Shown piece by piece: positions 1-64,000 of a stretch of DNA of 64,000 nucleotides. The DNA is taken from NCBI GenBank assembly GCA_015654695.1, contig JAATGJ010000033.1:19202-83201 (forward strand), read 5' to 3'. Numbering within the stretch: position 1 is the stretch's first letter; each line of letters starts with the position of its first letter. The position numbers and the translations under genes were made by a program. The notes beneath the pieces were generated by a model. That model searched no databases. It saw only the letters and a list, made by a program, of their open reading frames with translations, and was not told the DNA's origin. Origin of the DNA: Chitinophagales bacterium. Lineage in GTDB: Bacteria; Bacteroidota; Bacteroidia; Chitinophagales; Chitinophagaceae.

Positions 1-3000
1 GTTACGAGCCTGTCTTTCCTGTATGCACTGACAATAGCTGTATTACTGGTATATGGTTTATTGTACTACAGGGATTTTGTACGGTCAGCATGGCATCGTA
101 AACGTTTTCCTGTTGTTTTCCTGATCATTACTGCAGCCTGTTTAGGATTTCTATGGATAAACATTCATGCGCCATTGAAGTTGCATACATTCAGCAACCT
201 TGATCATCACTTTATCAGGCATGACGGTTTTAGCGTAAACGGCAGCATAGAGATGGGAAGATCGGATACAGTAAATTTTACCAATAATTCTTTCAGCAGT
301 TTTGTGTTATCAAAAAAGAAGGGTGAAGTAGCGGTAACGTCCGGTTACTCTGAAGAACCCTTTTACCTGAATGACGGAGCTGTGTATAAATTAGCATCGA
401 AGATATATCCGGTTGCCGGTCATTCTTTTTCCTGTAAGGTTGACGCTGTTTCCGTCATTGTTAAAGTGATAGCAGATAATAGTTTTGAATTGTCTTTGAA
501 TGGCCAGGTGTTTAAAACAGAAAAACCCATTAAAAAAGGTATTGCTTCCTGGAATATTTTTAAGGATGAAAACACTTTTATCAATTCTCCCTACTACAAT
601 AATGAAAAGCTCATCAATACACTCAGGCATTTGCTGATCATACGAAATGATGTTTCACGACAGGGAGCGGGAGAATTAAATTATTTTATATCAGGACGCT
701 TATTTCAATTTGTGGACAAGGCCGCCTATGATCAGCAGGCCGTTCACGCAAATGATTTGCGTTTTACCGCAACTATCCCTGATAACAGTGGTATTGCCTG
801 GGGCATTGGTTTTTTAGATAATAATAAAAATCAGTTTCGTCTGAACTATGCAGGCAATGATAGTTTTTCGGTATTCAACCGCTTTCCTGTTTCTTACCCG
901 CTGGCCGAAGAGAAAAGCACTGACTGGTCGCAACATACTGTCAGCAAGTTCCTGCTGTCTGATTCAAAAGACATGCTGAGTATGCCGCCTGTTTTTAAAG
1001 AAGGTTTTTTGTTTTCAGCATTTGAGCAGGATAATACGCTGGACTTTGCGCCGGTATTATTGACCTACCAGAAAGAAGCTGAAAATAAACCACTTCAATT
1101 AAAAGCGCAATGGTTGAATAAATCTTCTTCTTTTATTGATAGCAAGAATGATCAGTTTCTTCTTCCCGCCCGTTCTGCAGGTTTTAGCTGGATATTTTCT
1201 ATTCGTAATACTTTCAACTGGGAATTTGGAAGTGGAGTAATGACACCCGCTATGTGGCAGGGATTTTTATTCGGAAGTTTGATTTTCTTTTTTGTACTGG
1301 TGGTTTTTACTTCCCTAGTAACGCCGGCGGGTAAATTAAGCTGGGTCTGGCAATTGTTATCTTCCGTATCTATCGTATTGCTGACTACCCGTTTGTTTCT
1401 TTACTGGCGCTATAAGAGCTTTCCTCCCTTTGAAGGAATGGATATTCCATCCCAGCAGCAATTGCTAAGCTTCTGGAATTTCGGCATTATCATTTTCGCT
1501 ATTATTATTCTTGCCGTCTTTTTTGGTTTTGGTTTTCTTAAATATGCATGGTCATTCATTCGTAAAAAAGCATCGGGAATAATGAAGACTTCCGGAGGCA
1601 AGCATAATAATGCCGCTTTACCGCTTTATGAAAAGATCAGTACTTATATACAGGGATTGAAGATCGTAAAACGGTATGGTAGTAAACCAGTGTTTTTTGC
1701 CAGTTGGGTTCTTATACTTATTGCCGCAGCCGGTCTTGCTTTTGCCCGGCATTTTGATCCGGGTACATGCAGGCATTTAGCCATCGGACTGATGATCATC
1801 TATTTCCTGTATGTATTTATTGCCTATCGTCATTCACCATTGGTAGTGCCTGCGGAAAAAAGCTGGTGGAGAATCAATACCGGGAAAGGAGCGGATATTA
1901 TTATCAGTAATCCCGTGAAAGTATTGTTGTCAATAAGCCTGCTCGCTATTTTTGTTTTTATTGATATCGGGTTTGCCATTGTATTCCTGAATTTTCTTTT
2001 ATTTAATGAAGCATTTCTTTGCATCAATTATGCCATCGCTGGTTTATCTGCAGGCAGCAGGCGTAATGCCACTTTATTTGGTGTTGCGGGGTTTATTTAT
2101 TTATCAGCTTTCATAGTAAATCTTTTATATGCTCCCTATATTTTCAGGGCATTGCTCAATTTGCCACAATCACTATATGTGGCCGCTTACATTTTCTTTT
2201 CCATTCTCATTGCATATAATATTACAAGGTTTCTTACCGGCTTTACACCAAAAAAGAAGTTGCTGACAGGTTCCGCCATAACTGTTTTGTTTTTTGTTGT
2301 AGCTTTCTTTTTCTTTCCTAAAGAAAAGATCATTGAGAAAGCATCTATGACAAAATACAGGATAGATGTACTGACCATGCCTGTTGATAAAGCTATTGAA
2401 TCAGCTTACGGGGAAGGCAAAACGTATGAGCCGGTAATAAGGGCTGCCCAAAACCAGTGGTTCATTAATACGTTGATTGACGAGGAAAATAATCCGGGTG
2501 TTCAATCAATGGGTTTTCACCTGCTTCCCCACGCACCGCAAAACAAAGGGGCCAAGTACAATGCCCAGGCAACAGATCTTGTCGCCAGTCGTTTCTTTCT
2601 GGCCGAACATGGGAAATGGTCTGTGTTATTGTATGTTCTTTTATTGATACTGCCTACTACCATGCTGGCTTCATTTTATAAATTGTATCCTGACTTTACC
2701 AACAGGACCAATACAGGGTATCCTGTCATTACCGCGGGTTTTTCTATATTGAATTATTTACTTGTAACAGCATTACTGGTGATCCTCGCTGCCACGGGAC
2801 GATATATATTTTTCGGGCAGGATATGCCATTCGGAAGTATTTTAAGCAAGCAATCCATTTTGTTTCCTTCCATTCTGATCGTTATAGCTGTTCTGTTGTT
2901 TAAAAACATTTCACAGGAATATTATGCTAACAGGAAGAAACTGATCCCTGGTGTTATCGTATTTTCATTATTAGGTGTTTTATTGTTTTTTGTAAAACCA

Positions 3001-5256
3001 GTCTTTAACAGGAACAAAGAGTTTAATGTGACAGACCTGGCAAACGGAATGGATAATTTTATCCAGTTGCGGTTACAACCCGTCCTTGATCATTTTGATA
3101 CCAGTGTTGCTACCCGAAAATATTCTATAGCAAAAAAAGACCAGCTATTTACTGATTCCGTTCGCCGGCTGGTCGCTGCTGGTTCATTTGATGATGCGAA
3201 TAAATTTTTTGCAAAGGAAATTGAAAATTATACACGCCTGGATTTTTCCCGTCACCTCGATCAGGGCCGCATGTTATACCTTGACCTGTACTCCGGTAAA
3301 CCGCAGCTGGCCGTCAACGATAATTATTTCCGCATTGAACCGCCGCCTCACCTGCAACAATCATGGACGGGAAATGTGTTCAGCGATTCTACGGCGTATA
3401 ATATTTCCCTTTTGAACAGCAAAGACGGGTCTGTTATAAATAAAAGAGTAACGGGCTTTACCAACGAGCCTGATATCTCATTAACCAGTGACCTTGGTTT
3501 ATCCTTCAGGTCACCGGGATCAACTAATATGTATAAATATTTATACCTGGTCAATAAGGGAAATACAGGCTTAACTTTAAAATATAACAGCCAGGAAAAA
3601 GTATTGGAGCATAATGATAGCCTGAGAATAGCTAACCCATCTCGGATCATGATTGCTGATTTGACTAACATGAACGAAAGGTGGCTTGTAGCAGAACCCG
3701 ATGCGCTTATGAAGAATTATTATGTAAATGGCAGCCGGTTTTATGTTTACCCGATGGCCAGCCGTTTTATCTGGGCAAGAAATTTTGCCGAAAGTATCGC
3801 TTCTGAATATACTTCGGCCAGGCAAACCACGGCTAACGCCTCTGTTTCTTTTGATGTTGAAATGATGGATTCTCTTTCATTAAAGATTCAACGAATGATG
3901 AACAGGGATACTGCGTATAAGAAAGGGGCTGAGTATGGAATCTGTATTGCTGATGGTAATGGCCGGCTGATTGCCATGACTGATTTCATCAAAGGTCTTA
4001 TACGTCCTGATCCTAATGATAAAGCGGGGTTTACTAAAACGATCATGGGTGAAAATGGTTTTATCTCCCAATCATTGCTGAGAAAGCAGATCGGTAATAT
4101 TAATTTGCTCCGGATGAACCCGGGTCCGGGTTCCACATTAAAGCCCATAGTGTTTTCTGCTATCGCCTCACAATTAAATCTTGACTGGGATGCTTTTGCC
4201 GCCGAAGGTTTTTCTGAACCGCAGCAATATTTTGGCGGGCAAAAAGTAGCGGAATATGATTTTGAAAAAAACAATGGACGTATAGGAAGCGTAGCGGATT
4301 ATTTAAAGTATTCGGATAATTATTATCATTCCAATGTATTGTTGCTCGGTTCTTATCCTAAACAGGATTTGAATAAATTGTTAGCAACATCTTTTGTTCA
4401 AACTAATCCCGGTGCTGGTTTGCACTGGCCTTATTTTAGTTACGGGGGCTCACAATACTGGCTGAATGGTTTTGATAACTGGCCGGGCTACGCAAATGGT
4501 AAAGTGAATTTCGGAATGGATAGTTCATTTACTTCTATCGGGCTTTTTAGTAATTATGGCATTTATAATCATACAGCGGATAAAAGCTTTGATATGTTTT
4601 CTTCTTCGTATGATTCATCGCTGTTTCTGAATGCGTATAACCGGTCAGGATTTATTTTGCCCGAGTATGCTTTATTCGATCAGCAGGGTAATACTATTGA
4701 CAAAAGAATTCCTTACGATGTATTCGCCAGTTGCTTCCGTGGGCATGTAAAAGGCAGCAGCCAGGTATTGATACCTCCTACGAAGATGACAGAAGCGTTT
4801 GGAAAAATACTCAGCCAGAACAGGAATTACTCACTTACGCTGAATCCCTATGCTAAAGAAGCGGATCGTATGCCTTTTGCAACAGATAATACTATTGTCT
4901 ATAACAATTATCTTTCGTTGATGCGGGAAGGTGTGTTCACGGGGATGAAGGAAGTTTTATACTCCGGGACTGCTGCGGTATTGGGTGGTTTAATGAAAAA
5001 AGAGCCGGGCTATTATTATTATGCAAAAACCGGAACTACGGGAGATAATGAAGCTAAAACCAAATCCAAGCTGCTGGCATTTATCATATCTGAAAAAGAT
5101 GTAACTGACCCGGGTTTTAATTTCAGGAATAATAAGTTCTATACCATTTATTTCACTATGCAGAACGGACCGGCTAAACAGAATGAAGAATTTCAAAAGG
5201 AGATCATCAGGTATATTGAGCAGTCGCGTTCGTTTAAGCGCTATATGGGCAAATAA
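1..5256 (+). CDS. SEDS-like / penicillin-binding transpeptidase fusion (5' partial)
   Basis: The frame is open from base 1 and encodes a hydrophobic segment before the first possible start (TTG at 61), so the gene begins outside the window; at least 1751 codons are present. A large extracytoplasmic domain (about bases 200-1240) is followed by many membrane segments (about 1250-3000). Inside these, a stretch around 2440-2640 reads like the SEDS (FtsW/RodA) loop ending in TDxxxS..AE.GKW, and one around 2770-2930 like the last SEDS helices. The C-terminal third is a penicillin-binding transpeptidase: SxxK (STLK) at 4132-4143, SDN at 4312-4320 and KTGT at 5026-5037, in normal order. The transpeptidase call is firm; the SEDS call rests on pattern similarity. 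Expected role: peptidoglycan polymerisation and cross-linking at the inner membrane. The closest known arrangement is separate FtsW/FtsI or RodA/PBP2 partners. Confidence 0.8.
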   Translation, partial: VTSLSFLYALTIAVLLVYGLLYYRDFVRSAWHRKRFPVVFLIITAACLGFLWINIHAPLKLHTFSNLDHHFIRHDGFSVNGSIEMGRSDTVNFTNNSFSSFVLSKKKGEVAVTSGYSEEPFYLNDGAVYKLASKIYPVAGHSFSCKVDAVSVIVKVIADNSFELSLNGQVFKTEKPIKKGIASWNIFKDENTFINSPYYNNEKLINTLRHLLIIRNDVSRQGAGELNYFISGRLFQFVDKAAYDQQAVHANDLRFTATIPDNSGIAWGIGFLDNNKNQFRLNYAGNDSFSVFNRFPVSYPLAEEKSTDWSQHTVSKFLLSDSKDMLSMPPVFKEGFLFSAFEQDNTLDFAPVLLTYQKEAENKPLQLKAQWLNKSSSFIDSKNDQFLLPARSAGFSWIFSIRNTFNWEFGSGVMTPAMWQGFLFGSLIFFFVLVVFTSLVTPAGKLSWVWQLLSSVSIVLLTTRLFLYWRYKSFPPFEGMDIPSQQQLLSFWNFGIIIFAIIILAVFFGFGFLKYAWSFIRKKASGIMKTSGGKHNNAALPLYEKISTYIQGLKIVKRYGSKPVFFASWVLILIAAAGLAFARHFDPGTCRHLAIGLMIIYFLYVFIAYRHSPLVVPAEKSWWRINTGKGADIIISNPVKVLLSISLLAIFVFIDIGFAIVFLNFLLFNEAFLCINYAIAGLSAGSRRNATLFGVAGFIYLSAFIVNLLYAPYIFRALLNLPQSLYVAAYIFFSILIAYNITRFLTGFTPKKKLLTGSAITVLFFVVAFFFFPKEKIIEKASMTKYRIDVLTMPVDKAIESAYGEGKTYEPVIRAAQNQWFINTLIDEENNPGVQSMGFHLLPHAPQNKGAKYNAQATDLVASRFFLAEHGKWSVLLYVLLLILPTTMLASFYKLYPDFTNRTNTGYPVITAGFSILNYLLVTALLVILAATGRYIFFGQDMPFGSILSKQSILFPSILIVIAVLLFKNISQEYYANRKKLIPGVIVFSLLGVLLFFVKPVFNRNKEFNVTDLANGMDNFIQLRLQPVLDHFDTSVATRKYSIAKKDQLFTDSVRRLVAAGSFDDANKFFAKEIENYTRLDFSRHLDQGRMLYLDLYSGKPQLAVNDNYFRIEPPPHLQQSWTGNVFSDSTAYNISLLNSKDGSVINKRVTGFTNEPDISLTSDLGLSFRSPGSTNMYKYLYLVNKGNTGLTLKYNSQEKVLEHNDSLRIANPSRIMIADLTNMNERWLVAEPDALMKNYYVNGSRFYVYPMASRFIWARNFAESIASEYTSARQTTANASVSFDVEMMDSLSLKIQRMMNRDTAYKKGAEYGICIADGNGRLIAMTDFIKGLIRPDPNDKAGFTKTIMGENGFISQSLLRKQIGNINLLRMNPGPGSTLKPIVFSAIASQLNLDWDAFAAEGFSEPQQYFGGQKVAEYDFEKNNGRIGSVADYLKYSDNYYHSNVLLLGSYPKQDLNKLLATSFVQTNPGAGLHWPYFSYGGSQYWLNGFDNWPGYANGKVNFGMDSSFTSIGLFSNYGIYNHTADKSFDMFSSSYDSSLFLNAYNRSGFILPEYALFDQQGNTIDKRIPYDVFASCFRGHVKGSSQVLIPPTKMTEAFGKILSQNRNYSLTLNPYAKEADRMPFATDNTIVYNNYLSLMREGVFTGMKEVLYSGTAAVLGGLMKKEPGYYYYAKTGTTGDNEAKTKSKLLAFIISEKDVTDPGFNFRNNKFYTIYFTMQNGPAKQNEEFQKEIIRYIEQSRSFKRYMGK

Positions 5257-5277
5257 AAAGAGCGGCTTACAGGCCGC
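5250..5277 (-). terminator. Rho-independent terminator for the 115-aa gene
   Basis: On the minus strand a GC-rich stem (gcggc at 5262-5266 pairing with gccgc at 5273-5277) is followed by a T-rich run. It sits just past the stop of the minus-strand gene at 5306 and overlaps the end of the transpeptidase gene. Confidence 0.5.
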
Positions 5278-5305
5278 CCCGGGTACACTACCAGCTTTAT
5301 AAAAG

Positions 5306-5653
5306 CTAATAGTTTTCTTCCATCGCACCGAATAAATTAAATAGTTCTTCCGGGTCCTGGATATTTATATGGCCGTCCTTTTTTTTGGAGTGATTATCAT
5401 AGAGACCAGTTCTGGAATTTTGTTCCGGCAAAGCTGCAAAGTATGAAGTAGTCCCTGAGCAAAACTCCGCTTCCATTTCTTCCGGCGTTTTCAGGAAATT
5501 GTTAACCGCATGCTTCATCACAGACACCAGGTCACCCGCTCTTTGCCTTACCCTGAAAATTGTTTCGTCTGCTACTATCGTTGCAGAAAATTTGTTAAGA
5601 CCTGAAAATGAAAATTGTTTTTCTTCCTGAAGGATACTTTCAGTATAGTTCAT
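5306..5653 (-). CDS. Hypothetical protein, 115 aa
   Basis: A small protein with no family I recognise. It has an ATG start, no signal peptide and no membrane segment. The C-terminal half is acidic and polar (a run of His/Ser/Lys, then Asp/Glu-rich). It reads convergently to the large PBP gene and ends 49 bases from it. A terminator-like hairpin immediately downstream on the same strand argues that it is transcribed. No function can be assigned; it may be lineage-specific. Confidence 0.5.
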   Translation of the reverse strand: MNYTESILQEEKQFSFSGLNKFSATIVADETIFRVRQRAGDLVSVMKHAVNNFLKTPEEMEAEFCSGTTSYFAALPEQNSRTGLYDNHSKKKDGHINIQDPEELFNLFGAMEENY

Positions 5654-5853
5654 ATAGCAATAGTGTTATGAGTTTATTATAAGAAATTTCATGCCGGAAA
5701 ATGCCCGCAAATTGCCAGGTACTGATAACCATTCTATTTCAAAACGAAACGTGGAAAAATGATAGTATTCTTCGCCTGTATAAATTATTTGAATAATATC
5801 TGTGTGGAATATATTGCATAACAGAGCATATCACCCCTTTAAATTGTAAAAAA

Positions 5854-5880
5854 AAATCCCCGCAAAAGATGCGGGGATTT
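5854..5880 (-). terminator. Rho-independent terminator after DUF1573 operon
   Basis: Perfect stem aatccccgc / gcggggatt with a 7-base loop and A/T runs on both sides. On the minus strand it gives a strong U-tract, 20 bases past the stop of the second DUF1573 gene. Confidence 0.85.
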
Positions 5881-5899
5881 TTATGTAAAAGTATTTGAA

Positions 5900-6412
5900 T
5901 TAGTTGGCAGGTTTCGGAGCTTCAGCGGCTATTACTTCACCGGTGATCTGAACTACTTTTTCCTGTGTAATGCCCGCAAGCTTAATATGTACATCTTTTG
6001 TAAAAGCTCCTGCATTGGCAGCATTATACTGCACTTTCAATTTAGCGCTGGCACCCGGAGCAATGGGTTCTACAATTTTTTCAGGTGTAGTGCAACCACA
6101 ACTTGCGTAAGAGTTTTCTACAACAACAGGTCTGCTGCTGGTATTTTTAATTTCAAAGGCATACGTAACAGGAGTGCCCTGTTTTATTTTTCCAAAATCA
6201 TATTTAATGGTATTGATCTTTATCACATCATCAGGGGAAGGTTGCCCAACGGTAGTGGCAGTTGTTGCTTGCACCGGAGCTGTTTGAGCGGCAGTGGGTT
6301 TAACCTTGGTTACATTTGCCTTTTGGGTAGCAGGCTGTTTCTTTACATTTAACTGCGCCATAGCGCTAACTGTAATAACAAAAGCGGCTGTGAATAATAC
6401 TATCTTCTTCAT
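5900..6412 (-). CDS. DUF1573 secreted protein
   Basis: A 170-residue exported protein. Residues 1-20 form a signal peptide ending AMAQ. A Thr/Pro/Ala/Gln-rich linker follows (about 20-60). The DUF1573 domain (about 65-160) carries the family hallmarks: D-F-G-x-I near its start, FEIKNT, the SCGCT motif and a P-I-A-P-G turn. DUF1573 domains have an Ig-like (ASH/MSP) fold and are common in Bacteroidota envelopes; no reaction is known. It lies 12 bases downstream of a second DUF1573 gene, so the two form an operon ended by the hairpin at 5854. Confidence 0.9.
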   Translation of the reverse strand: MKKIVLFTAAFVITVSAMAQLNVKKQPATQKANVTKVKPTAAQTAPVQATTATTVGQPSPDDVIKINTIKYDFGKIKQGTPVTYAFEIKNTSSRPVVVENSYASCGCTTPEKIVEPIAPGASAKLKVQYNAANAGAFTKDVHIKLAGITQEKVVQITGEVIAAEAPKPAN

Positions 6413-6424
6413 GATTTTTATTTT

Positions 6425-6868
6425 TTAAAGTGTTTGTTTTTTAAGAAATTGAACAGAAGCATTGGCAGGGGCCGCACCTTCAGGGGCTTTCCATACTGTG
6501 CCTTTGATCTTTAGTTGTTTGGATAGAGTACTGTTATTGTAAGCGATATTAATTACTTTTTCAAAAACGCCTTCCGCTGCAGCATTATATCCTACTTTGA
6601 TCTGGGCTGTCGCACCGGGGGCAATAGGTTCGCGGCTCCATTCAGGAGTAGTGCACCCGCAACTGGCATGTACATCGTCCAGCTTCAAAGCCGTTGTTCC
6701 TGTATTGACGATCTCGAATGTATAATACACAGGTTTTCCCTGTGGGATCTTTGCGAAGTCGTGTTCGGTTTCTTTTAATTTCAGCGCATCCGGTGATTCA
6801 GTGGTGGTTTGTGCGCCGGCAAAAAAGAAGGACGCAAGCAATACGGATAGGAAAAGGCATCTTCTCAT
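6425..6868 (-). CDS. DUF1573 secreted protein (first of tandem pair)
   Basis: Start placed at the ATG at 6868 (147 aa), because it opens a clean signal peptide (MRRC... ending AGAQ). The open frame continues upstream to 7030, but that part overlaps the divergent E1 gene and covers this gene's promoter. The DUF1573 domain has HDFAKI, FEIVNTG, ASCGCT and IAPG motifs like its neighbour. It is probably a tandem duplicate of the gene at 5900. Function unknown, cell envelope. Confidence 0.88.
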   Translation of the reverse strand: MRRCLFLSVLLASFFFAGAQTTTESPDALKLKETEHDFAKIPQGKPVYYTFEIVNTGTTALKLDDVHASCGCTTPEWSREPIAPGATAQIKVGYNAAAEGVFEKVINIAYNNSTLSKQLKIKGTVWKAPEGAAPANASVQFLKKQTL

Positions 6869-6889
6869 AAATGAATGAATTGAAGGATT

Positions 6890-6919
6890 CAAAAGTAGTC
6901 CAAAGATGGCAGATTTCAA
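6890..6919 (-). promoter_or_regulatory. Bacteroidota promoter TTG-N19-TACTTTTG
   Basis: On the minus strand a TTG (6917-6919) is separated by exactly 19 bases from TACTTTTG (6890-6897), matching the Bacteroidota -33/-7 consensus TTG/TAnnTTTG. The box ends 21 bases before the ATG at 6868, which supports that start. Confidence 0.75.
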
Positions 6920-6978
6920 ACATTGGTTGCAGGCCGGGGTGGGGATTTTTTGCAAATATTTAATGTATTGTTTCTCCC

Positions 6979-6986
6979 TATTTTTG
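6979..6986 (+). promoter_or_regulatory. -7 box TATTTTTG for E1 gene
   Basis: Perfect TAnnTTTG match ending only 4 bases before the ATG at 6991. No TTG lies at the usual spacing (nearest suitable one 26 bases away). A transcript from here would start at or very near 6991, so either the mRNA is leaderless or the ATG at 7006 is used. Confidence 0.6.
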
Positions 6987-6990
6987 CTAC

Positions 6991-9375
6991 ATGCAAAATT
7001 CAACGATGCCCGCGGAATCAAAATTGTCATTTGACAAGTTCAGGGAAGAGGTGTTGAATGATTACCGCACTGCCTGTATTAGCCGGGAAGCCAGTCTTTT
7101 AGGCCGTAAGGAAGTATTGACCGGTAAAGCCAAATTTGGCATTTTTGGAGATGGTAAAGAATTGCCGCAGGTAGCCATGGCCAAATTTTTTAAGCCAGGG
7201 GATTTTTACAGCGGATATTACCGCGACCAGACTCTTGCCTTTGCTACAGGTACCGCTACTATCCGGGAATTTTTTGCACAGCTCTATGCTGATCCCGATA
7301 CAACACATGATCCGCACAGCGGCGGACGGCAGATGAACTCACATTTCGCTACTCCATTTGTTGATGAGAATGGAAATTTTTTGGATCTCGTTAACCGCAA
7401 AAATCTTGCTGCGGGTATGGCGCCAACAGCTGCACAAATGCCCAAAGCACTTGGCCTCGCGCTGGCATCAAAAGCGTTTCGGAATGTAAAAGAACTCCAT
7501 CAATTTGACTCATTATCGGACAAAGGCAATGAAGTTTGTTTTTGTACCATTGGTGATGCGTCCACCAGTGAAGGACATTTCTGGGAAACAGTAAATGCAG
7601 CCGCAGTGCAGCAGGTGCCGCTGGCTTTTTTTATATGGGATGACGGCTATGGTATTTCCGTCCCTAAAAAATTCCAGACCACCAAGGGGTCAATATCAGA
7701 AGCATTGAAAGGCTTTCAAAAAAATGGAGATGATACTGGCCTGGATATCTACAGGGTGAAAGCCTGGGACTATGCCGGTATGTGTGAAGTATTTGAAGCA
7801 GGCATTCAAAGGATTCGGGATACACATACCCCGGCGCTTTTTCATGTAGAAGAAGTGACACAACCGCAGGGACATTCTACTTCCGGCAGTCATGAACGTT
7901 ACAAAAAACCTGAGCGGTTAGACTGGGAAAGGGAATGGGATTGTATTAAGAAATTAAAAGAATGGATCATTGAAAATACACTGGCGGAAGAAGAGGAGTT
8001 AGGGGACATCGAAAACGCAGCCAAAGAATTTGTTCGGGAAAGTAAGAATGCTGCCTGGGAAGACTACCTTGTTCCTATCAGGAAGCAAATAGAACGTACA
8101 AAAGAACTTTCACTGGGTATTGCCAGCTCATTGCCGCAGCATGCACCGGCTATTCAAAAATTGGTGACTGAACTGACATCCAACCGAGAGCCTAACAGAA
8201 AAGATATTCTGCAAACATTGCACTATGTATTGCTTCATGCCGGGAAAAATGACGCGGCCTTCTGGGCGAAAGATTATTATAATGACCTGGTTAAAGAAAA
8301 CAGGTCATTGTATAATTCCTGTCTTTATAATGAAGGACCCCAGGCTACATTGAAAGTAAATGAAGTAAAAGTATCTTACGCTAAGGATGCGCTGCTTATA
8401 AACGGTTACGAATTGCTGAATAAATATTTTGATGAATTATTCAGTAAAAATCCGAAAGTGCTGGCCTTTGGTGAAGACCTTGGTTTCATTGGAGATGTGA
8501 ACCAGGGTTTTGCCGGTTTGCAGGCAAAACATGGAGCCAATAGAATTTTTGATACGGGTATCAGGGAGTTAAGCATCATGGGGCAGGGTATAGGCATGGC
8601 ATTGCGCGGCCTTCGCCCTATTGCCGAGATACAATACCTGGATTATTTATTATACGGGTTACAACCTTTAAGTGATGACCTGGCTACCATGCATTTCAGA
8701 ACAGTAGGTAAGCAAAGCGCACCCATGATCGTCCGTACAAGAGGCCACCGTTTAGAAGGTATCTGGCATAGCGGATCACCGATGGGGATGATCATCAACT
8801 CGCTTCGCGGTATGCATATATGTGTACCACGTAATATGACACAGGCGGCAGGTATGTACAATACATTGCTTCGCGGAATGGACCCGGGTTTGGTAATTGA
8901 ATGTTTGAATGGTTACCGCTTGAAAGAAAAACTACCTTCTAACCTGGTTGAGTTTACGGTACCGCTTGGTGTGCCGGAAGTGATCAGGGAAGGAAATGAT
9001 ATTACCATTGTTTCTTATGGCTCCGTTCTTCGTATTATTAATGAAGTAGCAATCACATTGGAAGCAGAAGGCGTCAGTTGTGAAATTATAGATGTACAAA
9101 CATTATTGCCATTTGATATTCATCATAAAATTCTTGACTCTCTCAAAAAGACCAGCCGTATTGTATTTATTGATGAAGATGTTCCCGGGGGCGCAGCAGC
9201 CTATATGTACAATAAAGTAATGGAAGAGCAGGGTGGGTATAAATACCTGGATGTGGCGCCCCGAACCATTACGGGCAAGGCTCATCGCCCCGGTTATGGA
9301 AGCGATGGCGATTATTTCGGCAAACCCAATGCTGAAGAGATCGGGACAGTAATCAGGGAAATGATGGCGGAATAG
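6991..9375 (+). CDS. 2-oxoacid dehydrogenase E1, fused alpha-beta subunits
   Basis: A 794-residue thiamine-diphosphate enzyme with E1-alpha (about 15-380) and E1-beta (about 440-790) in one chain, as in many Bacteroidota. The alpha part has the diphosphate/Mg-binding motif GDAsTSEG followed by DDGYGISVP. The beta part has the GEDLGFIGDV entry, the GIGMALRG helix and the IVSYGS...D.QTLLPFD C-terminal domain. It decarboxylates 2-oxoacids and passes the acyl group to an E2 lipoamide subunit; E2 and E3 are not in the window. The branched-chain (2-oxoisovalerate) type is the usual name for this fusion, but substrate cannot be read from sequence. Start 6991 is next to a -7 box; 7006 is the alternative. 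Confidence 0.92.
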   Translation: MQNSTMPAESKLSFDKFREEVLNDYRTACISREASLLGRKEVLTGKAKFGIFGDGKELPQVAMAKFFKPGDFYSGYYRDQTLAFATGTATIREFFAQLYADPDTTHDPHSGGRQMNSHFATPFVDENGNFLDLVNRKNLAAGMAPTAAQMPKALGLALASKAFRNVKELHQFDSLSDKGNEVCFCTIGDASTSEGHFWETVNAAAVQQVPLAFFIWDDGYGISVPKKFQTTKGSISEALKGFQKNGDDTGLDIYRVKAWDYAGMCEVFEAGIQRIRDTHTPALFHVEEVTQPQGHSTSGSHERYKKPERLDWEREWDCIKKLKEWIIENTLAEEEELGDIENAAKEFVRESKNAAWEDYLVPIRKQIERTKELSLGIASSLPQHAPAIQKLVTELTSNREPNRKDILQTLHYVLLHAGKNDAAFWAKDYYNDLVKENRSLYNSCLYNEGPQATLKVNEVKVSYAKDALLINGYELLNKYFDELFSKNPKVLAFGEDLGFIGDVNQGFAGLQAKHGANRIFDTGIRELSIMGQGIGMALRGLRPIAEIQYLDYLLYGLQPLSDDLATMHFRTVGKQSAPMIVRTRGHRLEGIWHSGSPMGMIINSLRGMHICVPRNMTQAAGMYNTLLRGMDPGLVIECLNGYRLKEKLPSNLVEFTVPLGVPEVIREGNDITIVSYGSVLRIINEVAITLEAEGVSCEIIDVQTLLPFDIHHKILDSLKKTSRIVFIDEDVPGGAAAYMYNKVMEEQGGYKYLDVAPRTITGKAHRPGYGSDGDYFGKPNAEEIGTVIREMMAE

Positions 9376-9453
9376 AATAAAATTCTCCCCGGAAATAGGG
9401 TTTTTGCGGCAAATATTTTAATTTAGGGACACCACCTTAAAACCTACGATTAT

Positions 9454-11385
9454 ATGTGCCGCCGTTTTACTGTACCCTACTTATGCCTTGCCGGGTTTAT
9501 TTTCTTTTTTTCCATCACTAGTTTTTCACAAACAGATCTTTCAGGGAATATTAGTTCCTGGAAAACGCTTTTCCCAAAGGAAGATGTTATCGCTTATTCT
9601 TATAAGGAAACAGTGAGTTTTTCTCTCAATGAAATACCCAAACCGGGAGAAGGAAATGTCAGGGCTAAAGTAATAAATGAGTTAACTATTGTACCGGTAA
9701 AAGATTTTATTAAATACGAAGACGGGTTATTTTATTATGATGAAATGACCATTGATAATGTAAAAGCTATCAATCCCAAAGGCAAAGATATTATTATCCA
9801 GAAGCTATGCGGCTCGTATAAAGATGATGATATATTTCACAGCGATTCCAAATATTGTTCTGTGAAATTTCCATTAGAAGAAAAAGGAAAAAGTTTTACG
9901 TACCGGTATGAAGAGAATTACCGCGATGTGAAATATCTTACTTCTTTTTATTTCCATTCCCACATGCCAGTAGTAGAGAGAATAATTGAATTCAACATTC
10001 CTTCCTGGCTCGAGACCGATCTCCGGGAATTTAATTTCAAAGGCGGCAATATTGAGAAGACTTCTGTAAAAGAAGGCGACATTACACGGATCACTTTTAC
10101 TTTCAAAAACCTGCCGTCCTTTCACCGGGAGCCTTCTTCACCTAACCATGCACTTAGCTTTCCTCATATTATATGTGTCAATAAAGCATACACACAAAAC
10201 GGGCAACGAAAAATTTTATTTGAATCGGTAAAAGATCTGTACGGATGGTATAGCACTGTCTGCGCCGATATTGGCAATATCCCCGGTGAACTTAAAGACA
10301 GGGTAGCTGGTTTAACAGCAGGAAAAAAAACGGATATGGAAAAGATCGAATCCATTTTTTACTGGGTGCAGGATAATATCCGTTATATCGCTTTTGAAAA
10401 TGGTATCATGGGTTTTAAACCTGATGCGGCGCAAAACGTTTTAAAAAATAAATATGGCGATTGTAAAGGAAAAGCCAACCTCCTGAAAGAAATGCTCAAA
10501 CTTTCCGGCTATGACGCCCGCCTTACATGGATCGGTACTTCTGATCTTCCTTATGATTATACATTGCCTTCGCTGGCCGTGGATAACCACATGATCTGTA
10601 CCGTGATCCTGAATGGCAAAAAATATTTTTTGGACGGTACCGAGCCTTTTATCGCATTGAATGATTATGCGCAGCGCATCCAGGGTAAGCAGGTGTTAAT
10701 TGAAGACGGTAAAAATTATATTCTTGACCGTATTCCCGATTTTCCTGCTGAAAGAAACAAAATTAAAAGGGTTTCCAGGATCAGCGTGGATAATGATGTT
10801 CTCAAAGGGACTGCTTCCATGGAGTATAATGGTGAATCAAAGACAATGCTGCAAAGTGTTTATACATCCATGCGCAGTGAAGATAAAACAACTGCATTGT
10901 CTGACTTTCTTAAGCGGGGAGATAATAATATTGTTGTCAGTACTGTTCAGTCTCCTGAGTTTAAAGAGAGACAGAAACCGATCACGGTGAATTATGAGTT
11001 CAAAGCCAATAACCAGGTAAAGAAAGTGGCGAATGAAATTTATGTGGTAATGGACTGGGATAAAGAGTTTTCCGGTCTTGAATTTGATGCTGACCGGAAG
11101 AATGACTATGAATTCAATTATAAATACAATTACAATATTCAAACTGAACTGGTAGTGCCGGATGGCTACAAAGTAGATTATATCCCGGCTTCCTTTAAAA
11201 AGAGTACACCCCAGTATTCGTTTGAAGGATCTTATACCAATAAGGGCAAAAGCGTTCTGTACAATAAAACAATCGTGGTGAATAAGCCCATCCTGCTCAA
11301 ATCGGAATTTGACAGCTGGAATGCATTTGTAAAAGAAATTAATAATTTTTACAACGACCAGGTAGTATTGGTCAAACAACAATAA
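9454..11385 (+). CDS. DUF3857 / transglutaminase-like secreted protein
   Basis: A 643-residue exported protein: signal peptide (1-25, ending SFSQ), a DUF3857 beta-rich domain (about 50-250), a transglutaminase-like core (about 275-420) and a DUF3858-like C-terminal domain. The papain-like triad is visible: Cys337 in YGDCKGKA, His379 in DNHMI and Asp394 in FLDGTE. It is probably periplasmic or surface-exposed; substrate unknown (protein cross-linking or proteolysis is possible). It is 9 bases upstream of a paralogous gene, so the two form an operon. Confidence 0.88.
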   Translation: MCRRFTVPYLCLAGFIFFFSITSFSQTDLSGNISSWKTLFPKEDVIAYSYKETVSFSLNEIPKPGEGNVRAKVINELTIVPVKDFIKYEDGLFYYDEMTIDNVKAINPKGKDIIIQKLCGSYKDDDIFHSDSKYCSVKFPLEEKGKSFTYRYEENYRDVKYLTSFYFHSHMPVVERIIEFNIPSWLETDLREFNFKGGNIEKTSVKEGDITRITFTFKNLPSFHREPSSPNHALSFPHIICVNKAYTQNGQRKILFESVKDLYGWYSTVCADIGNIPGELKDRVAGLTAGKKTDMEKIESIFYWVQDNIRYIAFENGIMGFKPDAAQNVLKNKYGDCKGKANLLKEMLKLSGYDARLTWIGTSDLPYDYTLPSLAVDNHMICTVILNGKKYFLDGTEPFIALNDYAQRIQGKQVLIEDGKNYILDRIPDFPAERNKIKRVSRISVDNDVLKGTASMEYNGESKTMLQSVYTSMRSEDKTTALSDFLKRGDNNIVVSTVQSPEFKERQKPITVNYEFKANNQVKKVANEIYVVMDWDKEFSGLEFDADRKNDYEFNYKYNYNIQTELVVPDGYKVDYIPASFKKSTPQYSFEGSYTNKGKSVLYNKTIVVNKPILLKSEFDSWNAFVKEINNFYNDQVVLVKQQ

Positions 11386-11394
11386 ATCATTCGC

Positions 11395-13662
11395 ATGAGA
11401 CAAATAGTATTTTGTTGCCTGCTGTTTTTAATAAACACAGCCGGCAACCTGTTAAAAGCACAACCTCCTTCAGTGGGAGAAACTATCGAACCCGAATTTT
11501 CCGTTGTTGCGGTTCCTGATAAATGGAGCAAAGAAAGCGCCGTGGTCATTGGCCAGAAAACTGAATATATTTTTACCCGGCTGGCCTCCGGAAAAAAATA
11601 CACTACTGTCGTCAGGATACTGGAATATATACATAAGAGGATAAAAATCCAGGATAAGAATGCACAGGAGAAGTTTTCAACCTTCTATTATGTCACTATG
11701 GGAAAAGACGGTAAAGCTGAATACCGGATCATAAAAGCTAATGGCAAACGTGTTGATATTGACATGAAAAATGCCATTGAGGAAGAGAATGATATACCAG
11801 CAATATATAAACCTATTTATTACAGGCTTGGTATCAAATACTTTAAGATCGCCATTCCCGATCTTGAAGTGGGGGATATTATTGATTACAACCTGCGTTC
11901 AACTATTAACTGGGATATGCGGGAGAACGGAATTGGATTCACCCCGTTTATTTTTTCGCTTTCCAATACGTATTCTACCATGTACCAGCAATACAGGTTT
12001 GTAATGGCAAATGGTATGAAAGTCAAATTCAGGGGCTTTAATGGTGCGTCCAACCTGAAGATGGATTCAAAAGCTTCTGTATTTGGCGAAAAGGAATCGT
12101 ATGTAGCTTATTACATGCTGGACAAAGACAGGGAGAAAACGACCGAAGAAAGATGGAGCTATGAATTGAGAAATACACCCAGTGTTAAATTCAGGGTCAT
12201 TATGCTGGCGGATAACGATCCGGATTCAAAAGAACTGGGGATGGCGACAGTGGACAGAACATTTATTGATATTGATGATGTGTATAAACGGTATGTCGGG
12301 GCGGCGCTTTACCGCACTACTACTGTTAATACGCTGGTCGCTTATACTACTGAATATATAGCAAAGAAGAAAGCAGAAGGCTTATTGAAAAATGATGATG
12401 ACGTTATCAGGGAATGTTATTATTGCCTGCGAAAAGTTTTTCTCGAGATGTATTATAAGGGACCGGTGCACTCAGAACTGGAAAAGTACATGACAGGAAA
12501 GAAGCTGTATAAAAAGATATTGAAACAACAGGAAAAAGAGGAACAAAAAAAAGAAGAACGGGAAGATGAGATACGGATAAACAATGTGGTCTTTGCAACA
12601 TCTTTACGTACTGCTCTGGCATCACAGGGAATTCAATCCGAGCTTTTTGTATATATGCCCCGGCGATTAGGCGCCTGGCGGGATGCCGTTTTTCTTGATG
12701 AACTGGATTTTGTTATGAAGGTGAAAAGTAAGCGGAAAAATTATTTCATCGAAGCATTTAATAATTTCGATGCATTCGCTTCAGCCTATTCCTACCTCGA
12801 AGGCGTAGAAGGCTACAGCATCGGGTATGATGAACCGAATAAATATTATAAAACTCCCGGACCTGTAAGCACCTACCAGGACAATATTTCACGTAAGGAT
12901 TACAGTATGCGCTTTACAGATGCCATGGACATCATTAATATTGAAAGGATCAGCCTGTTTACGGGTCATGAAAAATCTGAAATGGTCGGCATCGCTAACC
13001 TGGAAAGGGGTTACCTGAATAAGGATTTTGAAAAATACTATAATCCTCCCGGCCAGAAGGGGAAGAAAAAAAAGGAAGATGAAGTGATAGATATTACTAC
13101 CTCAACCGGCTATGACAACCCGGACAGAGAAGAAAAATTGAAAGAAAGAAAGGAACTGATGGAGAAAGATATCAAAAAGGAATTTGACCTGGAAAAATAT
13201 AGTGAATTTGAATTACTGGATAATGGACGCTATGGCGATACGGCTACGCTGAAGTACAAAGAAACATTCTCTTTAAAGAAAATGATCAGCAGGGCCGGGA
13301 GAAATTTTATTTTTGACGCTGGCAAACTTATCGGGGGCCAGATCAAGCTGGAAGAAAAGGAGCTGCTGGAGCGACAGACAGATATCTGGCTCTCCAATGC
13401 CCGCACTATTGAAAACAATATCACAATTGATATACCGGCAGGTTATACCGTGGAAGGATTGCAGGAGTTGAATATGTCGGTGGATAATGAAAGTGGTGCA
13501 TTTATCAGTACCGCGAAAGCTGAAGGGGATAAACTGATCATCAGTACACGTAAATTGTATAAAAAGAATTTTGACAAAAAAGATCTGTGGCCCAATTATG
13601 TCGCCTTTCTTGAAGCGGGGTATAAATTCAGCCAGGCAAAGATCGTACTGAAGAAGAAATAA
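11395..13662 (+). CDS. DUF3857 protein with degenerate transglutaminase core
   Basis: A 755-residue exported protein with signal peptide (ending LLKAQ) and DUF3857-like N-terminal half. Around residues 400-470 it keeps the fold pattern of the transglutaminase core, but the triad is gone: by hand alignment to the upstream paralogue, Cys aligns with Asn (INNVVFAT region), His with Phe (LDFVMKV), and the Asp motif becomes FIEAFNN. Lys/Glu-rich, probably helical linkers sit near 375-395 and 555-600. It is likely a non-catalytic partner of the gene 9 bases upstream. A weak hairpin (aaagaag/cttcttt at 13673-13694) follows the stop. Confidence 0.75.
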   Translation: MRQIVFCCLLFLINTAGNLLKAQPPSVGETIEPEFSVVAVPDKWSKESAVVIGQKTEYIFTRLASGKKYTTVVRILEYIHKRIKIQDKNAQEKFSTFYYVTMGKDGKAEYRIIKANGKRVDIDMKNAIEEENDIPAIYKPIYYRLGIKYFKIAIPDLEVGDIIDYNLRSTINWDMRENGIGFTPFIFSLSNTYSTMYQQYRFVMANGMKVKFRGFNGASNLKMDSKASVFGEKESYVAYYMLDKDREKTTEERWSYELRNTPSVKFRVIMLADNDPDSKELGMATVDRTFIDIDDVYKRYVGAALYRTTTVNTLVAYTTEYIAKKKAEGLLKNDDDVIRECYYCLRKVFLEMYYKGPVHSELEKYMTGKKLYKKILKQQEKEEQKKEEREDEIRINNVVFATSLRTALASQGIQSELFVYMPRRLGAWRDAVFLDELDFVMKVKSKRKNYFIEAFNNFDAFASAYSYLEGVEGYSIGYDEPNKYYKTPGPVSTYQDNISRKDYSMRFTDAMDIINIERISLFTGHEKSEMVGIANLERGYLNKDFEKYYNPPGQKGKKKKEDEVIDITTSTGYDNPDREEKLKERKELMEKDIKKEFDLEKYSEFELLDNGRYGDTATLKYKETFSLKKMISRAGRNFIFDAGKLIGGQIKLEEKELLERQTDIWLSNARTIENNITIDIPAGYTVEGLQELNMSVDNESGAFISTAKAEGDKLIISTRKLYKKNFDKKDLWPNYVAFLEAGYKFSQAKIVLKKK

Positions 13663-13762
13663 TGTGGAATAGAAAGAAGGATATCAGCTTCTTTGTTTCT
13701 TAATTGATCTGATATATACATTCTCTTTCAATCTGTACCAGTTTAATTTCAATCTGCACGGG

Positions 13763-13770
13763 TAAATTTG
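13763..13770 (+). promoter_or_regulatory. -7 box TAAATTTG for PhzF-like gene
   Basis: Perfect TAnnTTTG. It contains the TTG that would be the upstream alternative start of the next gene, so that TTG lies in the promoter and the ATG at 13792 (21 bases downstream) is the better start. Confidence 0.6.
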
Positions 13771-13791
13771 CGGTTGATAAAAAATATATTC

Positions 13792-14592
13792 ATGACGCTT
13801 TACCAGGTAGACGCTTTTACCAATAAATTGTTTGCAGGCAATCCTGCAGTGGTAGTACCATTAGAGAAATGGATGGATGATTCCCTGATGCAAAACCTGG
13901 CTATGGAAAACAATTTGGCGGAAACTGTTTTCTTTGTTCCGTCTTCTTCTTCACCAGCGGCTTCAAAGGGGTCCGATTACCATATACGCTGGTTTACCCC
14001 GGCAGCAGAGATCAATTTGTGCGGCCATGCTACACTGGCAAGCGCTTTCGTATTGTTTAATATGCTTGGATATAAAAAAACGTCAATTGTTTTCCATTGC
14101 CTGAGCGGGAAGCTGGTTGTTACAAAAGAGAAGGATATTATCTCGATGGATTTCCCTTCCTGGAAACCGGAACGATTCAGTGAGCACCCGGAAGGATTAG
14201 AACAGGCTTTGGGAGTAAAAGAAATAGTGGGGGTTTATAAAAACCGTGACTTGTTAGTAGAATTAGATAGAGAAGAAGATGTAAAGAACGCTGCCCCGGA
14301 TTTTACATTGATAAAAAAAATGGGCTATAAGATTATTATTACGGCTCCGGGTAAGCAGGTTGATTTTGTCTCAAGATTCTTTGCACCCACATTTGGAGTT
14401 GATGAAGATCCGGTAACAGGTTCCGCTCATTCACAGCTTATTCCATTCTGGAGTGAAAAGCTGGGCAAAACAAAAATGGAAGCAAAACAACTATCGCAAA
14501 GAGGCGGGCATTTGTGGGTAGAACAAAGAGGAGACCGGGTGCAGATGGGCGGGGAATGTGTATTTTATATGAAAGGGGAGTTTGAGATTTAA
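13792..14592 (+). CDS. PhzF-family isomerase/epimerase-like protein
   Basis: 266 residues, typical for PhzF-like proteins, which have two similar diaminopimelate-epimerase-like halves. Visible signatures: the N-terminal DAFTNKLFAGNPAAVV-type opening (here GNPAVVV), the catalytic-Glu motif NNLAETVF, the GHATLASA helix, and DEDPVTGSAHSQL in the second half. PhzF catalyses a proton shift in phenazine synthesis, but most members have unknown substrates, and no phenazine genes are nearby. The 3' end overlaps the convergent DCC1 gene by 4 bases. Confidence 0.88.
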   Translation: MTLYQVDAFTNKLFAGNPAVVVPLEKWMDDSLMQNLAMENNLAETVFFVPSSSSPAASKGSDYHIRWFTPAAEINLCGHATLASAFVLFNMLGYKKTSIVFHCLSGKLVVTKEKDIISMDFPSWKPERFSEHPEGLEQALGVKEIVGVYKNRDLLVELDREEDVKNAAPDFTLIKKMGYKIIITAPGKQVDFVSRFFAPTFGVDEDPVTGSAHSQLIPFWSEKLGKTKMEAKQLSQRGGHLWVEQRGDRVQMGGECVFYMKGEFEI

Positions 14593-14993
14593 TCCAGGAA
14601 GCGTTCTTTCAGTTCCGGTGTTGGTATCATACATTCATCTCTTTTGCCAAACCATTTATAGCGGTTTTTTGCTACCAGGTTGTACACAGCATCCCGGATA
14701 AACCGGGGTAGTATCATAAAACCATAAAGCAGTTTCCATCCTCCGCCTAATTGTTTGGCGATCCTCAATGCGGCTGTTGATCTTGAGTAAACATTTTCTC
14801 CTTCTACCAGTATAAATGAATTGAAAACGTCAGCGGGCAGATCAAATTTTTTTAAAAGCTCCCCGCCTGTCTTTCCCTGCAGGGAAGCAAAGAGAAATTG
14901 TTTCTTTTTATCTTTTTTAATAATGAACTGAACGCTGCGGTTGCAGAGGTTGCAAACACCATCAAATAAAACAACAGGAGATGAAGAATTCAC
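14589..14993 (-). CDS. DCC1-like thiol-disulfide oxidoreductase (DUF393)
   Basis: 134 residues. The N-terminal motif DGVCNLCN (D-x-x-C-x-x-C) defines the DUF393/DCC family, thioredoxin-like proteins of unknown partner. The basic helix after it and the C-terminal YRWFGKRDEC-like region fit the family. The start is a GTG at 14993; there is no ATG before the DxxCxxC motif. A perfect -7 box ends 4 bases upstream, so the transcript probably begins at the start codon. The gene converges with the PhzF-like gene, sharing 4 bases. Confidence 0.85.
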   Translation of the reverse strand: MNSSSPVVLFDGVCNLCNRSVQFIIKKDKKKQFLFASLQGKTGGELLKKFDLPADVFNSFILVEGENVYSRSTAALRIAKQLGGGWKLLYGFMILPRFIRDAVYNLVAKNRYKWFGKRDECMIPTPELKERFLD

Positions 14994-15324
14994 TATGCAA
15001 AAATACAGCTTAAAGAGTAACGATTTTTATGCATACTAAAGGAAAACGGGTTTAGATACGTGGGAGTATATGTTTATATAAAAAAGACATTGATTGACAA
15101 GAGATAATCGGTAATTGGCAATATATCTGTTCAAAACCGACACGCTTCTGATCTTTCGAAGTTTTCCTCAAATATTTACTGATGGGACTGCTATAGTACC
15201 TGCAAAAGTCATAATTTCAGGCAGACCGGCTGCAATACAGAATAATAACCGACTTCGGGGAACATTTTTTCTTCCTGGTAATTTTCAAATAGATTCTGCA
15301 GGGTAAACACAAAAATGATTGTCT
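14994..15324. other. Divergent intergenic region
   Basis: Holds the DCC1 -7 box at its left edge and the leader of the TPR kinase gene at its right. I see no clear -33/-7 pair for the kinase gene. A 63-codon open frame at 15115-15306 has no protein-like features and I do not call it. Confidence 0.5.
14998..15005 (-). promoter_or_regulatory. -7 box TATTTTTG abutting a GTG start
   Basis: Perfect TAnnTTTG on the minus strand, 4 bases from the GTG start of the DCC1 gene; it suggests a leaderless transcript. Confidence 0.6.
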
Positions 15325-17727
15325 ATGAGAATGCAAACTTCACTTGTTGTTTTATGGACATTTTTTAGTACATGCATTTGCTTTTCGCAGAATACGCAGA
15401 CTAATCCTGACCATCCGTCGGGTAAAAATGCGAAAGGGCCACTGGCTGATGCCCCGGCGGCACAGTCAGCACTTGGTGATCTGTTCAGGTCTCTTGAAAA
15501 TGCTAAGACAAATTCACAAAAGGCTGATATCTGTTTCCGGGTATCAAGGTATTATGCGGATCGCTTAAAAATTGATTCGGCATTATTTTACAGTGAAAAA
15601 ATAAAAGAAGAAAGCCTGGCAGGTAAATATGAAATGGGGATGGGAAAGCATTACCTGGCAAGGTCGCATGCATTATATTTCCGAAATATACATGAACGGG
15701 AAAAACTTAATAAAGCTATTACAATTTTTACACGCTATAAGGATCATTTTTTTTTAGGTTTTGCCTACAGGATACTGGGCAGACAACATAACCAATCAGG
15801 TGACTTTGCAGGAGCAAGAGAGAATTTTCATGCATCTATTGATTTTTTTGCGATAGCGGGCGAAACGAGGGAACTGCAATTTGTTTATTATGAATTAGGC
15901 AGGAGTTTTTACGAGTCTTTTGAAACCGACAGTGCTGCTTATTATCTCATTACTGCTTTACAACTGGCAGAAAAATTAAAAGACCCGGTGGGTGTATTTG
16001 GTTCAAGCGGCATTCTTGGGGAAGTTTACCTTGTTGCTGATGATCTGCCCAATGCCGCCAAATACCTGAAGTATGCATTGGATAACCGTACACAAGCCAT
16101 AAGCAAAATTTTAGTGAGAAAACGATTGGACTCTTATGCAAGTTGCCTGATGCGGCAGGGTGAATTTGATAAAGCCGGGATGATAATAAAGGAATATGAA
16201 ATGACCAATGAAAACCTGAATGATAACTGGGGTGTTATCATATCGAATAAAAATAAGGGGAAATACAATTTTCATAAAGGGAATTACGGGGAAGCATTAA
16301 AATTTCTTCAACTGGCGTACAGCCGGAAATATGAAATAAAAACGTTTTCTTTTGATACGAAAAATATTGCCTATTATCTCGGCAGAACAGAGTTTGAGCT
16401 CGGACAATACGATAGTGCTATCCGTCATTTGTCGTATGATATGCAACTGGCCCGGCAAATACAGTTTGGCGCAGACCTCCTGGATGCCAGCCTTCTTATT
16501 TCTCAATCTTATGAGAAAAAAGGGAATAAAGATTCTGCCTTTCATTATTTCCGGCTCTATGATCATCTGAAAGATTCTCTATTGACATTTCGCAAAGAAA
16601 AGGCGCTGATTGAGCTAACCACAAGGTATGAAACGGGGAAAAAGGAACAGCAGATACAATTGCTGCAAAAGCAAAAAGAATTAAATGACTACCAGCTAAG
16701 ATCAAGAATGGATGAGATAGAAAAACAAAATCTTGTGGATCTCCGGAAAACGCAGCAACTAGCCCTTTTATCGCAACAAAATGAGATCAACAGGCTGGTA
16801 GCATCCGAAAAGACCCTGGCGTTTGAGAACCAGCAAAAGGAAATGATAAAGAACCAAAATGAACTAGCCCTGCTCGCAAAAGAAAATGAATTGCAGGCCG
16901 CAGTTGCGGCAAAAGAAGGGCAACGTAAGAATTTTGCTTATATAGCTGTTACAGCCGTTTTACTTTTTAGCGGGTATGTATTGTACCGTTATATCCAGAA
17001 TAAAAAACTAAGCCGGCAACTGGCGACATCATTGGTTAATCTGAAACAGGCCCAGGACCAACTGATCAAAACAGAAAAGGAAAAAGAAGGAGATAAAATC
17101 CGGGTACGCATCAGCAGGGATATACACGATGAGGTAGGAGCAACCCTGAGCGGTGTAGCTCTTTTCAGTGAAATTGCGAGGGAAAAGATGCAACAGCACC
17201 AGGAAAGTGATGCCGGGATCTATCTTGATCATATTACCGCCAATTCAAAGGAAATGATAGAAAAAATGAGCGATATAGTATGGACCATTAACCCCGGTAA
17301 CGACAGTTTTGAACGAATCATTGCTAAACTGCAGTCGTACGCTGTTAATTTATGTGCCGGTAAAGGTATCAGGCTGCATCTTGACATAGATGATCTGGTC
17401 CATCTTTATTCACCTTCCATGCAGGTAAGAAGGAATATTTATATGCTGATGAAAGAAGCTATCAATAATGCTGTTAAATATTCGGGCGGAAATAATATTT
17501 TCCTTTCATTATTTAAAACGGGAGACCAGATCACAATAGAAATAAGAGATGACGGTAAGGGATTTGATAAAAACAAAAGCCATGAAGGAAACGGTTTGAA
17601 TAATATGCAGGCAAGAGCAACCGACCTGGAGGGAAGCCTTAACATTGATTCGAAAGAAGGGGAAGGTACTCATATCCGCCTGCGATTTAATTTTCACCCT
17701 GCCGGGGGACACCGCGAAGCTGTATAA
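15325..17727 (+). CDS. TPR-containing sensor histidine kinase (HisKA_3 type)
   Basis: 800 residues from the ATG at 15325 (a TTG two codons earlier is less likely). Order: signal peptide (ending CFSQ), tetratricopeptide repeats (about 50-430), a long Gln/Glu/Lys coiled coil (about 430-530), one transmembrane helix (about 535-555), a second coiled coil, then a NarX/DegS-type kinase core. The phospho-acceptor is His601 in RDIHDEVGATLSG. The ATPase domain shows EAINNAVKYS (N box), RDDGKGFD (G1) and GNGLNNM (G2). It senses an unknown signal through periplasmic TPRs and phosphorylates the response regulator encoded directly downstream. Confidence 0.93.
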   Translation: MRMQTSLVVLWTFFSTCICFSQNTQTNPDHPSGKNAKGPLADAPAAQSALGDLFRSLENAKTNSQKADICFRVSRYYADRLKIDSALFYSEKIKEESLAGKYEMGMGKHYLARSHALYFRNIHEREKLNKAITIFTRYKDHFFLGFAYRILGRQHNQSGDFAGARENFHASIDFFAIAGETRELQFVYYELGRSFYESFETDSAAYYLITALQLAEKLKDPVGVFGSSGILGEVYLVADDLPNAAKYLKYALDNRTQAISKILVRKRLDSYASCLMRQGEFDKAGMIIKEYEMTNENLNDNWGVIISNKNKGKYNFHKGNYGEALKFLQLAYSRKYEIKTFSFDTKNIAYYLGRTEFELGQYDSAIRHLSYDMQLARQIQFGADLLDASLLISQSYEKKGNKDSAFHYFRLYDHLKDSLLTFRKEKALIELTTRYETGKKEQQIQLLQKQKELNDYQLRSRMDEIEKQNLVDLRKTQQLALLSQQNEINRLVASEKTLAFENQQKEMIKNQNELALLAKENELQAAVAAKEGQRKNFAYIAVTAVLLFSGYVLYRYIQNKKLSRQLATSLVNLKQAQDQLIKTEKEKEGDKIRVRISRDIHDEVGATLSGVALFSEIAREKMQQHQESDAGIYLDHITANSKEMIEKMSDIVWTINPGNDSFERIIAKLQSYAVNLCAGKGIRLHLDIDDLVHLYSPSMQVRRNIYMLMKEAINNAVKYSGGNNIFLSLFKTGDQITIEIRDDGKGFDKNKSHEGNGLNNMQARATDLEGSLNIDSKEGEGTHIRLRFNFHPAGGHREAV

Positions 17728-17768
17728 TGTCGTTTCTTTATAAAAACAAATCCTTCGTTAAACTCAGG

Positions 17769-18413
17769 ATGGAAATAAGGGTTGCTATATTTGAGGACAA
17801 CAAACTTATGCGTAATGGCTTTGAAGCCATTTGCAATGGCACCGAAGGTATTACCTGTTGTGGCGTTTTTCATGACTGCGCTGATTTTGATTACAAGATC
17901 AGGAAATCAGATCCGCATGTAATACTGATGGATATTGAAATGCCGGGTATGGATGGTATAACTGCTACACGGCAGACAATACAAAAATGGCCCGAGATAA
18001 AAATCCTTATACAGACAGTGTTTGAAGACGATGACAAGATATTCGCTGCTATTTGCGCCGGGGCTTCAGGTTATATTCTTAAATCCACGTCTCCCGCAAG
18101 ACTTGTAGAAGCAATACACGAAGTATATAATAGCGGTTCTCCCATGAGTCCTTATATTGCAAGCCGGGTATTAAAACTCTTTCAGCAGTTTGCGCCATCC
18201 GTTCAGGAAAATGCTGAAAAATATATTTTAAGCAGCCGTGAAAAGGAAATCCTTTCATTAATGACAGAAGGCCTTAGCTTTCACCTGATCGCCGAAAAAA
18301 GCTTTATCAGTTATGAAACGGTGCGCACCCATGTAAAAAGGATCTATAAAAAACTTCATGTTGCTTCTGCCTCCGAAGCCGTTGTAAAAGCTATCCGCCA
18401 GCGCCTGGTGTAA
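17769..18413 (+). CDS. NarL/FixJ-family response regulator
   Basis: 214 residues from the ATG at 17769; an in-frame ATG at 17727 overlaps the kinase stop codon by one base and would add 14 residues. Receiver domain: acidic pair ED at 9-10, phospho-acceptor Asp55 in ILMDIEMPG, and conserved Lys in ILKSTSP. The C-terminal LuxR-type helix-turn-helix (about 145-210) has LSSREKEIL, the recognition-helix region SYETVRTHV and YKKLHV. It is the partner of the kinase immediately upstream and is probably translationally coupled to it. Targets unknown; the secreted protein gene at 18.9 kb is the nearest candidate. Confidence 0.93.
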   Translation: MEIRVAIFEDNKLMRNGFEAICNGTEGITCCGVFHDCADFDYKIRKSDPHVILMDIEMPGMDGITATRQTIQKWPEIKILIQTVFEDDDKIFAAICAGASGYILKSTSPARLVEAIHEVYNSGSPMSPYIASRVLKLFQQFAPSVQENAEKYILSSREKEILSLMTEGLSFHLIAEKSFISYETVRTHVKRIYKKLHVASASEAVVKAIRQRLV

Positions 18414-18887
18414 TTCCCTGTTTAGTAGTTATCATTAAAAATTCACCCTCCTGAGGTATTGCTTTCTAATTTTTTCTAATTGACATTTAGTAAAGATTTT
18501 TTTGTGTAGTTCCCTTACTTGTAAAACATTTTTATCATCCGTGTTAAAACTATTGCTATGAAAAAAGAGCTGCAGGTTCACCCGTTGTGATGCGACGCGA
18601 AAGTGCCGGGAAGTATTATCATCAAAGCCGCCGATGGCGAAATGGCAGCCGTTGTAAAATGTAAATGAACATACATTCGTTTTTTTCATTATACCACCCC
18701 GCGAAAAATGCATTCCTTATAAGGTAGTCCTGTAGCATTTTGGATTTCTGTTTTCGCAATTTTTAATTTTTAACATTTGTTCATATTAATCATCAGCAAC
18801 TTTAAAACTTTTAAAATGAAAAAGTATTTACACATGAATTATTCAATGTTTCTAAGAAAGATTTTTATGCTGACAACAGTTCATAAA
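18414..18887. other. Intergenic region before the HYR protein gene
   Basis: AT-rich. It holds a near-consensus -7 element (AACATTTG at 18772-18779) that would serve the next gene with a leader of about 100 bases. A 92-codon minus-strand open frame (18435-18713) lacks family resemblance and is not called. No RNA gene seen. Confidence 0.4.
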
Positions 18888-21617
18888 ATGAACAGAAAGA
18901 AAATTTATCTGTTGGCCATGCTGTTTTTATTCCTGTCAGCATTTTCAAAATCATCTGCACAAATTATTGATGATGGTCAGGAGTATAGTGTATTGAACAC
19001 TGGAAGCTTCCAGGATTTGGTACTTCCCAATAATCCATTAATCTCTAAAATCAGTTTTTCTTTTGCCGGAGCTGATGGGGGCGCAGCCATTCTTCGTATG
19101 GGGCAGACTGTGGTTTTCGATTTTGTATCGACTCACTCGCATTCGTCCGGCGGTGGTAATGGCGCCGTAGTGAATGGTACTTTCCTGGTGGGTTCCGGAC
19201 CAGGCAAAATTCCTCTAGGTTCTACTATTCGTTTTATCATTGGTCAAAAAGGTGTAACCGGTGTAAATAATATTAGTATCATAACAGATGCTGGAACGGG
19301 TTCGGACTATGGCAGTGGTGGTGGTGGTACGGCTATACTTTACAAAATACCTGGAGGAACAACATGGACATTGCTTGGTGTAGCCGGCGGTGGTGGCGGT
19401 GCCTATCAGGGCGTAGTAGGAAACGTACCTTTTGGTGATGAGGGTGGCGCTGGTGAAGAAAGCGAAAATGGTGCTGACGGTGGAGGAGCGTTAGATTATG
19501 GCGGTGGAGGTATAAGTGGCAATGGCGGCCAGGCAAGTTTTGGCTATTATGGTGCAACTCCGACGGCTGCGGGCGGCGGCGGACGATTTACTAAAGGAGA
19601 TGGCATGCTTACTCATATTGATATAGGAAGTGGAAATATATCCGAGGAGTATCAGTTTGGTGAAGGAGGAGCGGGAGCGCCGGGAGGATCTGATGTTGGA
19701 GGTTATGGAGGCACCAAAGAATCACAACCGACTTTGCTTTTTGAAGTTAGAAATGGTGGCTTTGGTTATGGCGGCGGCGGCGCAGGTGCAGGTGCTGGTG
19801 GTGGTGGTGGTGGATATTCTGGTGGTGGTGGCGGCGGTGTATTTTATGGCGGTGGCGGCGGCGGAAGTTATTTGAATGGCATAAGGGAATCCGGCAACGT
19901 TTCAGGCGGTGGGTCTGATACTGAACCTGATGATGGTGTTGCATACTACCAGGTAACACTAAACCAACCCCCGCTTGCTATATGCAAAAATGGAACCGTG
20001 TATTTATCTGCAACCGGGCAGGCATCCATCGTTGCGGCTGATGTGGATAATGGAAGCAATGATCCTGACAATAACCCGCTTACCTATAGCCTGAGTAAAA
20101 GCAGTTTCACCTGCGCAGATATAGGCAACAATAACGTCACACTAACTGTAACTGATAATAATGGAGCTGCCAGTACTTGTACAGCCCTTATAAGAGTTGT
20201 TGATAATGCACCTCCTGTCGTTACTTGCCCGCCTGTTGTTACTGTATTTGCAGTAAAAGGCAAATGCAATGCTATTATTTCTGATGCAAAACTGGGTAAG
20301 GCTACTGCCAGTGATAATTGTACGGGTCAGCTTACCATTGTAAAAACAGGTATTCCAGCCGGAAATATTTTCCCGGTTGGCGTTACAATTATTACTTATA
20401 AAACCACGGATGCGGCTAATAATACAGGCACCTGTACACAAACCATAACGGTTGTTGACAACCAGGACCCGGTTATTAACTGCCCGCGTGATATTGTGGT
20501 CACTGCTCCTAATAATAGTTGCAGTAAAACAGTGAACTATACAATCACCGCAACTGATAATTGTTCTGTCAAGACCCTGGTATCAACTCCTGCATCCGGC
20601 AGTGTTTTCAATGTTGGTAAAACAATTGTAGTTGTTATTGCTACGGATGCTTCCGGTAATACGAGTACTACCAGCTTTACTGTTACGGTTAAGGATAATA
20701 CACCTCCGCTAATCATTTGCCCTCCTAATGTTACCGTAAATACTGAACCGGGTCTGTGCAAGGCAATAGTTAATCCCGGCACCGCCACGGCCACAGATAA
20801 TTGTTCCGTAGTAGCCATCACCGGTAAAAGAAGCGATAATAAACCGCTGAATGCATACTATCCTGTGGGTACAACCACTATCACCTGGAAGGCAAAAGAT
20901 GCTTCAGGTAATACTTCAACCTGTGAGCAAAAAATAAAGGTGAAGGATAATCAACCGCCTGTCATTACTAATGTAAATGTGAACCCGGCAGTCTTGTGGC
21001 CCGCTGACCATAGCATGAAAACTGTAATAGTAAATTATAACAGCACTGATAATTGCGGACCGGATGATAATTGCTCATACGACTGTCAGCTGAGTGTGAC
21101 CAGTAATGAACCGGTAAGCGGCACAGGTAATGGAGACCTTTCACCCGATTGGCAGATAATAGACGCCCATAAAGTGAAATTGCGTGCAGAAAGAAAAAAT
21201 AATGGTACAGGCCGGATATACACCATCAAGATTACCTGCACAGATGAAGCCGGTAACAAAAGTATTCAGACAATTGCAGTGACTGTTCCTCTAACTGCAC
21301 CAACAATTACCAGTAGTCAGAACACTAAGATGACACAAGGAGCGACGGAAAAAGAAATACCCTCAACCCTTGTAACCGGGTTTATGGCACAGGTAATGCC
21401 GAATCCAGCAGAGCGGGAATTTAACCTTGTTATAAAAGGTGGCAGCAATGAACCATTGGAAATAAGGATATTTGATATCACAGGCCGGCAAGTGCAACAG
21501 GTAAGAAGTGCAGCCAGCAACGTAATAAGATTTGGAGATAACCTGGTACAGGGCACCTATATAGTAGAGGTAAGACAGGGCAAGAACAAAGCGGTACTGA
21601 AAGTAGTTAAGCAATAA
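18888..21617 (+). CDS. Secreted glycine-rich / HYR-domain protein with T9SS sorting tail
   Basis: 909 residues from the ATG at 18888, which opens a clean signal peptide ending SSAQ; ATGs at 18816 and between would add up to 24 residues. Domain order: a glycine-rich domain (about bases 18960-19960) with GADGG, GGGGTA, GVAGGGGGA and a closing GGGGGGSY, resembling the ALK/LTK glycine-rich domain; a Cys-containing Ig-like stretch; three HYR repeats (each opening DNxPP...CP, about 20200-20960); an Asp/Cys-rich Ig-like domain; and a C-terminal type IX secretion sorting domain (about 21385-21615: MPNPA, then FDITGRQV, ending in a basic tail). Probably exported and surface-bound; adhesion or matrix role is inference. 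Confidence 0.85.
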   Translation: MNRKKIYLLAMLFLFLSAFSKSSAQIIDDGQEYSVLNTGSFQDLVLPNNPLISKISFSFAGADGGAAILRMGQTVVFDFVSTHSHSSGGGNGAVVNGTFLVGSGPGKIPLGSTIRFIIGQKGVTGVNNISIITDAGTGSDYGSGGGGTAILYKIPGGTTWTLLGVAGGGGGAYQGVVGNVPFGDEGGAGEESENGADGGGALDYGGGGISGNGGQASFGYYGATPTAAGGGGRFTKGDGMLTHIDIGSGNISEEYQFGEGGAGAPGGSDVGGYGGTKESQPTLLFEVRNGGFGYGGGGAGAGAGGGGGGYSGGGGGGVFYGGGGGGSYLNGIRESGNVSGGGSDTEPDDGVAYYQVTLNQPPLAICKNGTVYLSATGQASIVAADVDNGSNDPDNNPLTYSLSKSSFTCADIGNNNVTLTVTDNNGAASTCTALIRVVDNAPPVVTCPPVVTVFAVKGKCNAIISDAKLGKATASDNCTGQLTIVKTGIPAGNIFPVGVTIITYKTTDAANNTGTCTQTITVVDNQDPVINCPRDIVVTAPNNSCSKTVNYTITATDNCSVKTLVSTPASGSVFNVGKTIVVVIATDASGNTSTTSFTVTVKDNTPPLIICPPNVTVNTEPGLCKAIVNPGTATATDNCSVVAITGKRSDNKPLNAYYPVGTTTITWKAKDASGNTSTCEQKIKVKDNQPPVITNVNVNPAVLWPADHSMKTVIVNYNSTDNCGPDDNCSYDCQLSVTSNEPVSGTGNGDLSPDWQIIDAHKVKLRAERKNNGTGRIYTIKITCTDEAGNKSIQTIAVTVPLTAPTITSSQNTKMTQGATEKEIPSTLVTGFMAQVMPNPAEREFNLVIKGGSNEPLEIRIFDITGRQVQQVRSAASNVIRFGDNLVQGTYIVEVRQGKNKAVLKVVKQ

Positions 21618-21630
21618 CTGCGACTATCAT

Positions 21631-21669
21631 AATACAGGCTGGCTCATTCTTTTGAGCCAGCCTGTATTT
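21631..21669 (+). terminator. Rho-independent terminator after HYR protein gene
   Basis: A 16-base perfect stem (aatacaggctggctca with its complement) and short loop, 14 bases past the stop codon; followed by an A/T-rich stretch. Confidence 0.8.
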
Positions 21670-21813
21670 AATAAACAAGCCAAATTCAAGAACTGAAAAA
21701 AATAATGTAAATAACTTCAGGTATCTATTTCTTCCATCTATAAGTCAGAAACAAAGAAGATAAATATGAAGCATATATGTGTAAAGTACTAATAACAGAT
21801 TAACAATAAATGT

Positions 21814-21849
21814 AAATAAGGCCGGCTGTTAAGCCGGCCTTATTTTTTG
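21814..21849. terminator. Bidirectional terminator
   Basis: Perfect 14-base stem aaataaggccggct with a gtta loop, then a T run on the plus strand. It lies between the convergent HYR and yebC genes and can serve both. Confidence 0.8.
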
Positions 21850-21905
21850 ATAAAATCAATACCAGCTTGAAAGTTTAATACTAATGGTAATAATCAACGG
21901 AAACT

Positions 21906-22628
21906 TTATCCCATATTGTGAAACACTTTCTGCACGTCTTCATCCTGTTCTAAGCGGTCAATCAGTTTGCTGACATCTTCTGCCTGCTCATCAGTAAGAG
22001 GTATAGTGGTGGCGGGGATCCATTCCAGTTCAGCGCTTATCGGCGTAAGGTTTTTTTCTTCCAAAGCTTTTTGCATATTGCCAAAATCGGTGAAGCCGCA
22101 TCGTACCACTAATATTTCTTCACCATTTTCGCCCGTGCTTTCACCCAGTTCTTCCAGGCCATAATCTATCAGTTCAAGTTCAAGGTCATCCGCATTCAAC
22201 CCTTCGGGTTTCAGTTTAAATGTACCCACTTTTTTAAACTGGAAACTTACACTGCCGCTATTGCCCATTACACCGTGTCCTTTATTAAAATGGGATTTAA
22301 CATTAGCGACAGTCCTTACATGGTTATCAGTTGCTGTTTCTACCAGTATAGCCACACCGTGCGGTCCGTAACCTTCATACAATATCTCGTCATAGTTGAC
22401 CAGCTCCTTACCCTGTGCCCTTTTGATGGCTGCTTCTACACGGTCCTTTGGCATACCTACGCTTCGTGCATTTTGAAAACAACGGCGCAACGCTGCATTG
22501 GAATTGGGATCAGGGCCGGCGGCTTTAACGGCAATCACTATTTCTTTCCCGATACGGGTAAAGTTTTTTGCCATTTTATCCCAGCGGGCAAACATGCTGG
22601 ATTTTCGTACTTCAAAAATTCTTCCCAT
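21906..22628 (-). CDS. yebC: YebC/PmpR family regulator
   Basis: 240 residues, the usual family length. The N-terminus is typical of the family with a slightly altered opening ([27 protein letters not shown] start, then [12 protein letters not shown]). Family hallmarks follow: [30 protein letters not shown], the [11 protein letters not shown] segment and the GSVSFQF strand. YebC proteins bind DNA and some act on the ribosome at proline stretches; which applies here is not visible. Single-gene unit: own -7 box upstream, shared terminator downstream. Confidence 0.95.
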
Positions 22629-22708
22629 GGTATAGCGTCATTATATCAAATAAGTCAATAAAATCAAATTGATAAACTCCGCAGGTTTGCAGAGCCAATT
22701 TGGGAGGG

Positions 22709-22716
22709 CAAATTTA
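22709..22716 (-). promoter_or_regulatory. -7 box TAAATTTG for yebC
   Basis: Perfect TAnnTTTG on the minus strand, about 80 bases before the ATG; no TTG at the usual -33 spacing. Confidence 0.45.
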
Positions 22717-22764
22717 AGGTAATGTCAATAAATGAAAATAATTCAGTGGCAAAATCGCTTTTAG

Positions 22765-23925
22765 CTATTTAACAGTTATGCTTGCCAGGCTCTTCCAGCC
22801 CGTAACAGCACTTCCTTTATAATTATACTCTTCTTCACCGCCATACACACATACCTTTTTCACTTTTTTTTTGCTGAGCGTTGAATAAAAGTTCAGTCCT
22901 TTAAAAAAACTATCATGAATGGTTTTAGCCGATTTTATTTCAACAGCATAGGTAAAACCGGCCTGTTCTATCAGCAGGTCTACTTCATTGCCATTACTGT
23001 CGCGGAAGTAATGAAAAGATGGCTGCACACGTTTGTTATGACAGTTCTTCATCAGATCATTGATGACAAAGTTTTCATACAAAGCGCCTTTGGCAAAATG
23101 GTTTTTCAAATCGTTTGTATTGCGGATGTTCAGCAAAAAGGAAGCAATGCCGGTATCATAAAAATAAAGTTTTGGCGCTTTTATCACCCGTTTATTAAAG
23201 TTATTGTGAAAGGGTTGCAATAAATAAATAATATAGCTGCTTTCCAGGATAGCGAGCCATTGTTTCACTGTTTTATTATCTATTCCCAGGCTGTTGCCAA
23301 TATCATTCATGTTCAGGATCTGCCCGGCCCGGCCTGCGCAAAGGCTCATAAATTTTCTGAACTGTCCCAGGTCTTTGATATTCATTATCTGCCGGGTGTC
23401 CCTTTCTATGTAGGTGGTAATATAATCAGGGTAAAACAACTCCGGCTTTATACTTCTGTGGTGTAGGCGGGGATACATCCCTTTCCAGCAAAGTTCTTCC
23501 CAGCTTTTTGGTTCTTTCATTTCACGCAGTTCGTTCATCGCAAACGGGAGCAGGGTGCAAAGGGCGGTCCTTCCGGCTAAGCTCTGGCTTATTTTTTCAA
23601 ACATCTGAAAATTTTGAGAACCGGTGAGTATATATAATCCGTTTTTACCGACAGCATCGGTATGTACCTGTAACTGTGAAAGCAGTTGTGGTGCATTTTG
23701 TACTTCATCCAGGATAACGTTGCGACTGTACCGTTCAATAAAACCTTTGGGGTCGTTAATGGCAAAGCGGCGGTGGTCAATATCTTCCAGGTTTACATAT
23801 TCAAAGCCGGGCTTCAGCATTTTGGCAAACGTTGATTTGCCAGACTGGCGTGGCCCGGTAATAGTGAGGATGGGATACTTACGCAGCAGTAAAGCTGCTA
23901 TGGGTGTCATTTGTCGCTGGATCAT
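22765..23925 (-). CDS. AAA_14 / DUF4143 P-loop ATPase
   Basis: 386 residues. N-terminal AAA_14 ATPase: Walker A GPRQSGKS (about 22-29), Walker B NVILDEVQ and sensor TGSQNF. A winged-helix-like middle section precedes the C-terminal DUF4143 domain, which contains NEVDLLIE...AVEIKSAK, a PD-(D/E)xK nuclease-like arrangement. This family is very widespread and often present in many copies; its function is not established. The gene stands alone and its upstream region carries a direct repeat (23937-23962 and 24024-24049). Confidence 0.9.
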   Translation of the reverse strand: MIQRQMTPIAALLLRKYPILTITGPRQSGKSTFAKMLKPGFEYVNLEDIDHRRFAINDPKGFIERYSRNVILDEVQNAPQLLSQLQVHTDAVGKNGLYILTGSQNFQMFEKISQSLAGRTALCTLLPFAMNELREMKEPKSWEELCWKGMYPRLHHRSIKPELFYPDYITTYIERDTRQIMNIKDLGQFRKFMSLCAGRAGQILNMNDIGNSLGIDNKTVKQWLAILESSYIIYLLQPFHNNFNKRVIKAPKLYFYDTGIASFLLNIRNTNDLKNHFAKGALYENFVINDLMKNCHNKRVQPSFHYFRDSNGNEVDLLIEQAGFTYAVEIKSAKTIHDSFFKGLNFYSTLSKKKVKKVCVYGGEEEYNYKGSAVTGWKSLASITVK

Positions 23926-23936
23926 GCGTATGATAT

Positions 23937-23962
23937 TTTATGTAAATATGGGCTACCACTCC
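23937..23962 (-). repeat. Direct repeat copy 1, ATPase promoter
   Basis: A 26-base element (plus strand begins tttatgtaaatatgg and ends cactcc), ending 11 bases before the ATPase start codon. It matches the copy at 24024-24049 at 23 of 26 positions. Confidence 0.8.
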
Positions 23963-24023
23963 TAAAATACATAAACTAAGATAGGGCTGTTCCCGGGATT
24001 AATAAAATTTTTTCAAATAAATA

Positions 24024-24049
24024 TTTATGTAAATATGGACTGTCACTCC
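24024..24049 (-). repeat. Direct repeat copy 2, ATPase promoter
   Basis: Second copy of the 26-base element, same orientation, 87 bases from the first and just outside the transporter terminator. Position suggests regulatory sites of the ATPase gene (inference). Confidence 0.8.
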
Positions 24050-24061
24050 AATATTGCATAA

Positions 24062-24091
24062 AAAAAAGCCTCGTTTCAACGAGGCTTTTTT
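24062..24091 (-). terminator. Rho-independent terminator after amino acid permease
   Basis: Stem aaaaagcctcg / cgaggcttttt with a 6-base loop and U-tracts in both directions, 27 bases past the permease stop. Confidence 0.9.
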
Positions 24092-24117
24092 GGCGATAGT
24101 TTATTTTATTGATTCAA

Positions 24118-25770
24118 TTAATTAGCCGGTTCAGGCTTACCCAGCTTTCTTGCAAACACAACCAGGTGAACTGCTGCAAAAATTAACGATATGTAGAGCA
24201 ATGTTCTGTCTGTATCAAAACCAAGCGAGTATTGATGTAAAAACCCTACCACCACCAATAACAGGGAAAGAGCTAAACCCGTATAACGGGCAATTTTCAT
24301 TCCCTTACGTTCAGTGGTGCCATTACCCAGATGGCTGTGTTTGGCTCCATATACCAGGTATATATCCAGCCCGATCAGCATCCATACCAGCAAACGAATC
24401 CAGGTATCCATTGGTAAAAATATCATCATGAATAAACAAGTAGCAATGCCAAGTATAGGAACTAACGGAACCAATGGTGTTTTGAAAGCTCTTGGCAGTT
24501 CCGGCATTTTTTTACGCATTACCCATACACCGATACACACCAGGATAAAGGCGAACAGTGTTCCAATACTGGTCATCTCACCTACCACATCTGCCGGAAC
24601 AAATGCAGCAAAAGCACTTACAAAAAGCATAAACAGAAAATTGTTTTTTGCAGGCGTTTGTGTTTTAGGGTTTACAGCAGAGAAAATTTTTGGTATCAAA
24701 CCGTCTTTACTCATACTATAGAATACCCGGCTTTGTCCCATCAACATCACGAGGATAACAGAAGAGTAGCCAAAAAGAATAGCGACTACGATAGCACGGT
24801 TTAGCCAGGGGTAATCAGGTTTAATAACACCTGCTGCATCAGCAGTACCCATGTGGTCAATAGCTACAGCGACAGGAGCAATACCATCTTTTCCCGCAAA
24901 TGTTGTATAGCTGGTAACGCCAGTCATTACATGGGCAAAGAGTATATATAAAATGGTACAAATAAGCAGCGAACCTAAAATACCTATTGGCATATCTCTT
25001 TTAGGATTTTTGGCTTCCTGCGCAGCCGTACTCACGGCGTCAAAACCGATATAGGCAAAAAAGACAATGGCTGCAGCCCTGATAATACCACTGAAACCAA
25101 AGTCGCCAAATTTACCTGTGTTATCAGGAATGTAAGGATTATAATTATCAGTATTAATGTACTTCCATCCCAGGAAAATGAAGATTAAAACCACCGCTAT
25201 TTTTACTGTTACGATAATGCTGTTTACGGTAGCACTTTCTTTTGTGCCTTTTATTAATAATAAACTCATTAAAACAATAATGAATACAGCAGGAAGATTA
25301 ATAATACCACCACTCCATGGTCCGGCTGTAAGCTCTACCGGTAGCTGAATACCAAAACCATCCAGGAATTTAACTAAATAGCGGCTCCAGCTTATTCCCA
25401 CGGTTGCTGCACCCACCGCATATTCCAATACTAAATCCCAGCCAATGATCCAGGCGATGAATTCACCCATGGTGGCATAAGAATAAGTATAGGCGCTTCC
25501 CGCAACAGGAATCATGGAGGCAAACTCAGCATAACACAGACCTGCAAAGAGACAACCCAGACCTGCTACTACAAAAGACAGGGTAATTGCCGGGCCTGCA
25601 TGATTAGCAGCCGCCATACCGGTAATAGAAAATAAACCAGCGCCAATGATGGCGCCGATGCCAAGGGCGATCAAACCTTTTGCACCAAGGGTTTTTTTTA
25701 ATGTATGTTCTCCGGTTTCTGCTGCTTCATTCATTAAAGCAGCCATTGGTTTTCTGACAAATAAACTCAT
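24118..25770 (-). CDS. APC-superfamily amino acid permease
   Basis: 550 residues from the ATG at 25770 (MSLFVRKP...); an upstream extension to 25869 has no family match. About 12-14 membrane helices. The first carries the APC signature GIGAIIGAGLF; FFAYIGFDAVSTAAQEAKNPKRDMP is the conserved helix 6 region of the cationic amino acid transporter (CAT) subfamily. It should import amino acids across the inner membrane by proton symport or exchange; the substrate is not evident. It is divergent from a dicarboxylate/amino-acid symporter gene, sharing a 181-base promoter region. Confidence 0.92.
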   Translation of the reverse strand: MSLFVRKPMAALMNEAAETGEHTLKKTLGAKGLIALGIGAIIGAGLFSITGMAAANHAGPAITLSFVVAGLGCLFAGLCYAEFASMIPVAGSAYTYSYATMGEFIAWIIGWDLVLEYAVGAATVGISWSRYLVKFLDGFGIQLPVELTAGPWSGGIINLPAVFIIVLMSLLLIKGTKESATVNSIIVTVKIAVVLIFIFLGWKYINTDNYNPYIPDNTGKFGDFGFSGIIRAAAIVFFAYIGFDAVSTAAQEAKNPKRDMPIGILGSLLICTILYILFAHVMTGVTSYTTFAGKDGIAPVAVAIDHMGTADAAGVIKPDYPWLNRAIVVAILFGYSSVILVMLMGQSRVFYSMSKDGLIPKIFSAVNPKTQTPAKNNFLFMLFVSAFAAFVPADVVGEMTSIGTLFAFILVCIGVWVMRKKMPELPRAFKTPLVPLVPILGIATCLFMMIFLPMDTWIRLLVWMLIGLDIYLVYGAKHSHLGNGTTERKGMKIARYTGLALSLLLVVVGFLHQYSLGFDTDRTLLYISLIFAAVHLVVFARKLGKPEPAN

Positions 25771-25900
25771 AAGCTTAGTTGATTGTAGTTGGGGAATATC
25801 CGTATTATATAATAATAAACAGACTGAAAAATAGTGATTTCTGCTAAAAGCCGGATAAAAGATTTTCAACGGCAGGGGGCAAAACCAATTCCCCCGGTTT

Positions 25901-25932
25901 TTGCCATTATTAGAAATAAACCTTTAGTTTTG
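25901..25932 (+). promoter_or_regulatory. Bacteroidota promoter TTG-N21-TAGTTTTG
   Basis: TTG at 25901-25903 and a perfect TAnnTTTG at 25925-25932, 21 bases apart, ending 19 bases before the symporter ATG. Confidence 0.7.
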
Positions 25933-25951
25933 AGACATTACTAAAGCTGTT

Positions 25952-27439
25952 ATGAATAAACGTAAAGCCGGGCTGCTTTCCTTACTCCTGTTCACTATTA
26001 TTGCTGCGCTTCATTTGATCCACCTGGAAGAATGGGCCAGTTTCCCTGAACAGCTATTAATGACCAGCCGCTGGATATTCATAGCCAGTCTTGTTTTGTT
26101 TGCTTTATATAAAAAGTCATTAACGACGTGGATCCTCGTAGCAATGGCCATAGGGGTGGAGATAGGGCTTGACTTTCCCGCCTTTTCCCAAAACCTTTCT
26201 TTTCTTAGTAAGATATTCCTGCGATTAGTTAAGACAATAGTAGCGCCGTTGTTATTTGCTACGCTGGTGGTAGGCATTGCCAGTCATAGCAACTTAAAGC
26301 AAGTGGGTCGTATTGGCTGGAAATCGCTTTTGTATTTTGAAATAGTAACAACGCTTGCTCTGCTTATTGGTATCGTATTTATCAATATTACAAAGGCGGG
26401 AGTAGGGATAAAAGTGCCCACGACCTTAGAACTGCCTAAATCATCCGAAAAATTATTTCAATCAAAAGTAATCTCTATTCTGGATAGTTCCGGCGTAAAA
26501 GCGCCGGCGGGATTGCTTGAACGTTTGCCGGATACGCCGCCAAAAGGCTGGCAGGATCATATCATCGATATTTTCCCGGAAAATATCATTAAATCAGTTT
26601 ATGAAGGCAATGTTCTTCCTATCGTTCTGTTCAGTGTCATATTCGGTATTGCGGTGGCCTTGCTAAATGAAAAAAAGAAAAGGCCCATGATTGAATTCGC
26701 CGAGAGCCTGGCCGAGACGATGTTTAAATTCACCAACATCATCATGTACTTTGCTCCTTTTGGTGTGGGTGCCGCTATTGCTGTTACGGTGGGGCATTTA
26801 GGAATTGATATTCTTAAAAACCTGGCTCTCCTTCTCATTACTTTATACATGGCATTGATAGCATTTATCCTGCTTGTATTACTACCAATCGCTTTATGGG
26901 TAGCTAAAATACCGGTACGAAAATTCATCCAGGCTATCCGTGAACCCGTATCTATCGCTTTTGCTACCACCAGTTCCGATTCGGCGTTGCCCAAGGCCTT
27001 GGAGAATATGGAAAAATTCGGTGTGCCCCGTAAAATCGTATCATTTGTTATTCCCACAGGATATACTTTTAACCTCGATGGCACAACCTTGTATCTTTCC
27101 CTGGCCTCCGTTTTTGTAGCGCAGGCAGCGGGTATGCATCTTTCATTTGGAGAGCAGTTATTCATCGGGCTCTCATTGATGCTTACCAGCAAGGGAGTGG
27201 CGGCGGTGCCAAGAGCTTCCTTAGTGATATTGATCGCTACCGCGCATACATTTGGGTTTCCACTCTGGCCTATCATGGCTATTTATGGTATAGATGAACT
27301 GATGGATATGGCCCGCACTTCTGTGAATGTTATTGGCAATACATTAGCCAGTTGCGTAGTGGCAAGATGGGAGGGCGAGTTTGATGATAAAAAAGCGCTG
27401 GCCTTTAATGAGAAAGAAGCGGATGCAGTTATTGGGTAA
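25952..27439 (+). CDS. Dicarboxylate/amino acid:cation symporter (DAACS)
   Basis: 495 residues. Transport-core motifs of the GltP/DctA family are all visible: the serine-rich hairpin TTSSDSALP, GYTFNLDGTTLY in helix 7, the second hairpin SKGVAAVPRAS, and DMARTSVNVIGN in helix 8. It takes up glutamate, aspartate or C4-dicarboxylates with Na+ or H+. The NLDGT motif and Arg/Asp in helix 8 do not settle the substrate. A loop insert of about 60 residues lies between helices 3 and 4 (around residues 150-220). It has its own promoter. Confidence 0.93.
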   Translation: MNKRKAGLLSLLLFTIIAALHLIHLEEWASFPEQLLMTSRWIFIASLVLFALYKKSLTTWILVAMAIGVEIGLDFPAFSQNLSFLSKIFLRLVKTIVAPLLFATLVVGIASHSNLKQVGRIGWKSLLYFEIVTTLALLIGIVFINITKAGVGIKVPTTLELPKSSEKLFQSKVISILDSSGVKAPAGLLERLPDTPPKGWQDHIIDIFPENIIKSVYEGNVLPIVLFSVIFGIAVALLNEKKKRPMIEFAESLAETMFKFTNIIMYFAPFGVGAAIAVTVGHLGIDILKNLALLLITLYMALIAFILLVLLPIALWVAKIPVRKFIQAIREPVSIAFATTSSDSALPKALENMEKFGVPRKIVSFVIPTGYTFNLDGTTLYLSLASVFVAQAAGMHLSFGEQLFIGLSLMLTSKGVAAVPRASLVILIATAHTFGFPLWPIMAIYGIDELMDMARTSVNVIGNTLASCVVARWEGEFDDKKALAFNEKEADAVIG

Positions 27440-27482
27440 ACATTTTTGTATTTCAAAACAGGCTAAAACTATTTATTAAGAC

Positions 27483-28205
27483 ATGGGTATCTATTTATTA
27501 GAGGGCGGTGGCTTTTTACAGCAATTTATTGATTGGATCATCAATTATGGCGGTTTATATATTCTGCTGCTGGTAATCTTTGCTGAAACAGGTTTGTTCG
27601 TTGGGTTTTTCTTTCCCGGTGATTCGTTGTTGTTTGCAGCAGGCATCTATGCAGATGATTTAGCCAAAAAATTTATGGGCATACCCAAGGAAGATGCGAT
27701 CTCTTTTGGGTTTCCGCATGTCGTAATTATTTTGATGGTGATGACAGCTTCTGTGTTGGGGAATATAGTAGGTTATTGGTTTGGCAGAAAGGCAGGCCCG
27801 TTATTATATGAACGAAAAGAGACCTGGATATTCAGGCGTAAACATCTTTACCGTGCGACAGAATTTTACCATAAATATGGTAAAGCGACAATTTTCCTGG
27901 CCAAGTTCCTGCCTATTGTAAGAACCTTTGCTCCCATTGTTGCAGGAATAGTAAAGATGAGCAGGCCAGTATTTATGTTTTATAATATAATTGGAAGTGT
28001 GGCCTGGGTATCTTCTATGATGCTGGGTGGCTATTTCCTGGAAGATTGGGTGAAGCGAAAGTTCGAATTTAGTTTGAAAGATCATATAGAAGCTATTACT
28101 ATCGGCATCATTCTCGTAACGACTTTGCCGGTGTTGTATAAGTTATTTTTTGCAAAGAAACCGGTTGTGCCCCCTCGGCCGGCAGATGGTGATGTAAAGT
28201 CATAA
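27483..28205 (+). CDS. DedA family membrane protein
   Basis: 240 residues with about five membrane segments. DedA (VTT/SNARE-associated domain) motifs: AETG...FFPGDSLLF near the N-terminus, GNIVGYWFGRKAG in the middle, and the re-entrant KFLPIVRTFAPIVAG. Family members are implicated in undecaprenyl-phosphate or phospholipid flipping and membrane homeostasis. It is 43 bases after the symporter and 4 bases before the MFS gene, so it is probably co-transcribed with the latter. Confidence 0.92.
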   Translation: MGIYLLEGGGFLQQFIDWIINYGGLYILLLVIFAETGLFVGFFFPGDSLLFAAGIYADDLAKKFMGIPKEDAISFGFPHVVIILMVMTASVLGNIVGYWFGRKAGPLLYERKETWIFRRKHLYRATEFYHKYGKATIFLAKFLPIVRTFAPIVAGIVKMSRPVFMFYNIIGSVAWVSSMMLGGYFLEDWVKRKFEFSLKDHIEAITIGIILVTTLPVLYKLFFAKKPVVPPRPADGDVKS

Positions 28206-28209
28206 TTGT

Positions 28210-29472
28210 ATGCAGCCTGCAAAGACACATTCCATATTCAATATTGCAGTTATCGTTGCGGCCTTAGGCTATTTCGTTGATATCTATGATCTGCTGTTGT
28301 TTACCATAGTCAGGGAACCAAGTCTCCGTGATCTTGGTGTTAATATGCTGGATGGAAAAGCTGTACTGGCTGCCAGTACCAAGGTCATCAACTGGCAGAT
28401 GGTAGGATTATTGATTGGCGGTATTCTCTGGGGAATCATGGGTGATAAGAAAGGAAGACTATCTGTTTTATTTGGTTCCATCATTCTTTATTCAGTTGCT
28501 AATTTTATTACCGGGTTTGTAGAGAATACTGATCAGTATGCGCATGCAAGATTCGCAGCAGGTATTGGTCTTGCTGGTGAATTGGGGGCGGGCATTACAT
28601 TAGTGAGTGAATTATTGCCAAAGAATAAAAGAGGTATCGGTACATCACTGGTAGCGGGTATTGGTTTATTTGGTGCTGTCTTTGCTTATTTTGTTTTTAA
28701 ATTTACGGATCAGGATTGGCGCTTATGTTATAAAATAGGTGGCGGACTGGGCATTGCGTTATTGTTCCTTCGTATCAGTGTTGCTGAAAGCGGCATGTTT
28801 AAAGAAGTAAAACAACAAAACGTTTCAAGGGGAAACCTGCTAATGTTCTTTAATAACGGGAAACGTTTCAAAAAATATATACTCGCTATTCTTATTGGTC
28901 TGCCTACCTGGTATGTAATAGGCATATTGGTAAACTATAGTAACCGGTTTGCAACCGCTTTTTATGGGGAGAATAAAATTGAATCTGGCCGTGCTATCAT
29001 GTATGCATACGCTGCCATAGCTGTTGGCGATATACTAGTGGGTCTCATCAGCCAGTATTTCAAAAGCCGGAAGAAAGCATTATATCTTTTTTATTTATTT
29101 ACTATTCTATCAGGAATTCTCTTTTTCAGCGGAGCTGTACAATCAGATACGAGCATGTATATTGCCTGCGCCGCATTAGGATTCAGTACTGGTTTCTGGG
29201 CCATCTTTGTAACCATGGGGGCTGAACAGTTTGGTACCAATCTGCGGGCTACTGCCGCTACTACCATTCCTAATATGGTGAGGGGCGCTTTACCATTAAT
29301 AAACATCATGTTTCTTGGTTTGTTTCAAAAGAGCTGGGGCTGGGATATTGTGCAAAGCGGTATCATTACTGGTATCATTGTTATGGCCATCACCCTGGTA
29401 GCAGCTTATTTTACGGAAGAGACTTTTCATAAAGACCTTAATTATGTTGAAGCAGAAGAAATGATCCCCTAA
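28210..29472 (+). CDS. MFS transporter
   Basis: 420 residues, 12 predicted helices. The loop 2-3 signature GIMGDKKGRLSVL marks the major facilitator superfamily; the FAAGIGLAGELGAGITLVSELLP stretch recalls metabolite:H+ symporters of the sugar-porter type. Substrate unknown. ATG 4 bases after the DedA stop; the GT9 gene follows 13 bases after its own stop, so these three make one transcription unit. Confidence 0.88.
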   Translation: MQPAKTHSIFNIAVIVAALGYFVDIYDLLLFTIVREPSLRDLGVNMLDGKAVLAASTKVINWQMVGLLIGGILWGIMGDKKGRLSVLFGSIILYSVANFITGFVENTDQYAHARFAAGIGLAGELGAGITLVSELLPKNKRGIGTSLVAGIGLFGAVFAYFVFKFTDQDWRLCYKIGGGLGIALLFLRISVAESGMFKEVKQQNVSRGNLLMFFNNGKRFKKYILAILIGLPTWYVIGILVNYSNRFATAFYGENKIESGRAIMYAYAAIAVGDILVGLISQYFKSRKKALYLFYLFTILSGILFFSGAVQSDTSMYIACAALGFSTGFWAIFVTMGAEQFGTNLRATAATTIPNMVRGALPLINIMFLGLFQKSWGWDIVQSGIITGIIVMAITLVAAYFTEETFHKDLNYVEAEEMIP

Positions 29473-29485
29473 TTTTTAATAAGCA

Positions 29486-30472
29486 GTGTCTAAATTCCTT
29501 TTAATACGTTTTTCTTCCATTGGTGATATTGTACTGACAACACCTGTTATACGTTGCCTGAAAAAACAAGTGCCCGATGCCCAAGTTCATTTTTTGGTAA
29601 AAGATTCTTTTCGTTCTGTGGTTGAGCATAACCCGTATGTTGACAAACTACATGTATGGGCGCATAGCTGGGAACTGATGATGCATGAATTAAAAGAAGA
29701 AAACTACGATTGTATTATTGACCTGCACCATAACGTAAAAACGTTAAGGGTGAGGAAAGCCCTGAAAGTAAAATCCTTTTCATTTCATAAACTGAATGTA
29801 GAAAAGTATATCTACACAAGTATAAAACTCAACATTCTCCCAAAAGTTCATATCGTTGACCGCTACCTGGCTACATTAAAATCATTTAATGTAAAAAATG
29901 ATGATGCGGGACTGGATTATTTTATTGCACCTCATGAAGAAACGAAAAGACAGGATATCCCCGGTTCTCATTATGCAGGGTATATTGCCTGTGTTATTGG
30001 CGCTGCACATGGCACCAAAAGATGGCCGGTGGAGAAATGGAAGGAATTTGCCCGGCAAATGGATCATCCTATTATTTTACTAGGCGGGAAGGAAGATGCC
30101 GCTAATGGAAAAGAGATAGCGTCAGTAGATGATATAAAAGTGTATAATGCTTGCGGCAAATTCAGTTTGAATGAAAGCGCTGATCTTGTAAAGAAATCAA
30201 AATTGGTCGTCTCTAATGATACGGGCCTGATGCATATCGCGGCGGCTTTTAAAAAACCGGTCATTTCACTATGGGGTAATACGGTTCCTTCTTTCGGGAT
30301 GTATCCTTACTATGGTGATACTGCAGTTTCCAATACGATATTACAAACTGCAAAACTCTGGTGCCGCCCCTGTTCCAAGATAGGTTATGATAAATGCCCC
30401 CTTGGACATTTTAAATGTATGCAAAAGATAGAAGTGGATGATGTACTGGCAGCCGTTAAAAAAAGGCTGTGA
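29486..30472 (+). CDS. Glycosyltransferase family 9 (heptosyltransferase-like)
   Basis: 328 residues with a GTG start (29486), 13 bases after the MFS stop. The N-terminal FLLIRFSSIGDIVLTTPVIRCLK is the GT9 hallmark (ADP-heptose:LPS heptosyltransferase). The C-terminal nucleotide-sugar domain has the IGAAHGTKRWP segment and NDTGLMHIAAAFKKPVISLWG. It likely adds heptose or a related sugar to lipopolysaccharide core at the inner face of the membrane. Its 3' end overlaps the convergent FecR-like stub by 17 bases. Confidence 0.92.
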   Translation: MSKFLLIRFSSIGDIVLTTPVIRCLKKQVPDAQVHFLVKDSFRSVVEHNPYVDKLHVWAHSWELMMHELKEENYDCIIDLHHNVKTLRVRKALKVKSFSFHKLNVEKYIYTSIKLNILPKVHIVDRYLATLKSFNVKNDDAGLDYFIAPHEETKRQDIPGSHYAGYIACVIGAAHGTKRWPVEKWKEFARQMDHPIILLGGKEDAANGKEIASVDDIKVYNACGKFSLNESADLVKKSKLVVSNDTGLMHIAAAFKKPVISLWGNTVPSFGMYPYYGDTAVSNTILQTAKLWCRPCSKIGYDKCPLGHFKCMQKIEVDDVLAAVKKRL

Positions 30473-30698
30473 TCTTTTTCCACCAGGGTTCCTGCCTGGG
30501 TACAAATTGTGAAGACACGACATAAGCGTTTATCTGGGCCACTATCTCATTCTCGATAAGTTCTCTTTCCTTCTCGGATATTTCAGTTTTCTTATCGTTG
30601 GTGCAGGAAAGCCAGTTCTGTATCTGTCTTTTTTCTGCAGGTACTGATTGCCCGGAAAGATACCTGCCTGTTTTTTTTCTTAATGATTCTGTTGTCAT
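30456..30698 (-). CDS. Short FecR N-terminal-like protein
   Basis: 80 residues. The first half (RYLSG...EKRQIQNWLS) looks like the N-terminal sigma-binding segment of FecR-type anti-sigma factors, but there is no transmembrane helix and no periplasmic FecR domain. The C-terminus is PWWKKITAFF. It follows a sigma-like gene on the same strand by 40 bases. It may be a stand-alone cytoplasmic anti-sigma segment or the remnant of a FecR gene. Confidence 0.6.
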   Translation of the reverse strand: MTTESLRKKTGRYLSGQSVPAEKRQIQNWLSCTNDKKTEISEKERELIENEIVAQINAYVVSSQFVPRQEPWWKKITAFF

Positions 30699-30738
30699 AG
30701 CAAGGCTTATTTAAAAGTTATAAAATCTATTATAATGA

Positions 30739-31251
30739 TCACCAAAGGTTAAGCATATTTTGCAGGGCGTGCTTTAATCCTTTTAAACTAATGGAAGGAT
30801 TGTACCTATTCCACCACTGCTCTTCGACCCTTATAGTACGCAAGGCAGAATGCTGACCATTGGATGTGTTTGAATCATCGAATTTAACAGGTTGCTTTGC
30901 TTTCTGCAGTTCTGCAACATTGAAACCCGGGATAACACCATCTTCAATAACTGAAATATCAGCATCCTTATTCAGCTTATTGTTGACACATTGTACTACA
31001 GACTTCCGGACTTCAGTATATAAATGGAGGGATATAGAAAAATCAATGGGTAATGATTGCCTGTCCTCCCATAATGCGATAAAGATATTCCTGACGATCC
31101 TTTTAGCATCCTCACTGGAATTCAACTTACTCATGCAATAGGTGTAAAGAGAATAACAATAGCGGCGGGAAAGCTCTTCAAAAGCTGTTGTATCATCTGC
31201 GGCTAGCCTGTCAATCAGGGTTTGCTCCGGGGTAAAATTCCTGCTCATCAT
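30739..31251 (-). CDS. ECF sigma-like protein with region 2 only
   Basis: 170 residues. Residues about 8-95 match sigma-70 region 2 of Bacteroidota ECF factors (AFEELSRRYCYSLYTYC..., then ALWEDRQSL...LHLYTEVRKSV). The rest should hold the region 4 helix-turn-helix but has no such pattern; it ends in a Trp/Asn-rich tail (QWWNRYNPS, NMLNLW). Without region 4 it could not read a -33 element normally. It may be a regulator derived from an ECF factor or a decaying gene. The FecR-like stub 40 bases downstream is the expected partner. Confidence 0.6.
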   Translation of the reverse strand: MMSRNFTPEQTLIDRLAADDTTAFEELSRRYCYSLYTYCMSKLNSSEDAKRIVRNIFIALWEDRQSLPIDFSISLHLYTEVRKSVVQCVNNKLNKDADISVIEDGVIPGFNVAELQKAKQPVKFDDSNTSNGQHSALRTIRVEEQWWNRYNPSISLKGLKHALQNMLNLW

Positions 31252-31413
31252 GGGTACGATTTAGAGTTAACAATCCGTAGAATATTGGAGTTGTTTTATC
31301 GCAGGAATTGGGTTGTGATTAGAATTCTAAAGTAGAAAGAAAATTCAGAACCGCAAGGATTAACCTGATGTGACTTTTACGTAGTGGCAGGTATCTCCCC
31401 GCAATAATTTGAT

Positions 31414-31441
31414 AATAAACCCTTAGGGTTTATTTTATTTT
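31414..31441 (+). terminator. Terminator-like hairpin in divergent promoter region
   Basis: Stem aataaaccc / gggtttatt with a tta loop, followed by a T-rich tail (ttattttattttt). It lies upstream of the TTG-start hydrolase gene in its sense direction, with no plus-strand gene before it. Confidence 0.5.
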
Positions 31442-31543
31442 TTCAACATAGTTATCCACTCGTAATTATACGTTATGCAATATGCCGGTACGGGTGAGAT
31501 CTTCTTGTACGGCGATGCAGTAACTTACTCTAAATTCTGAATA

Positions 31544-32482
31544 TTGAAAGCTTTCCTGTTTCTTTCCCTGTTAGTGATGGGTTATGTTCTGCCGGCCCAG
31601 CAAAATACGGGCAGCATTATTTCTTTTATGATGAAAGACAGTGTCAGGGTGACTATTGATAATCCCGGCCATCTTTATAAACGAAAAGCTACTATTATTA
31701 CTTTCTATGCTTTACCCAATGGTAACACAACGGAACAGACAATGGGAAAGAAAATAAAGGAAGGAGATGACTGGCATTTCGACATACAACATATAAAAGC
31801 ACAAACGAAATTCATCCGCAAGCGATTACGTCAAAAGAATTTTATAGTTATTTACCTGGAGAATAATTATAGAAGCTGGCCCGCCTGGAAACAACGACAC
31901 CCGGATTATACAAAACTAATTCCCCATATAATAGACTCGCTGAATAAGCTGGTACCCGGTAAACAGAAAGACATTTACCTGAATGGCCATAGCGGTGGCG
32001 GCAGTTTTATTTTCGGCTACCTGGCAGCCTCGGATAAGATACCAGCCAATATCAAGCGAATAAGTTTTTTGGACAGTGATTATGGATACGATAGCGGTTA
32101 CTATCCAAAATTCAGGAATTGGTTAGAAACCCTAAAGGGATCAGTCTTAAATGTATTTGCTTATAATGATAGTGTAGCATTATATAACGGCAAATCATTT
32201 GTATCTGCTACAGGAGGTACCTGGTACAGGAGTCGTTTATTTTTACAGCATTTGCAGGCTGATTTTTCATTGAAAAAAATCCGTGATGATAGTTTGATTA
32301 TTTATCAGTCCGGTGATAAAAGGATTCAGCTCTTTTTTAAAACAAACCCTGGCAGGAAGATATTTCATACCACGCAGGTGGAGTTAAATGGGTTTATTCA
32401 TTCCGTTCTGTGCGGAACCCTTCACGATTCGAAAAGATACAAATACTATGAAGGACGTGCTTATACAGAATTAATAGAATAG
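31544..32482 (+). CDS. Secreted alpha/beta-hydrolase-like protein
   Basis: 312 residues. The start is a TTG at 31544, since the next Met (31577) would delete the signal peptide (MKAFLFLSLL... ending LPAQ). A nucleophile elbow GHSGGGSF (about 148-155) marks the alpha/beta-hydrolase fold; a LDSDYGYDS segment may supply the acid and His in NGFIHSVLCG the third residue (inference). Substrate unknown. It is convergent with the DUF481 gene, 4 bases apart. Confidence 0.7.
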   Translation: MKAFLFLSLLVMGYVLPAQQNTGSIISFMMKDSVRVTIDNPGHLYKRKATIITFYALPNGNTTEQTMGKKIKEGDDWHFDIQHIKAQTKFIRKRLRQKNFIVIYLENNYRSWPAWKQRHPDYTKLIPHIIDSLNKLVPGKQKDIYLNGHSGGGSFIFGYLAASDKIPANIKRISFLDSDYGYDSGYYPKFRNWLETLKGSVLNVFAYNDSVALYNGKSFVSATGGTWYRSRLFLQHLQADFSLKKIRDDSLIIYQSGDKRIQLFFKTNPGRKIFHTTQVELNGFIHSVLCGTLHDSKRYKYYEGRAYTELIE

Positions 32483-32486
32483 GCTT

Positions 32487-33242
32487 TTAAAATTCATAGT
32501 TTAAGCCCATGGAAAAATTATAGGTAGTTTTTGGGGCATCCCCTGCCGGGAAGCTATCATACAGGTAATTCCATAAAAGAGAAATCCAGAAATGGTTACC
32601 TGTTTTTATTTTGACAACAGACTGGTTCAATATCCTTGCATCTTTTATCTCTTTCAGCAACGGCTGGTAAAACGTAGTGCTGATGATCTCTATATTATTA
32701 GCAGGAAGCAGGGTAAAAGAAATATAGCTGCTGTTGCGCACATCATGGTGCTTCACTACAGGAATAGTTCTTTCTTTTTCATGTTCGTACATGAAAAGGG
32801 TAGTGGCATAGAGCCGGAATTGTTTGCTGTCAAACAATTTAAACCTTGGGCCTGCACCGGCCAGGTATCTCGCATCAATTTGCGTAACATAGTTTTTTTG
32901 TGCCTGGGCAAAAGCTTCCCAGCGAAGCCATGAATTGATCTTATAATTATAGCGGAGATGGCCAAAGCTATTGGCAATGAATTTTTCAGAACCTGCTTTG
33001 AGGAAACCGTAATCCGCCAGTATCAGCCAGAGGCTTTTCTTTGTTTTGTATTGAAGATGTGCATTAAGGGTTATCTGTGTTATCTCTTCCTCATTTTTGG
33101 TGAATGAAAAACTGCTGCCGGCGTTACCTTTCCATCCTGTAGTATCGGATTGCATACGGGAGCTTTCAATATTTACAATTTGAGAATAAGAGACCCGGAT
33201 GCTAAATAAAAAAGTAAGCGGGTATAAAAAGAGTATCCGCAT
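32487..33242 (-). CDS. DUF481-type outer-membrane beta-barrel protein
   Basis: 251 residues from the ATG at 33242, which starts a signal peptide ending SYSQ; the open frame extends to 33308 without family support. The mature part alternates polar and aromatic residues as in beta-strands (RWEAFAQAQKN...YLAGAGPRFKLF, then ...SMGLNYEF) and ends in Phe, as barrel proteins do. This is the DUF481 pattern (salt-induced outer-membrane protein). Function unknown. Confidence 0.75.
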   Translation of the reverse strand: MRILFLYPLTFLFSIRVSYSQIVNIESSRMQSDTTGWKGNAGSSFSFTKNEEEITQITLNAHLQYKTKKSLWLILADYGFLKAGSEKFIANSFGHLRYNYKINSWLRWEAFAQAQKNYVTQIDARYLAGAGPRFKLFDSKQFRLYATTLFMYEHEKERTIPVVKHHDVRNSSYISFTLLPANNIEIISTTFYQPLLKEIKDARILNQSVVKIKTGNHFWISLLWNYLYDSFPAGDAPKTTYNFSMGLNYEF

Positions 33243-33331
33243 ATATGCGTGTATTGTTTGTTGTCTTATTACAAAGATTGGGAAATACGGGAGATGGTAA
33301 ATACTCATTTTAGAGTAGCCGGACTAAAATA

Positions 33332-33364
33332 AAAAAAGCGGTACAAAATGCTGCACCGCTTTTA
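33332..33364 (-). terminator. Rho-independent terminator after lipoprotein gene
   Basis: Stem aaaagcggt / accgctttt with a 12-base loop; U-tract on the minus strand, 20 bases past the stop. Confidence 0.8.
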
Positions 33365-33383
33365 TTCATCTATGTGTTTTTTA

Positions 33384-33941
33384 TCATTTTATTCCCAGCG
33401 CTTTATTGATCGGGGCCCTGTCAATGTATTGAATGGTCCGGTCAATTTTATCATTGGCGTCAAAATGATGGTCTGTGTGTGTCCAGAATATAAGTTTTTT
33501 ACCGTTTTTATATTTCACATTTACCTCGTACCAGCTCAATAACCAAACTCCTGCCTGGTCAGGTCCTTTCTGGGGTGTGTTTACTTTAAGCGGCAACCAG
33601 ATGTCATTGCTGAAGGTGATGGAATCAATAACGTCTTTTCTCCTGTCTGTCCAATATTTTTCAATAGCCGCCTTACCACCCAGGCTATCTCCTGCTGACC
33701 ATTGGTAAACAGCATTGTCAGCATAGCCGGACATCCAGCCTGCAATATCGCCACTGGTCATTTGAGCGATCATTTTTTTCCCCCACTCTGCGTATTTGGG
33801 GTCAGCAAATTCTGATGGAGCAGGCGTTTTGTCTTTGTCTGCGCCCGCTGTGGTTTCTGTTGTTTTGGGATCGTCTTTTTTTTCGTTGTTGCAGGCAAGC
33901 AGCAGCATACATGCCGCCGACATGATGAAAATTTTTTTCAT
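33384..33941 (-). CDS. SnoaL/NTF2-like lipoprotein
   Basis: 185 residues. Lipobox LLLAC (Cys16) follows a short signal, then a Lys/Asp/Thr-rich linker to about residue 45. The rest fits a SnoaL/NTF2 cone fold: MTSGDIAGWMSGYADNAVYQW, then GGKAAIEKYWTDR, and a final HTDHHFDAN...IQYID. Such domains bind small ligands or act as isomerases; no substrate can be named. Located at the envelope. Single-gene unit with its own terminator. Confidence 0.82.
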   Translation of the reverse strand: MKKIFIMSAACMLLLACNNEKKDDPKTTETTAGADKDKTPAPSEFADPKYAEWGKKMIAQMTSGDIAGWMSGYADNAVYQWSAGDSLGGKAAIEKYWTDRRKDVIDSITFSNDIWLPLKVNTPQKGPDQAGVWLLSWYEVNVKYKNGKKLIFWTHTDHHFDANDKIDRTIQYIDRAPINKALGIK

Positions 33942-34057
33942 GTTAAACGTTTTTGGTTTTGTTTACTAAAATAAATAAGAAGGGAGGGATCGCCGGTCCG
34001 AATAGGGCGAGGAGGATAGGAAAGCTAAGATTTTCGACGGATTAAAAAAAAATTTAA

Positions 34058-35953
34058 TCAGACTATCTCACTCAGCTCCAGCCAACGCAGTTCTTTTTCA
34101 TCTAACAGCCTTGTTATTTCGCCAATGCGGTGGGAGAGTTGCTGTAGCTCTTCAAAAGGCGTAGTACTACTATTTAGCTTTGCCGTAGTGGTTTCTTTTT
34201 CTTTTACCAGGTCAGCGATATCTTTTTCTAATAATTCAAATTCTCTTTTTTCTTTGAAAGAAGGTTTCTTTTTGTTGGCAGTTACCGGTTGCTGGTTCCC
34301 GTTTTCACCAGCTTGCTCCTTCTTTACTGGCAACTGGATGCTGGTAACTGGTAACTGTTCCTGCTCTTTCTGCCAGATCCTGTACTGTGAATAGTTTCCC
34401 GGAAAATCCCTGACTTCACCATCTCCTTCAAATACGAATAAATGATCTACCAGTTTATCCATAAAATATCTGTCGTGGGATACAATAACAAGGCAGCCCT
34501 GGAATTCACTGAGAAAATTTTCTACTACTCCCAGTGTAGGAAGGTCAAGATCGTTGGTTGGTTCATCCAGTACAAGAAAATTAGGATTACGGAATAAAAT
34601 GGAAAGTAAATGCAATCTTCTTCTTTCGCCACCACTAAGTTTACTGATATAAGTATATTGTTTGTCCGGATCGAATAAAAACAGTTGAAGAAACTGGGCA
34701 GCATTTAATGTACCGCCATTGGCCAATGGAAAATGTTCGGCTATATTTTTCACAAACTCAATTACACGCATGTCTCCCTTTACAATTAAGCCCTGCTGGG
34801 AATAGTTGCCAAATATCACCGTATCGCCAACATTTACTTTCCCGCTATCAGCTTGTTCTATGCCCTGCATGATATTGGTGAAAGTGGATTTGCCCACCCC
34901 GTTTTTACCGACAATGCCGACACGTTCCCCTTTCTTGAAATTGTAATCGAATCCTTTTAATATCACTTTATCGTCATAGCTTTTATATACTTTTTTTAAT
35001 TCAATCACTTTGCCGCCAAGCCGGTTCATTTTCATCTGTAGTTCTACCTGCTGGTCTTCCATCTTTTGTTTGGCTTTCTTTTCTACTTCATAAAAATTGT
35101 CCTGCCGGCTTTTGCTTTTGGTGGTCCTGGCTTTGGGTTGCTTACGCATCCATTCCAGTTCCTTGCGGTAGGTATTCTTTGCTTTATCAATACTGGCCAT
35201 TTCACTTTCTATCCTTGCCGCTTTTCTTTCGAGGTAGTTTTCATAATCCCCTTTATAAACGTAAAGGTTGCTGCCATCCAATTCCCATATTTCTTTACAA
35301 ACAGTATCGAGGAAATAACGGTCGTGGGTAACAAGCAGCAGCGTTACATTTTCCTTATCAAGATATCGTTCCAGCCATTCTACCATTTCTACATCTAAAT
35401 GGTTTGTGGGCTCATCCATGACCAGCAACACATGTTTATGTTCAAAACCAATATCAATTAATGTTTTTGCGAGGGCTACTCTTTTTCGCTGGCCGCCACT
35501 TAATGTGTTGACAATTTGATTGAGGTTGTGAATATTCAGCTTGCCAAGCACCTGTTGCACTTTAGCATCAAAGTCCCATGCGCTAAGATCATCCATTTTA
35601 TGGATAGCATCGTTAAGCTTATCCGGATCATTTCCTTCACTTAGTGCTTCAAACTCTTTAATGGCATTGAGAACAGGATGGTCGTGGAAAAATATATTGT
35701 CAAGGATGGAACGATTTTCTGTAAACACAGGTTCCTGTTCAAACAATACGACATCCACATCTTTATTGATACGGCATTTTCCTTCATCCGCAGTTTCTTT
35801 GCCCGCCAGTATTTTCAATAAAGTGGATTTGCCGGAACCATTCCGGGCTATCAGCGCGATCTTATCACCTTCTTCAATATTAAATGAGATGTTTGAAAAA
35901 AGAGGAGTGATGCCATAACTTTTCGTCAGACCTTCGGCAGAAACATAATGCAT
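34058..35953 (-). CDS. ABC-F ATPase (Uup-like)
   Basis: 631 residues from the ATG at 35953; a TTG three codons upstream lies inside a -7 promoter box. Two ABC ATPase domains: Walker A ARNGSGKST with LSGGQRKRVALAK and MDEPTNHLD, then GKNGVGKST with LSGGERRRLHLL and LDEPTNDLD. A charged linker separates them, and an Uup-like coiled coil closes the protein. ABC-F proteins act on ribosomes (translation factor or antibiotic protection), not transport. A low-complexity linker (bases about 34277-34361) precedes the coiled coil and shows a tandem-repeat DNA pattern. Confidence 0.94.
   Translation of the reverse strand: MHYVSAEGLTKSYGITPLFSNISFNIEEGDKIALIARNGSGKSTLLKILAGKETADEGKCRINKDVDVVLFEQEPVFTENRSILDNIFFHDHPVLNAIKEFEALSEGNDPDKLNDAIHKMDDLSAWDFDAKVQQVLGKLNIHNLNQIVNTLSGGQRKRVALAKTLIDIGFEHKHVLLVMDEPTNHLDVEMVEWLERYLDKENVTLLLVTHDRYFLDTVCKEIWELDGSNLYVYKGDYENYLERKAARIESEMASIDKAKNTYRKELEWMRKQPKARTTKSKSRQDNFYEVEKKAKQKMEDQQVELQMKMNRLGGKVIELKKVYKSYDDKVILKGFDYNFKKGERVGIVGKNGVGKSTFTNIMQGIEQADSGKVNVGDTVIFGNYSQQGLIVKGDMRVIEFVKNIAEHFPLANGGTLNAAQFLQLFLFDPDKQYTYISKLSGGERRRLHLLSILFRNPNFLVLDEPTNDLDLPTLGVVENFLSEFQGCLVIVSHDRYFMDKLVDHLFVFEGDGEVRDFPGNYSQYRIWQKEQEQLPVTSIQLPVKKEQAGENGNQQPVTANKKKPSFKEKREFELLEKDIADLVKEKETTTAKLNSSTTPFEELQQLSHRIGEITRLLDEKELRWLELSEIV
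34277..34361. repeat. Imperfect tandem repeat inside ABC-F coding sequence
   Basis: Read on the minus strand, units of about 7-8 bases related to ccagttac recur (cagttaccagttaccagc, ccagttgccagta, accagcaaccggtaac). They encode a Gln/Pro/Val/Thr-rich linker. The pattern resembles the intergenic repeats at 55-60 kb. Confidence 0.55.
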
Positions 35954-35959
35954 ATTGTG

Positions 35960-35967
35960 CAAAGATA
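35960..35967 (-). promoter_or_regulatory. -7 box TATCTTTG for ABC-F gene
   Basis: Perfect TAnnTTTG, 6 bases upstream of the ATG at 35953, implying a leaderless or nearly leaderless mRNA. Confidence 0.6.
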
Positions 35968-36000
35968 AAGAAGCCTGAAGGTTTTGAGGAAAAAGAAAGG

Positions 36001-36648
36001 TTAGCGGCTTATAAAGTAAATGAGGAAACTAAGCAGCAGCGTTATCAATAGAAGGCTCCAGATTCTGTATTTGTACCAGGTATCATTGGTTTGAGAATGT
36101 TTAACGTATTTGTTTATAGCCCGGGCAGAAATGGCGTCAGTATTTAATTTCATCAATCTTAATGACAAAGGTTTTGCATATACCCAGGGAAGGGGCCGGC
36201 TGCTGTTCAGTAGTAAGTCAACAATATTTTTATTAATTTCTGTTTCATCGAAACTGTTCAGCTTTCTGATCGTATCATCAGAAAGAACCTGGCAGATATG
36301 ATCATACAGGCCTTCTTTATCCATCCGGTATATATCCAGCTTTGAAACATATTTATCCAGTTCAAGTACCTGCTGTAAAACAGTAACAGGCGTGATGACG
36401 GTTTCCGTATTCTTTTTATTAATGCTCTGATCGTACCATCGCTGCTGGAGGTAGTATTCTTTTTTCGCGGGGTCGCTTAATACTTCATAAGCTTCTTTCA
36501 CCATTTCAAATTGCGCAGCGGCATACAGATCATTATCATTTTTATCAGGATGATACTGATGGGCCAGGCGGCGGTAAGCGGTTTTTATTTCCTGCAGCGT
36601 AGCGGAAGGAGGTAACTCCAGAATTTTATAATAATCTTTCCCTTGCAA
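36001..36648 (-). CDS. Tail-anchored DnaJ-domain protein
   Basis: 215 residues with a TTG start at 36648 (no ATG precedes the J domain). The J domain occupies about 4-66: DYYKILELPPSA, the catalytic HPD in HQYHPDKN, and EAYEVLSDPAKK. No Gly/Phe or zinc-finger region follows, so it is a class C J protein. A helical middle (about 80-185) leads to a single C-terminal transmembrane helix (about 193-213). It would recruit and stimulate DnaK at the inner membrane. Client unknown. Confidence 0.9.
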   Translation of the reverse strand: MQGKDYYKILELPPSATLQEIKTAYRRLAHQYHPDKNDNDLYAAAQFEMVKEAYEVLSDPAKKEYYLQQRWYDQSINKKNTETVITPVTVLQQVLELDKYVSKLDIYRMDKEGLYDHICQVLSDDTIRKLNSFDETEINKNIVDLLLNSSRPLPWVYAKPLSLRLMKLNTDAISARAINKYVKHSQTNDTWYKYRIWSLLLITLLLSFLIYFISR

Positions 36649-36700
36649 ACCGCGGCGAAGATAGAAGTTAGAATAATAATGAAGAGACGAAGTTTCTCTT

Positions 36701-37552
36701 TTACTTTAAATATTTTGCCCAGAAATCAAGTGTTCGTTGCCAGGCGAGTTTAGCTGCCGCTTCATTATATCTTGCAGGCGCCGTGTCATTATGAAAAGCA
36801 TGATTGGCTCCTTCATATATATAAAGTTCGTAAGGGATTTTTGCATCCTTCAATGCTTGTTCATAAGCAAGTATGCCGGCATTTACCCGTTCATCTAATC
36901 CGCCGTAATGCAATTGAACTGCCCCTTTTATTTTGGGTACTTCAACAGCATCGGGCTGGCGGCCATAAAATGCTACCGCTGCTTTCAAAGAAGGAACGTT
37001 CACTGCAAGGCTATTACTCATAGCACCACCCCAGCAAAAACCCACGCAACCAAATTTGCCGTTACTGTCTTTTCGCCCGGGCAGGTAATCAAAGACTTTA
37101 ATAAAATTCTGCAGGTTGTCTTCTGCTTTCAGTTCCTGGAATTTTGTTCTTGCTTCATCTTCATTAGCCGGTGTGCCTCCTAATGAAGAAAGTGCATTGG
37201 GTGCAATGGCTAAATAACCGGCTTTTGCAGCACGGCGTGTTACATCTTCAATATGTGCATTCAATCCCCGGTTTTCATGGATCACTACAACGGTTGCATA
37301 TTTTTTCTCTTCTTTGGGTCTCGCTACATAAGCCTGCATATCTCCGTTGATGCCGGGATAAATAATACGTTCAGTAAAAAGATCATCATCAGGAGTAACG
37401 GCTGCGTGGGCCTGGTTTACTTCAATCATGGGTAAAATAGCCATAGCCGCTGCGGTACCACCAGCCAAAATGGCGAGTCGGCGTAAAAACTCCTGGCGGC
37501 TAAGAGGTTTATGTGTGTACTCATCGTACAAGTTGATGATGCGCTGGTCCAT
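36701..37552 (-). CDS. Dienelactone hydrolase family protein, exported
   Basis: 283 residues. An N-terminal export signal contains RR before a hydrophobic core (FLRRLAILAGG...) and ends AHA, so Tat export is possible. Alpha/beta-hydrolase with the DLH Cys nucleophile in GFCWGG, a G-G-L-D-E acid motif and His in NHAFHND. The family cleaves cyclic esters such as dienelactone, but the periplasmic Bacteroidota members have unknown substrates. Single gene, probably its own promoter; ends 52 bases before the DnaJ gene on the same strand. Confidence 0.88.
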   Translation of the reverse strand: MDQRIINLYDEYTHKPLSRQEFLRRLAILAGGTAAAMAILPMIEVNQAHAAVTPDDDLFTERIIYPGINGDMQAYVARPKEEKKYATVVVIHENRGLNAHIEDVTRRAAKAGYLAIAPNALSSLGGTPANEDEARTKFQELKAEDNLQNFIKVFDYLPGRKDSNGKFGCVGFCWGGAMSNSLAVNVPSLKAAVAFYGRQPDAVEVPKIKGAVQLHYGGLDERVNAGILAYEQALKDAKIPYELYIYEGANHAFHNDTAPARYNEAAAKLAWQRTLDFWAKYLK

Positions 37553-37800
37553 ATAAATTATTTAATGACTTTAAAGTTACGTAGAATGACTTCATAAAAG
37601 AGCAGGGCAGGGGCACTTGGAGTTGGAGAAGCAGCGTGAGCATTGCTACAGTTCACCCACTGGCTCGAGGTTTTTAATCTGGAAATGAATTTCTGGGCAA
37701 CAACAAAAATGTGGTTTGCAGATAAAGGGCATGGGGAATTAATTATCTGGTGTAGTAAAATGAAGCTGCTTTCATGGGGCGTCTTTTCGTTTTGGCCATA

Positions 37801-37835
37801 ACGTTTTCATAACAATGCGGCTAATGTTTTCATAA
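37801..37835 (+). repeat. Paired gttttcataa repeats upstream of DUF6600 gene
   Basis: acgttttcataa (37801-37812) and atgttttcataa (37824-37835), in the same orientation with starts 23 bases apart (about two helical turns). They may be operator sites; no binding protein is known. Confidence 0.45.
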
Positions 37836-37884
37836 AATCATAAAACTATTATACATGCAACCATGATGGCATAGTAATAGGTCA

Positions 37885-37892
37885 TATTTTTG
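37885..37892 (+). promoter_or_regulatory. -7 box TATTTTTG for DUF6600 gene
   Basis: Perfect TAnnTTTG, 50 bases before the ATG at 37943; no TTG at -33. Confidence 0.55.
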
Positions 37893-37942
37893 ATTTACGC
37901 AAACGTTTGACTTCGATATTGAAAACAATAAATTCTAATTAC

Positions 37943-39379
37943 ATGAAACGGATCTTACAAATTACCGCTCTTGCCTTTTTGGTAATGCTTGGCGGTTCAT
38001 GGCTAAACGCAGCATCCGCCCAGCCCGGCGATTACGATGATAATGGCGGTGATGTTTCTTACCAGGCATTTTACGATGAACTAAGCCCTCATGGCCGATG
38101 GATAGATTACCCGGAGTATGGTTATGTATGGGCGCCCAATGATATAAATGGTTTCCGCCCTTATGAAACAAACGGGCATTGGGTATGGACAGATGATTAT
38201 GACTGGATGTGGGTATCTGATTATTCCTGGGGATGGGCGCCATTTCATTATGGCCGCTGGTTTAATGACCCCTATTACGGATGGATGTGGATGCCCGGTT
38301 ATGAATGGTCGCCTGCATGGGTAGCCTGGCGTGATGGTGGTGATTATTATGGATGGGCGCCACTAAGGCCGGGTTTTAATATCGGTATTAATATCTCAAT
38401 AGGAAGTTATAATCCGCCGGTTGATTACTGGTGTTTTGCCCCGCGTCGTTATATTTCTTCACCCCGTATTTATGATTATTGCATGGACAGGGGCCGGAAT
38501 GTGACTATCATTAACAATACTACTATTATTAATAATTATGGGCGGAGAAATAATGTCTTTATAAATGGTCCCCGCCGTGTTGATGCAGAAAGATATACTG
38601 GCCGAATCAATCCTGTTCGTTTCCGTGAGTCATCAAGGCCCGGCCGTACAACATTCAGAAATAACGAAGTATCTGTTTACCGCCCAAGAGTGCAAAGAGA
38701 TAATAACCGCCAGTTCACTCCCCGCAACGTTGATCGCTATGAAAGGAATGGTACTAATAATGGTACCGGAGTAAGAGGTGACAGGAATAATAATGGCAAT
38801 AATAATGATCGTGGAAACGGTAACAATTTACCCGGCCGCAGGGATGATGATCGTGTTGGCCGCAGGAACAATAATGAAGCTGGCCAGCAAGGTAATAATG
38901 ATAATAACCGCAGGTTGGAGCGTCGCAATATATCAGAAAGAAGAAATGATCAGCAGGGAAATAATAACAACGAAGGCAACAGGAATATTGAAAGAAGACG
39001 GGACACGCCTGACCGGAACAATGGCAACAATAATAATCAGCCGGGTAATAATGACAGAACAACAAGGAGACCTGTTGAACAAAGAAATAATGAAGTGCGT
39101 CAACCGCAGAACAATAATGATAACAACAGGAGAATAGAACGCCGGAATGTATTTGAGCGGCGTGATAATAATTCACCCTCTCAGCCAAACAGGCGGGAAA
39201 TAAGAACTGATAATCGCTTTGAAAGACAACAACAACCTGCACAGCCACCGCAACGGCAGGAACAAAGGCAGCCACGCCAGTTTGAAAACCGTAGTCAGGG
39301 TGGTGGCAATACCCGTGAGCAGCGTAGCGGTAATACTAACAACCGGGGAGAACGCAGAAGCTCCAACAGGCGCGGATAA
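37943..39379 (+). CDS. DUF6600-like protein with Asn/Arg-rich tail
   Basis: 478 residues from the ATG at 37943 (signal peptide ending AASAQ). Residues about 30-190 are Trp/Tyr/Gly-rich repeats (GRWIDYPEYGYVWAP, GHWVWTDD, YGWMWMPGYEWSP) typical of DUF6600. From about 230 the sequence is low-complexity, rich in Asn, Arg, Gln and Asp, with an RRLERRN.SERR-like unit recurring near 330 and 420. The tail is strongly basic. Exported, probably at the cell envelope; function unknown. Nucleic-acid or polyanion binding, or a structural role, would be inference. Confidence 0.85.
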   Translation: MKRILQITALAFLVMLGGSWLNAASAQPGDYDDNGGDVSYQAFYDELSPHGRWIDYPEYGYVWAPNDINGFRPYETNGHWVWTDDYDWMWVSDYSWGWAPFHYGRWFNDPYYGWMWMPGYEWSPAWVAWRDGGDYYGWAPLRPGFNIGINISIGSYNPPVDYWCFAPRRYISSPRIYDYCMDRGRNVTIINNTTIINNYGRRNNVFINGPRRVDAERYTGRINPVRFRESSRPGRTTFRNNEVSVYRPRVQRDNNRQFTPRNVDRYERNGTNNGTGVRGDRNNNGNNNDRGNGNNLPGRRDDDRVGRRNNNEAGQQGNNDNNRRLERRNISERRNDQQGNNNNEGNRNIERRRDTPDRNNGNNNNQPGNNDRTTRRPVEQRNNEVRQPQNNNDNNRRIERRNVFERRDNNSPSQPNRREIRTDNRFERQQQPAQPPQRQEQRQPRQFENRSQGGGNTREQRSGNTNNRGERRSSNRRG

Positions 39380-39401
39380 AAATATTTCTCTATGAAACAG
39401 C

Positions 39402-39425
39402 AAAAGACCCTTCGGGGTCTTTTTT
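39402..39425 (+). terminator. Rho-independent terminator with TTCG loop
   Basis: Stem aaaagaccc / gggtctttt around a TTCG tetraloop, then a T run, 22 bases after the DUF6600 stop. Confidence 0.92.
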
Positions 39426-39453
39426 ATTATCTGTACCTAAACTTTTACGGCGC

Positions 39454-41427
39454 TTATTGTTTTCTTAAACGTATTATATATCCTCCGCCGGGTGCCATTT
39501 TGATAGTTAGTTTGTCTTTTGATGTCAATTTTATTGTTTCTAATAAATAGTCGGACGGATACCTGTCTGCATTAATACCATCTTTGCAGATCGTTGCCTG
39601 GTAAGCCTGATCTGTTAAAAAAGAAAGATCAACTACTAATTCTCTTGCTGTCCAGTCCGTCATAGCTCCAACGAACCAGTCACTCCCTTTCTTTCGGCCT
39701 GTAACAATGTAATCACCCACTTTACCATCTATAACTATGGTGGTGTCCCATGTAGTAGGAATACTTCCAAGTAATTCCATAAATGCAGGTTCCATTAATC
39801 CCTGTGAAGGATTGCCTGAAAATATCTGTATCGGACTTTCATATATAATGAACATGGCTGCCTGGTGACAACGTGTACCCTGTGCCATTACTTTATCACC
39901 AACAGGCCGAAATGTTTTTTGAGTAGCATTGTCTAATATACCCGGTTCATAATCCATCGGGCCTGCCGTCATACGAATAAACGGTAGCAAAACATTATGT
40001 TCAGGCGTGGGCTTATCGCTCCAGATATTGAATTCGGAACCAAGCACACCCTCCCGGGTGATTGCATTAGGATAAGTACGGTTAAAGCCGGCTGTTTTAA
40101 AAGCGCCATGGTACATGATCATGATCTTATGCCTGGCGCAGGCTTCCGCGATTTTATAATAAAAGTTCACCATCTTTTGATCATCCCTGTCCATGAAATC
40201 CGTCATAATAAAATCAACTCCCCATTTAGTGAATTGCTCCAATGCTGGCTCTAATTGTTTATCCAGTGTCATAGCCAATGTCCACATGCTTAGCTTAATA
40301 TGCTTTTCTTTGGCATAAGCAGTTATTTCATCCATATTAATAGCCGGATTGATCTTAAAAAGGTCTTTGTAGTCGCTCCACCCGGCATCCATCATGATAC
40401 GGTCGAAGCCGAAACGTTTGGCAAAATCAATATAGAATTTATAGGTATCGGTATTAACACCTGCTTTGAAAGGCACATTAAATAAGTTGACACCAATGAT
40501 CCATTCGTCAGTTCCTTTGCCGGGTTGTATCCATGTTACATCATTTACCCTTGATGGGGAAGCAAGCCGATAAACAATATCATTTCCTGGTAGTTCTTTA
40601 TCTTTTTCAGCAATAATGATTACGCGCCAGGGAAAACTTCTTTCTCCTTTTGTTCTGGCAATGTAAGCAGCTCTTTTTATTACGATGGATTGCGGGAATT
40701 CTCCTTCCGCTGTTTTTTCTTCAAGCGGGTAAGGAGCGAAATGGCCAATTAAAGAATTGCTTCCCGTGCCGGTAATGAACATCCCGGGATAATCTTCAAG
40801 ATCAGATTCGGTGATCACGATCTTTGGCCCGTCAGCAGATGCAATTAAAACAGGAGAAAAGCATAGGTTTTTTTCGGTTAAGCTATCTAATGGTTTTAAC
40901 TGGTAAGGCTCTTCAAAGCTGGTGTGATAGATATCTGCATTCTCCCTTTTTACTACTTCAGGAAAATAAATAGGGTGAATAGAAGGGAAATTAAATTCTG
41001 CTATTTCATTTTGAACAGTGATAGAATCTTTTATATGTGAAAGAAAACGATAACCCACTCCGTCATTATAAACCCGGAAAACTAAAGAAAATGGTTGCTG
41101 AAAGCGTATGATGATCTCATTGTAAATATCGGGAATGTTCTTTCTTTTTTCAGGGATGGGTGAAATGATAACTGAGTTATTGTAACGGGTTGTTGTTTTT
41201 TTGAAAGATATTTTACCTGAAATGCTTACACCATTTTCTAAGATCATGTTAATGACAGAAGGAAGAAGTACCAGGTTATCTTTATAGCTGACGGAATATG
41301 AAAGTTTATCTTTTGCCTCAATGATTACTTTTATTTTTTTATCGGGGGATAGTATCTCTTTCTTATCATTACCGTAACTATACACAGAGATAGCCGCTGC
41401 AATGATAGTGTAGCAGAATCGTCTCAT
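39454..41427 (-). CDS. Glycoside hydrolase family 97
   Basis: 657 residues with an N-terminal signal (ending SYG). N-terminal beta-sandwich (about 25-270), catalytic TIM barrel (about 285-560) and C-terminal beta domain. GH97 hallmarks: DAGWSDY, TDFMDRDDQ, HGAFK..G..RTYPN, TREGV and the GPMDYEPG loop. Asp410 (TDF) and Glu465 (GSEF) are 55 residues apart, the same spacing as the nucleophile and acid/base of the retaining alpha-galactosidase of the family (BtGH97b, D415/E470). So alpha-galactosidase-type retaining activity is likely; substrate not proven. Periplasmic. Confidence 0.93.
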   Translation of the reverse strand: MRRFCYTIIAAAISVYSYGNDKKEILSPDKKIKVIIEAKDKLSYSVSYKDNLVLLPSVINMILENGVSISGKISFKKTTTRYNNSVIISPIPEKRKNIPDIYNEIIIRFQQPFSLVFRVYNDGVGYRFLSHIKDSITVQNEIAEFNFPSIHPIYFPEVVKRENADIYHTSFEEPYQLKPLDSLTEKNLCFSPVLIASADGPKIVITESDLEDYPGMFITGTGSNSLIGHFAPYPLEEKTAEGEFPQSIVIKRAAYIARTKGERSFPWRVIIIAEKDKELPGNDIVYRLASPSRVNDVTWIQPGKGTDEWIIGVNLFNVPFKAGVNTDTYKFYIDFAKRFGFDRIMMDAGWSDYKDLFKINPAINMDEITAYAKEKHIKLSMWTLAMTLDKQLEPALEQFTKWGVDFIMTDFMDRDDQKMVNFYYKIAEACARHKIMIMYHGAFKTAGFNRTYPNAITREGVLGSEFNIWSDKPTPEHNVLLPFIRMTAGPMDYEPGILDNATQKTFRPVGDKVMAQGTRCHQAAMFIIYESPIQIFSGNPSQGLMEPAFMELLGSIPTTWDTTIVIDGKVGDYIVTGRKKGSDWFVGAMTDWTARELVVDLSFLTDQAYQATICKDGINADRYPSDYLLETIKLTSKDKLTIKMAPGGGYIIRLRKQ

Positions 41428-41551
41428 ATAAAACTTTGAAATATGAATATAGAAAATGTCTGCCTGATACGACTATGAAATTTAAACCCCGGGACCAGGA
41501 ATGAATACCCATAAAAAAATAAAAGGAGATACTCAAAGTAAAAGAAGAGAA

Positions 41552-42505
41552 TCAATCTCTGAATTCCTGGCTGATCATCAGGCCATAAAAACCTCCGTCC
41601 TGTATGCCGATACCTACGCGGCCAAAAGCAGGGTTCATGATATTGGCCCTGTGGCCGGGCGAATTCATCAGGTTAGTGTGTGCGATTTGCAGTGTTTGCG
41701 CCAACGCCAGGTTTTCACCGGCACTTTTGAATTTTATTTTCGCTTCTTTCATTCTGTCAAAAGGATCTTTTCCATCCGGATTCACATGTGCGAAATATCC
41801 ACGGACAAACATATCTTTTGAATGAGCCCTTGCTACCATCGTTTCTTCCCGATCCGCTTTTAATGGTTTCAAACCTTCTTTCGCTCTTTCATTATTTATT
41901 AACTCCAGCATTTTAGCTTCAAGGCCCGGCCGGATAGAGGGATCATCATACGTAAAATGCAATGCTACCTTTTCATGCGATTGCCGATTTACCGCCAGCC
42001 TGTTCATTGTTTGTCTTACAGCCTGGTCAAAAACAGGCGCCAGTTTCTTATTCGCCCATTCCGCCTGCATGGATAATGTAATAGCTATATGGCTGCTGCG
42101 TGTTTCCCTGGTTATGCTGTTATTTAGCGGCAATGCTAGTAACAGAGCCGCAATAACGGTAGCATATATCATACCGGTGATGAGGCCTGGTATCATACCA
42201 AACAGGTGGTTGGCGCTGCCCTGGGTGTTTTTTTCAGGTACGATGCGGAGTATCCGTTTTATGACAATCATTATAAGGACACGGGCAAAAATGATAGTGA
42301 GTATGAACGCAACAGGCAAAAGCCAGGCACCTAACGTGACAATATTGTCAATACCTTTTGCGAGGTAAGAGTAAAAAACATAACCAGCCACTATACTGCC
42401 AAGCCAGGTGAGCAGATCTAACGCGCCAATAATAAAACCTCTTTTCCATCCTGACCATACTGCCAGCAGTAAAATAAGAACAAGAAATGCATCAATCCAG
42501 TTCAT
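41552..42505 (-). CDS. CvpA-CAP/SCP domain fusion
   Basis: 317 residues. Residues 1-160 match CvpA: four membrane helices starting NWIDAFLVLILLLAVWSGWKRGF. Residues about 195-317 are a CAP/SCP (cysteine-rich secretory protein/PR-1) domain: LINNERAKEGLKPL, ARAHSKDM with catalytic-site-like His, GYFAHVNPDGKDPFDR, SAGENLALAQ and GHRANIMNPAFGRVGIGI. CvpA is linked to colicin V export and envelope stress. The CAP domain should lie outside the membrane. The join is in frame with no stop or spacer, so it is a true fusion. Confidence 0.9.
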   Translation of the reverse strand: MNWIDAFLVLILLLAVWSGWKRGFIIGALDLLTWLGSIVAGYVFYSYLAKGIDNIVTLGAWLLPVAFILTIIFARVLIMIVIKRILRIVPEKNTQGSANHLFGMIPGLITGMIYATVIAALLLALPLNNSITRETRSSHIAITLSMQAEWANKKLAPVFDQAVRQTMNRLAVNRQSHEKVALHFTYDDPSIRPGLEAKMLELINNERAKEGLKPLKADREETMVARAHSKDMFVRGYFAHVNPDGKDPFDRMKEAKIKFKSAGENLALAQTLQIAHTNLMNSPGHRANIMNPAFGRVGIGIQDGGFYGLMISQEFRD

Positions 42506-43001
42506 ATCAATGTTTTTCAGTTGTAAAACAAACTAAATGATATCCCTTTGGAGAATAAACATTCCAACAGGTGTGAATTATAAACGAAAAGCAACGAAGA
42601 TTATTTGTAATGATTGGTTAAATGATTATAGTGTCCGGCTAATGTTATTGTTACATGGTTATGGTTCAGTTAACCGGAACCGGAATATATGCAGGTTATA
42701 TTTCCGTTAACAATTGTTTTGCCCGATTACTATATAAGGGGATTTGCAGGTTATTGCCGGTTAATTTGAATTTTTTTTATGCTTAATTCTTAACAATAAT
42801 CAATTATTTTTTTATGGATAAAACCGAATACATTGAATGTGAATGAATAATCCAAACGAAAAACATAGTTGTGATTTTTACGATATAAACAGAAGTAAAA
42901 TTACCTGTTAGAGTAAAAATATTTTTCCTTTAAAAAAACTCGGTATTGCATAAAATTTTGCTATTTTACCTGTCCCAACCTATTTAAAAACTGGAGCCAC
43001 T
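42506..43001. other. Intergenic region, about 500 bases
   Basis: AT-rich spacer between divergent genes. I see a 5-base inverted repeat (ggttc...gaacc around 42663-42681) and a poor -7-like TATTTTAC at 42962; no full promoter match, no RNA gene, no open frame of interest. Confidence 0.4.
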
Positions 43002-44411
43002 ATGAGCTACGTTTCGCAATTGTTTCAGCCACGTATCAGGCAAAAGATCAGACTTAACGCCCTGATGGATTTCCTGAAACTAATACCCAGAGGCGTACTG
43101 GCCATTTTACACAAAATAAGGTGTATAGGTGTCACAGCAGAGATGAGCTCACAGGAGAAAAGTAAACTTGGCATTTTCAATCATCTTAATTTTTTTCAAT
43201 TCATTACCGGGATCATAGTACCTGTTGCGGGCCTTTTCAATGCACAAAAATTTCCTGTCAGCGGATGGCTGGTAGTGTGTATGCCTGCATTGGTCAGCGT
43301 TGGTGTACTTGTATTGAATGCGTATCGCAAACATCAATTGGCTTTACTTGCTTATTTCGTTCTGTACCCGCTTTTTATTTGTGTCAGTTATATAAATGGA
43401 ATCAGCCTCGGCGCTGAATTATCTTTTATCCTTTACGGGATACTTTCCGTTTTCTTTATACAGGATATCGGGTATATGATCTTCTCGATTAGTTTTTCGA
43501 TGATCAGTTATTTCTTTCTTTCTGTTGTATTGAAAAAATATACCTACCAGTTGGAGGAAATTAATTTCATTGCTTATCTCATTAACCAGGGCCTGGCAAT
43601 TCTATATATATTTTACGGATTGTATTTTATTAAAACCGAGAATGGGAACTACAATACCGTTCTGCAGCAAACAAATGCGGCCATACAAAAGCAATCAAAC
43701 CAGTTACAACAACAGGCTACAGAGCTTGATCAGCTGAACTCTTTAAAAAATAAATTATTTTCTGTTATCTCGCATGATCTAAAGGCGCCTATGTATGCCT
43801 TGCGTAACCTGTTTGATAATATGCAAAGCCAGGATATGCCGGCGAACGAAATAAAAGAGATGATCCCGGAAATAAAAAATGACCTGAACTATACGGTGAG
43901 CCTTATGGAAAATTTATTACAATGGGCGAAAAGCCAGATGCAGGCACATACAGTAAAGGCGCATGAAATAGATGTAACCGAACTGATCGAAGATGTAAGG
44001 CATTTACTGCACCTGCAGGCTGAAGCCAAGAATATCCGGATTGAGAGCAAAGCCACCGGGCCTGTATATGCATGGGCAGATAGCGATATGATCCATCTTA
44101 TTTTACGGAATCTTGTTTCTAATGCTATTAAATTTACACCACGGGGCGGGCTTATTTCTATTGGCGCCAGTGAGCTATCTGCATTTGCAGAAGTATATGT
44201 TCAGGATTCAGGTACAGGTATGACGCCACAGGAACTGAAGAAAGTGAATTCGCAGGATTTTTATACTACTAACGGGACATCGCAGGAACAGGGTACCGGC
44301 CTGGGCCTGATGTTGTGCAAGGAATTTTTAGCAAAAAATGATGGCCACCTGCGTATCGAAAGCGAAAAGGGAAGGGGGAGTACATTTTCTTTTACGCTGC
44401 CATTATCATAG
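43002..44411 (+). CDS. Orphan sensor histidine kinase
   Basis: 469 residues. About six membrane helices (65-215) form an integral-membrane sensor without an obvious periplasmic domain. A coiled coil (about 225-250) leads to the kinase: HisKA with the phospho-acceptor His in SVISHDLKAPMYALRN, the N box LVSNAIKFTPRGG, G1 QDSGTGM and G2 GTGLGLMLCKEFL. It should phosphorylate a response regulator, but none is encoded next to it. Neighbours are a CvpA-CAP gene and a YciI-like gene, neither a regulator. Confidence 0.93.
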   Translation: MSYVSQLFQPRIRQKIRLNALMDFLKLIPRGVLAILHKIRCIGVTAEMSSQEKSKLGIFNHLNFFQFITGIIVPVAGLFNAQKFPVSGWLVVCMPALVSVGVLVLNAYRKHQLALLAYFVLYPLFICVSYINGISLGAELSFILYGILSVFFIQDIGYMIFSISFSMISYFFLSVVLKKYTYQLEEINFIAYLINQGLAILYIFYGLYFIKTENGNYNTVLQQTNAAIQKQSNQLQQQATELDQLNSLKNKLFSVISHDLKAPMYALRNLFDNMQSQDMPANEIKEMIPEIKNDLNYTVSLMENLLQWAKSQMQAHTVKAHEIDVTELIEDVRHLLHLQAEAKNIRIESKATGPVYAWADSDMIHLILRNLVSNAIKFTPRGGLISIGASELSAFAEVYVQDSGTGMTPQELKKVNSQDFYTTNGTSQEQGTGLGLMLCKEFLAKNDGHLRIESEKGRGSTFSFTLPLS

Positions 44412-44708
44412 ACCCGTATTTATATCGGCTACTTTAAATGGCTTTACTTCTATGCTCTGCCATACATCACCTGTAATATAAGGTTCGTTTTTCATCCAGT
44501 ATAAAAGAGCATCCTCTGTTTCAAATTGTACTACCATCATTGAACCTATCATTTTTCCATTGTCACCTAATATAGCACCACCGGTTATAAAACGGTTATG
44601 CTGTTTTAACTCCCTGGCCGTTTCAAAATGTAAAGACCGCGCTTTCATACGCCGCTCCAGGGCTTCTGTATCAGTTCCATCATAGGCTAAAATGAGGTAT
44701 TGAAGCAT
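44406..44708 (-). CDS. YciI-like protein
   Basis: 100 residues. The YCII fold signature is visible: YLILAYDGTD, then R..H...A.EL, FITGGAILGDNGKMIGSMMVVQFE and EPYITGDVWQSIEVKPF. Family members have a ferredoxin-like fold with a His-Asp pair and unknown or dehydrochlorinase-like activities. It overlaps the convergent kinase gene by 6 bases. No partner gene is near. Confidence 0.85.
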   Translation of the reverse strand: MLQYLILAYDGTDTEALERRMKARSLHFETARELKQHNRFITGGAILGDNGKMIGSMMVVQFETEDALLYWMKNEPYITGDVWQSIEVKPFKVADINTGL

Positions 44709-44848
44709 AGTCTGACAGGATTGTATTAGGAAGTAAATCTAAACAAAAATCAGGCGCAGAAAGCGGAAGAATAAGTGGTTACGCAGAATTTTTACTGTTT
44801 AAGCCGCTCCCCCGGATTTTTTACTGCAAAAAATAATTCTCAAAGGAT

Positions 44849-44877
44849 TTGTTTCTTTAAAAAAAGTTTCTATTTTG
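44849..44877 (+). promoter_or_regulatory. Near-consensus promoter TTG-N19-TATTTTG
   Basis: TTG at 44849-44851 and TATTTTG at 44871-44877 (one base short of TAnnTTTG), 19 bases apart, about 100 bases before the next ATG. Confidence 0.35.
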
Positions 44878-44977
44878 TTTTCACTAACTCATTGATGATC
44901 TTTTCCCCTTGATGCCACCTCTTGTTTTCAGAACCCAAGTCCTCTAAAAAACCACGAACCAAATTTCATGACCCACC

Positions 44978-46021
44978 ATGTTAAAGGGAAGACTATCTTT
45001 CTTATTGTTTTTTGCCTGGCCTGCTATATGCATGGCTCAAAACAAGTCATTATCGGTTGATGATCTGCTGACCCTGTCTTCTCTTTCTCCAAAGAATTTT
45101 GATAACTATATAGAAAAAAAGGGCTTTTTCCCTGCTGGCAGGCGTTTATGCGATGCTGTCATGGCCACTACTTTTTTTGATAAGAATAACAAGAAAGAAA
45201 CGGATGCAGTTTCTGTGAGCAGAAGTGTTGACGTATATAAAAAAGGCGATACCTATTGTTTTGCATTACACACTTCTTCAATGGAAGAATATGGAGAAGG
45301 AAAAAATATTTTGAAAAAAGCGGGTTTCTTTTATGATAATGCAAAAGAACTTAACCAACCGTCTTCTTTGATATTTCAAAAAGGAAGCATCACAGTAATT
45401 TCAAAACGACCTGTGCCGGGAGACAGTGTCGTCTATAGTTTTGTATTGCAAAAGAAAGAATTTCCAGACCCCGGGCACGTACAGTTTGCGGAAGACCTGC
45501 TCAAGTTTGATTCCCACGAACACCTGGCCAGTTTTTTTGGAGAGGAAAACGTAAAAAAAGATGTTTATTATTTTTCGGAAAACGAATCAACCAAATGTTC
45601 GGTATTATTTCCCAACAGCAGCCGACAGGCGGTTTTTATATGGGATGATGCAAGTAACCTTTATAAGATATCATTTGTTTTAATAAGCGGCACTATACCT
45701 ACAGCAAACGCAGTGCAGTACAGGGGCAATTTCAGCCAGAATACATGGATTTCAAAAAATGGTATTTATTCAGGTATGAGAATAAAAGACCTTTTAAAAC
45801 TGAATGTAAATGATTTTAAATTTTACGGTCGTGATTCCGAGTTTTCTTTCATGGTAGTACCGGAGAAAACCAAGTATGTTGATTTCACAAAGTTGGGTGT
45901 AATACTCGGCTGTTTTGAATGTAATAATTCCCTGCTGCTTGACTCAGTAAAGGTCAGTGCGGCAGATGCAGCAGATGTTAATCTTGCCTTGTATGTTTCC
46001 TGCATGATGATAAAGCCGTAA
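44978..46021 (+). CDS. Unrecognised secreted protein, 347 aa
   Basis: I do not recognise a family. There is a signal peptide (about 1-20, ending CMAQ). The mature part is a mixed alpha/beta protein with cysteines at several places (two near the C-terminus in GCFEC) and a DLLKLNVNDFKFYGRDSEFSF segment. The first third (FDNYIEKKGFFPAGRR) and the later GMRIKDLLKLN recall small repeated modules of other secreted Bacteroidota proteins, but I would not name one. A near-consensus promoter lies upstream; a hairpin at 46065 follows. Confidence 0.65.
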   Translation: MLKGRLSFLLFFAWPAICMAQNKSLSVDDLLTLSSLSPKNFDNYIEKKGFFPAGRRLCDAVMATTFFDKNNKKETDAVSVSRSVDVYKKGDTYCFALHTSSMEEYGEGKNILKKAGFFYDNAKELNQPSSLIFQKGSITVISKRPVPGDSVVYSFVLQKKEFPDPGHVQFAEDLLKFDSHEHLASFFGEENVKKDVYYFSENESTKCSVLFPNSSRQAVFIWDDASNLYKISFVLISGTIPTANAVQYRGNFSQNTWISKNGIYSGMRIKDLLKLNVNDFKFYGRDSEFSFMVVPEKTKYVDFTKLGVILGCFECNNSLLLDSVKVSAADAADVNLALYVSCMMIKP

Positions 46022-46064
46022 GCTGATTTTTTAATGTGGATATAAGAAGGAGTTCTTATAAAAA

Positions 46065-46093
46065 GAGAAGCCCCGCCAATTGCGGGGTTTCTT
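46065..46093. terminator. Shared hairpin between convergent genes
   Basis: Stem agaagccccgc / gcggggtttct (one G-T pair) between the secreted-protein gene and gcvP. T-tails are short on both sides, so it is a weaker terminator. Confidence 0.6.
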
Positions 46094-46117
46094 AATGTAT
46101 GATTTTGCGCAGGTATT

Positions 46118-49003
46118 TCATGCCTCAGCTTCCATATAGCTTTCCACAGGCTCACATGTACATACCAGGTGCCTGTCCCCATGTGTGTTATTCACTCTTG
46201 CTACTGATGGCCAGAATTTATTCAGCGTAACATAGTATAACGGGAAGGCTGCTTGTTGCCTGGAGTAATTGTGTTTCCATTCATCAGCCGTAACGACAAA
46301 CTGTGTATGCGGCGCATTCTTCAGCGGGTTATTTTTTTTATCATCCTTTCCTTCTTCTATGGCTTTTATTTCTTCACGGATACTTAGTAATGCATCACAA
46401 AAATGATCCAGTTCTGCTTTGTCTTCACTTTCTGTTGGTTCAATCATGATAGTACCGGGAACAGGAAAACTCATCGTTGGTGCATGAAACCCGTAGTCTA
46501 TTAAGCGCTTGGCCACATCTTCCGCCTCTATTTCAGCGCTTTTTTTGAAAGGCCTGAGGTCAACAATAAATTCATGTGCGCACTGGCCATTATGATTGGT
46601 GTATAAAATATCAAATTTGCCTGCCAGTCTTGCCCGCATATAGTTGGCATTAAGAATAGCATACTCAGTTGAAGCCTTTACTCCTTCATTGCCCAGCATT
46701 CTTATATAACCATAAGAAATTAATAAGATAGATGCTGAACCGTAAGGAGCTGCACTGACTGCGTTGCTGGCTGGTGACCGTTGAAAGTTGACCATTGACA
46801 GATGCCCCGGTAAAAAAGCTTTTAAATGTTCTTTCACACATATAGGTCCCATGCCGGGACCGCCGCCGCCATGCGGTATAGCAAATGTTTTATGCAGATT
46901 CAAATGACATACATCAGCACCGATCAAACCGGGAGCTGTCAATCCTACCTGTGCATTCATATTAGCGCCATCCATATATACCTGCCCGCCCTGCTGGTGA
47001 ATGATAGTCGTAATATCTTTTATCGTTTCTTCATATACTCCATAGGTGCTTGGATACGTGATCATGATGCCGGATAAGTTAGCGGCATATTGCGCCGCTT
47101 TTGCTTTCAGATCTTCCATATCAACATACCCGTTCTCCAATGCTTTTACTACTACCACTTTCATTCCGGCCATTACTGCCGATGCAGGATTAGTACCATG
47201 AGCGGAAATGGGGATCAGCATTACATTACGATGATGATCGCCACGGCTTTCGTGGTAGGCTTTGATAGTTAATAAACCTGCATACTCACCCTGCGCGCCG
47301 CTGTTGGGTTGTAAGCTACAGGCGTCAAAAGCTGTTATCTCACAGAGGTATTTACTTAATTCATCAATGATGTATTTGTATCCTTCCGTTTGATCATTTG
47401 GGGCAAAAGGGTGGATACTGCTCCAGTGCGGCCAGCTCAAGGGCATCATTTCAGAAGCGGCATTCAGTTTCATCGTGCAACTGCCGAGAGAGATCATCGA
47501 GGTATTTAGCGAAAGGTCTTTATTTTCCAGCGATTTGATATAACGCATCATCTGGCTTTCGCTGTGATGCGTATTGAAGACCGGATGCGTTAGGAAACCT
47601 GAAGTCCTGTTTAATGAAGACGGGATATGATAAAGATCCGAATCCTGGTTAATATCAAAGGCAACCGGCTCTTCATCATCTTCAAAGCAATTAATCAGGT
47701 CGTAGAGATCATCAATACCTGTTGTTTCATCCAATGAAACAGCGATATGCTTTTCATCTATATAGCGAAGGTTAATAAACTGGCGTTCGGCTTTTTCTTT
47801 TATCGCTTTGATACTGTCCACTTTTACAGTGATCGTATCGAAGAAGTTTCCTGATAGTAATTCAAACCCCCTTGTTTCGATTGCTTCAGCAACAGTTTGT
47901 GCAAGTAATGCGGTCCTTTTAGCTATTGTTTTTAATCCTTTCGCTCCATGATATACTGCATACATAGCGGCCATATTCGCCAGCAATGCCTGTGCTGTAC
48001 AAATATTAGAAGTGGCTTTTTCTCTTTTGATATGCTGTTCCCTTGTTTGCAATGCCATTCTTAATGCGCGGTTATTCTGCGCATCAATGCTTACGCCGAT
48101 GATACGGCCGGGTATATTGCGTTTGAAATCATCTTTTGCGGAAAAGAATGCGGCATGTGGTCCGCCGTATCCAAGGGGCACCCCGAATCTTTGTGCTGAA
48201 CCGACAGCCACATCAGCACCCAGCTCACCGGGAGGAGTTAATAATGTCAATGCCAGCAAATCAGTGGCCATTGCAATATAGCCCCCTGCACCATGAACTT
48301 TTTTAATGAAATCACGGTAATCTTCTATTGAACCTTTATCATTGGGATATTGAACGATAGCTCCGAAATAAGTAGTATCAACCGAAGCAGTAGTATAATT
48401 GCCATAGACTAGTTCAATGCCCACCGGCGTAGCTCTTGTTGCCAATACATCTTTTGTTTGGGGAAAGATATTATTGTCAACAAAAAATTTAGGACGCTCA
48501 ATATGATCCTGCTTGTTCAGCGAATTAAAGAACATGGTCATTGCTTCCGCGGCGGCGGTTGCTTCATCCAATAAAGATGCATTGGCAAGTGGTAATGCCG
48601 TCAGGTCACTAACCATGGTTTGAAAGTTCAGCAGGCTTTCTAATCGCCCCTGTGAAATTTCCGCCTGGTAAGGTGTGTATTGGGTGTACCATCCCGGGTT
48701 TTCAAAAACATTTCTCAATATCACGGACGGAACGATAGTATCATAATATCCCTGCCCTATATAATTTTTAAAAACCTTATTTTTCAAAGAAATTTCTTTG
48801 ATATGTTCCAGGTATTCATGTTCGCTCATCGCTGCCGGGGTATTCAGCGGATGATTCATGCGGATATTTGGCGGCACGGTTTTATCAACCAGGTCAGATA
48901 AACTGTTTTCACCAATTGTTTTCAGCATTTGTCTTGTGTCACGTTCACCTGGGCCGATATGGCGGGGTACAAATTCATTGGACTGTTGTTCGAAAAGATT
49001 CAT
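46118..49003 (-). CDS. gcvP: Glycine dehydrogenase (decarboxylating), P protein
   Basis: 961 residues, the length of the single-chain form with two related halves. N-terminal RHIGPGERDTRQMLKTIG, and in the C-terminal half the pyridoxal-phosphate lysine in LHKTFAIPHGGGGPGMGP. It decarboxylates glycine and transfers aminomethyl to the lipoyl H protein of the glycine cleavage system. The H and T protein genes are not in the window. Single-gene unit with a -7 box at 49040. Confidence 0.97.
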   Translation of the reverse strand: MNLFEQQSNEFVPRHIGPGERDTRQMLKTIGENSLSDLVDKTVPPNIRMNHPLNTPAAMSEHEYLEHIKEISLKNKVFKNYIGQGYYDTIVPSVILRNVFENPGWYTQYTPYQAEISQGRLESLLNFQTMVSDLTALPLANASLLDEATAAAEAMTMFFNSLNKQDHIERPKFFVDNNIFPQTKDVLATRATPVGIELVYGNYTTASVDTTYFGAIVQYPNDKGSIEDYRDFIKKVHGAGGYIAMATDLLALTLLTPPGELGADVAVGSAQRFGVPLGYGGPHAAFFSAKDDFKRNIPGRIIGVSIDAQNNRALRMALQTREQHIKREKATSNICTAQALLANMAAMYAVYHGAKGLKTIAKRTALLAQTVAEAIETRGFELLSGNFFDTITVKVDSIKAIKEKAERQFINLRYIDEKHIAVSLDETTGIDDLYDLINCFEDDEEPVAFDINQDSDLYHIPSSLNRTSGFLTHPVFNTHHSESQMMRYIKSLENKDLSLNTSMISLGSCTMKLNAASEMMPLSWPHWSSIHPFAPNDQTEGYKYIIDELSKYLCEITAFDACSLQPNSGAQGEYAGLLTIKAYHESRGDHHRNVMLIPISAHGTNPASAVMAGMKVVVVKALENGYVDMEDLKAKAAQYAANLSGIMITYPSTYGVYEETIKDITTIIHQQGGQVYMDGANMNAQVGLTAPGLIGADVCHLNLHKTFAIPHGGGGPGMGPICVKEHLKAFLPGHLSMVNFQRSPASNAVSAAPYGSASILLISYGYIRMLGNEGVKASTEYAILNANYMRARLAGKFDILYTNHNGQCAHEFIVDLRPFKKSAEIEAEDVAKRLIDYGFHAPTMSFPVPGTIMIEPTESEDKAELDHFCDALLSIREEIKAIEEGKDDKKNNPLKNAPHTQFVVTADEWKHNYSRQQAAFPLYYVTLNKFWPSVARVNNTHGDRHLVCTCEPVESYMEAEA

Positions 49004-49039
49004 GTGAATATCCTTGTTTTAATGATTCGTAAGGTGGGG

Positions 49040-49047
49040 CAAAGTTA
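49040..49047 (-). promoter_or_regulatory. -7 box TAACTTTG for gcvP
   Basis: Perfect TAnnTTTG on the minus strand, 36 bases before the ATG. Confidence 0.5.
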
Positions 49048-49098
49048 AGCGCTGAACACCAGAAAAAAAGTTGATAATAAACCTTGGTTAACAAGCTG

Positions 49099-50025
49099 TT
49101 AGTGAGTCTTATTTTCACTTTCGGCTTTACGGAGCTGATCGCTGGTTTGACGGCTTCCATCATGGCTCCAGCCGGGAGGGCCAAAAAGATAGTTCCACCT
49201 GTCTTTGAAGGTCAGCCCGCGTTTCTTCAGATCATTACGTATGCTTTGCCATTCATGAAAAACAATAGTAACGGGTGTTTCTTTTTCAATCGGTTTGGTC
49301 AGCCCGTATTTGATGGGCTGATATGCAGCGGGAGGTAGCTCCGGCTGAAAAGTACCGAATAATTTATCCCAGATAATAAGCAGCATACCCAGGTTTTTGT
49401 CTAAGTATTTTGGGTTGGAACCATGATGTACCCGGTGATGGGAAGGGGTTACGAGTATATATTCCAGCCATCCCAGTTTATTGATTCTTTCCGTATGCAC
49501 CAAAATGCCCCAGGTTTGTGTAACCGAATAGATAAAGGCGATATCTATGGGCTGAAAACCGCAAAGAGCAAGGGGAATAAAATAGACGAAACGATAAAGC
49601 GGCTCCATGACTGATGAGCGAAACCCGACCGTGAAATTAAATTTTGGAGAAGAATGATGTGTAACATGGGTTGCCCAGAAAAGGCGGACATGGTGATCTA
49701 CCCGGTGCAGCCAGTAGTACATGAAATCCTCGAAGACCAGGAGTGCTGTCCAATATATCCATGGGTTCTCAATAATTCCGGTAATACGATGATTATAAAA
49801 AAAAGTAAGGATAATGCCGACATACACTGCACGGAATGCAAGATCAAGACCTCCATTCAGCAGCATGAGGTAAATATTCTGAAAAGTATCTTTCCGGGAA
49901 TAACTTTCCCTTGAACGCATATTGCTCAGCAGTATTTCGACCCCGATAATAATAATATAGAGCGGGGTGGATAGAAAAACGAGTAACTGGTCCCTGGGAG
50001 ATAGCATACAGCGGGCAAAATACAT
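49099..50025 (-). CDS. Sterol desaturase / fatty acid hydroxylase superfamily protein
   Basis: 308 residues from the ATG at 50025; an ATG at 50007 and the frame's first ATG at 50055 are alternatives (the last leaves 5 bases to the divergent YkgJ gene). Several membrane helices and the three di-iron histidine boxes: HRVDH (HX3H), HVTHH (HX2HH) and HRVHH (HX2HH). The enzyme oxidises or hydroxylates a lipid at the membrane; substrate unknown. The C-terminal 60 residues are soluble and basic. Confidence 0.88.
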   Translation of the reverse strand: MYFARCMLSPRDQLLVFLSTPLYIIIIGVEILLSNMRSRESYSRKDTFQNIYLMLLNGGLDLAFRAVYVGIILTFFYNHRITGIIENPWIYWTALLVFEDFMYYWLHRVDHHVRLFWATHVTHHSSPKFNFTVGFRSSVMEPLYRFVYFIPLALCGFQPIDIAFIYSVTQTWGILVHTERINKLGWLEYILVTPSHHRVHHGSNPKYLDKNLGMLLIIWDKLFGTFQPELPPAAYQPIKYGLTKPIEKETPVTIVFHEWQSIRNDLKKRGLTFKDRWNYLFGPPGWSHDGSRQTSDQLRKAESENKTH

Positions 50026-50060
50026 GATTGCTGCCAAATCATCGCTAATTTGCAATAGTT

Positions 50061-50552
50061 ATGGCGAAAGATATTTTAATAAACTGGCAGAAAAAAAGTG
50101 GTGAGCGGCAAAAGATATACAAACAATACCTGCACCGTGCCGACAAGAACACGGTATTGAAACAGCTGCCTGTTTTGCATGAAGAGGCTTTTTCAAAAGT
50201 GGATTGCCTGCAATGCGCCAATTGCTGTAAAAATTATTCCCCAAGATTTAAAACACCGGATATCAAACGCATCAGCAAGTATTTGAAAATGCGGGAGAGT
50301 GATTTTATTGAAGCCTACCTGAAAGTGGATGATGAAGGCGACTATGTGGCGAAATCGTTACCCTGTCCTTTTCTTGGCGTTGATAATTATTGCAGCATCT
50401 ATGACCAGCGGCCTTCCGATTGCCAACGCTTTCCTTATACGGATGAAGATATAATTATAAAAAGGCAGTCGCTGACATTAAAGAACAGCACATTTTGCCC
50501 TATTACTTATTATGTGGTGGAGAAATTGATAGAGGCGGAGAAAGGGAAATGA
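50061..50552 (+). CDS. YkgJ-family cysteine cluster protein
   Basis: 163 residues. The cluster DCLQCANCCKNY near residue 50 and a second set of cysteines (LPCPFLG...YCSIYDQRPSDCQRFPY) match the YkgJ zinc- or iron-chelating family. Role unknown; such proteins may bind Fe-S. The start lies near a weak -7-like TAATTTGC (50044-50051). It is divergent from the desaturase gene and 159 bases ahead of the RES-Xre pair. Confidence 0.88.
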   Translation: MAKDILINWQKKSGERQKIYKQYLHRADKNTVLKQLPVLHEEAFSKVDCLQCANCCKNYSPRFKTPDIKRISKYLKMRESDFIEAYLKVDDEGDYVAKSLPCPFLGVDNYCSIYDQRPSDCQRFPYTDEDIIIKRQSLTLKNSTFCPITYYVVEKLIEAEKGK

Positions 50553-50658
50553 TTTTTTAACCCGGCCATCATACGACGAGTCATTTTTTGACGGTTACAG
50601 TTTACTTTTTTTGAAAATGGCAGCGCCGGGAAGCAAATGAGGTAAGAAAATTGTGCGA

Positions 50659-50686
50659 CAAAAATGTTTTTTTTCAACCAAAATGT
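50659..50686 (+). repeat. Paired caaaaatgt-like motifs upstream of antitoxin
   Basis: caaaaatgt (50659-50667) and ccaaaatgt (50678-50686), 19 bases apart start to start, just upstream of the -7 box. They could be antitoxin operator half-sites (inference). Confidence 0.35.
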
Positions 50687-50688
50687 CA

Positions 50689-50696
50689 TATTTTTG
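50689..50696 (+). promoter_or_regulatory. -7 box TATTTTTG of toxin-antitoxin operon
   Basis: Perfect TAnnTTTG, 15 bases before the antitoxin ATG. Confidence 0.6.
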
Positions 50697-50711
50697 GGGA
50701 AATAAGGATTT

Positions 50712-51221
50712 ATGGCAAAGCAGATCAATAAGCCCAAAAAATACTTTATTGATGAAGATGATACTTCTTCTATGGTGCAGGAAGCTGCGGTGCATTATGA
50801 AAGTATGCGTGTTATATTAGGCGGAAATAAATCCGTCTTAAAGCCCATTTCCGGAGATGCCGACCTCGTGGATCTTTCCCGAAAGGGTGTTCGTAAATCT
50901 TCTTTAACGTCTCTTAGCAGTTACTTAGGTATTACCATGGATGCATTGAGTGGTATCCTCCATTCTTCTCATCGTAATATCCAGCGCAAAGATGACAATG
51001 AATTACTGGATGTCTATAAAAGCGAGCAGGCAATAGAAATAGCCCAGGTAATCAGCAAATGTCTTGATATTTTCGGTACTAAAGAGAGTATGCAGCAATG
51101 GCTTTCTTCACCTGTTATTGCATTAGGCGGTAAAAGGCCTATTGACCTGCTAGATACTTCTTTTGGAATACGAATGATCTTTACTGTACTTCACCGCTTA
51201 GAACACGGTGTATATTCATAA
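50712..51221 (+). CDS. Xre/MbcA/ParS-type antitoxin (DUF2384)
   Basis: 169 residues. N-terminal helices with an Xre-like DNA-binding region (RKSSLTSLSSYLGITMDALSGIL) and the C-terminal DUF2384 toxin-binding domain (SKCLDIFGTKESMQQWLSSPVIALGGKRPIDLLDTSFG). It neutralises the RES toxin encoded 9 bases downstream and should repress the operon. Length is normal. Confidence 0.92.
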   Translation: MAKQINKPKKYFIDEDDTSSMVQEAAVHYESMRVILGGNKSVLKPISGDADLVDLSRKGVRKSSLTSLSSYLGITMDALSGILHSSHRNIQRKDDNELLDVYKSEQAIEIAQVISKCLDIFGTKESMQQWLSSPVIALGGKRPIDLLDTSFGIRMIFTVLHRLEHGVYS

Positions 51222-51230
51222 TCTTCCTGC

Positions 51231-51698
51231 ATGTACTTATACAGGGTAGTTCGTAATAAATATCTGTACGACCTGAGCGGGGCCGGTTCAAAATTATTTG
51301 GCGGCAGGTGGAATAGCCCGGGTATTCCTACACTATACACATCGGCATCAAAATCTTTGGCCGTCCTGGAAAGCCTGACCAATACACCACCGGCTATTCT
51401 GCAAAATGATTTTTCCATTTTAATACTGGAAATAGCGGGGAAGATTTTGACAGATGAATTTCATGAGAAGGACTTGCCTAAAAACTGGAAGACTTACCCG
51501 GCTCCCGTCAATCTTGCCAAACTCGGTGATAAATGGCTATTGGCGCGGAAAAAATTGTTGCTCAAAGTTCCCTCTGTAATCATTCCTTCTGAGTTCAACT
51601 TTATTATCAACCCCCTTCATGAGGATATCAGGAAAGTAAAAATAACTGCTACTGAAAAATTGGAATTGGATGGAAGAGTGGCGGGTAATATAAAATGA
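51231..51698 (+). CDS. RES-domain toxin
   Basis: 155 residues. The RES motifs are present: Arg in LYRVVRNKY, GGRWNSPGIPTLYTS and the AVLESLTN helix with a conserved Glu. RES toxins degrade or phosphorolyse NAD+ and stop growth; the ADP-ribosyltransferase-like active-site residues Arg, Tyr and Glu are in place, so the toxin looks intact. It is the second gene of the operon with the antitoxin. Confidence 0.92.
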   Translation: MYLYRVVRNKYLYDLSGAGSKLFGGRWNSPGIPTLYTSASKSLAVLESLTNTPPAILQNDFSILILEIAGKILTDEFHEKDLPKNWKTYPAPVNLAKLGDKWLLARKKLLLKVPSVIIPSEFNFIINPLHEDIRKVKITATEKLELDGRVAGNIK

Positions 51699-51805
51699 AT
51701 TATTCGTACAGTTGACAGGAAGATATTTTGGTAAGCTCAGTACTCCAACAGGGATGCAAAATTTTCTGGATTAGCTTGCATTAGCCGGCAATGCTATAAG
51801 CGGTT

Positions 51806-52384
51806 TTATTTTTTGACCGCAATTATTATTCCTGTCGCCCAAACCAGCCTGGTTAATAGCAAATCCGCTCTTGTTTCTAAATAGCTGATTAATTTATTTA
51901 CTTTTTCCTGGTGCCCATCCGGCCAGTTAGCCTGGGGTAGCATATCGTCAATTATATAAAGTCCGCCTTTGTTTAACATGGATAGCACTTCGTTTAAAAG
52001 AAGGTACTTTCCATGCCAGGTGTCAGCAAAAATATAATCAAATTTTTGGTGCTTATTGTCTTCCACCCATTTGCCGCCATCTGTATAAATTAAATCCAGG
52101 CGATTATCATTCCCTAAAAACCTTTTAGCAATTTCTAAAAAAGCAGGTTCATTGTCAATTGAAATTAATGAGGAATCAGCATCCATTCCATCAAGTATCC
52201 ACGATGCAGATAGTCCAGTTCCTGTTCCCAGTTCGAGGAATTTACCTGATGGTTTTGAGGCTGCTAGCGTCCGTAATAAAGAACATGTCAGTATATCAGA
52301 TGCCATTGTAAACCCGCTTATCCTGGTTGCTTCATCAATGTCACTATACGACTTCGGGAATTGGTGATTAATTACTTCTGTCAT
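51806..52384 (-). CDS. Class I SAM-dependent O-methyltransferase-like protein
   Basis: 192 residues. The SAM-binding motif I is LELGTGTGLSA; motif post-I is SLISIDNEP; and motif IV is YIFADTWHGK, resembling O-methyltransferase family 3. Target unknown. It sits alone, convergent with the toxin gene. Confidence 0.85.
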   Translation of the reverse strand: MTEVINHQFPKSYSDIDEATRISGFTMASDILTCSLLRTLAASKPSGKFLELGTGTGLSASWILDGMDADSSLISIDNEPAFLEIAKRFLGNDNRLDLIYTDGGKWVEDNKHQKFDYIFADTWHGKYLLLNEVLSMLNKGGLYIIDDMLPQANWPDGHQEKVNKLISYLETRADLLLTRLVWATGIIIAVKK

Positions 52385-52704
52385 GGATAGTGATTTATAG
52401 TTCTGTTGGCTATTCAGAATTCAGGAAATTTTCTTTTGATTTCGATATGGCTGTTATTACCGTAAGCGAAACAAACAACTGGCAGGATTTTTCCGTTAAC
52501 GCCAGATTTAATTGTGTAATCAGGTTTTCTCATTTATTATATTAGCCAGGCAATTTTCAATCTTAAATAAGTTATTTGCAACAGTAATCTTTGACGAGGT
52601 TATAGTATTAGAATTTATAGCCAACTCTTAAACATATCCAATACCTGGTATAAATTTCTTGATAACCACTTGATTTTATTCCGGCATTCAGCAGATATAT
52701 TATT
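52385..52704. other. Intergenic region
   Basis: Contains the methyltransferase promoter region (no clear -7 match) and is AT-rich. No RNA gene seen. The tiny minus-strand ORF at 52705-52794 borders it. Confidence 0.4.
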
Positions 52705-52794
52705 TCATTTTTCCCCATTTTTATTATTGCTGCCAGATGTTACAATCAGACCGTAGATAATTAAAGCAACAATAATAAGGACGATTACTTTCAT
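52705..52794 (-). CDS. Candidate 29-aa single-pass membrane protein
   Basis: An ATG-started frame of 29 codons (MKV followed by a run of Ile/Val/Leu/Ala to about residue 18, then Ser/Gly/Asn/Lys). It begins 4 bases after the stop of the MBL-fold gene on the same strand, so it could be translated from the same mRNA. The composition is that of a small one-helix membrane protein. No family recognised; conservation would decide. Confidence 0.4.
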   Translation of the reverse strand: MKVIVLIIVALIIYGLIVTSGSNNKNGEK

Positions 52795-52798
52795 AAAA

Positions 52799-53695
52799 CT
52801 ATTTTGCCGTCAATTCCTCATACGCCGCCTGCAACGGTCTTTGTATTCCATCACCTTTCCACTCATCAGCACCCGGGATAGCAGTGGCTTTTAGTATCTC
52901 CTCTTTTGTTTTACCTGCTTTTATTTCTCCTTCTGTAAATTTCAATACGCTTCCAAGATAGTCGCTGAATTTTTTCAGGTCATCTGTTTTGCCGGTTATT
53001 TCATAGCCTGTTGCAGAATGACCGAATATATAAATAGTATCCTTATCAAATGTATTGAGTCCTTTTTCTAATACTTCCATCCAGCTTTTTATATTGGCAC
53101 CTGCGCCACGGTCCACATAAGGATGGCGCCGGTTGAAGACAAGATCGCCGCAATGAACAATATTCGCATGTTCAAAATGCACAAAGCTGTCGCCATTGGT
53201 ATGGCCGGCGCCATAATAGTACACGCAGACTTTTTCTTTACCAACCTTTTCGCACCGTGTATCGGTATAAGTTTGATCGGGATATAATTGTTTGTCTTCA
53301 TTCTTTTGCGCTTTGGCGGAAGCCTCCTGGTTCTTTTTAGAATTTTCATGCGCCAGTACATGTTCTGCTATTCCTTTAAACGAAATATTACCGCCTGAAT
53401 GATCGCCGTGATGATGAGTATTAATCAGAAGTTTAAAAGGTTTTTCACTTTTCTTTTTCAGTTCATCAATCAGGTGTTTTGATTGTTCGGGAAACTGGGA
53501 GTCCACAACTACGATACCTTTTTTAGAAAGAAGGAATGCAATAGTACCACCACGTTCGGTAAAGATACCCACATCATCGCGCAACATGGTGATCTTCCAG
53601 GGATCGTCAAAGAAAGCGGTTAATAGTTTTTGTTGTGCTAATGTCAGTGCACCGAAAGCCAATGAGGAGTTTTGGATAAATGAACGGCGAAGCAT
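52799..53695 (-). CDS. MBL-fold metallo-hydrolase, exported
   Basis: 298 residues. The N-terminus (MLRRSFIQNSSLAFGALTL) is a twin-Arg-like export signal. The metal-binding motif is THHHGDHSGG, with further metal ligands expected from GAGHTNGD and FGHSA. Class B beta-lactamase-like fold; activity could be lactonase, phosphodiesterase or other hydrolase. The last stretch (PGADEWKGDGIQRP) is not family-diagnostic. A small membrane ORF follows 4 bases downstream. Confidence 0.88.
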   Translation of the reverse strand: MLRRSFIQNSSLAFGALTLAQQKLLTAFFDDPWKITMLRDDVGIFTERGGTIAFLLSKKGIVVVDSQFPEQSKHLIDELKKKSEKPFKLLINTHHHGDHSGGNISFKGIAEHVLAHENSKKNQEASAKAQKNEDKQLYPDQTYTDTRCEKVGKEKVCVYYYGAGHTNGDSFVHFEHANIVHCGDLVFNRRHPYVDRGAGANIKSWMEVLEKGLNTFDKDTIYIFGHSATGYEITGKTDDLKKFSDYLGSVLKFTEGEIKAGKTKEEILKATAIPGADEWKGDGIQRPLQAAYEELTAK

Positions 53696-53859
53696 AAAGG
53701 GAAGTTTAAAATATTTAATAGTTTATATGAAGCTGATTCTTCGAAAAGCCCGGGACAGTAATACACCCCGGATAAAAAAAGCAACTTACTGATAAAGAAC
53801 TTTTCAAATAAGTACGGGCTTATCAGTCTAAATTCTCCGCCCCGGCGGAGACAGGGGCT

Positions 53860-55119
53860 TTAATATTCGAATTTACGTAGTGTCGGAGCTTTCCACCAGG
53901 TAATTATTACTACGAGCAATGTCATACAACCCCCGAATACAACAGAAGGGGTTACTCCCATCAATCGTGCAGCTAACCCGCTTTCAAACTGACCGAGTTC
54001 ATTGCTGGAGTTGATGAACATAGAACCAACACTGCTTACCCTGCCCCGCATGTGATCAGGGGTTTTTAATTGCATGATGGTTCCTCTTACTACTACGCTC
54101 AGGCCGTCGAGCATGCCTGCGGTGAGTAATGCCACAAAAGAAAGGAAGAACCATTTGGAAAGCGCGAACAAAATAATACACATACCAAAGCCAGCTACGG
54201 CCAGGAATAATTTTTTGCCCTGCGCTTTTTTCATCGGGCGGAGTGTCAATAAGATAACACTAAAGATAGCGCCGATGTCAATAGCTGCATTGAGCCAGCC
54301 GAAGCCTAATGGTCCGACCTTTAGAATATCTTTTGCGTAAACGGGAACCATTGCAACGGCCCCGCCAAATAAAACGGCGAACATATCTAATGTGAATGTG
54401 CCGAGGATCTCTTTGGTCTTAAATACAAAGCGCAATCCTTCTTTCACGCTTTCCCATGTTTTCTTTTCACTTATCTGGGGTGTGGGTGGTTTTGGTTTTA
54501 GTTGCGTAAGTACAAAAAAGGCGGCAACGAGTAATGAAGAAATAATAATTAACGTGCCGGTGATCCCCAGCTTCCATATTAAAAAACCCGCCATAGCGTG
54601 GCCTGATACAGATGCGGAGAGCCAACTGCCCTGGTTCCAGGTAGTGGCGTTCTGCAAATACTGGCGGGGGACTACCATAGCAAGCATGGAAGAAAAAGTG
54701 GGACCGGTAAATGCACGGATGATACCGGTGCCAAAAATGACGATATAAATTCCAATAGCAATGGTTTGATTAGTGAAATGGCTGCTGGTGAAACCGGTAG
54801 AAAAAAGCAATAACAATAAAGCAGCGAAGATGTAAAAGGAAACCCCTTTCAGCATCACCTTTCTTCTATCGCTTATGTCTATCACATGCCCCGCGTATAA
54901 AGCAAAAGAAAAAGCTGGAACAAACTCCGATAGGCCTACCAGGCCAATAGCGAAAGGATCACTGGTCAATTCATACACCCACCAGCCAACGAGTGTACTC
55001 ATCATACGAAGGGCAATGATGAAAGTAAATCTACCGATCATCAGGTTTTTAAATTCGGGTATGCGTACCGCCGCGAATGGATCATTGGTGATTTGTGTGA
55101 CAGGAGAGTTGTCGGCCAT
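53860..55119 (-). CDS. MFS exporter (EntS-like)
   Basis: 419 residues, 12 helices. MFS_3-type (enterobactin exporter-like) features: RIPEFKNLMIGRF near the N-terminus, HVIDISDRRKVM in loop 2-3 and TPDHMRGRVSSVGSMFI in the C-half. It probably exports a small molecule; no siderophore genes are near. Its -7 box lies about 10 bases upstream of the ATG. Confidence 0.88.
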   Translation of the reverse strand: MADNSPVTQITNDPFAAVRIPEFKNLMIGRFTFIIALRMMSTLVGWWVYELTSDPFAIGLVGLSEFVPAFSFALYAGHVIDISDRRKVMLKGVSFYIFAALLLLLFSTGFTSSHFTNQTIAIGIYIVIFGTGIIRAFTGPTFSSMLAMVVPRQYLQNATTWNQGSWLSASVSGHAMAGFLIWKLGITGTLIIISSLLVAAFFVLTQLKPKPPTPQISEKKTWESVKEGLRFVFKTKEILGTFTLDMFAVLFGGAVAMVPVYAKDILKVGPLGFGWLNAAIDIGAIFSVILLTLRPMKKAQGKKLFLAVAGFGMCIILFALSKWFFLSFVALLTAGMLDGLSVVVRGTIMQLKTPDHMRGRVSSVGSMFINSSNELGQFESGLAARLMGVTPSVVFGGCMTLLVVIITWWKAPTLRKFEY

Positions 55120-55129
55120 AGTTAGGATG

Positions 55130-55137
55130 CAAAGGTA
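55130..55137 (-). promoter_or_regulatory. -7 box TACCTTTG for MFS exporter
   Basis: Perfect TAnnTTTG on the minus strand, 10 bases before the ATG at 55119, giving a leader of a few bases at most. Confidence 0.55.
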
Positions 55138-55140
55138 GGG

Positions 55141-55224
55141 GTAAGTTGATTAGCTGAAAGGTTGATATGTTGACAAGCCTGATCCTTTCATTATTACTTA
55201 CTAGCCTGTTAACTGGTCAACCAG
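55141..55224. repeat. Degenerate gttaac/gttgat intergenic repeat
   Basis: Loose tandem units (gttgat, ggttgat, gttgac, gttaactggtcaacc) fill the gap between the MFS gene and the kinase gene. Part of the repeat group described in the findings. Confidence 0.45.
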
Positions 55225-55857
55225 CTAAGGCAGTGTAAGGTAATGTTGTCCGTCTTCATAGTCTTTATCTAATGCCCCGAATACTGCTTTCAGGTGTTTT
55301 TCATTTCCCAGGAAATCTGCATTGCTCGCATCAATAAATAAAGTTTTGATATTATGCTGTTTTATGTAATGGGTATAAGTTTCCTGAATCCTGAATAAAT
55401 AGTCGTCCGGTATCTTTTGTTCATAGGAGCGGTTGCGGTTTTTTATATTGGCCTGGAGTTTACTTACCGGTGCATGCAGGTAGATCAGCAGGTCAGGTTG
55501 CACCAGTTGCTGGTTAATGATCTCGAAGAGCCGCTGGTATAAACGGAATTCATCTTCAGGTAAAGTAACTTTTGCAAACAATAAACATTTTGTAAAAAGA
55601 TAATCCGATATGGTCAGGTGCTGGAACATATCTTTTTGCTGCAGGAATTCTTTTTGTTGTTTGAACCGCTCGGCCATAAAGAACAGCTCCAGGGGAAAAG
55701 CATAGTTCGCCGGGTTTTCATAAAACTTAGGAAGAAAGGGATTATCAGCGAATTCTTCCAGTATGAGCCGGGCATTGTAATGCTTGGACAGCATGTGGGC
55801 CAGTGTTGTTTTGCCGGCGCCGATATTTCCCTCTATGGTGATGAAGTTGTAGTTCAT
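55225..55857 (-). CDS. Deoxynucleoside kinase
   Basis: 210 residues. P-loop GNIGAGKTT (about 10-18), the EEF motif, the helix with SDYLFTK, and the lid Arg-rich segment NIKNRNRSYEQ. It phosphorylates deoxynucleosides for dNTP salvage. It precedes folK on the same strand relation (folK lies upstream, 136 bases away). In several Bacteroidota the two are adjacent or fused; here they are separate and the gap contains repeat units. Confidence 0.92.
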   Translation of the reverse strand: MNYNFITIEGNIGAGKTTLAHMLSKHYNARLILEEFADNPFLPKFYENPANYAFPLELFFMAERFKQQKEFLQQKDMFQHLTISDYLFTKCLLFAKVTLPEDEFRLYQRLFEIINQQLVQPDLLIYLHAPVSKLQANIKNRNRSYEQKIPDDYLFRIQETYTHYIKQHNIKTLFIDASNADFLGNEKHLKAVFGALDKDYEDGQHYLTLP

Positions 55858-55860
55858 TTA

Positions 55861-55892
55861 TGGTGAATAGTGAATAGTCAATGGTGAATGGC
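55861..55892. repeat. tgaatagt-type short tandem repeat
   Basis: Units tggtgaatag, tgaatagtca and atggtgaatgg in tandem, directly upstream of the deoxynucleoside kinase start codon. Confidence 0.65.
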
Positions 55893-55993
55893 CAGGCGAT
55901 CATTAGAGGTTGCAAAATAAATGAAATGGCCCTGGAGAAATGAAGAAAAAGGAATATTGTGGAAAAAATCAGTGAAATCTTTTATTAATCCAT

Positions 55994-56479
55994 TCAATCA
56001 GCTATCCTTTTCACTTCCAGCTTATCTGCGCAATCTTCCAGCAATTCAGCAACAGTTTTTAAAAAAACCGGGTGAACCGCGGTTGGAATGATCTCCGCTA
56101 ATGGTACCAATACAAAACGACGATTCTGCATTTCAGGATGGGGTATTTCCAGGAAAGTTGTTTTATGGATCTCGTTATTAAAAAAAATGATGTCTATATC
56201 AATCATCCGTTCCCCATATTTCTCTTCCCGTACCCTGCCCATCTTTTTTTCCACTTTCAGTATATGACGGATGAGTTGCTTTGCATTCAAAACGGTTTCA
56301 ATTTCCAATGCCTGGTTAAGAAAGGCGGGTTGATTGGTTTTGCCCCAGGCCGCTGTCTCGTAGAGGGATGAACTTTTGGTTACCTTCCCGCATTCAATAT
56401 GGAGCAGTTCACGGGCCGTTGCCAGCGATTGTTTTCTTTCCCCCAAATTGCCACCTGTTAGTAAATAAGCTTTGTTCAT
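55994..56479 (-). CDS. folK: 2-amino-4-hydroxy-6-hydroxymethyldihydropteridine pyrophosphokinase
   Basis: 161 residues, the usual length. Opening LLTGGNLGER, the VEKKMGRVREEKYGERMIDIDIIFF segment (ATP/pterin loop), and IPHPEMQNRRFVLVPLAEI. The enzyme transfers pyrophosphate from ATP to 6-hydroxymethyl-dihydropterin in folate synthesis. Upstream of the deoxynucleoside kinase on the same strand. Confidence 0.96.
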   Translation of the reverse strand: MNKAYLLTGGNLGERKQSLATARELLHIECGKVTKSSSLYETAAWGKTNQPAFLNQALEIETVLNAKQLIRHILKVEKKMGRVREEKYGERMIDIDIIFFNNEIHKTTFLEIPHPEMQNRRFVLVPLAEIIPTAVHPVFLKTVAELLEDCADKLEVKRIAD

Positions 56480-56487
56480 GATGATTT

Positions 56488-56582
56488 GTTCACAAGTTTA
56501 CAGGTTAACCGGGTTACAAGTTAGAGGAGAGACTTTGTTACTGTAAGGGCTGTCTGCTTATTAACTTGCTAACTTTTAAGCT
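56488..56582. repeat. ggttaac/aacttgctaac-type repeat
   Basis: Degenerate tandem units (gtttacaggttaacc, gggttacaagtt, ttaacttgctaac) in the folK-sppA divergent region. Confidence 0.45.
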
Positions 56583-56599
56583 GTCGGGCCAAATATCTT

Positions 56600-56607
56600 T
56601 ATTTTTG
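56600..56607 (+). promoter_or_regulatory. -7 box TATTTTTG for sppA
   Basis: Perfect TAnnTTTG, 22 bases before the ATG. Confidence 0.55.
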
Positions 56608-56629
56608 AGTTTAAACAACAAATTGATTT

Positions 56630-58381
56630 ATGCGGAGTTTTTTTAAAATATTCTTTGCTTCATTGCTGGCACTCATAATATTTACGCTGTTAGTGTTTTT
56701 CTTCCTGGTTGCGATAGTTGGCGGTCTAACTTCGAAAGAAGCGCCAAAAGTGGGAGAAAGATCAGTACTGGTGCTGGACCTGGGTCAGCACTATGCGGAA
56801 CAGGTAAAAGAGAATCCATTAGGAATCTTTAGCGACGAACAAACCGATGTGCCGGGTTTATATGATGTGATCCGCCTGTTGCAAAAAGCCAAAGCGGATA
56901 GAAATATTTCAGGTATTTACATTGTGGCGAATACTAATCCCAATGGGTTTGCTGCCAGTGACGAAATACGAAATGCTTTACTTGATTTTAAAAAAAGCGG
57001 TAAGTTCGTTTTGGCACATGGCGATATGATTACTCAAAAGGCATACGGCATAGCCAATGCAGCCGATAAGGTTTATGTAAGCCCGCAGGGGTATCTTGAG
57101 TGGTTTGGCTACAGTGTTGATTACGCCTTTCTGAAAGGCGCACTGGAAAAACTGGAAATAGAACCCCAGATATTTTATGCCGGTAAATTCAAAAGCGCTA
57201 CCGAGCCTTTTCGCACAGATAAGATGACGCCGGAAAATCAACTGCAAACTTCTGTATGGCTGAATGATCTCTACAGCGATCTGCTGATGACAACTGCTGA
57301 GGCCCGGAAAATGGATACAGGAACGTTGCGCCTGCTGGCCAATGAGGGCGTCATTAAAAATGCAAAGAATGCTTTTGATCATAAACTGGTGGACGGGTTA
57401 AAATATGATGATGAAATAAAAGACGAGATCAAAAGCAAATTGAAAATTGATAAATATGAAAAAATAAATTTCGTCACCATCAATACTTATTTCGCTGCAT
57501 CTACCCTGGAAAAGTTAACGGGTGAAAAAATTGCTCTTATTTATGCGGAAGGTGATATCATTGATGGCAAAAGTGGGCAGGGAAGCATCGGCAGCGAAAC
57601 ATACCGCAACCTTATCCGCAAAGCAAGATTGGACAGATCGGTAAAAGCAATTGTACTGCGGGTTAATTCAGGCGGCGGTAGTTCTATGGCGAGTGAAAAT
57701 ATCTGGAGGGAGCTTGAACTGGCCAAAAAAGAAAAACCTGTAGTAGTAAGCTTTGGAGATGTAGCAGCTTCCGGTGGTTATTATATCGCCTGCGCCGCTG
57801 ACAGTATTTTCGCATTGCCCACTACTATCACAGGTTCTATCGGGGTGTTTGGTATCATTCCCAACATGCAGGCATTTTTTAAAAATAAACTTGGTGTCAC
57901 ATTTGACGGTGTAAAGACGGGTCCTTATGCTGATGCCATGGCTACTACCCGGCCAATGAATGAGAACGAAAGAAAGATGATACAGGCGGAGATCGAAATG
58001 ATTTACACGCAGTTTAAACAAAGAGTAGCGGACGGAAGAAAGATAGATACGGCATACGTGGACAGCATTGCGCAGGGGCGTGTATGGACAGGGACAAGGG
58101 CGAAAGGAATTGGATTGATTGACCGCTTTGGTGGCATAGATGAAGCGGTAAAATGTGCAGCACGTATGGCAAAGCTTACCAACTACAGGGTAAATGAATA
58201 CCCGAAGCCGCAAAATATCTTTGACCAGGTATTAGGCAGAAAAGATCCGGCGATCTACACCAATAAAATAAAAGAAGAAATGGGAGCAGAGAATTACAGA
58301 CTATATCTCGAATTGAAAAGAGTAAAAGAAATGACGAATTCTGTGCAGGCAAGATTGCCGTTCCAGTTTTTTATACATTAA
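56630..58381 (+). CDS. sppA: Signal peptide peptidase SppA, 67K type
   Basis: 583 residues with an N-terminal membrane anchor (about 5-30) and two tandem S49 domains, as in the long SppA form. Catalytic dyad: Lys147 in ADKVYVSPQG and Ser381 in VAASGGYY. It degrades cleaved signal peptides in the inner membrane. Its promoter region faces that of folK. Confidence 0.95.
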   Translation: MRSFFKIFFASLLALIIFTLLVFFFLVAIVGGLTSKEAPKVGERSVLVLDLGQHYAEQVKENPLGIFSDEQTDVPGLYDVIRLLQKAKADRNISGIYIVANTNPNGFAASDEIRNALLDFKKSGKFVLAHGDMITQKAYGIANAADKVYVSPQGYLEWFGYSVDYAFLKGALEKLEIEPQIFYAGKFKSATEPFRTDKMTPENQLQTSVWLNDLYSDLLMTTAEARKMDTGTLRLLANEGVIKNAKNAFDHKLVDGLKYDDEIKDEIKSKLKIDKYEKINFVTINTYFAASTLEKLTGEKIALIYAEGDIIDGKSGQGSIGSETYRNLIRKARLDRSVKAIVLRVNSGGGSSMASENIWRELELAKKEKPVVVSFGDVAASGGYYIACAADSIFALPTTITGSIGVFGIIPNMQAFFKNKLGVTFDGVKTGPYADAMATTRPMNENERKMIQAEIEMIYTQFKQRVADGRKIDTAYVDSIAQGRVWTGTRAKGIGLIDRFGGIDEAVKCAARMAKLTNYRVNEYPKPQNIFDQVLGRKDPAIYTNKIKEEMGAENYRLYLELKRVKEMTNSVQARLPFQFFIH

Positions 58382-58499
58382 GGATCGGAGGCCGGCAATC
58401 AGCGTTCAGAAAGAGAAATGCCTATTAAGAGACATGATTTCCAGTTATAGGAAAATTTCTTTCATATTTTCCGGCTTCGTACTTCCGGCTTCTTTTAAA

Positions 58500-58507
58500 T
58501 ACATTTG
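58500..58507 (+). promoter_or_regulatory. -7 box TACATTTG for ABC permease
   Basis: Perfect TAnnTTTG, 17 bases before the ATG at 58525. Confidence 0.55.
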
Positions 58508-58524
58508 CTCACCAACTTCTTTAC

Positions 58525-59634
58525 ATGCCACAATCATACAGTCAGTCAAGGGCCCTGTGGGCGATCACGAGAGCGAGTTTCAAAGCTATATTCAACCAGC
58601 CCACTGCGATAGTATTCAGTTTGTTGTTCCCTATTATTTTTATTATGATTTTCGGGGCTTTCGGTAGTGGTGGTGGTGTTAGTTATAAAATAGCATTAGA
58701 GCCTGGTTGTGATACGGCCAATGTATTCTATAGTGCATTAAAAAATAACCCGCAGATCCGTATTATCAAATACCCTGATACTGCAGTTATGAACAAAGAA
58801 CTGGGAAAAGGAAGACTTACCGCCGTTATCAATATTTCACAAACAAAAGATTCATTACAAAAACCGCATTTTACTGTCAATTCAAGGTCCACCTCAGCCA
58901 GCAGTAATACGTTTGGCGCATTCAGGCAGATGCTGGAATACATGAAACTGAAATTCGAAGTGGGTATGGCGGCTAATAAAACTGAATACGTGAAGATCGA
59001 AGAACCTGTTATCTCTAATGTAAAGCAATACCGCCAGATAGATTTTATTTTACCCGGTCAACTGGGCTTTTCTATTTTATTCTCCACGTTGTTTGGGATT
59101 GCCTTTACTTTTTTCAATTTGCGTGAGCAACTGGTCTTAAAAAGATTTTACGCATCGCCGGTAAAACGTATCCATATATTACTGGGTATTGGTATGAGCC
59201 GTTTGTTCTTCCAGTTGATAAACGTGGTAGTATTGATCCTGTTTGGCCATTTCTTCCTGGATTTTACGTTACAGAACGGGGCATTGACTTTTATCCAGAT
59301 GATATTGATGTCTGTCGTCATGCTTTTTCTGCTGATGGGTGTAGGACTTATCTTCAGCAGTATTGTGAAGAGTGATGCCTCCATACCACTATGGATTAAC
59401 TTATTTGGTTTTCCGCAAATGCTTTTGTCCGGTACATTCTTTTCTATAGGAGTATTTCCCAAATGGCTACAGGAAATTTGTAATGTTTTACCATTGACCC
59501 AATTCAATAATGCCATCCGGAAAATTTCATTTGAAGGATTAAACATATTCGATTGCGGCAAAGAGCTCGGTATACTGGCAATATGGATGGTTATTATTTA
59601 TGCGATATTAGCCAGGGTTATTAAATGGGAGTGA
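58525..59634 (+). CDS. ABC-2 type transporter permease
   Basis: 369 residues: one N-terminal helix (FSLLFPIIFIMIFGAFG), a large extracytoplasmic domain (about 50-170) and five C-terminal helices with the REQLVLKRFYASPVKR loop and NVLPLTQFNNAIRKI segment typical of ABC-2 permeases (lipid or drug export). No ATP-binding subunit is encoded next to it, so it must pair with one elsewhere. Confidence 0.9.
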   Translation: MPQSYSQSRALWAITRASFKAIFNQPTAIVFSLLFPIIFIMIFGAFGSGGGVSYKIALEPGCDTANVFYSALKNNPQIRIIKYPDTAVMNKELGKGRLTAVINISQTKDSLQKPHFTVNSRSTSASSNTFGAFRQMLEYMKLKFEVGMAANKTEYVKIEEPVISNVKQYRQIDFILPGQLGFSILFSTLFGIAFTFFNLREQLVLKRFYASPVKRIHILLGIGMSRLFFQLINVVVLILFGHFFLDFTLQNGALTFIQMILMSVVMLFLLMGVGLIFSSIVKSDASIPLWINLFGFPQMLLSGTFFSIGVFPKWLQEICNVLPLTQFNNAIRKISFEGLNIFDCGKELGILAIWMVIIYAILARVIKWE

Positions 59635-59647
59635 GGAAGTAGGATAC

Positions 59648-59680
59648 ACGAAGTCAGAAGTATGAAGTCAGAAGTCCGGG
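59648..59680. repeat. gaagtcagaagt-type short tandem repeat
   Basis: acgaagtcagaagt, atgaagtcagaagtc: two clean copies of a gaagtcagaagt unit directly after the ABC permease stop codon. Confidence 0.7.
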
Positions 59681-59767
59681 GTATTAAAGAAATCTATAGT
59701 TGATTTTAGCATCTTTTATCAAGTATCCGGCATTTACCCTACAATTGACACCCAGGCTAAGCAAAAG

Positions 59768-59783
59768 ACAGTATCCAGTATCT
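59768..59783. repeat. cagtatccagtatc repeat
   Basis: Two copies of cagtatc in tandem (acagtatccagtatc) just before the SRPBCC start codon; the tail also gives a 7-of-8 -7 box (TATCTTCG). Confidence 0.5.
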
Positions 59784-59790
59784 TCGCTTC

Positions 59791-60309
59791 ATGCGTCTTA
59801 TCAGGTTTGGCCTCATCAGTTTTATATTCCTGTTCCTGCTGATCACAGGTATTTCTCTTTTTATTCCTTCACATGTCATCATGTCAAAAGCCATTAATAT
59901 CAAATCTGGCAAAGATTCCGTCATGGCGCAGATAAGTAATGCAGCTAACTGGAAGAATTGGCAACCGGGTATGGATACGTCTAAACTGCTGTACATAGCC
60001 GGTGAAGTAAAAGGAGTAATACTGGATGATAAAGATCCGCAACACCCGGTTTGTATTAAGATTGATAAAATAGAACCGGACCAGGTGACGGCGCAATTCA
60101 TCACGAAGAAGATGAAGCCTGTGGTCATTGGCTGGAAAGCGATCAGCTATCCTAATAATGATTCCGTAACGGTGCAATGGTATATGGACTTTCATCTTCG
60201 CTGGTATCCCTGGGAAAAATTCGGGAGTTTAGTATTAGAAAAATCACATGGGGCGAGAATGGAACAGGGGCTGACCAATCTAAAAAAGCTGCTTCAATCT
60301 TCCAGGTAA
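59791..60309 (+). CDS. Membrane-anchored SRPBCC-family protein
   Basis: 172 residues. One N-terminal membrane helix (about 5-27) followed by a START/SRPBCC (polyketide cyclase-like) domain: AINIKSGKDSVMAQISNAANWKNWQPG, KKMKPVVIGWKA and LEKSHGARMEQGLTNLKKLL. The fold binds hydrophobic ligands; the ligand is unknown. Single gene between the orphan permease and the SusC gene. Confidence 0.82.
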   Translation: MRLIRFGLISFIFLFLLITGISLFIPSHVIMSKAINIKSGKDSVMAQISNAANWKNWQPGMDTSKLLYIAGEVKGVILDDKDPQHPVCIKIDKIEPDQVTAQFITKKMKPVVIGWKAISYPNNDSVTVQWYMDFHLRWYPWEKFGSLVLEKSHGARMEQGLTNLKKLLQSSR

Positions 60310-60539
60310 TTCTCTTCATTTAAAGGCATACTTAGCATTGCTCAATACAAGTCAGTTTCTTTTTATGAGAGTTACTCCTGCGTTTTTGTGCGGCATTTAT
60401 TATGTATAATAGCTTTTATTTGCTGGTTTAAGCAAGATTTTACGGGAATTTTATCCAAATCATGCACGAATAATTTAATTTGGTGCCGGGTTCTGGTACA
60501 TAAAATAATATCTGTAATTAAAACTAAACACTGCTTATT

Positions 60540-63500
60540 ATGAGAAATCAACTAAAGCCAAGGCTATGGGGATGGAAATATGCATCCCTTGCCTTAGCGC
60601 TGCAATTAACCGCTGTGCTTGCATTGGCGCAGGTTCAGATCAGCGGAAAAATCACAGGGCCGGATGGAACAGGCATCCCTTCCATTTCAGTACAGGTTCG
60701 GACAACAACTATCGGCGCTGTAAGCGATGCCAATGGTGCTTATACCATCAGCGCCGTTCTTAAACCAGGTAATTACATACTTGAATTTTCGGGGGTTGGG
60801 TTTAAAAGTAAAGAGCAAAGTATTCAGATTGGCAGCTCTGTTACTTACACCTCCGACATACAGTTGGATGTAGATGCTTTGAAGCTGGACGAAGTAGTAC
60901 TTATCGGTTCTTCGCTGACCCAATCAAGAAAGCAATTAGGAAATACTGTTAATTCAGTCAGCTCTAAACAACTTGCTAATACGGGCTCAGGCAATCTAAC
61001 AGCATCATTACAAGGGAAGGTCCCGGGTGCTCAGATCACACAAACTTCAGGCGATCCATCGGGTGGTATTTCAATTCGTATGAGAGGTACCAGCACAATA
61101 AAAGGTTCTTCCGAACCATTATATGTTATTGATGGTGTAATAGTAAGTAATGCTACTACGAATGTTACCAATCTTAACGTAGCTGCAGGTGCAAGCGCTG
61201 AATTGGGAACAAACCGGATGGCCGATATAAATCCCAATGACATTGAGAAGATTGATATCATCCCGGGCGCATCAGCGTCGGCAATTTATGGTTCGAGGGC
61301 CAGTAATGGTGTTGTATTAATTACAACCAAAAAAGGAAAGACCGGACAATTGAAAATAGATTTTGGCACCAGCCTGATATCAAATTCGCTTCGGAAAAAG
61401 GTCTATATAAGTACTTACGGAAAGCAATTTGGCTATGCTGCGCTCCGTTTGGGAAATATCAGTGACGCAAAGCCACCAGCCTATACAGGCGCTTTTACTA
61501 ATTATACCAGGTCCGATGGTCAGATAAGAGTATTCGCAACTGATCTTGTAGATGTTCCCCGTTATGATTACCAGGACGATATTTTTCAAACCGGGTTAGG
61601 CACAGACAACTATATCTCATTGAGTGGCGGTACTGAAAAAACTAAGTATTATTTTTCAGGAGGCTATTATAAAAACGAAGGCATCATTAAGAATACCGAT
61701 TTCAGAAGGTATAATTTCAAAACAAGGATCGAGCAAACCATTAATAAGTATTTGACAGTTATCGGTGGCGTTGCCTATTCAAACAGTTTTTCCAATGAAA
61801 AACCAAATGGCAATGTTTTCTGGAGCCCGATTAACTCAGTAAATATCACCAACAACCTGTATGATATAAAAGTCAGAGACGCTGCGGGAAATCTCCAGGG
61901 TGTGGAACCTACCCGGGTTAACCCCCTAAGCGTAATTGAAGACATGTCTTTGACACAGCAGGTAAACAGGACGATCAGCGACATACAGGTAAAAATAAAA
62001 CCTGTCGCAGGATTGAGCATTGATTACATTCTCGGAATTGACAATTTTAGCCAGGAAGGTGTGAACTTGATTGAAAGGTATCCTTATATCTCGGCGCAGG
62101 AAGGACTTGGTTATGCGGCAAGTGCGCTCGTGAATTCATTCATTACAAATAATGATGTAAATATTTCTTACCAGACAAAATTCAAATCATTTTCTTCGCT
62201 GACTACGGTAGGTTTTAATCACCAGTATCAAAAGATCACCGGGCTATTTAATGAAGGAAGAGATTTATTGCCTGGTATTACCACTATCAACGGAGCTGCG
62301 GTAAAATTAGATCCTAGGTATAGTTCTGATGAGCGGCAGATTTTTGGCGGATTCGTGCAACAAACTTTTGGGTATAAGAATATATTTTTCCTGACTGCGG
62401 CAGGCCGTATTGATGGTAGCACTTCATTTCCAAAAGACACAAGGACCTATTTTTATCCAAAAGTAAGCGCATCATGGAATATCAGTGATATGGGTTTTTG
62501 GAAAGACATGACCAGCTCTTGGTTTAATTCTGCCCGTGTAAGAGGTTCATGGGGGCTTGCCGGCAACCTGAGTGGTATTGGTTCTTATGACCGGTTTTCC
62601 ACTTACTTGTCCAGCACTATTAACGGAGTGGCTGCTTATAATATCAATACAGCCCTTGGTAATGAATTTGTTGAACCCGAAAGAGCAAGCGAGTTTGAGT
62701 TTGGAACCGATCTTTCTTTTTTGAATAATAAATTAGGAATTGTATTCACCGTTTATAATAAGAAAATTGTTGATAATTCATTGTTGGTGGAAAGAGTATT
62801 GGCTCCCTCAACCGGTGGAAGTACAAGGACTGAAAATGTGGGAAATCTTACCAACAAGGGCTGGGAATTGGGACTTACGGGAACTCCCGTTTCAGGTAAA
62901 AATTTTACATGGAGTATTTCCGGTGCTGTAAATCATAATAAGAATTTAGTGACCGCTTCAAGCCAGGTATCACCTATCGCATTGGCAAATGCTGCCGGTT
63001 CAACTTCGGTTATTTTAGCGGGACAGCCTGTAGGTGTTTTCTTTGGCAATTATTTTGAAAGAGATGTATCGGGAAACCTGGCACTTGATGCAGCAGGCAG
63101 ACCTATAGCAGCCGTCAATAACCCTACCGCAAAAGTTTTATTAAGAAAAGTATTGGGAGACCCTAATCCAGATTGGGTACTTAGCCTTAATAATAGTTTT
63201 CAGTATAATAAGCTAAGCTTTAGTTTCCTCCTGGATGGAGCATTAGGCCAGGAAGTATTTAATGCAGACAGAAGGACAAGACAGGGAGTGGGAATAGGTG
63301 ATTATTCTGAAAAAGAAATAAAAGGAGAATTGCCAAGAGGATACATTTTTGCTGTTTATAATACAGAAGAATGGAGAGTGGAAAGCGGCTCTTATATTAA
63401 ATTAAGAGAGGTGGCTTTGTCATACGAACTCCCGTCATTTGCCAAATTCATCAAGTCTTCCTCGCTTTCACTCGTTGGCAGAAATTTAATAAGCTGGGAT

Positions 63501-63623
63501 GACTATGACGGTTACGATCCTGAAACAAATGCGGGAGGTAATAGTGCCGTGTTAAGAGGAATTGATTTCGGAAACGTACCGATTCCAAGAACTATACAGT
63601 TATCATTCAAGGCGAGTTTTTAA
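60540..63623 (+). CDS. SusC/RagA family TonB-linked outer-membrane protein
   Basis: 1027 residues. Signal peptide (ending ALAQ), a carboxypeptidase-D-like regulatory domain (about 30-115: ISGKITGPDGTGIPSISV...), the TonB plug (about 120-260) with NLTASLQGKVPGAQI, RMRGTSTIKG, YVIDGV and NPNDIEKIDIIPGASASAIYGSRASNGVVLITTKKGK, then the beta-barrel to the C-terminal IQLSFKASF. It imports glycans or other large nutrients with its SusD partner, whose gene starts 17 bases downstream. No N-terminal STN domain, so it is not of the anti-sigma-signalling type. Confidence 0.96.
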   Translation: MRNQLKPRLWGWKYASLALALQLTAVLALAQVQISGKITGPDGTGIPSISVQVRTTTIGAVSDANGAYTISAVLKPGNYILEFSGVGFKSKEQSIQIGSSVTYTSDIQLDVDALKLDEVVLIGSSLTQSRKQLGNTVNSVSSKQLANTGSGNLTASLQGKVPGAQITQTSGDPSGGISIRMRGTSTIKGSSEPLYVIDGVIVSNATTNVTNLNVAAGASAELGTNRMADINPNDIEKIDIIPGASASAIYGSRASNGVVLITTKKGKTGQLKIDFGTSLISNSLRKKVYISTYGKQFGYAALRLGNISDAKPPAYTGAFTNYTRSDGQIRVFATDLVDVPRYDYQDDIFQTGLGTDNYISLSGGTEKTKYYFSGGYYKNEGIIKNTDFRRYNFKTRIEQTINKYLTVIGGVAYSNSFSNEKPNGNVFWSPINSVNITNNLYDIKVRDAAGNLQGVEPTRVNPLSVIEDMSLTQQVNRTISDIQVKIKPVAGLSIDYILGIDNFSQEGVNLIERYPYISAQEGLGYAASALVNSFITNNDVNISYQTKFKSFSSLTTVGFNHQYQKITGLFNEGRDLLPGITTINGAAVKLDPRYSSDERQIFGGFVQQTFGYKNIFFLTAAGRIDGSTSFPKDTRTYFYPKVSASWNISDMGFWKDMTSSWFNSARVRGSWGLAGNLSGIGSYDRFSTYLSSTINGVAAYNINTALGNEFVEPERASEFEFGTDLSFLNNKLGIVFTVYNKKIVDNSLLVERVLAPSTGGSTRTENVGNLTNKGWELGLTGTPVSGKNFTWSISGAVNHNKNLVTASSQVSPIALANAAGSTSVILAGQPVGVFFGNYFERDVSGNLALDAAGRPIAAVNNPTAKVLLRKVLGDPNPDWVLSLNNSFQYNKLSFSFLLDGALGQEVFNADRRTRQGVGIGDYSEKEIKGELPRGYIFAVYNTEEWRVESGSYIKLREVALSYELPSFAKFIKSSSLSLVGRNLISWDDYDGYDPETNAGGNSAVLRGIDFGNVPIPRTIQLSFKASF

Positions 63624-63640
63624 TCTTTAAATTTTACAAC

Positions 63641-64000
63641 ATGAAAATGCAACATATTAAAAAAATGATTTTACTGGTGGGAATAGGGAGCAGTGTTCTT
63701 GTTACCTCATGCAATAAAGAATACGTTAATCCAAGTACGGCGCCTGTACCCATTGTGATCACTAACGTGGACGCATTAATGACTGTTTGCGCAGGATTGC
63801 AGAGAAGATTTACTATCGGCAGACAAAGTCCGTTATATACTGCCACGATCGGCGCTACTTATAGTGTATATGGATTATATACTCTGAACATTGGTAATAC
63901 AGCAGAAAAAGAAATGGAAACCGGAAAGGGAGCCGTAACACAGGCCAATGCTATCGTAACACAGTTATGGGCACAATGCTTATTGACCAAGACAGAAGCA
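63641..64000 (+). CDS. SusD-like lipoprotein (3' partial)
   Basis: Starts with ATG at 63641, 17 bases after the SusC stop, and is still open at the window end (120 codons seen). A lipobox VTSC lies near residue 24 (MKMQ... signal). The following segment fits the N-terminal part of SusD/RagB (ALMTVCAGLQRRFTIGRQSP). It is the surface glycan-binding partner of SusC; substrate cannot be told from this part. Confidence 0.88.
   Translation, partial: MKMQHIKKMILLVGIGSSVLVTSCNKEYVNPSTAPVPIVITNVDALMTVCAGLQRRFTIGRQSPLYTATIGATYSVYGLYTLNIGNTAEKEMETGKGAVTQANAIVTQLWAQCLLTKTEA

Follow-up and report, generated by a model that had tools for sequence, protein, structure and literature searches.

A likely SEDS and class B penicillin-binding fusion protein encoded near a predicted actin-like ATPase in Chitinophagaceae

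The window analysed in this work, i.e., the whole stretch of 64,000 nucleotides corresponding to bases 19202-83201 of a contig of a 5.4 Mb draft genome, opens inside a gene (hereinafter D) whose reading frame runs free of stop codons on the plus strand from base 1 to base 5256; the single large open frame noticed in a preliminary description of this DNA is borne out up to its end. The same description had advised recovering the 5' end of the gene, and the retrieved contig places the ATG at L004:10191, 12 bases to the left of the window. Since this distance is so short, only four residues (MLRI) of the 1,755-residue protein are absent from the window, and the N-terminal region of D is practically complete. 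The protein had been interpreted as a fusion of a SEDS-type polymerase with a penicillin-binding protein (PBP); as detailed below, the transpeptidase half of this interpretation is firm, and its SEDS half is likely on the basis of converging indirect evidence.

At the amino-terminal end of D, two membrane helices (residues 8-32 and 40-59, bases 1..165, from the AlphaFold2 secondary structure and hydropathy) precede a beta-rich domain (residues 60-419, bases 166..1245), and a third membrane helix (residues 420-444, bases 1246..1320, model and hydropathy) closes the module. The mean pLDDT of residues 5-564 is 87.7. According to the inferred topology, the beta-rich domain would be extracytoplasmic, that is, periplasmic; the extra N-terminal domain announced previously, with at least 400 residues, has about 360 and is flanked by membrane helices. 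A PDB fold search with this domain gave no confident or usable match, and from its position one may guess at a sensor or an activator. It is followed by the likely SEDS module (residues 452-972, bases 1342..2904), for which models and profile alignments suggest ten core helices plus an extra hairpin (residues 727-775), and then by a single helix (residues 982-1001, bases 2932..2991, hydropathy and model) bearing the penicillin-binding part.

Upstream of D, outside the window and on the same strand, lie the genes A (L004:5879-6712, 277 residues), B (L004:6808-9189, 793 residues) and C (L004:9202-10182, 326 residues), D itself extending over L004:10191-15458 on the plus strand. B and C are separated by 12 bases and C and D by 8, so that, given the short gaps and the common strand, the four genes look like one operon. 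Two tandem DUF1573-type proteins (window bases 5900-7030, minus strand; Pfam scan of one of them) adjoin it. Protein A has one helix, and C, judged by eye, begins with a signal-like stretch and has another helix as well as a coiled coil in the cytoplasm. As for protein B, no Pfam match was found at an E value of 1; nevertheless, the sequences DFGSEASQ, D-x-GKGTTD-x-S and L-x-GR-x-F, which we take to be the phosphate-1, phosphate-2 and adenosine motifs, are invariant in 18/18 rows of the alignment. The comparison performed with hhalign put the three motifs in order on MreB (best E 0.00071, the outer two alone giving 0.061 and 0.048) and the phosphate-1 and phosphate-2 motifs in order on DnaK (best E 0.00022), and the best score was reached by 0/60 shuffles against either protein. 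On the basis of the invariant motifs, their order and this control, B is very likely an actin/Hsp70-type ATPase. In nearly all members of the close group B ends (L004:9150-9189) in a hydrophobic stretch that reads GILQFFQF or nearly so and has lysines before it, possibly an anchor to the membrane or to a partner.

The same gene order recurs elsewhere. Among 20 close loci taken from genome records bearing a name, B and C lie directly upstream of D in 19 loci and A does so in 17, all absences falling at contig ends; among eight distant loci (22-29% identity), assigned by their record titles to Chitinophagaceae, Persicitalea, Bacteroidales, Saprospirales and unspecified Bacteroidetes, B is upstream in six and the contigs of the other two start at D. 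Named strains with the operon include Terrimonas pollutisoli H1YJ31 (L032) and Persicitalea jodogahamensis KCTC 12866 (L048), neither of which is known as a pathogen. In the two Persicitalea loci the gene before D (L047:5394-6680 and L048:4747-7023) codes for a protein that has a caspase domain and Sel1 repeats, and the B genes (L047:1106-4099 and L048:1064-4036) carry an extra N-terminal stretch which, in the L048 scan, the only one made, resembles a Swt1-like HEPN domain below the cut-off. Directly after D, a small protein bearing a single helix at its N-terminus was recognized in the distant group, by its place and by eye, in L045-L049, L051, L175, L176 and L177 (for instance, L046:13002-13439); in L049 (L049:12747-13775) it forms the beginning of a protein of 342 residues that contains a transglutaminase-like domain. 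No such small gene was seen after D in the close group. The flanks were compared in 17 loci, i.e., 16 of the 20 close ones (four short loci being excluded) and that of the window: A-D occur in 17/17, DUF1573-type genes in 15/17 (on the opposite flank in L037), a dehydrogenase-like gene in 14/17 and an aminotransferase-like gene in 13/17, the last two named by eye. The sharing of the same neighbours by most of these loci suggests that the operon holds an inherited place rather than forming a mobile island.

Within the family Chitinophagaceae, D was found in 14/147 genomes (9/100 genera) and B in 15/147, namely those 14, where it always shares a contig with D, and one (G084) with a split D. All the 14 genomes harbouring D possess at least two separate PF01098 genes, one of which is a contig-end fragment in G137, and the genome under study contains elsewhere a strong MreB match, five other transpeptidase matches and two FtsW/RodA-type genes. 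As the ordinary FtsW/RodA-type, MreB and transpeptidase genes are kept, the A-D system is additional to them.

The transpeptidase domain (residues 1285-1755, bases 3841..5253; alignment, model and fold search) contains STLK at bases 4132-4143, SDN at 4312-4320 and KTGT at 5026-5037, that is, the SxxK (residues 1382-1385), SxN (1442-1444) and KTG (1680-1683) motifs in their order. The complete transpeptidase of the preliminary description is firmly supported, the motifs being located, the fold predicted, and S1382/K1385, S1442/N1444 and the K1680-T-G-T stretch invariant in 50/50 members of the D family. The model, together with structure alignments to PDB entries, shows a predicted transpeptidase fold and an N-terminal pedestal after one membrane helix. 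The pedestal falls in the region between this helix and the catalytic domain (residues 1009-1284, bases 3013..3840), which is pedestal-like from about residues 1113-1127 on, its first hundred residues being outside the coverage of the structure alignments; the VIA alignments to whole class B proteins start at model residues 558-572. In the profile search advised earlier, PF00905 scores 15.9 bits in the D of the window, below the cut-off of 22.1, and 25.9, above it, in the distant D of L048; at E values up to 10 it matches 11/25 members of the family. Among NCBIfam models, PBP2/MrdA is weakly matched by two distant members (E 0.0021 and 0.012), far below the cut-off. The invariant motifs and the predicted fold firmly support the prediction that the C-terminal part of D is a cross-linker of the class B penicillin-binding type.

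The case for the membrane part is of a different kind. The SEDS-like loop to which the preliminary description had pointed, together with its Asp, is present: the stretch TDLVASRFFLAE, which forms an ECL4-like catalytic loop (T862-D863 to E873, bases 2572..2607, from family and profile alignments), includes Asp863 (codon 2575-2577) and Glu873 (codon 2605-2607), both invariant in 50/50 members whose identity to the D of the window falls to about 21%. The set consists of 50 non-redundant relatives out of 145 aligned, five shorter proteins having been excluded beforehand; in it, Arg791, Asn822, Trp824, Gln860, Gly943, Asp945, Pro947 and Ser953 are also invariant. That D863, E873 and the transpeptidase motif residues are all kept in 50 relatives shows that they do not stand there by chance. 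In the profile alignment D863 is in register with the SEDS catalytic Asp in the loop before TM8, and the Glu comes after it. Three further landmarks were placed, i.e., an ECL3-like D-x-G (residues 659-661, bases 1963..1971, family alignment), nearly invariant in the family; Arg791 (bases 2359..2361, alignment and model), in a short helix soon after the helix preceding the catalytic loop; and an ECL5-like motif, G943-x-D945-x-P947-x-x-S950-x-x-S953 (bases 2815..2847, alignments). In E. coli RodA, according to PMC10449877, Asp262 is catalytic, and simulations suggest that Arg210, in a periplasmic helix, holds the lipid pyrophosphate.

Hydropathy and two models place helices in D at about residues 452-477, 495-532, 565-586, 591-614, 642-658, 660-688, 691-723, 727-746 and 754-775, then the long catalytic loop, and after it 877-896, 911-935, 955-972 and finally 982-1001. 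SEDS proteins have ten membrane helices, a count that fits best in the split orthologue of G084 (L175:5314-10671, minus strand), where D is present as two adjacent ORFs, one of 595 and the other of 1,188 residues, the break falling in the linker between the second and third SEDS-like helices. The second ORF, which is devoid of hairpin 727-775, has five helices before the catalytic loop and three after it; together with the two final helices of the first ORF they make ten, with D-x-G between the fifth and the sixth. Additional hydrophobic stretches also occur in the host's own RodA-type protein, where they lie between loop 3 and the catalytic Asp. Since hydropathy counts between landmarks vary among 25 members, we infer the assignment of the core helices rather than read it directly. 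The ECL5-like motif of G084 is degraded, and its split form may therefore work differently.

The match to the FtsW_RodA_SpoVE profile that the preliminary description proposed to look for did not emerge: PF01098 was found in 0/25 members at E values up to 10, where HMMER filters already drop most weak hits. Profile-profile comparison of D with Bacteroidota FtsW/RodA gave best local alignments of 115 and 102 columns with the catalytic Asp in register (E 0.0016 for a set of 14 sequences, 0.0046 for one of 32), whose scores were reached by 0/400 column shuffles, reversed profiles going down to 16-21. These are single comparisons with an HHsuite probability of 16% or less and are thus only suggestive; moreover, the N-terminal half came out misaligned by profile. 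In the fold search with the D model, penicillin-binding proteins fill the PDB list and the membrane part is barely covered. The membrane part of one distant member matches an oligosaccharyl transferase model (TIGR04154, E 0.0022), far below the cut-off. The invariant Asp and Glu, the order of the motifs, the helix count and the weak but in-register alignments nonetheless make it likely that the membrane part of D is a SEDS-type glycan polymerase.

A different GT-C enzyme, of the O-antigen ligase/polymerase (Wzy/WaaL-like) kind, might occupy the same place, in which case the cross-linking would be tied to a surface glycan other than lipid II. The Wzy_C profiles do come near SEDS in some comparisons: the D profile scored 26.4 with O-antigen ligases, 20.4 with MurJ-type flippases and 19.6 with RodA alone; with the ligases it gave 24.5 when built from the 22 distant members and 27.3 when built from all 25, SEDS reaching 26.1 in the latter case. 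In addition, PMC10449877 compares the catalytic Asp262 of RodA with WaaL His338 and mentions a GT-C element in common. The RodA-only score was reached by 34/60 shuffles with the 22 distant members and by 22/60 with all 25, that of SEDS by 0/60 and 1/60, respectively. Removal of the hairpin and of the cytoplasmic linker, chosen post hoc and made without a shuffle control, lowered the ligases to 19.1, with SEDS unchanged at about 32, and raised RodA alone to 24.6 over 146 columns; the second-best alignment (E 0.22) then paired the conserved D-x-G with the SEDS loop-3 motif, the block around D-x-G on its own aligning to nothing. Furthermore, the Asp/Glu loop and the G-x-x-x-P-x-x-S loop of D are SEDS-like, and the SEDS-then-PBP order is that of the recognizable fusion L085 described below, so that we consider a Wzy/WaaL-like enzyme quite unlikely. 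To a somewhat lesser degree, we also deem it improbable that the helices are a non-catalytic SEDS relic or an unrelated anchor that only places or regulates a large membrane-anchored transpeptidase. This would accommodate the missing PF01098 matches, the weak and partly negative profile scores and the G084 form devoid of an intact ECL5-like motif; it would leave unexplained why Asp863, Glu873, Arg791, Gly943 and Pro947, which face the periplasm in the inferred topology and are needless for a mere anchor, are conserved without exception in 50 members, of which the distant ones share 21-25% identity with the D of the window.

The whole operon might also be a defence or cell-suicide system hitting the cell wall on attack, instead of a growth machine. 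This idea is in agreement with the patchy spread (14/147 genomes of the family), with the caspase domain in the third gene of the two Persicitalea loci and the sub-threshold Swt1-like HEPN match in the B of L048, and with the restriction-modification-like genes that, by eye, adjoin the L048 operon. Against it, PADLOC gave no match among the four proteins of the window operon, and, of the 17 close loci, 13 to 15 show it between the same neighbours, unlike a mobile island; of the alternatives considered, this is the one to which we attach the least probability.

How does the preferred reading, a SEDS-PBP synthase, relate to known systems? The Rod complex (MreB, MreC, MreD, RodZ, with RodA-PBP2) likewise combines a polymerase, a class B PBP and an actin-like ATPase; in D, on the contrary, polymerase and cross-linker would be a single chain, and B, with its 793 residues, is not MreB, with which it shares the order of the phosphate-1, phosphate-2 and adenosine motifs (only the first two with DnaK) at about twice the length. 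MreC, MreD and RodZ Pfam matches are absent from the four proteins; hence, the operon may work like the Rod complex without being a member of it. FtsW-FtsI with FtsA, in the FtsZ-dependent divisome, also couples SEDS, class B PBP and an actin-like protein, although on separate chains. The covalent joining had been considered notable in itself, a view weakened by the natural SEDS-PBP fusions mentioned in PMC10449877, which cites a Rhodococcus genome paper, and by one in another Bacteroidota genome (L085:1838-5500, minus strand, G158). The latter, of 1,221 residues, has a carboxypeptidase-regulatory-like domain ahead of SEDS and adjoins an FHA gene with an FhaA-type N-terminus. As is likely for D, SEDS precedes the class B part in one frame in these fusions, and L085 also has a domain and helices ahead of SEDS; unlike D, which passes neither cut-off and has an actin-like neighbour, it matches PF01098 and PF00905 strongly. 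What is new here is the divergence of D, its built-in N-terminal module and its private actin-like partner. No paper on such a system appeared among the literature matches listed, no functional names occur among the listed relatives of D (120 of 207; 20/20) or B (120 of 348), and the only precomputed Pfam domain among the former is PF00905, in P0016.

On this basis, we regard it as fairly probable that D is a one-chain peptidoglycan synthase, a likely SEDS module joined to a predicted class B PBP, steered by the predicted actin-like ATPase of the same operon. The SEDS module would polymerise lipid II at the periplasmic face via Asp863, a catalytic role suggested by its invariance and place; the nascent strand would be handed on to the pedestal and the transpeptidase, both borne by the following helix, to be cross-linked by Ser1382. 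The beta-rich domain might be a built-in sensor/activator, somewhat like MreC for the Rod complex as far as position goes. B, whose linkage and co-occurrence with D are observed, might form filaments near the membrane that guide D, and C, with its one helix and coiled coil, might be the adaptor between them, gene order pointing to an interaction of the three proteins. The MreB of E. coli interacts with both the tail of RodA and the cytoplasmic PBP2 region (PMC13327600); in the inferred topology D would merge the counterparts of both into one short loop (residues 973-981), which is why we see in the operon a compact analogue, occurring in nature, of such a minimal machine. As the host retains its ordinary FtsW/RodA-type genes, A-D is proposed to be a third, accessory wall machine. 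More tentatively, and at slightly less than even chances, one may speak of a third assembly line beside elongasome and divisome, in which a Bacteroidota actin drives a covalent polymerase-cross-linker with a periplasmic sensor, a one-chain minimal elongasome evolved apart from MreB-RodA-PBP2.

D also illustrates how members of a penicillin-binding family may go unannotated. Studies of the way in which actin filaments are coupled to the synthesis of the wall still rely on separate proteins; in May 2026, MreB was reported to contact RodA-PBP2 directly (PMC13327600). If the proposed reading is true, a single chain holding polymerase and cross-linker, accompanied by an actin and an adaptor of its own, would offer a compact model both of that coupling and of the hand-over of the strand between two active sites, and the set would provide these bacteria with a self-contained extra wall-building machine.
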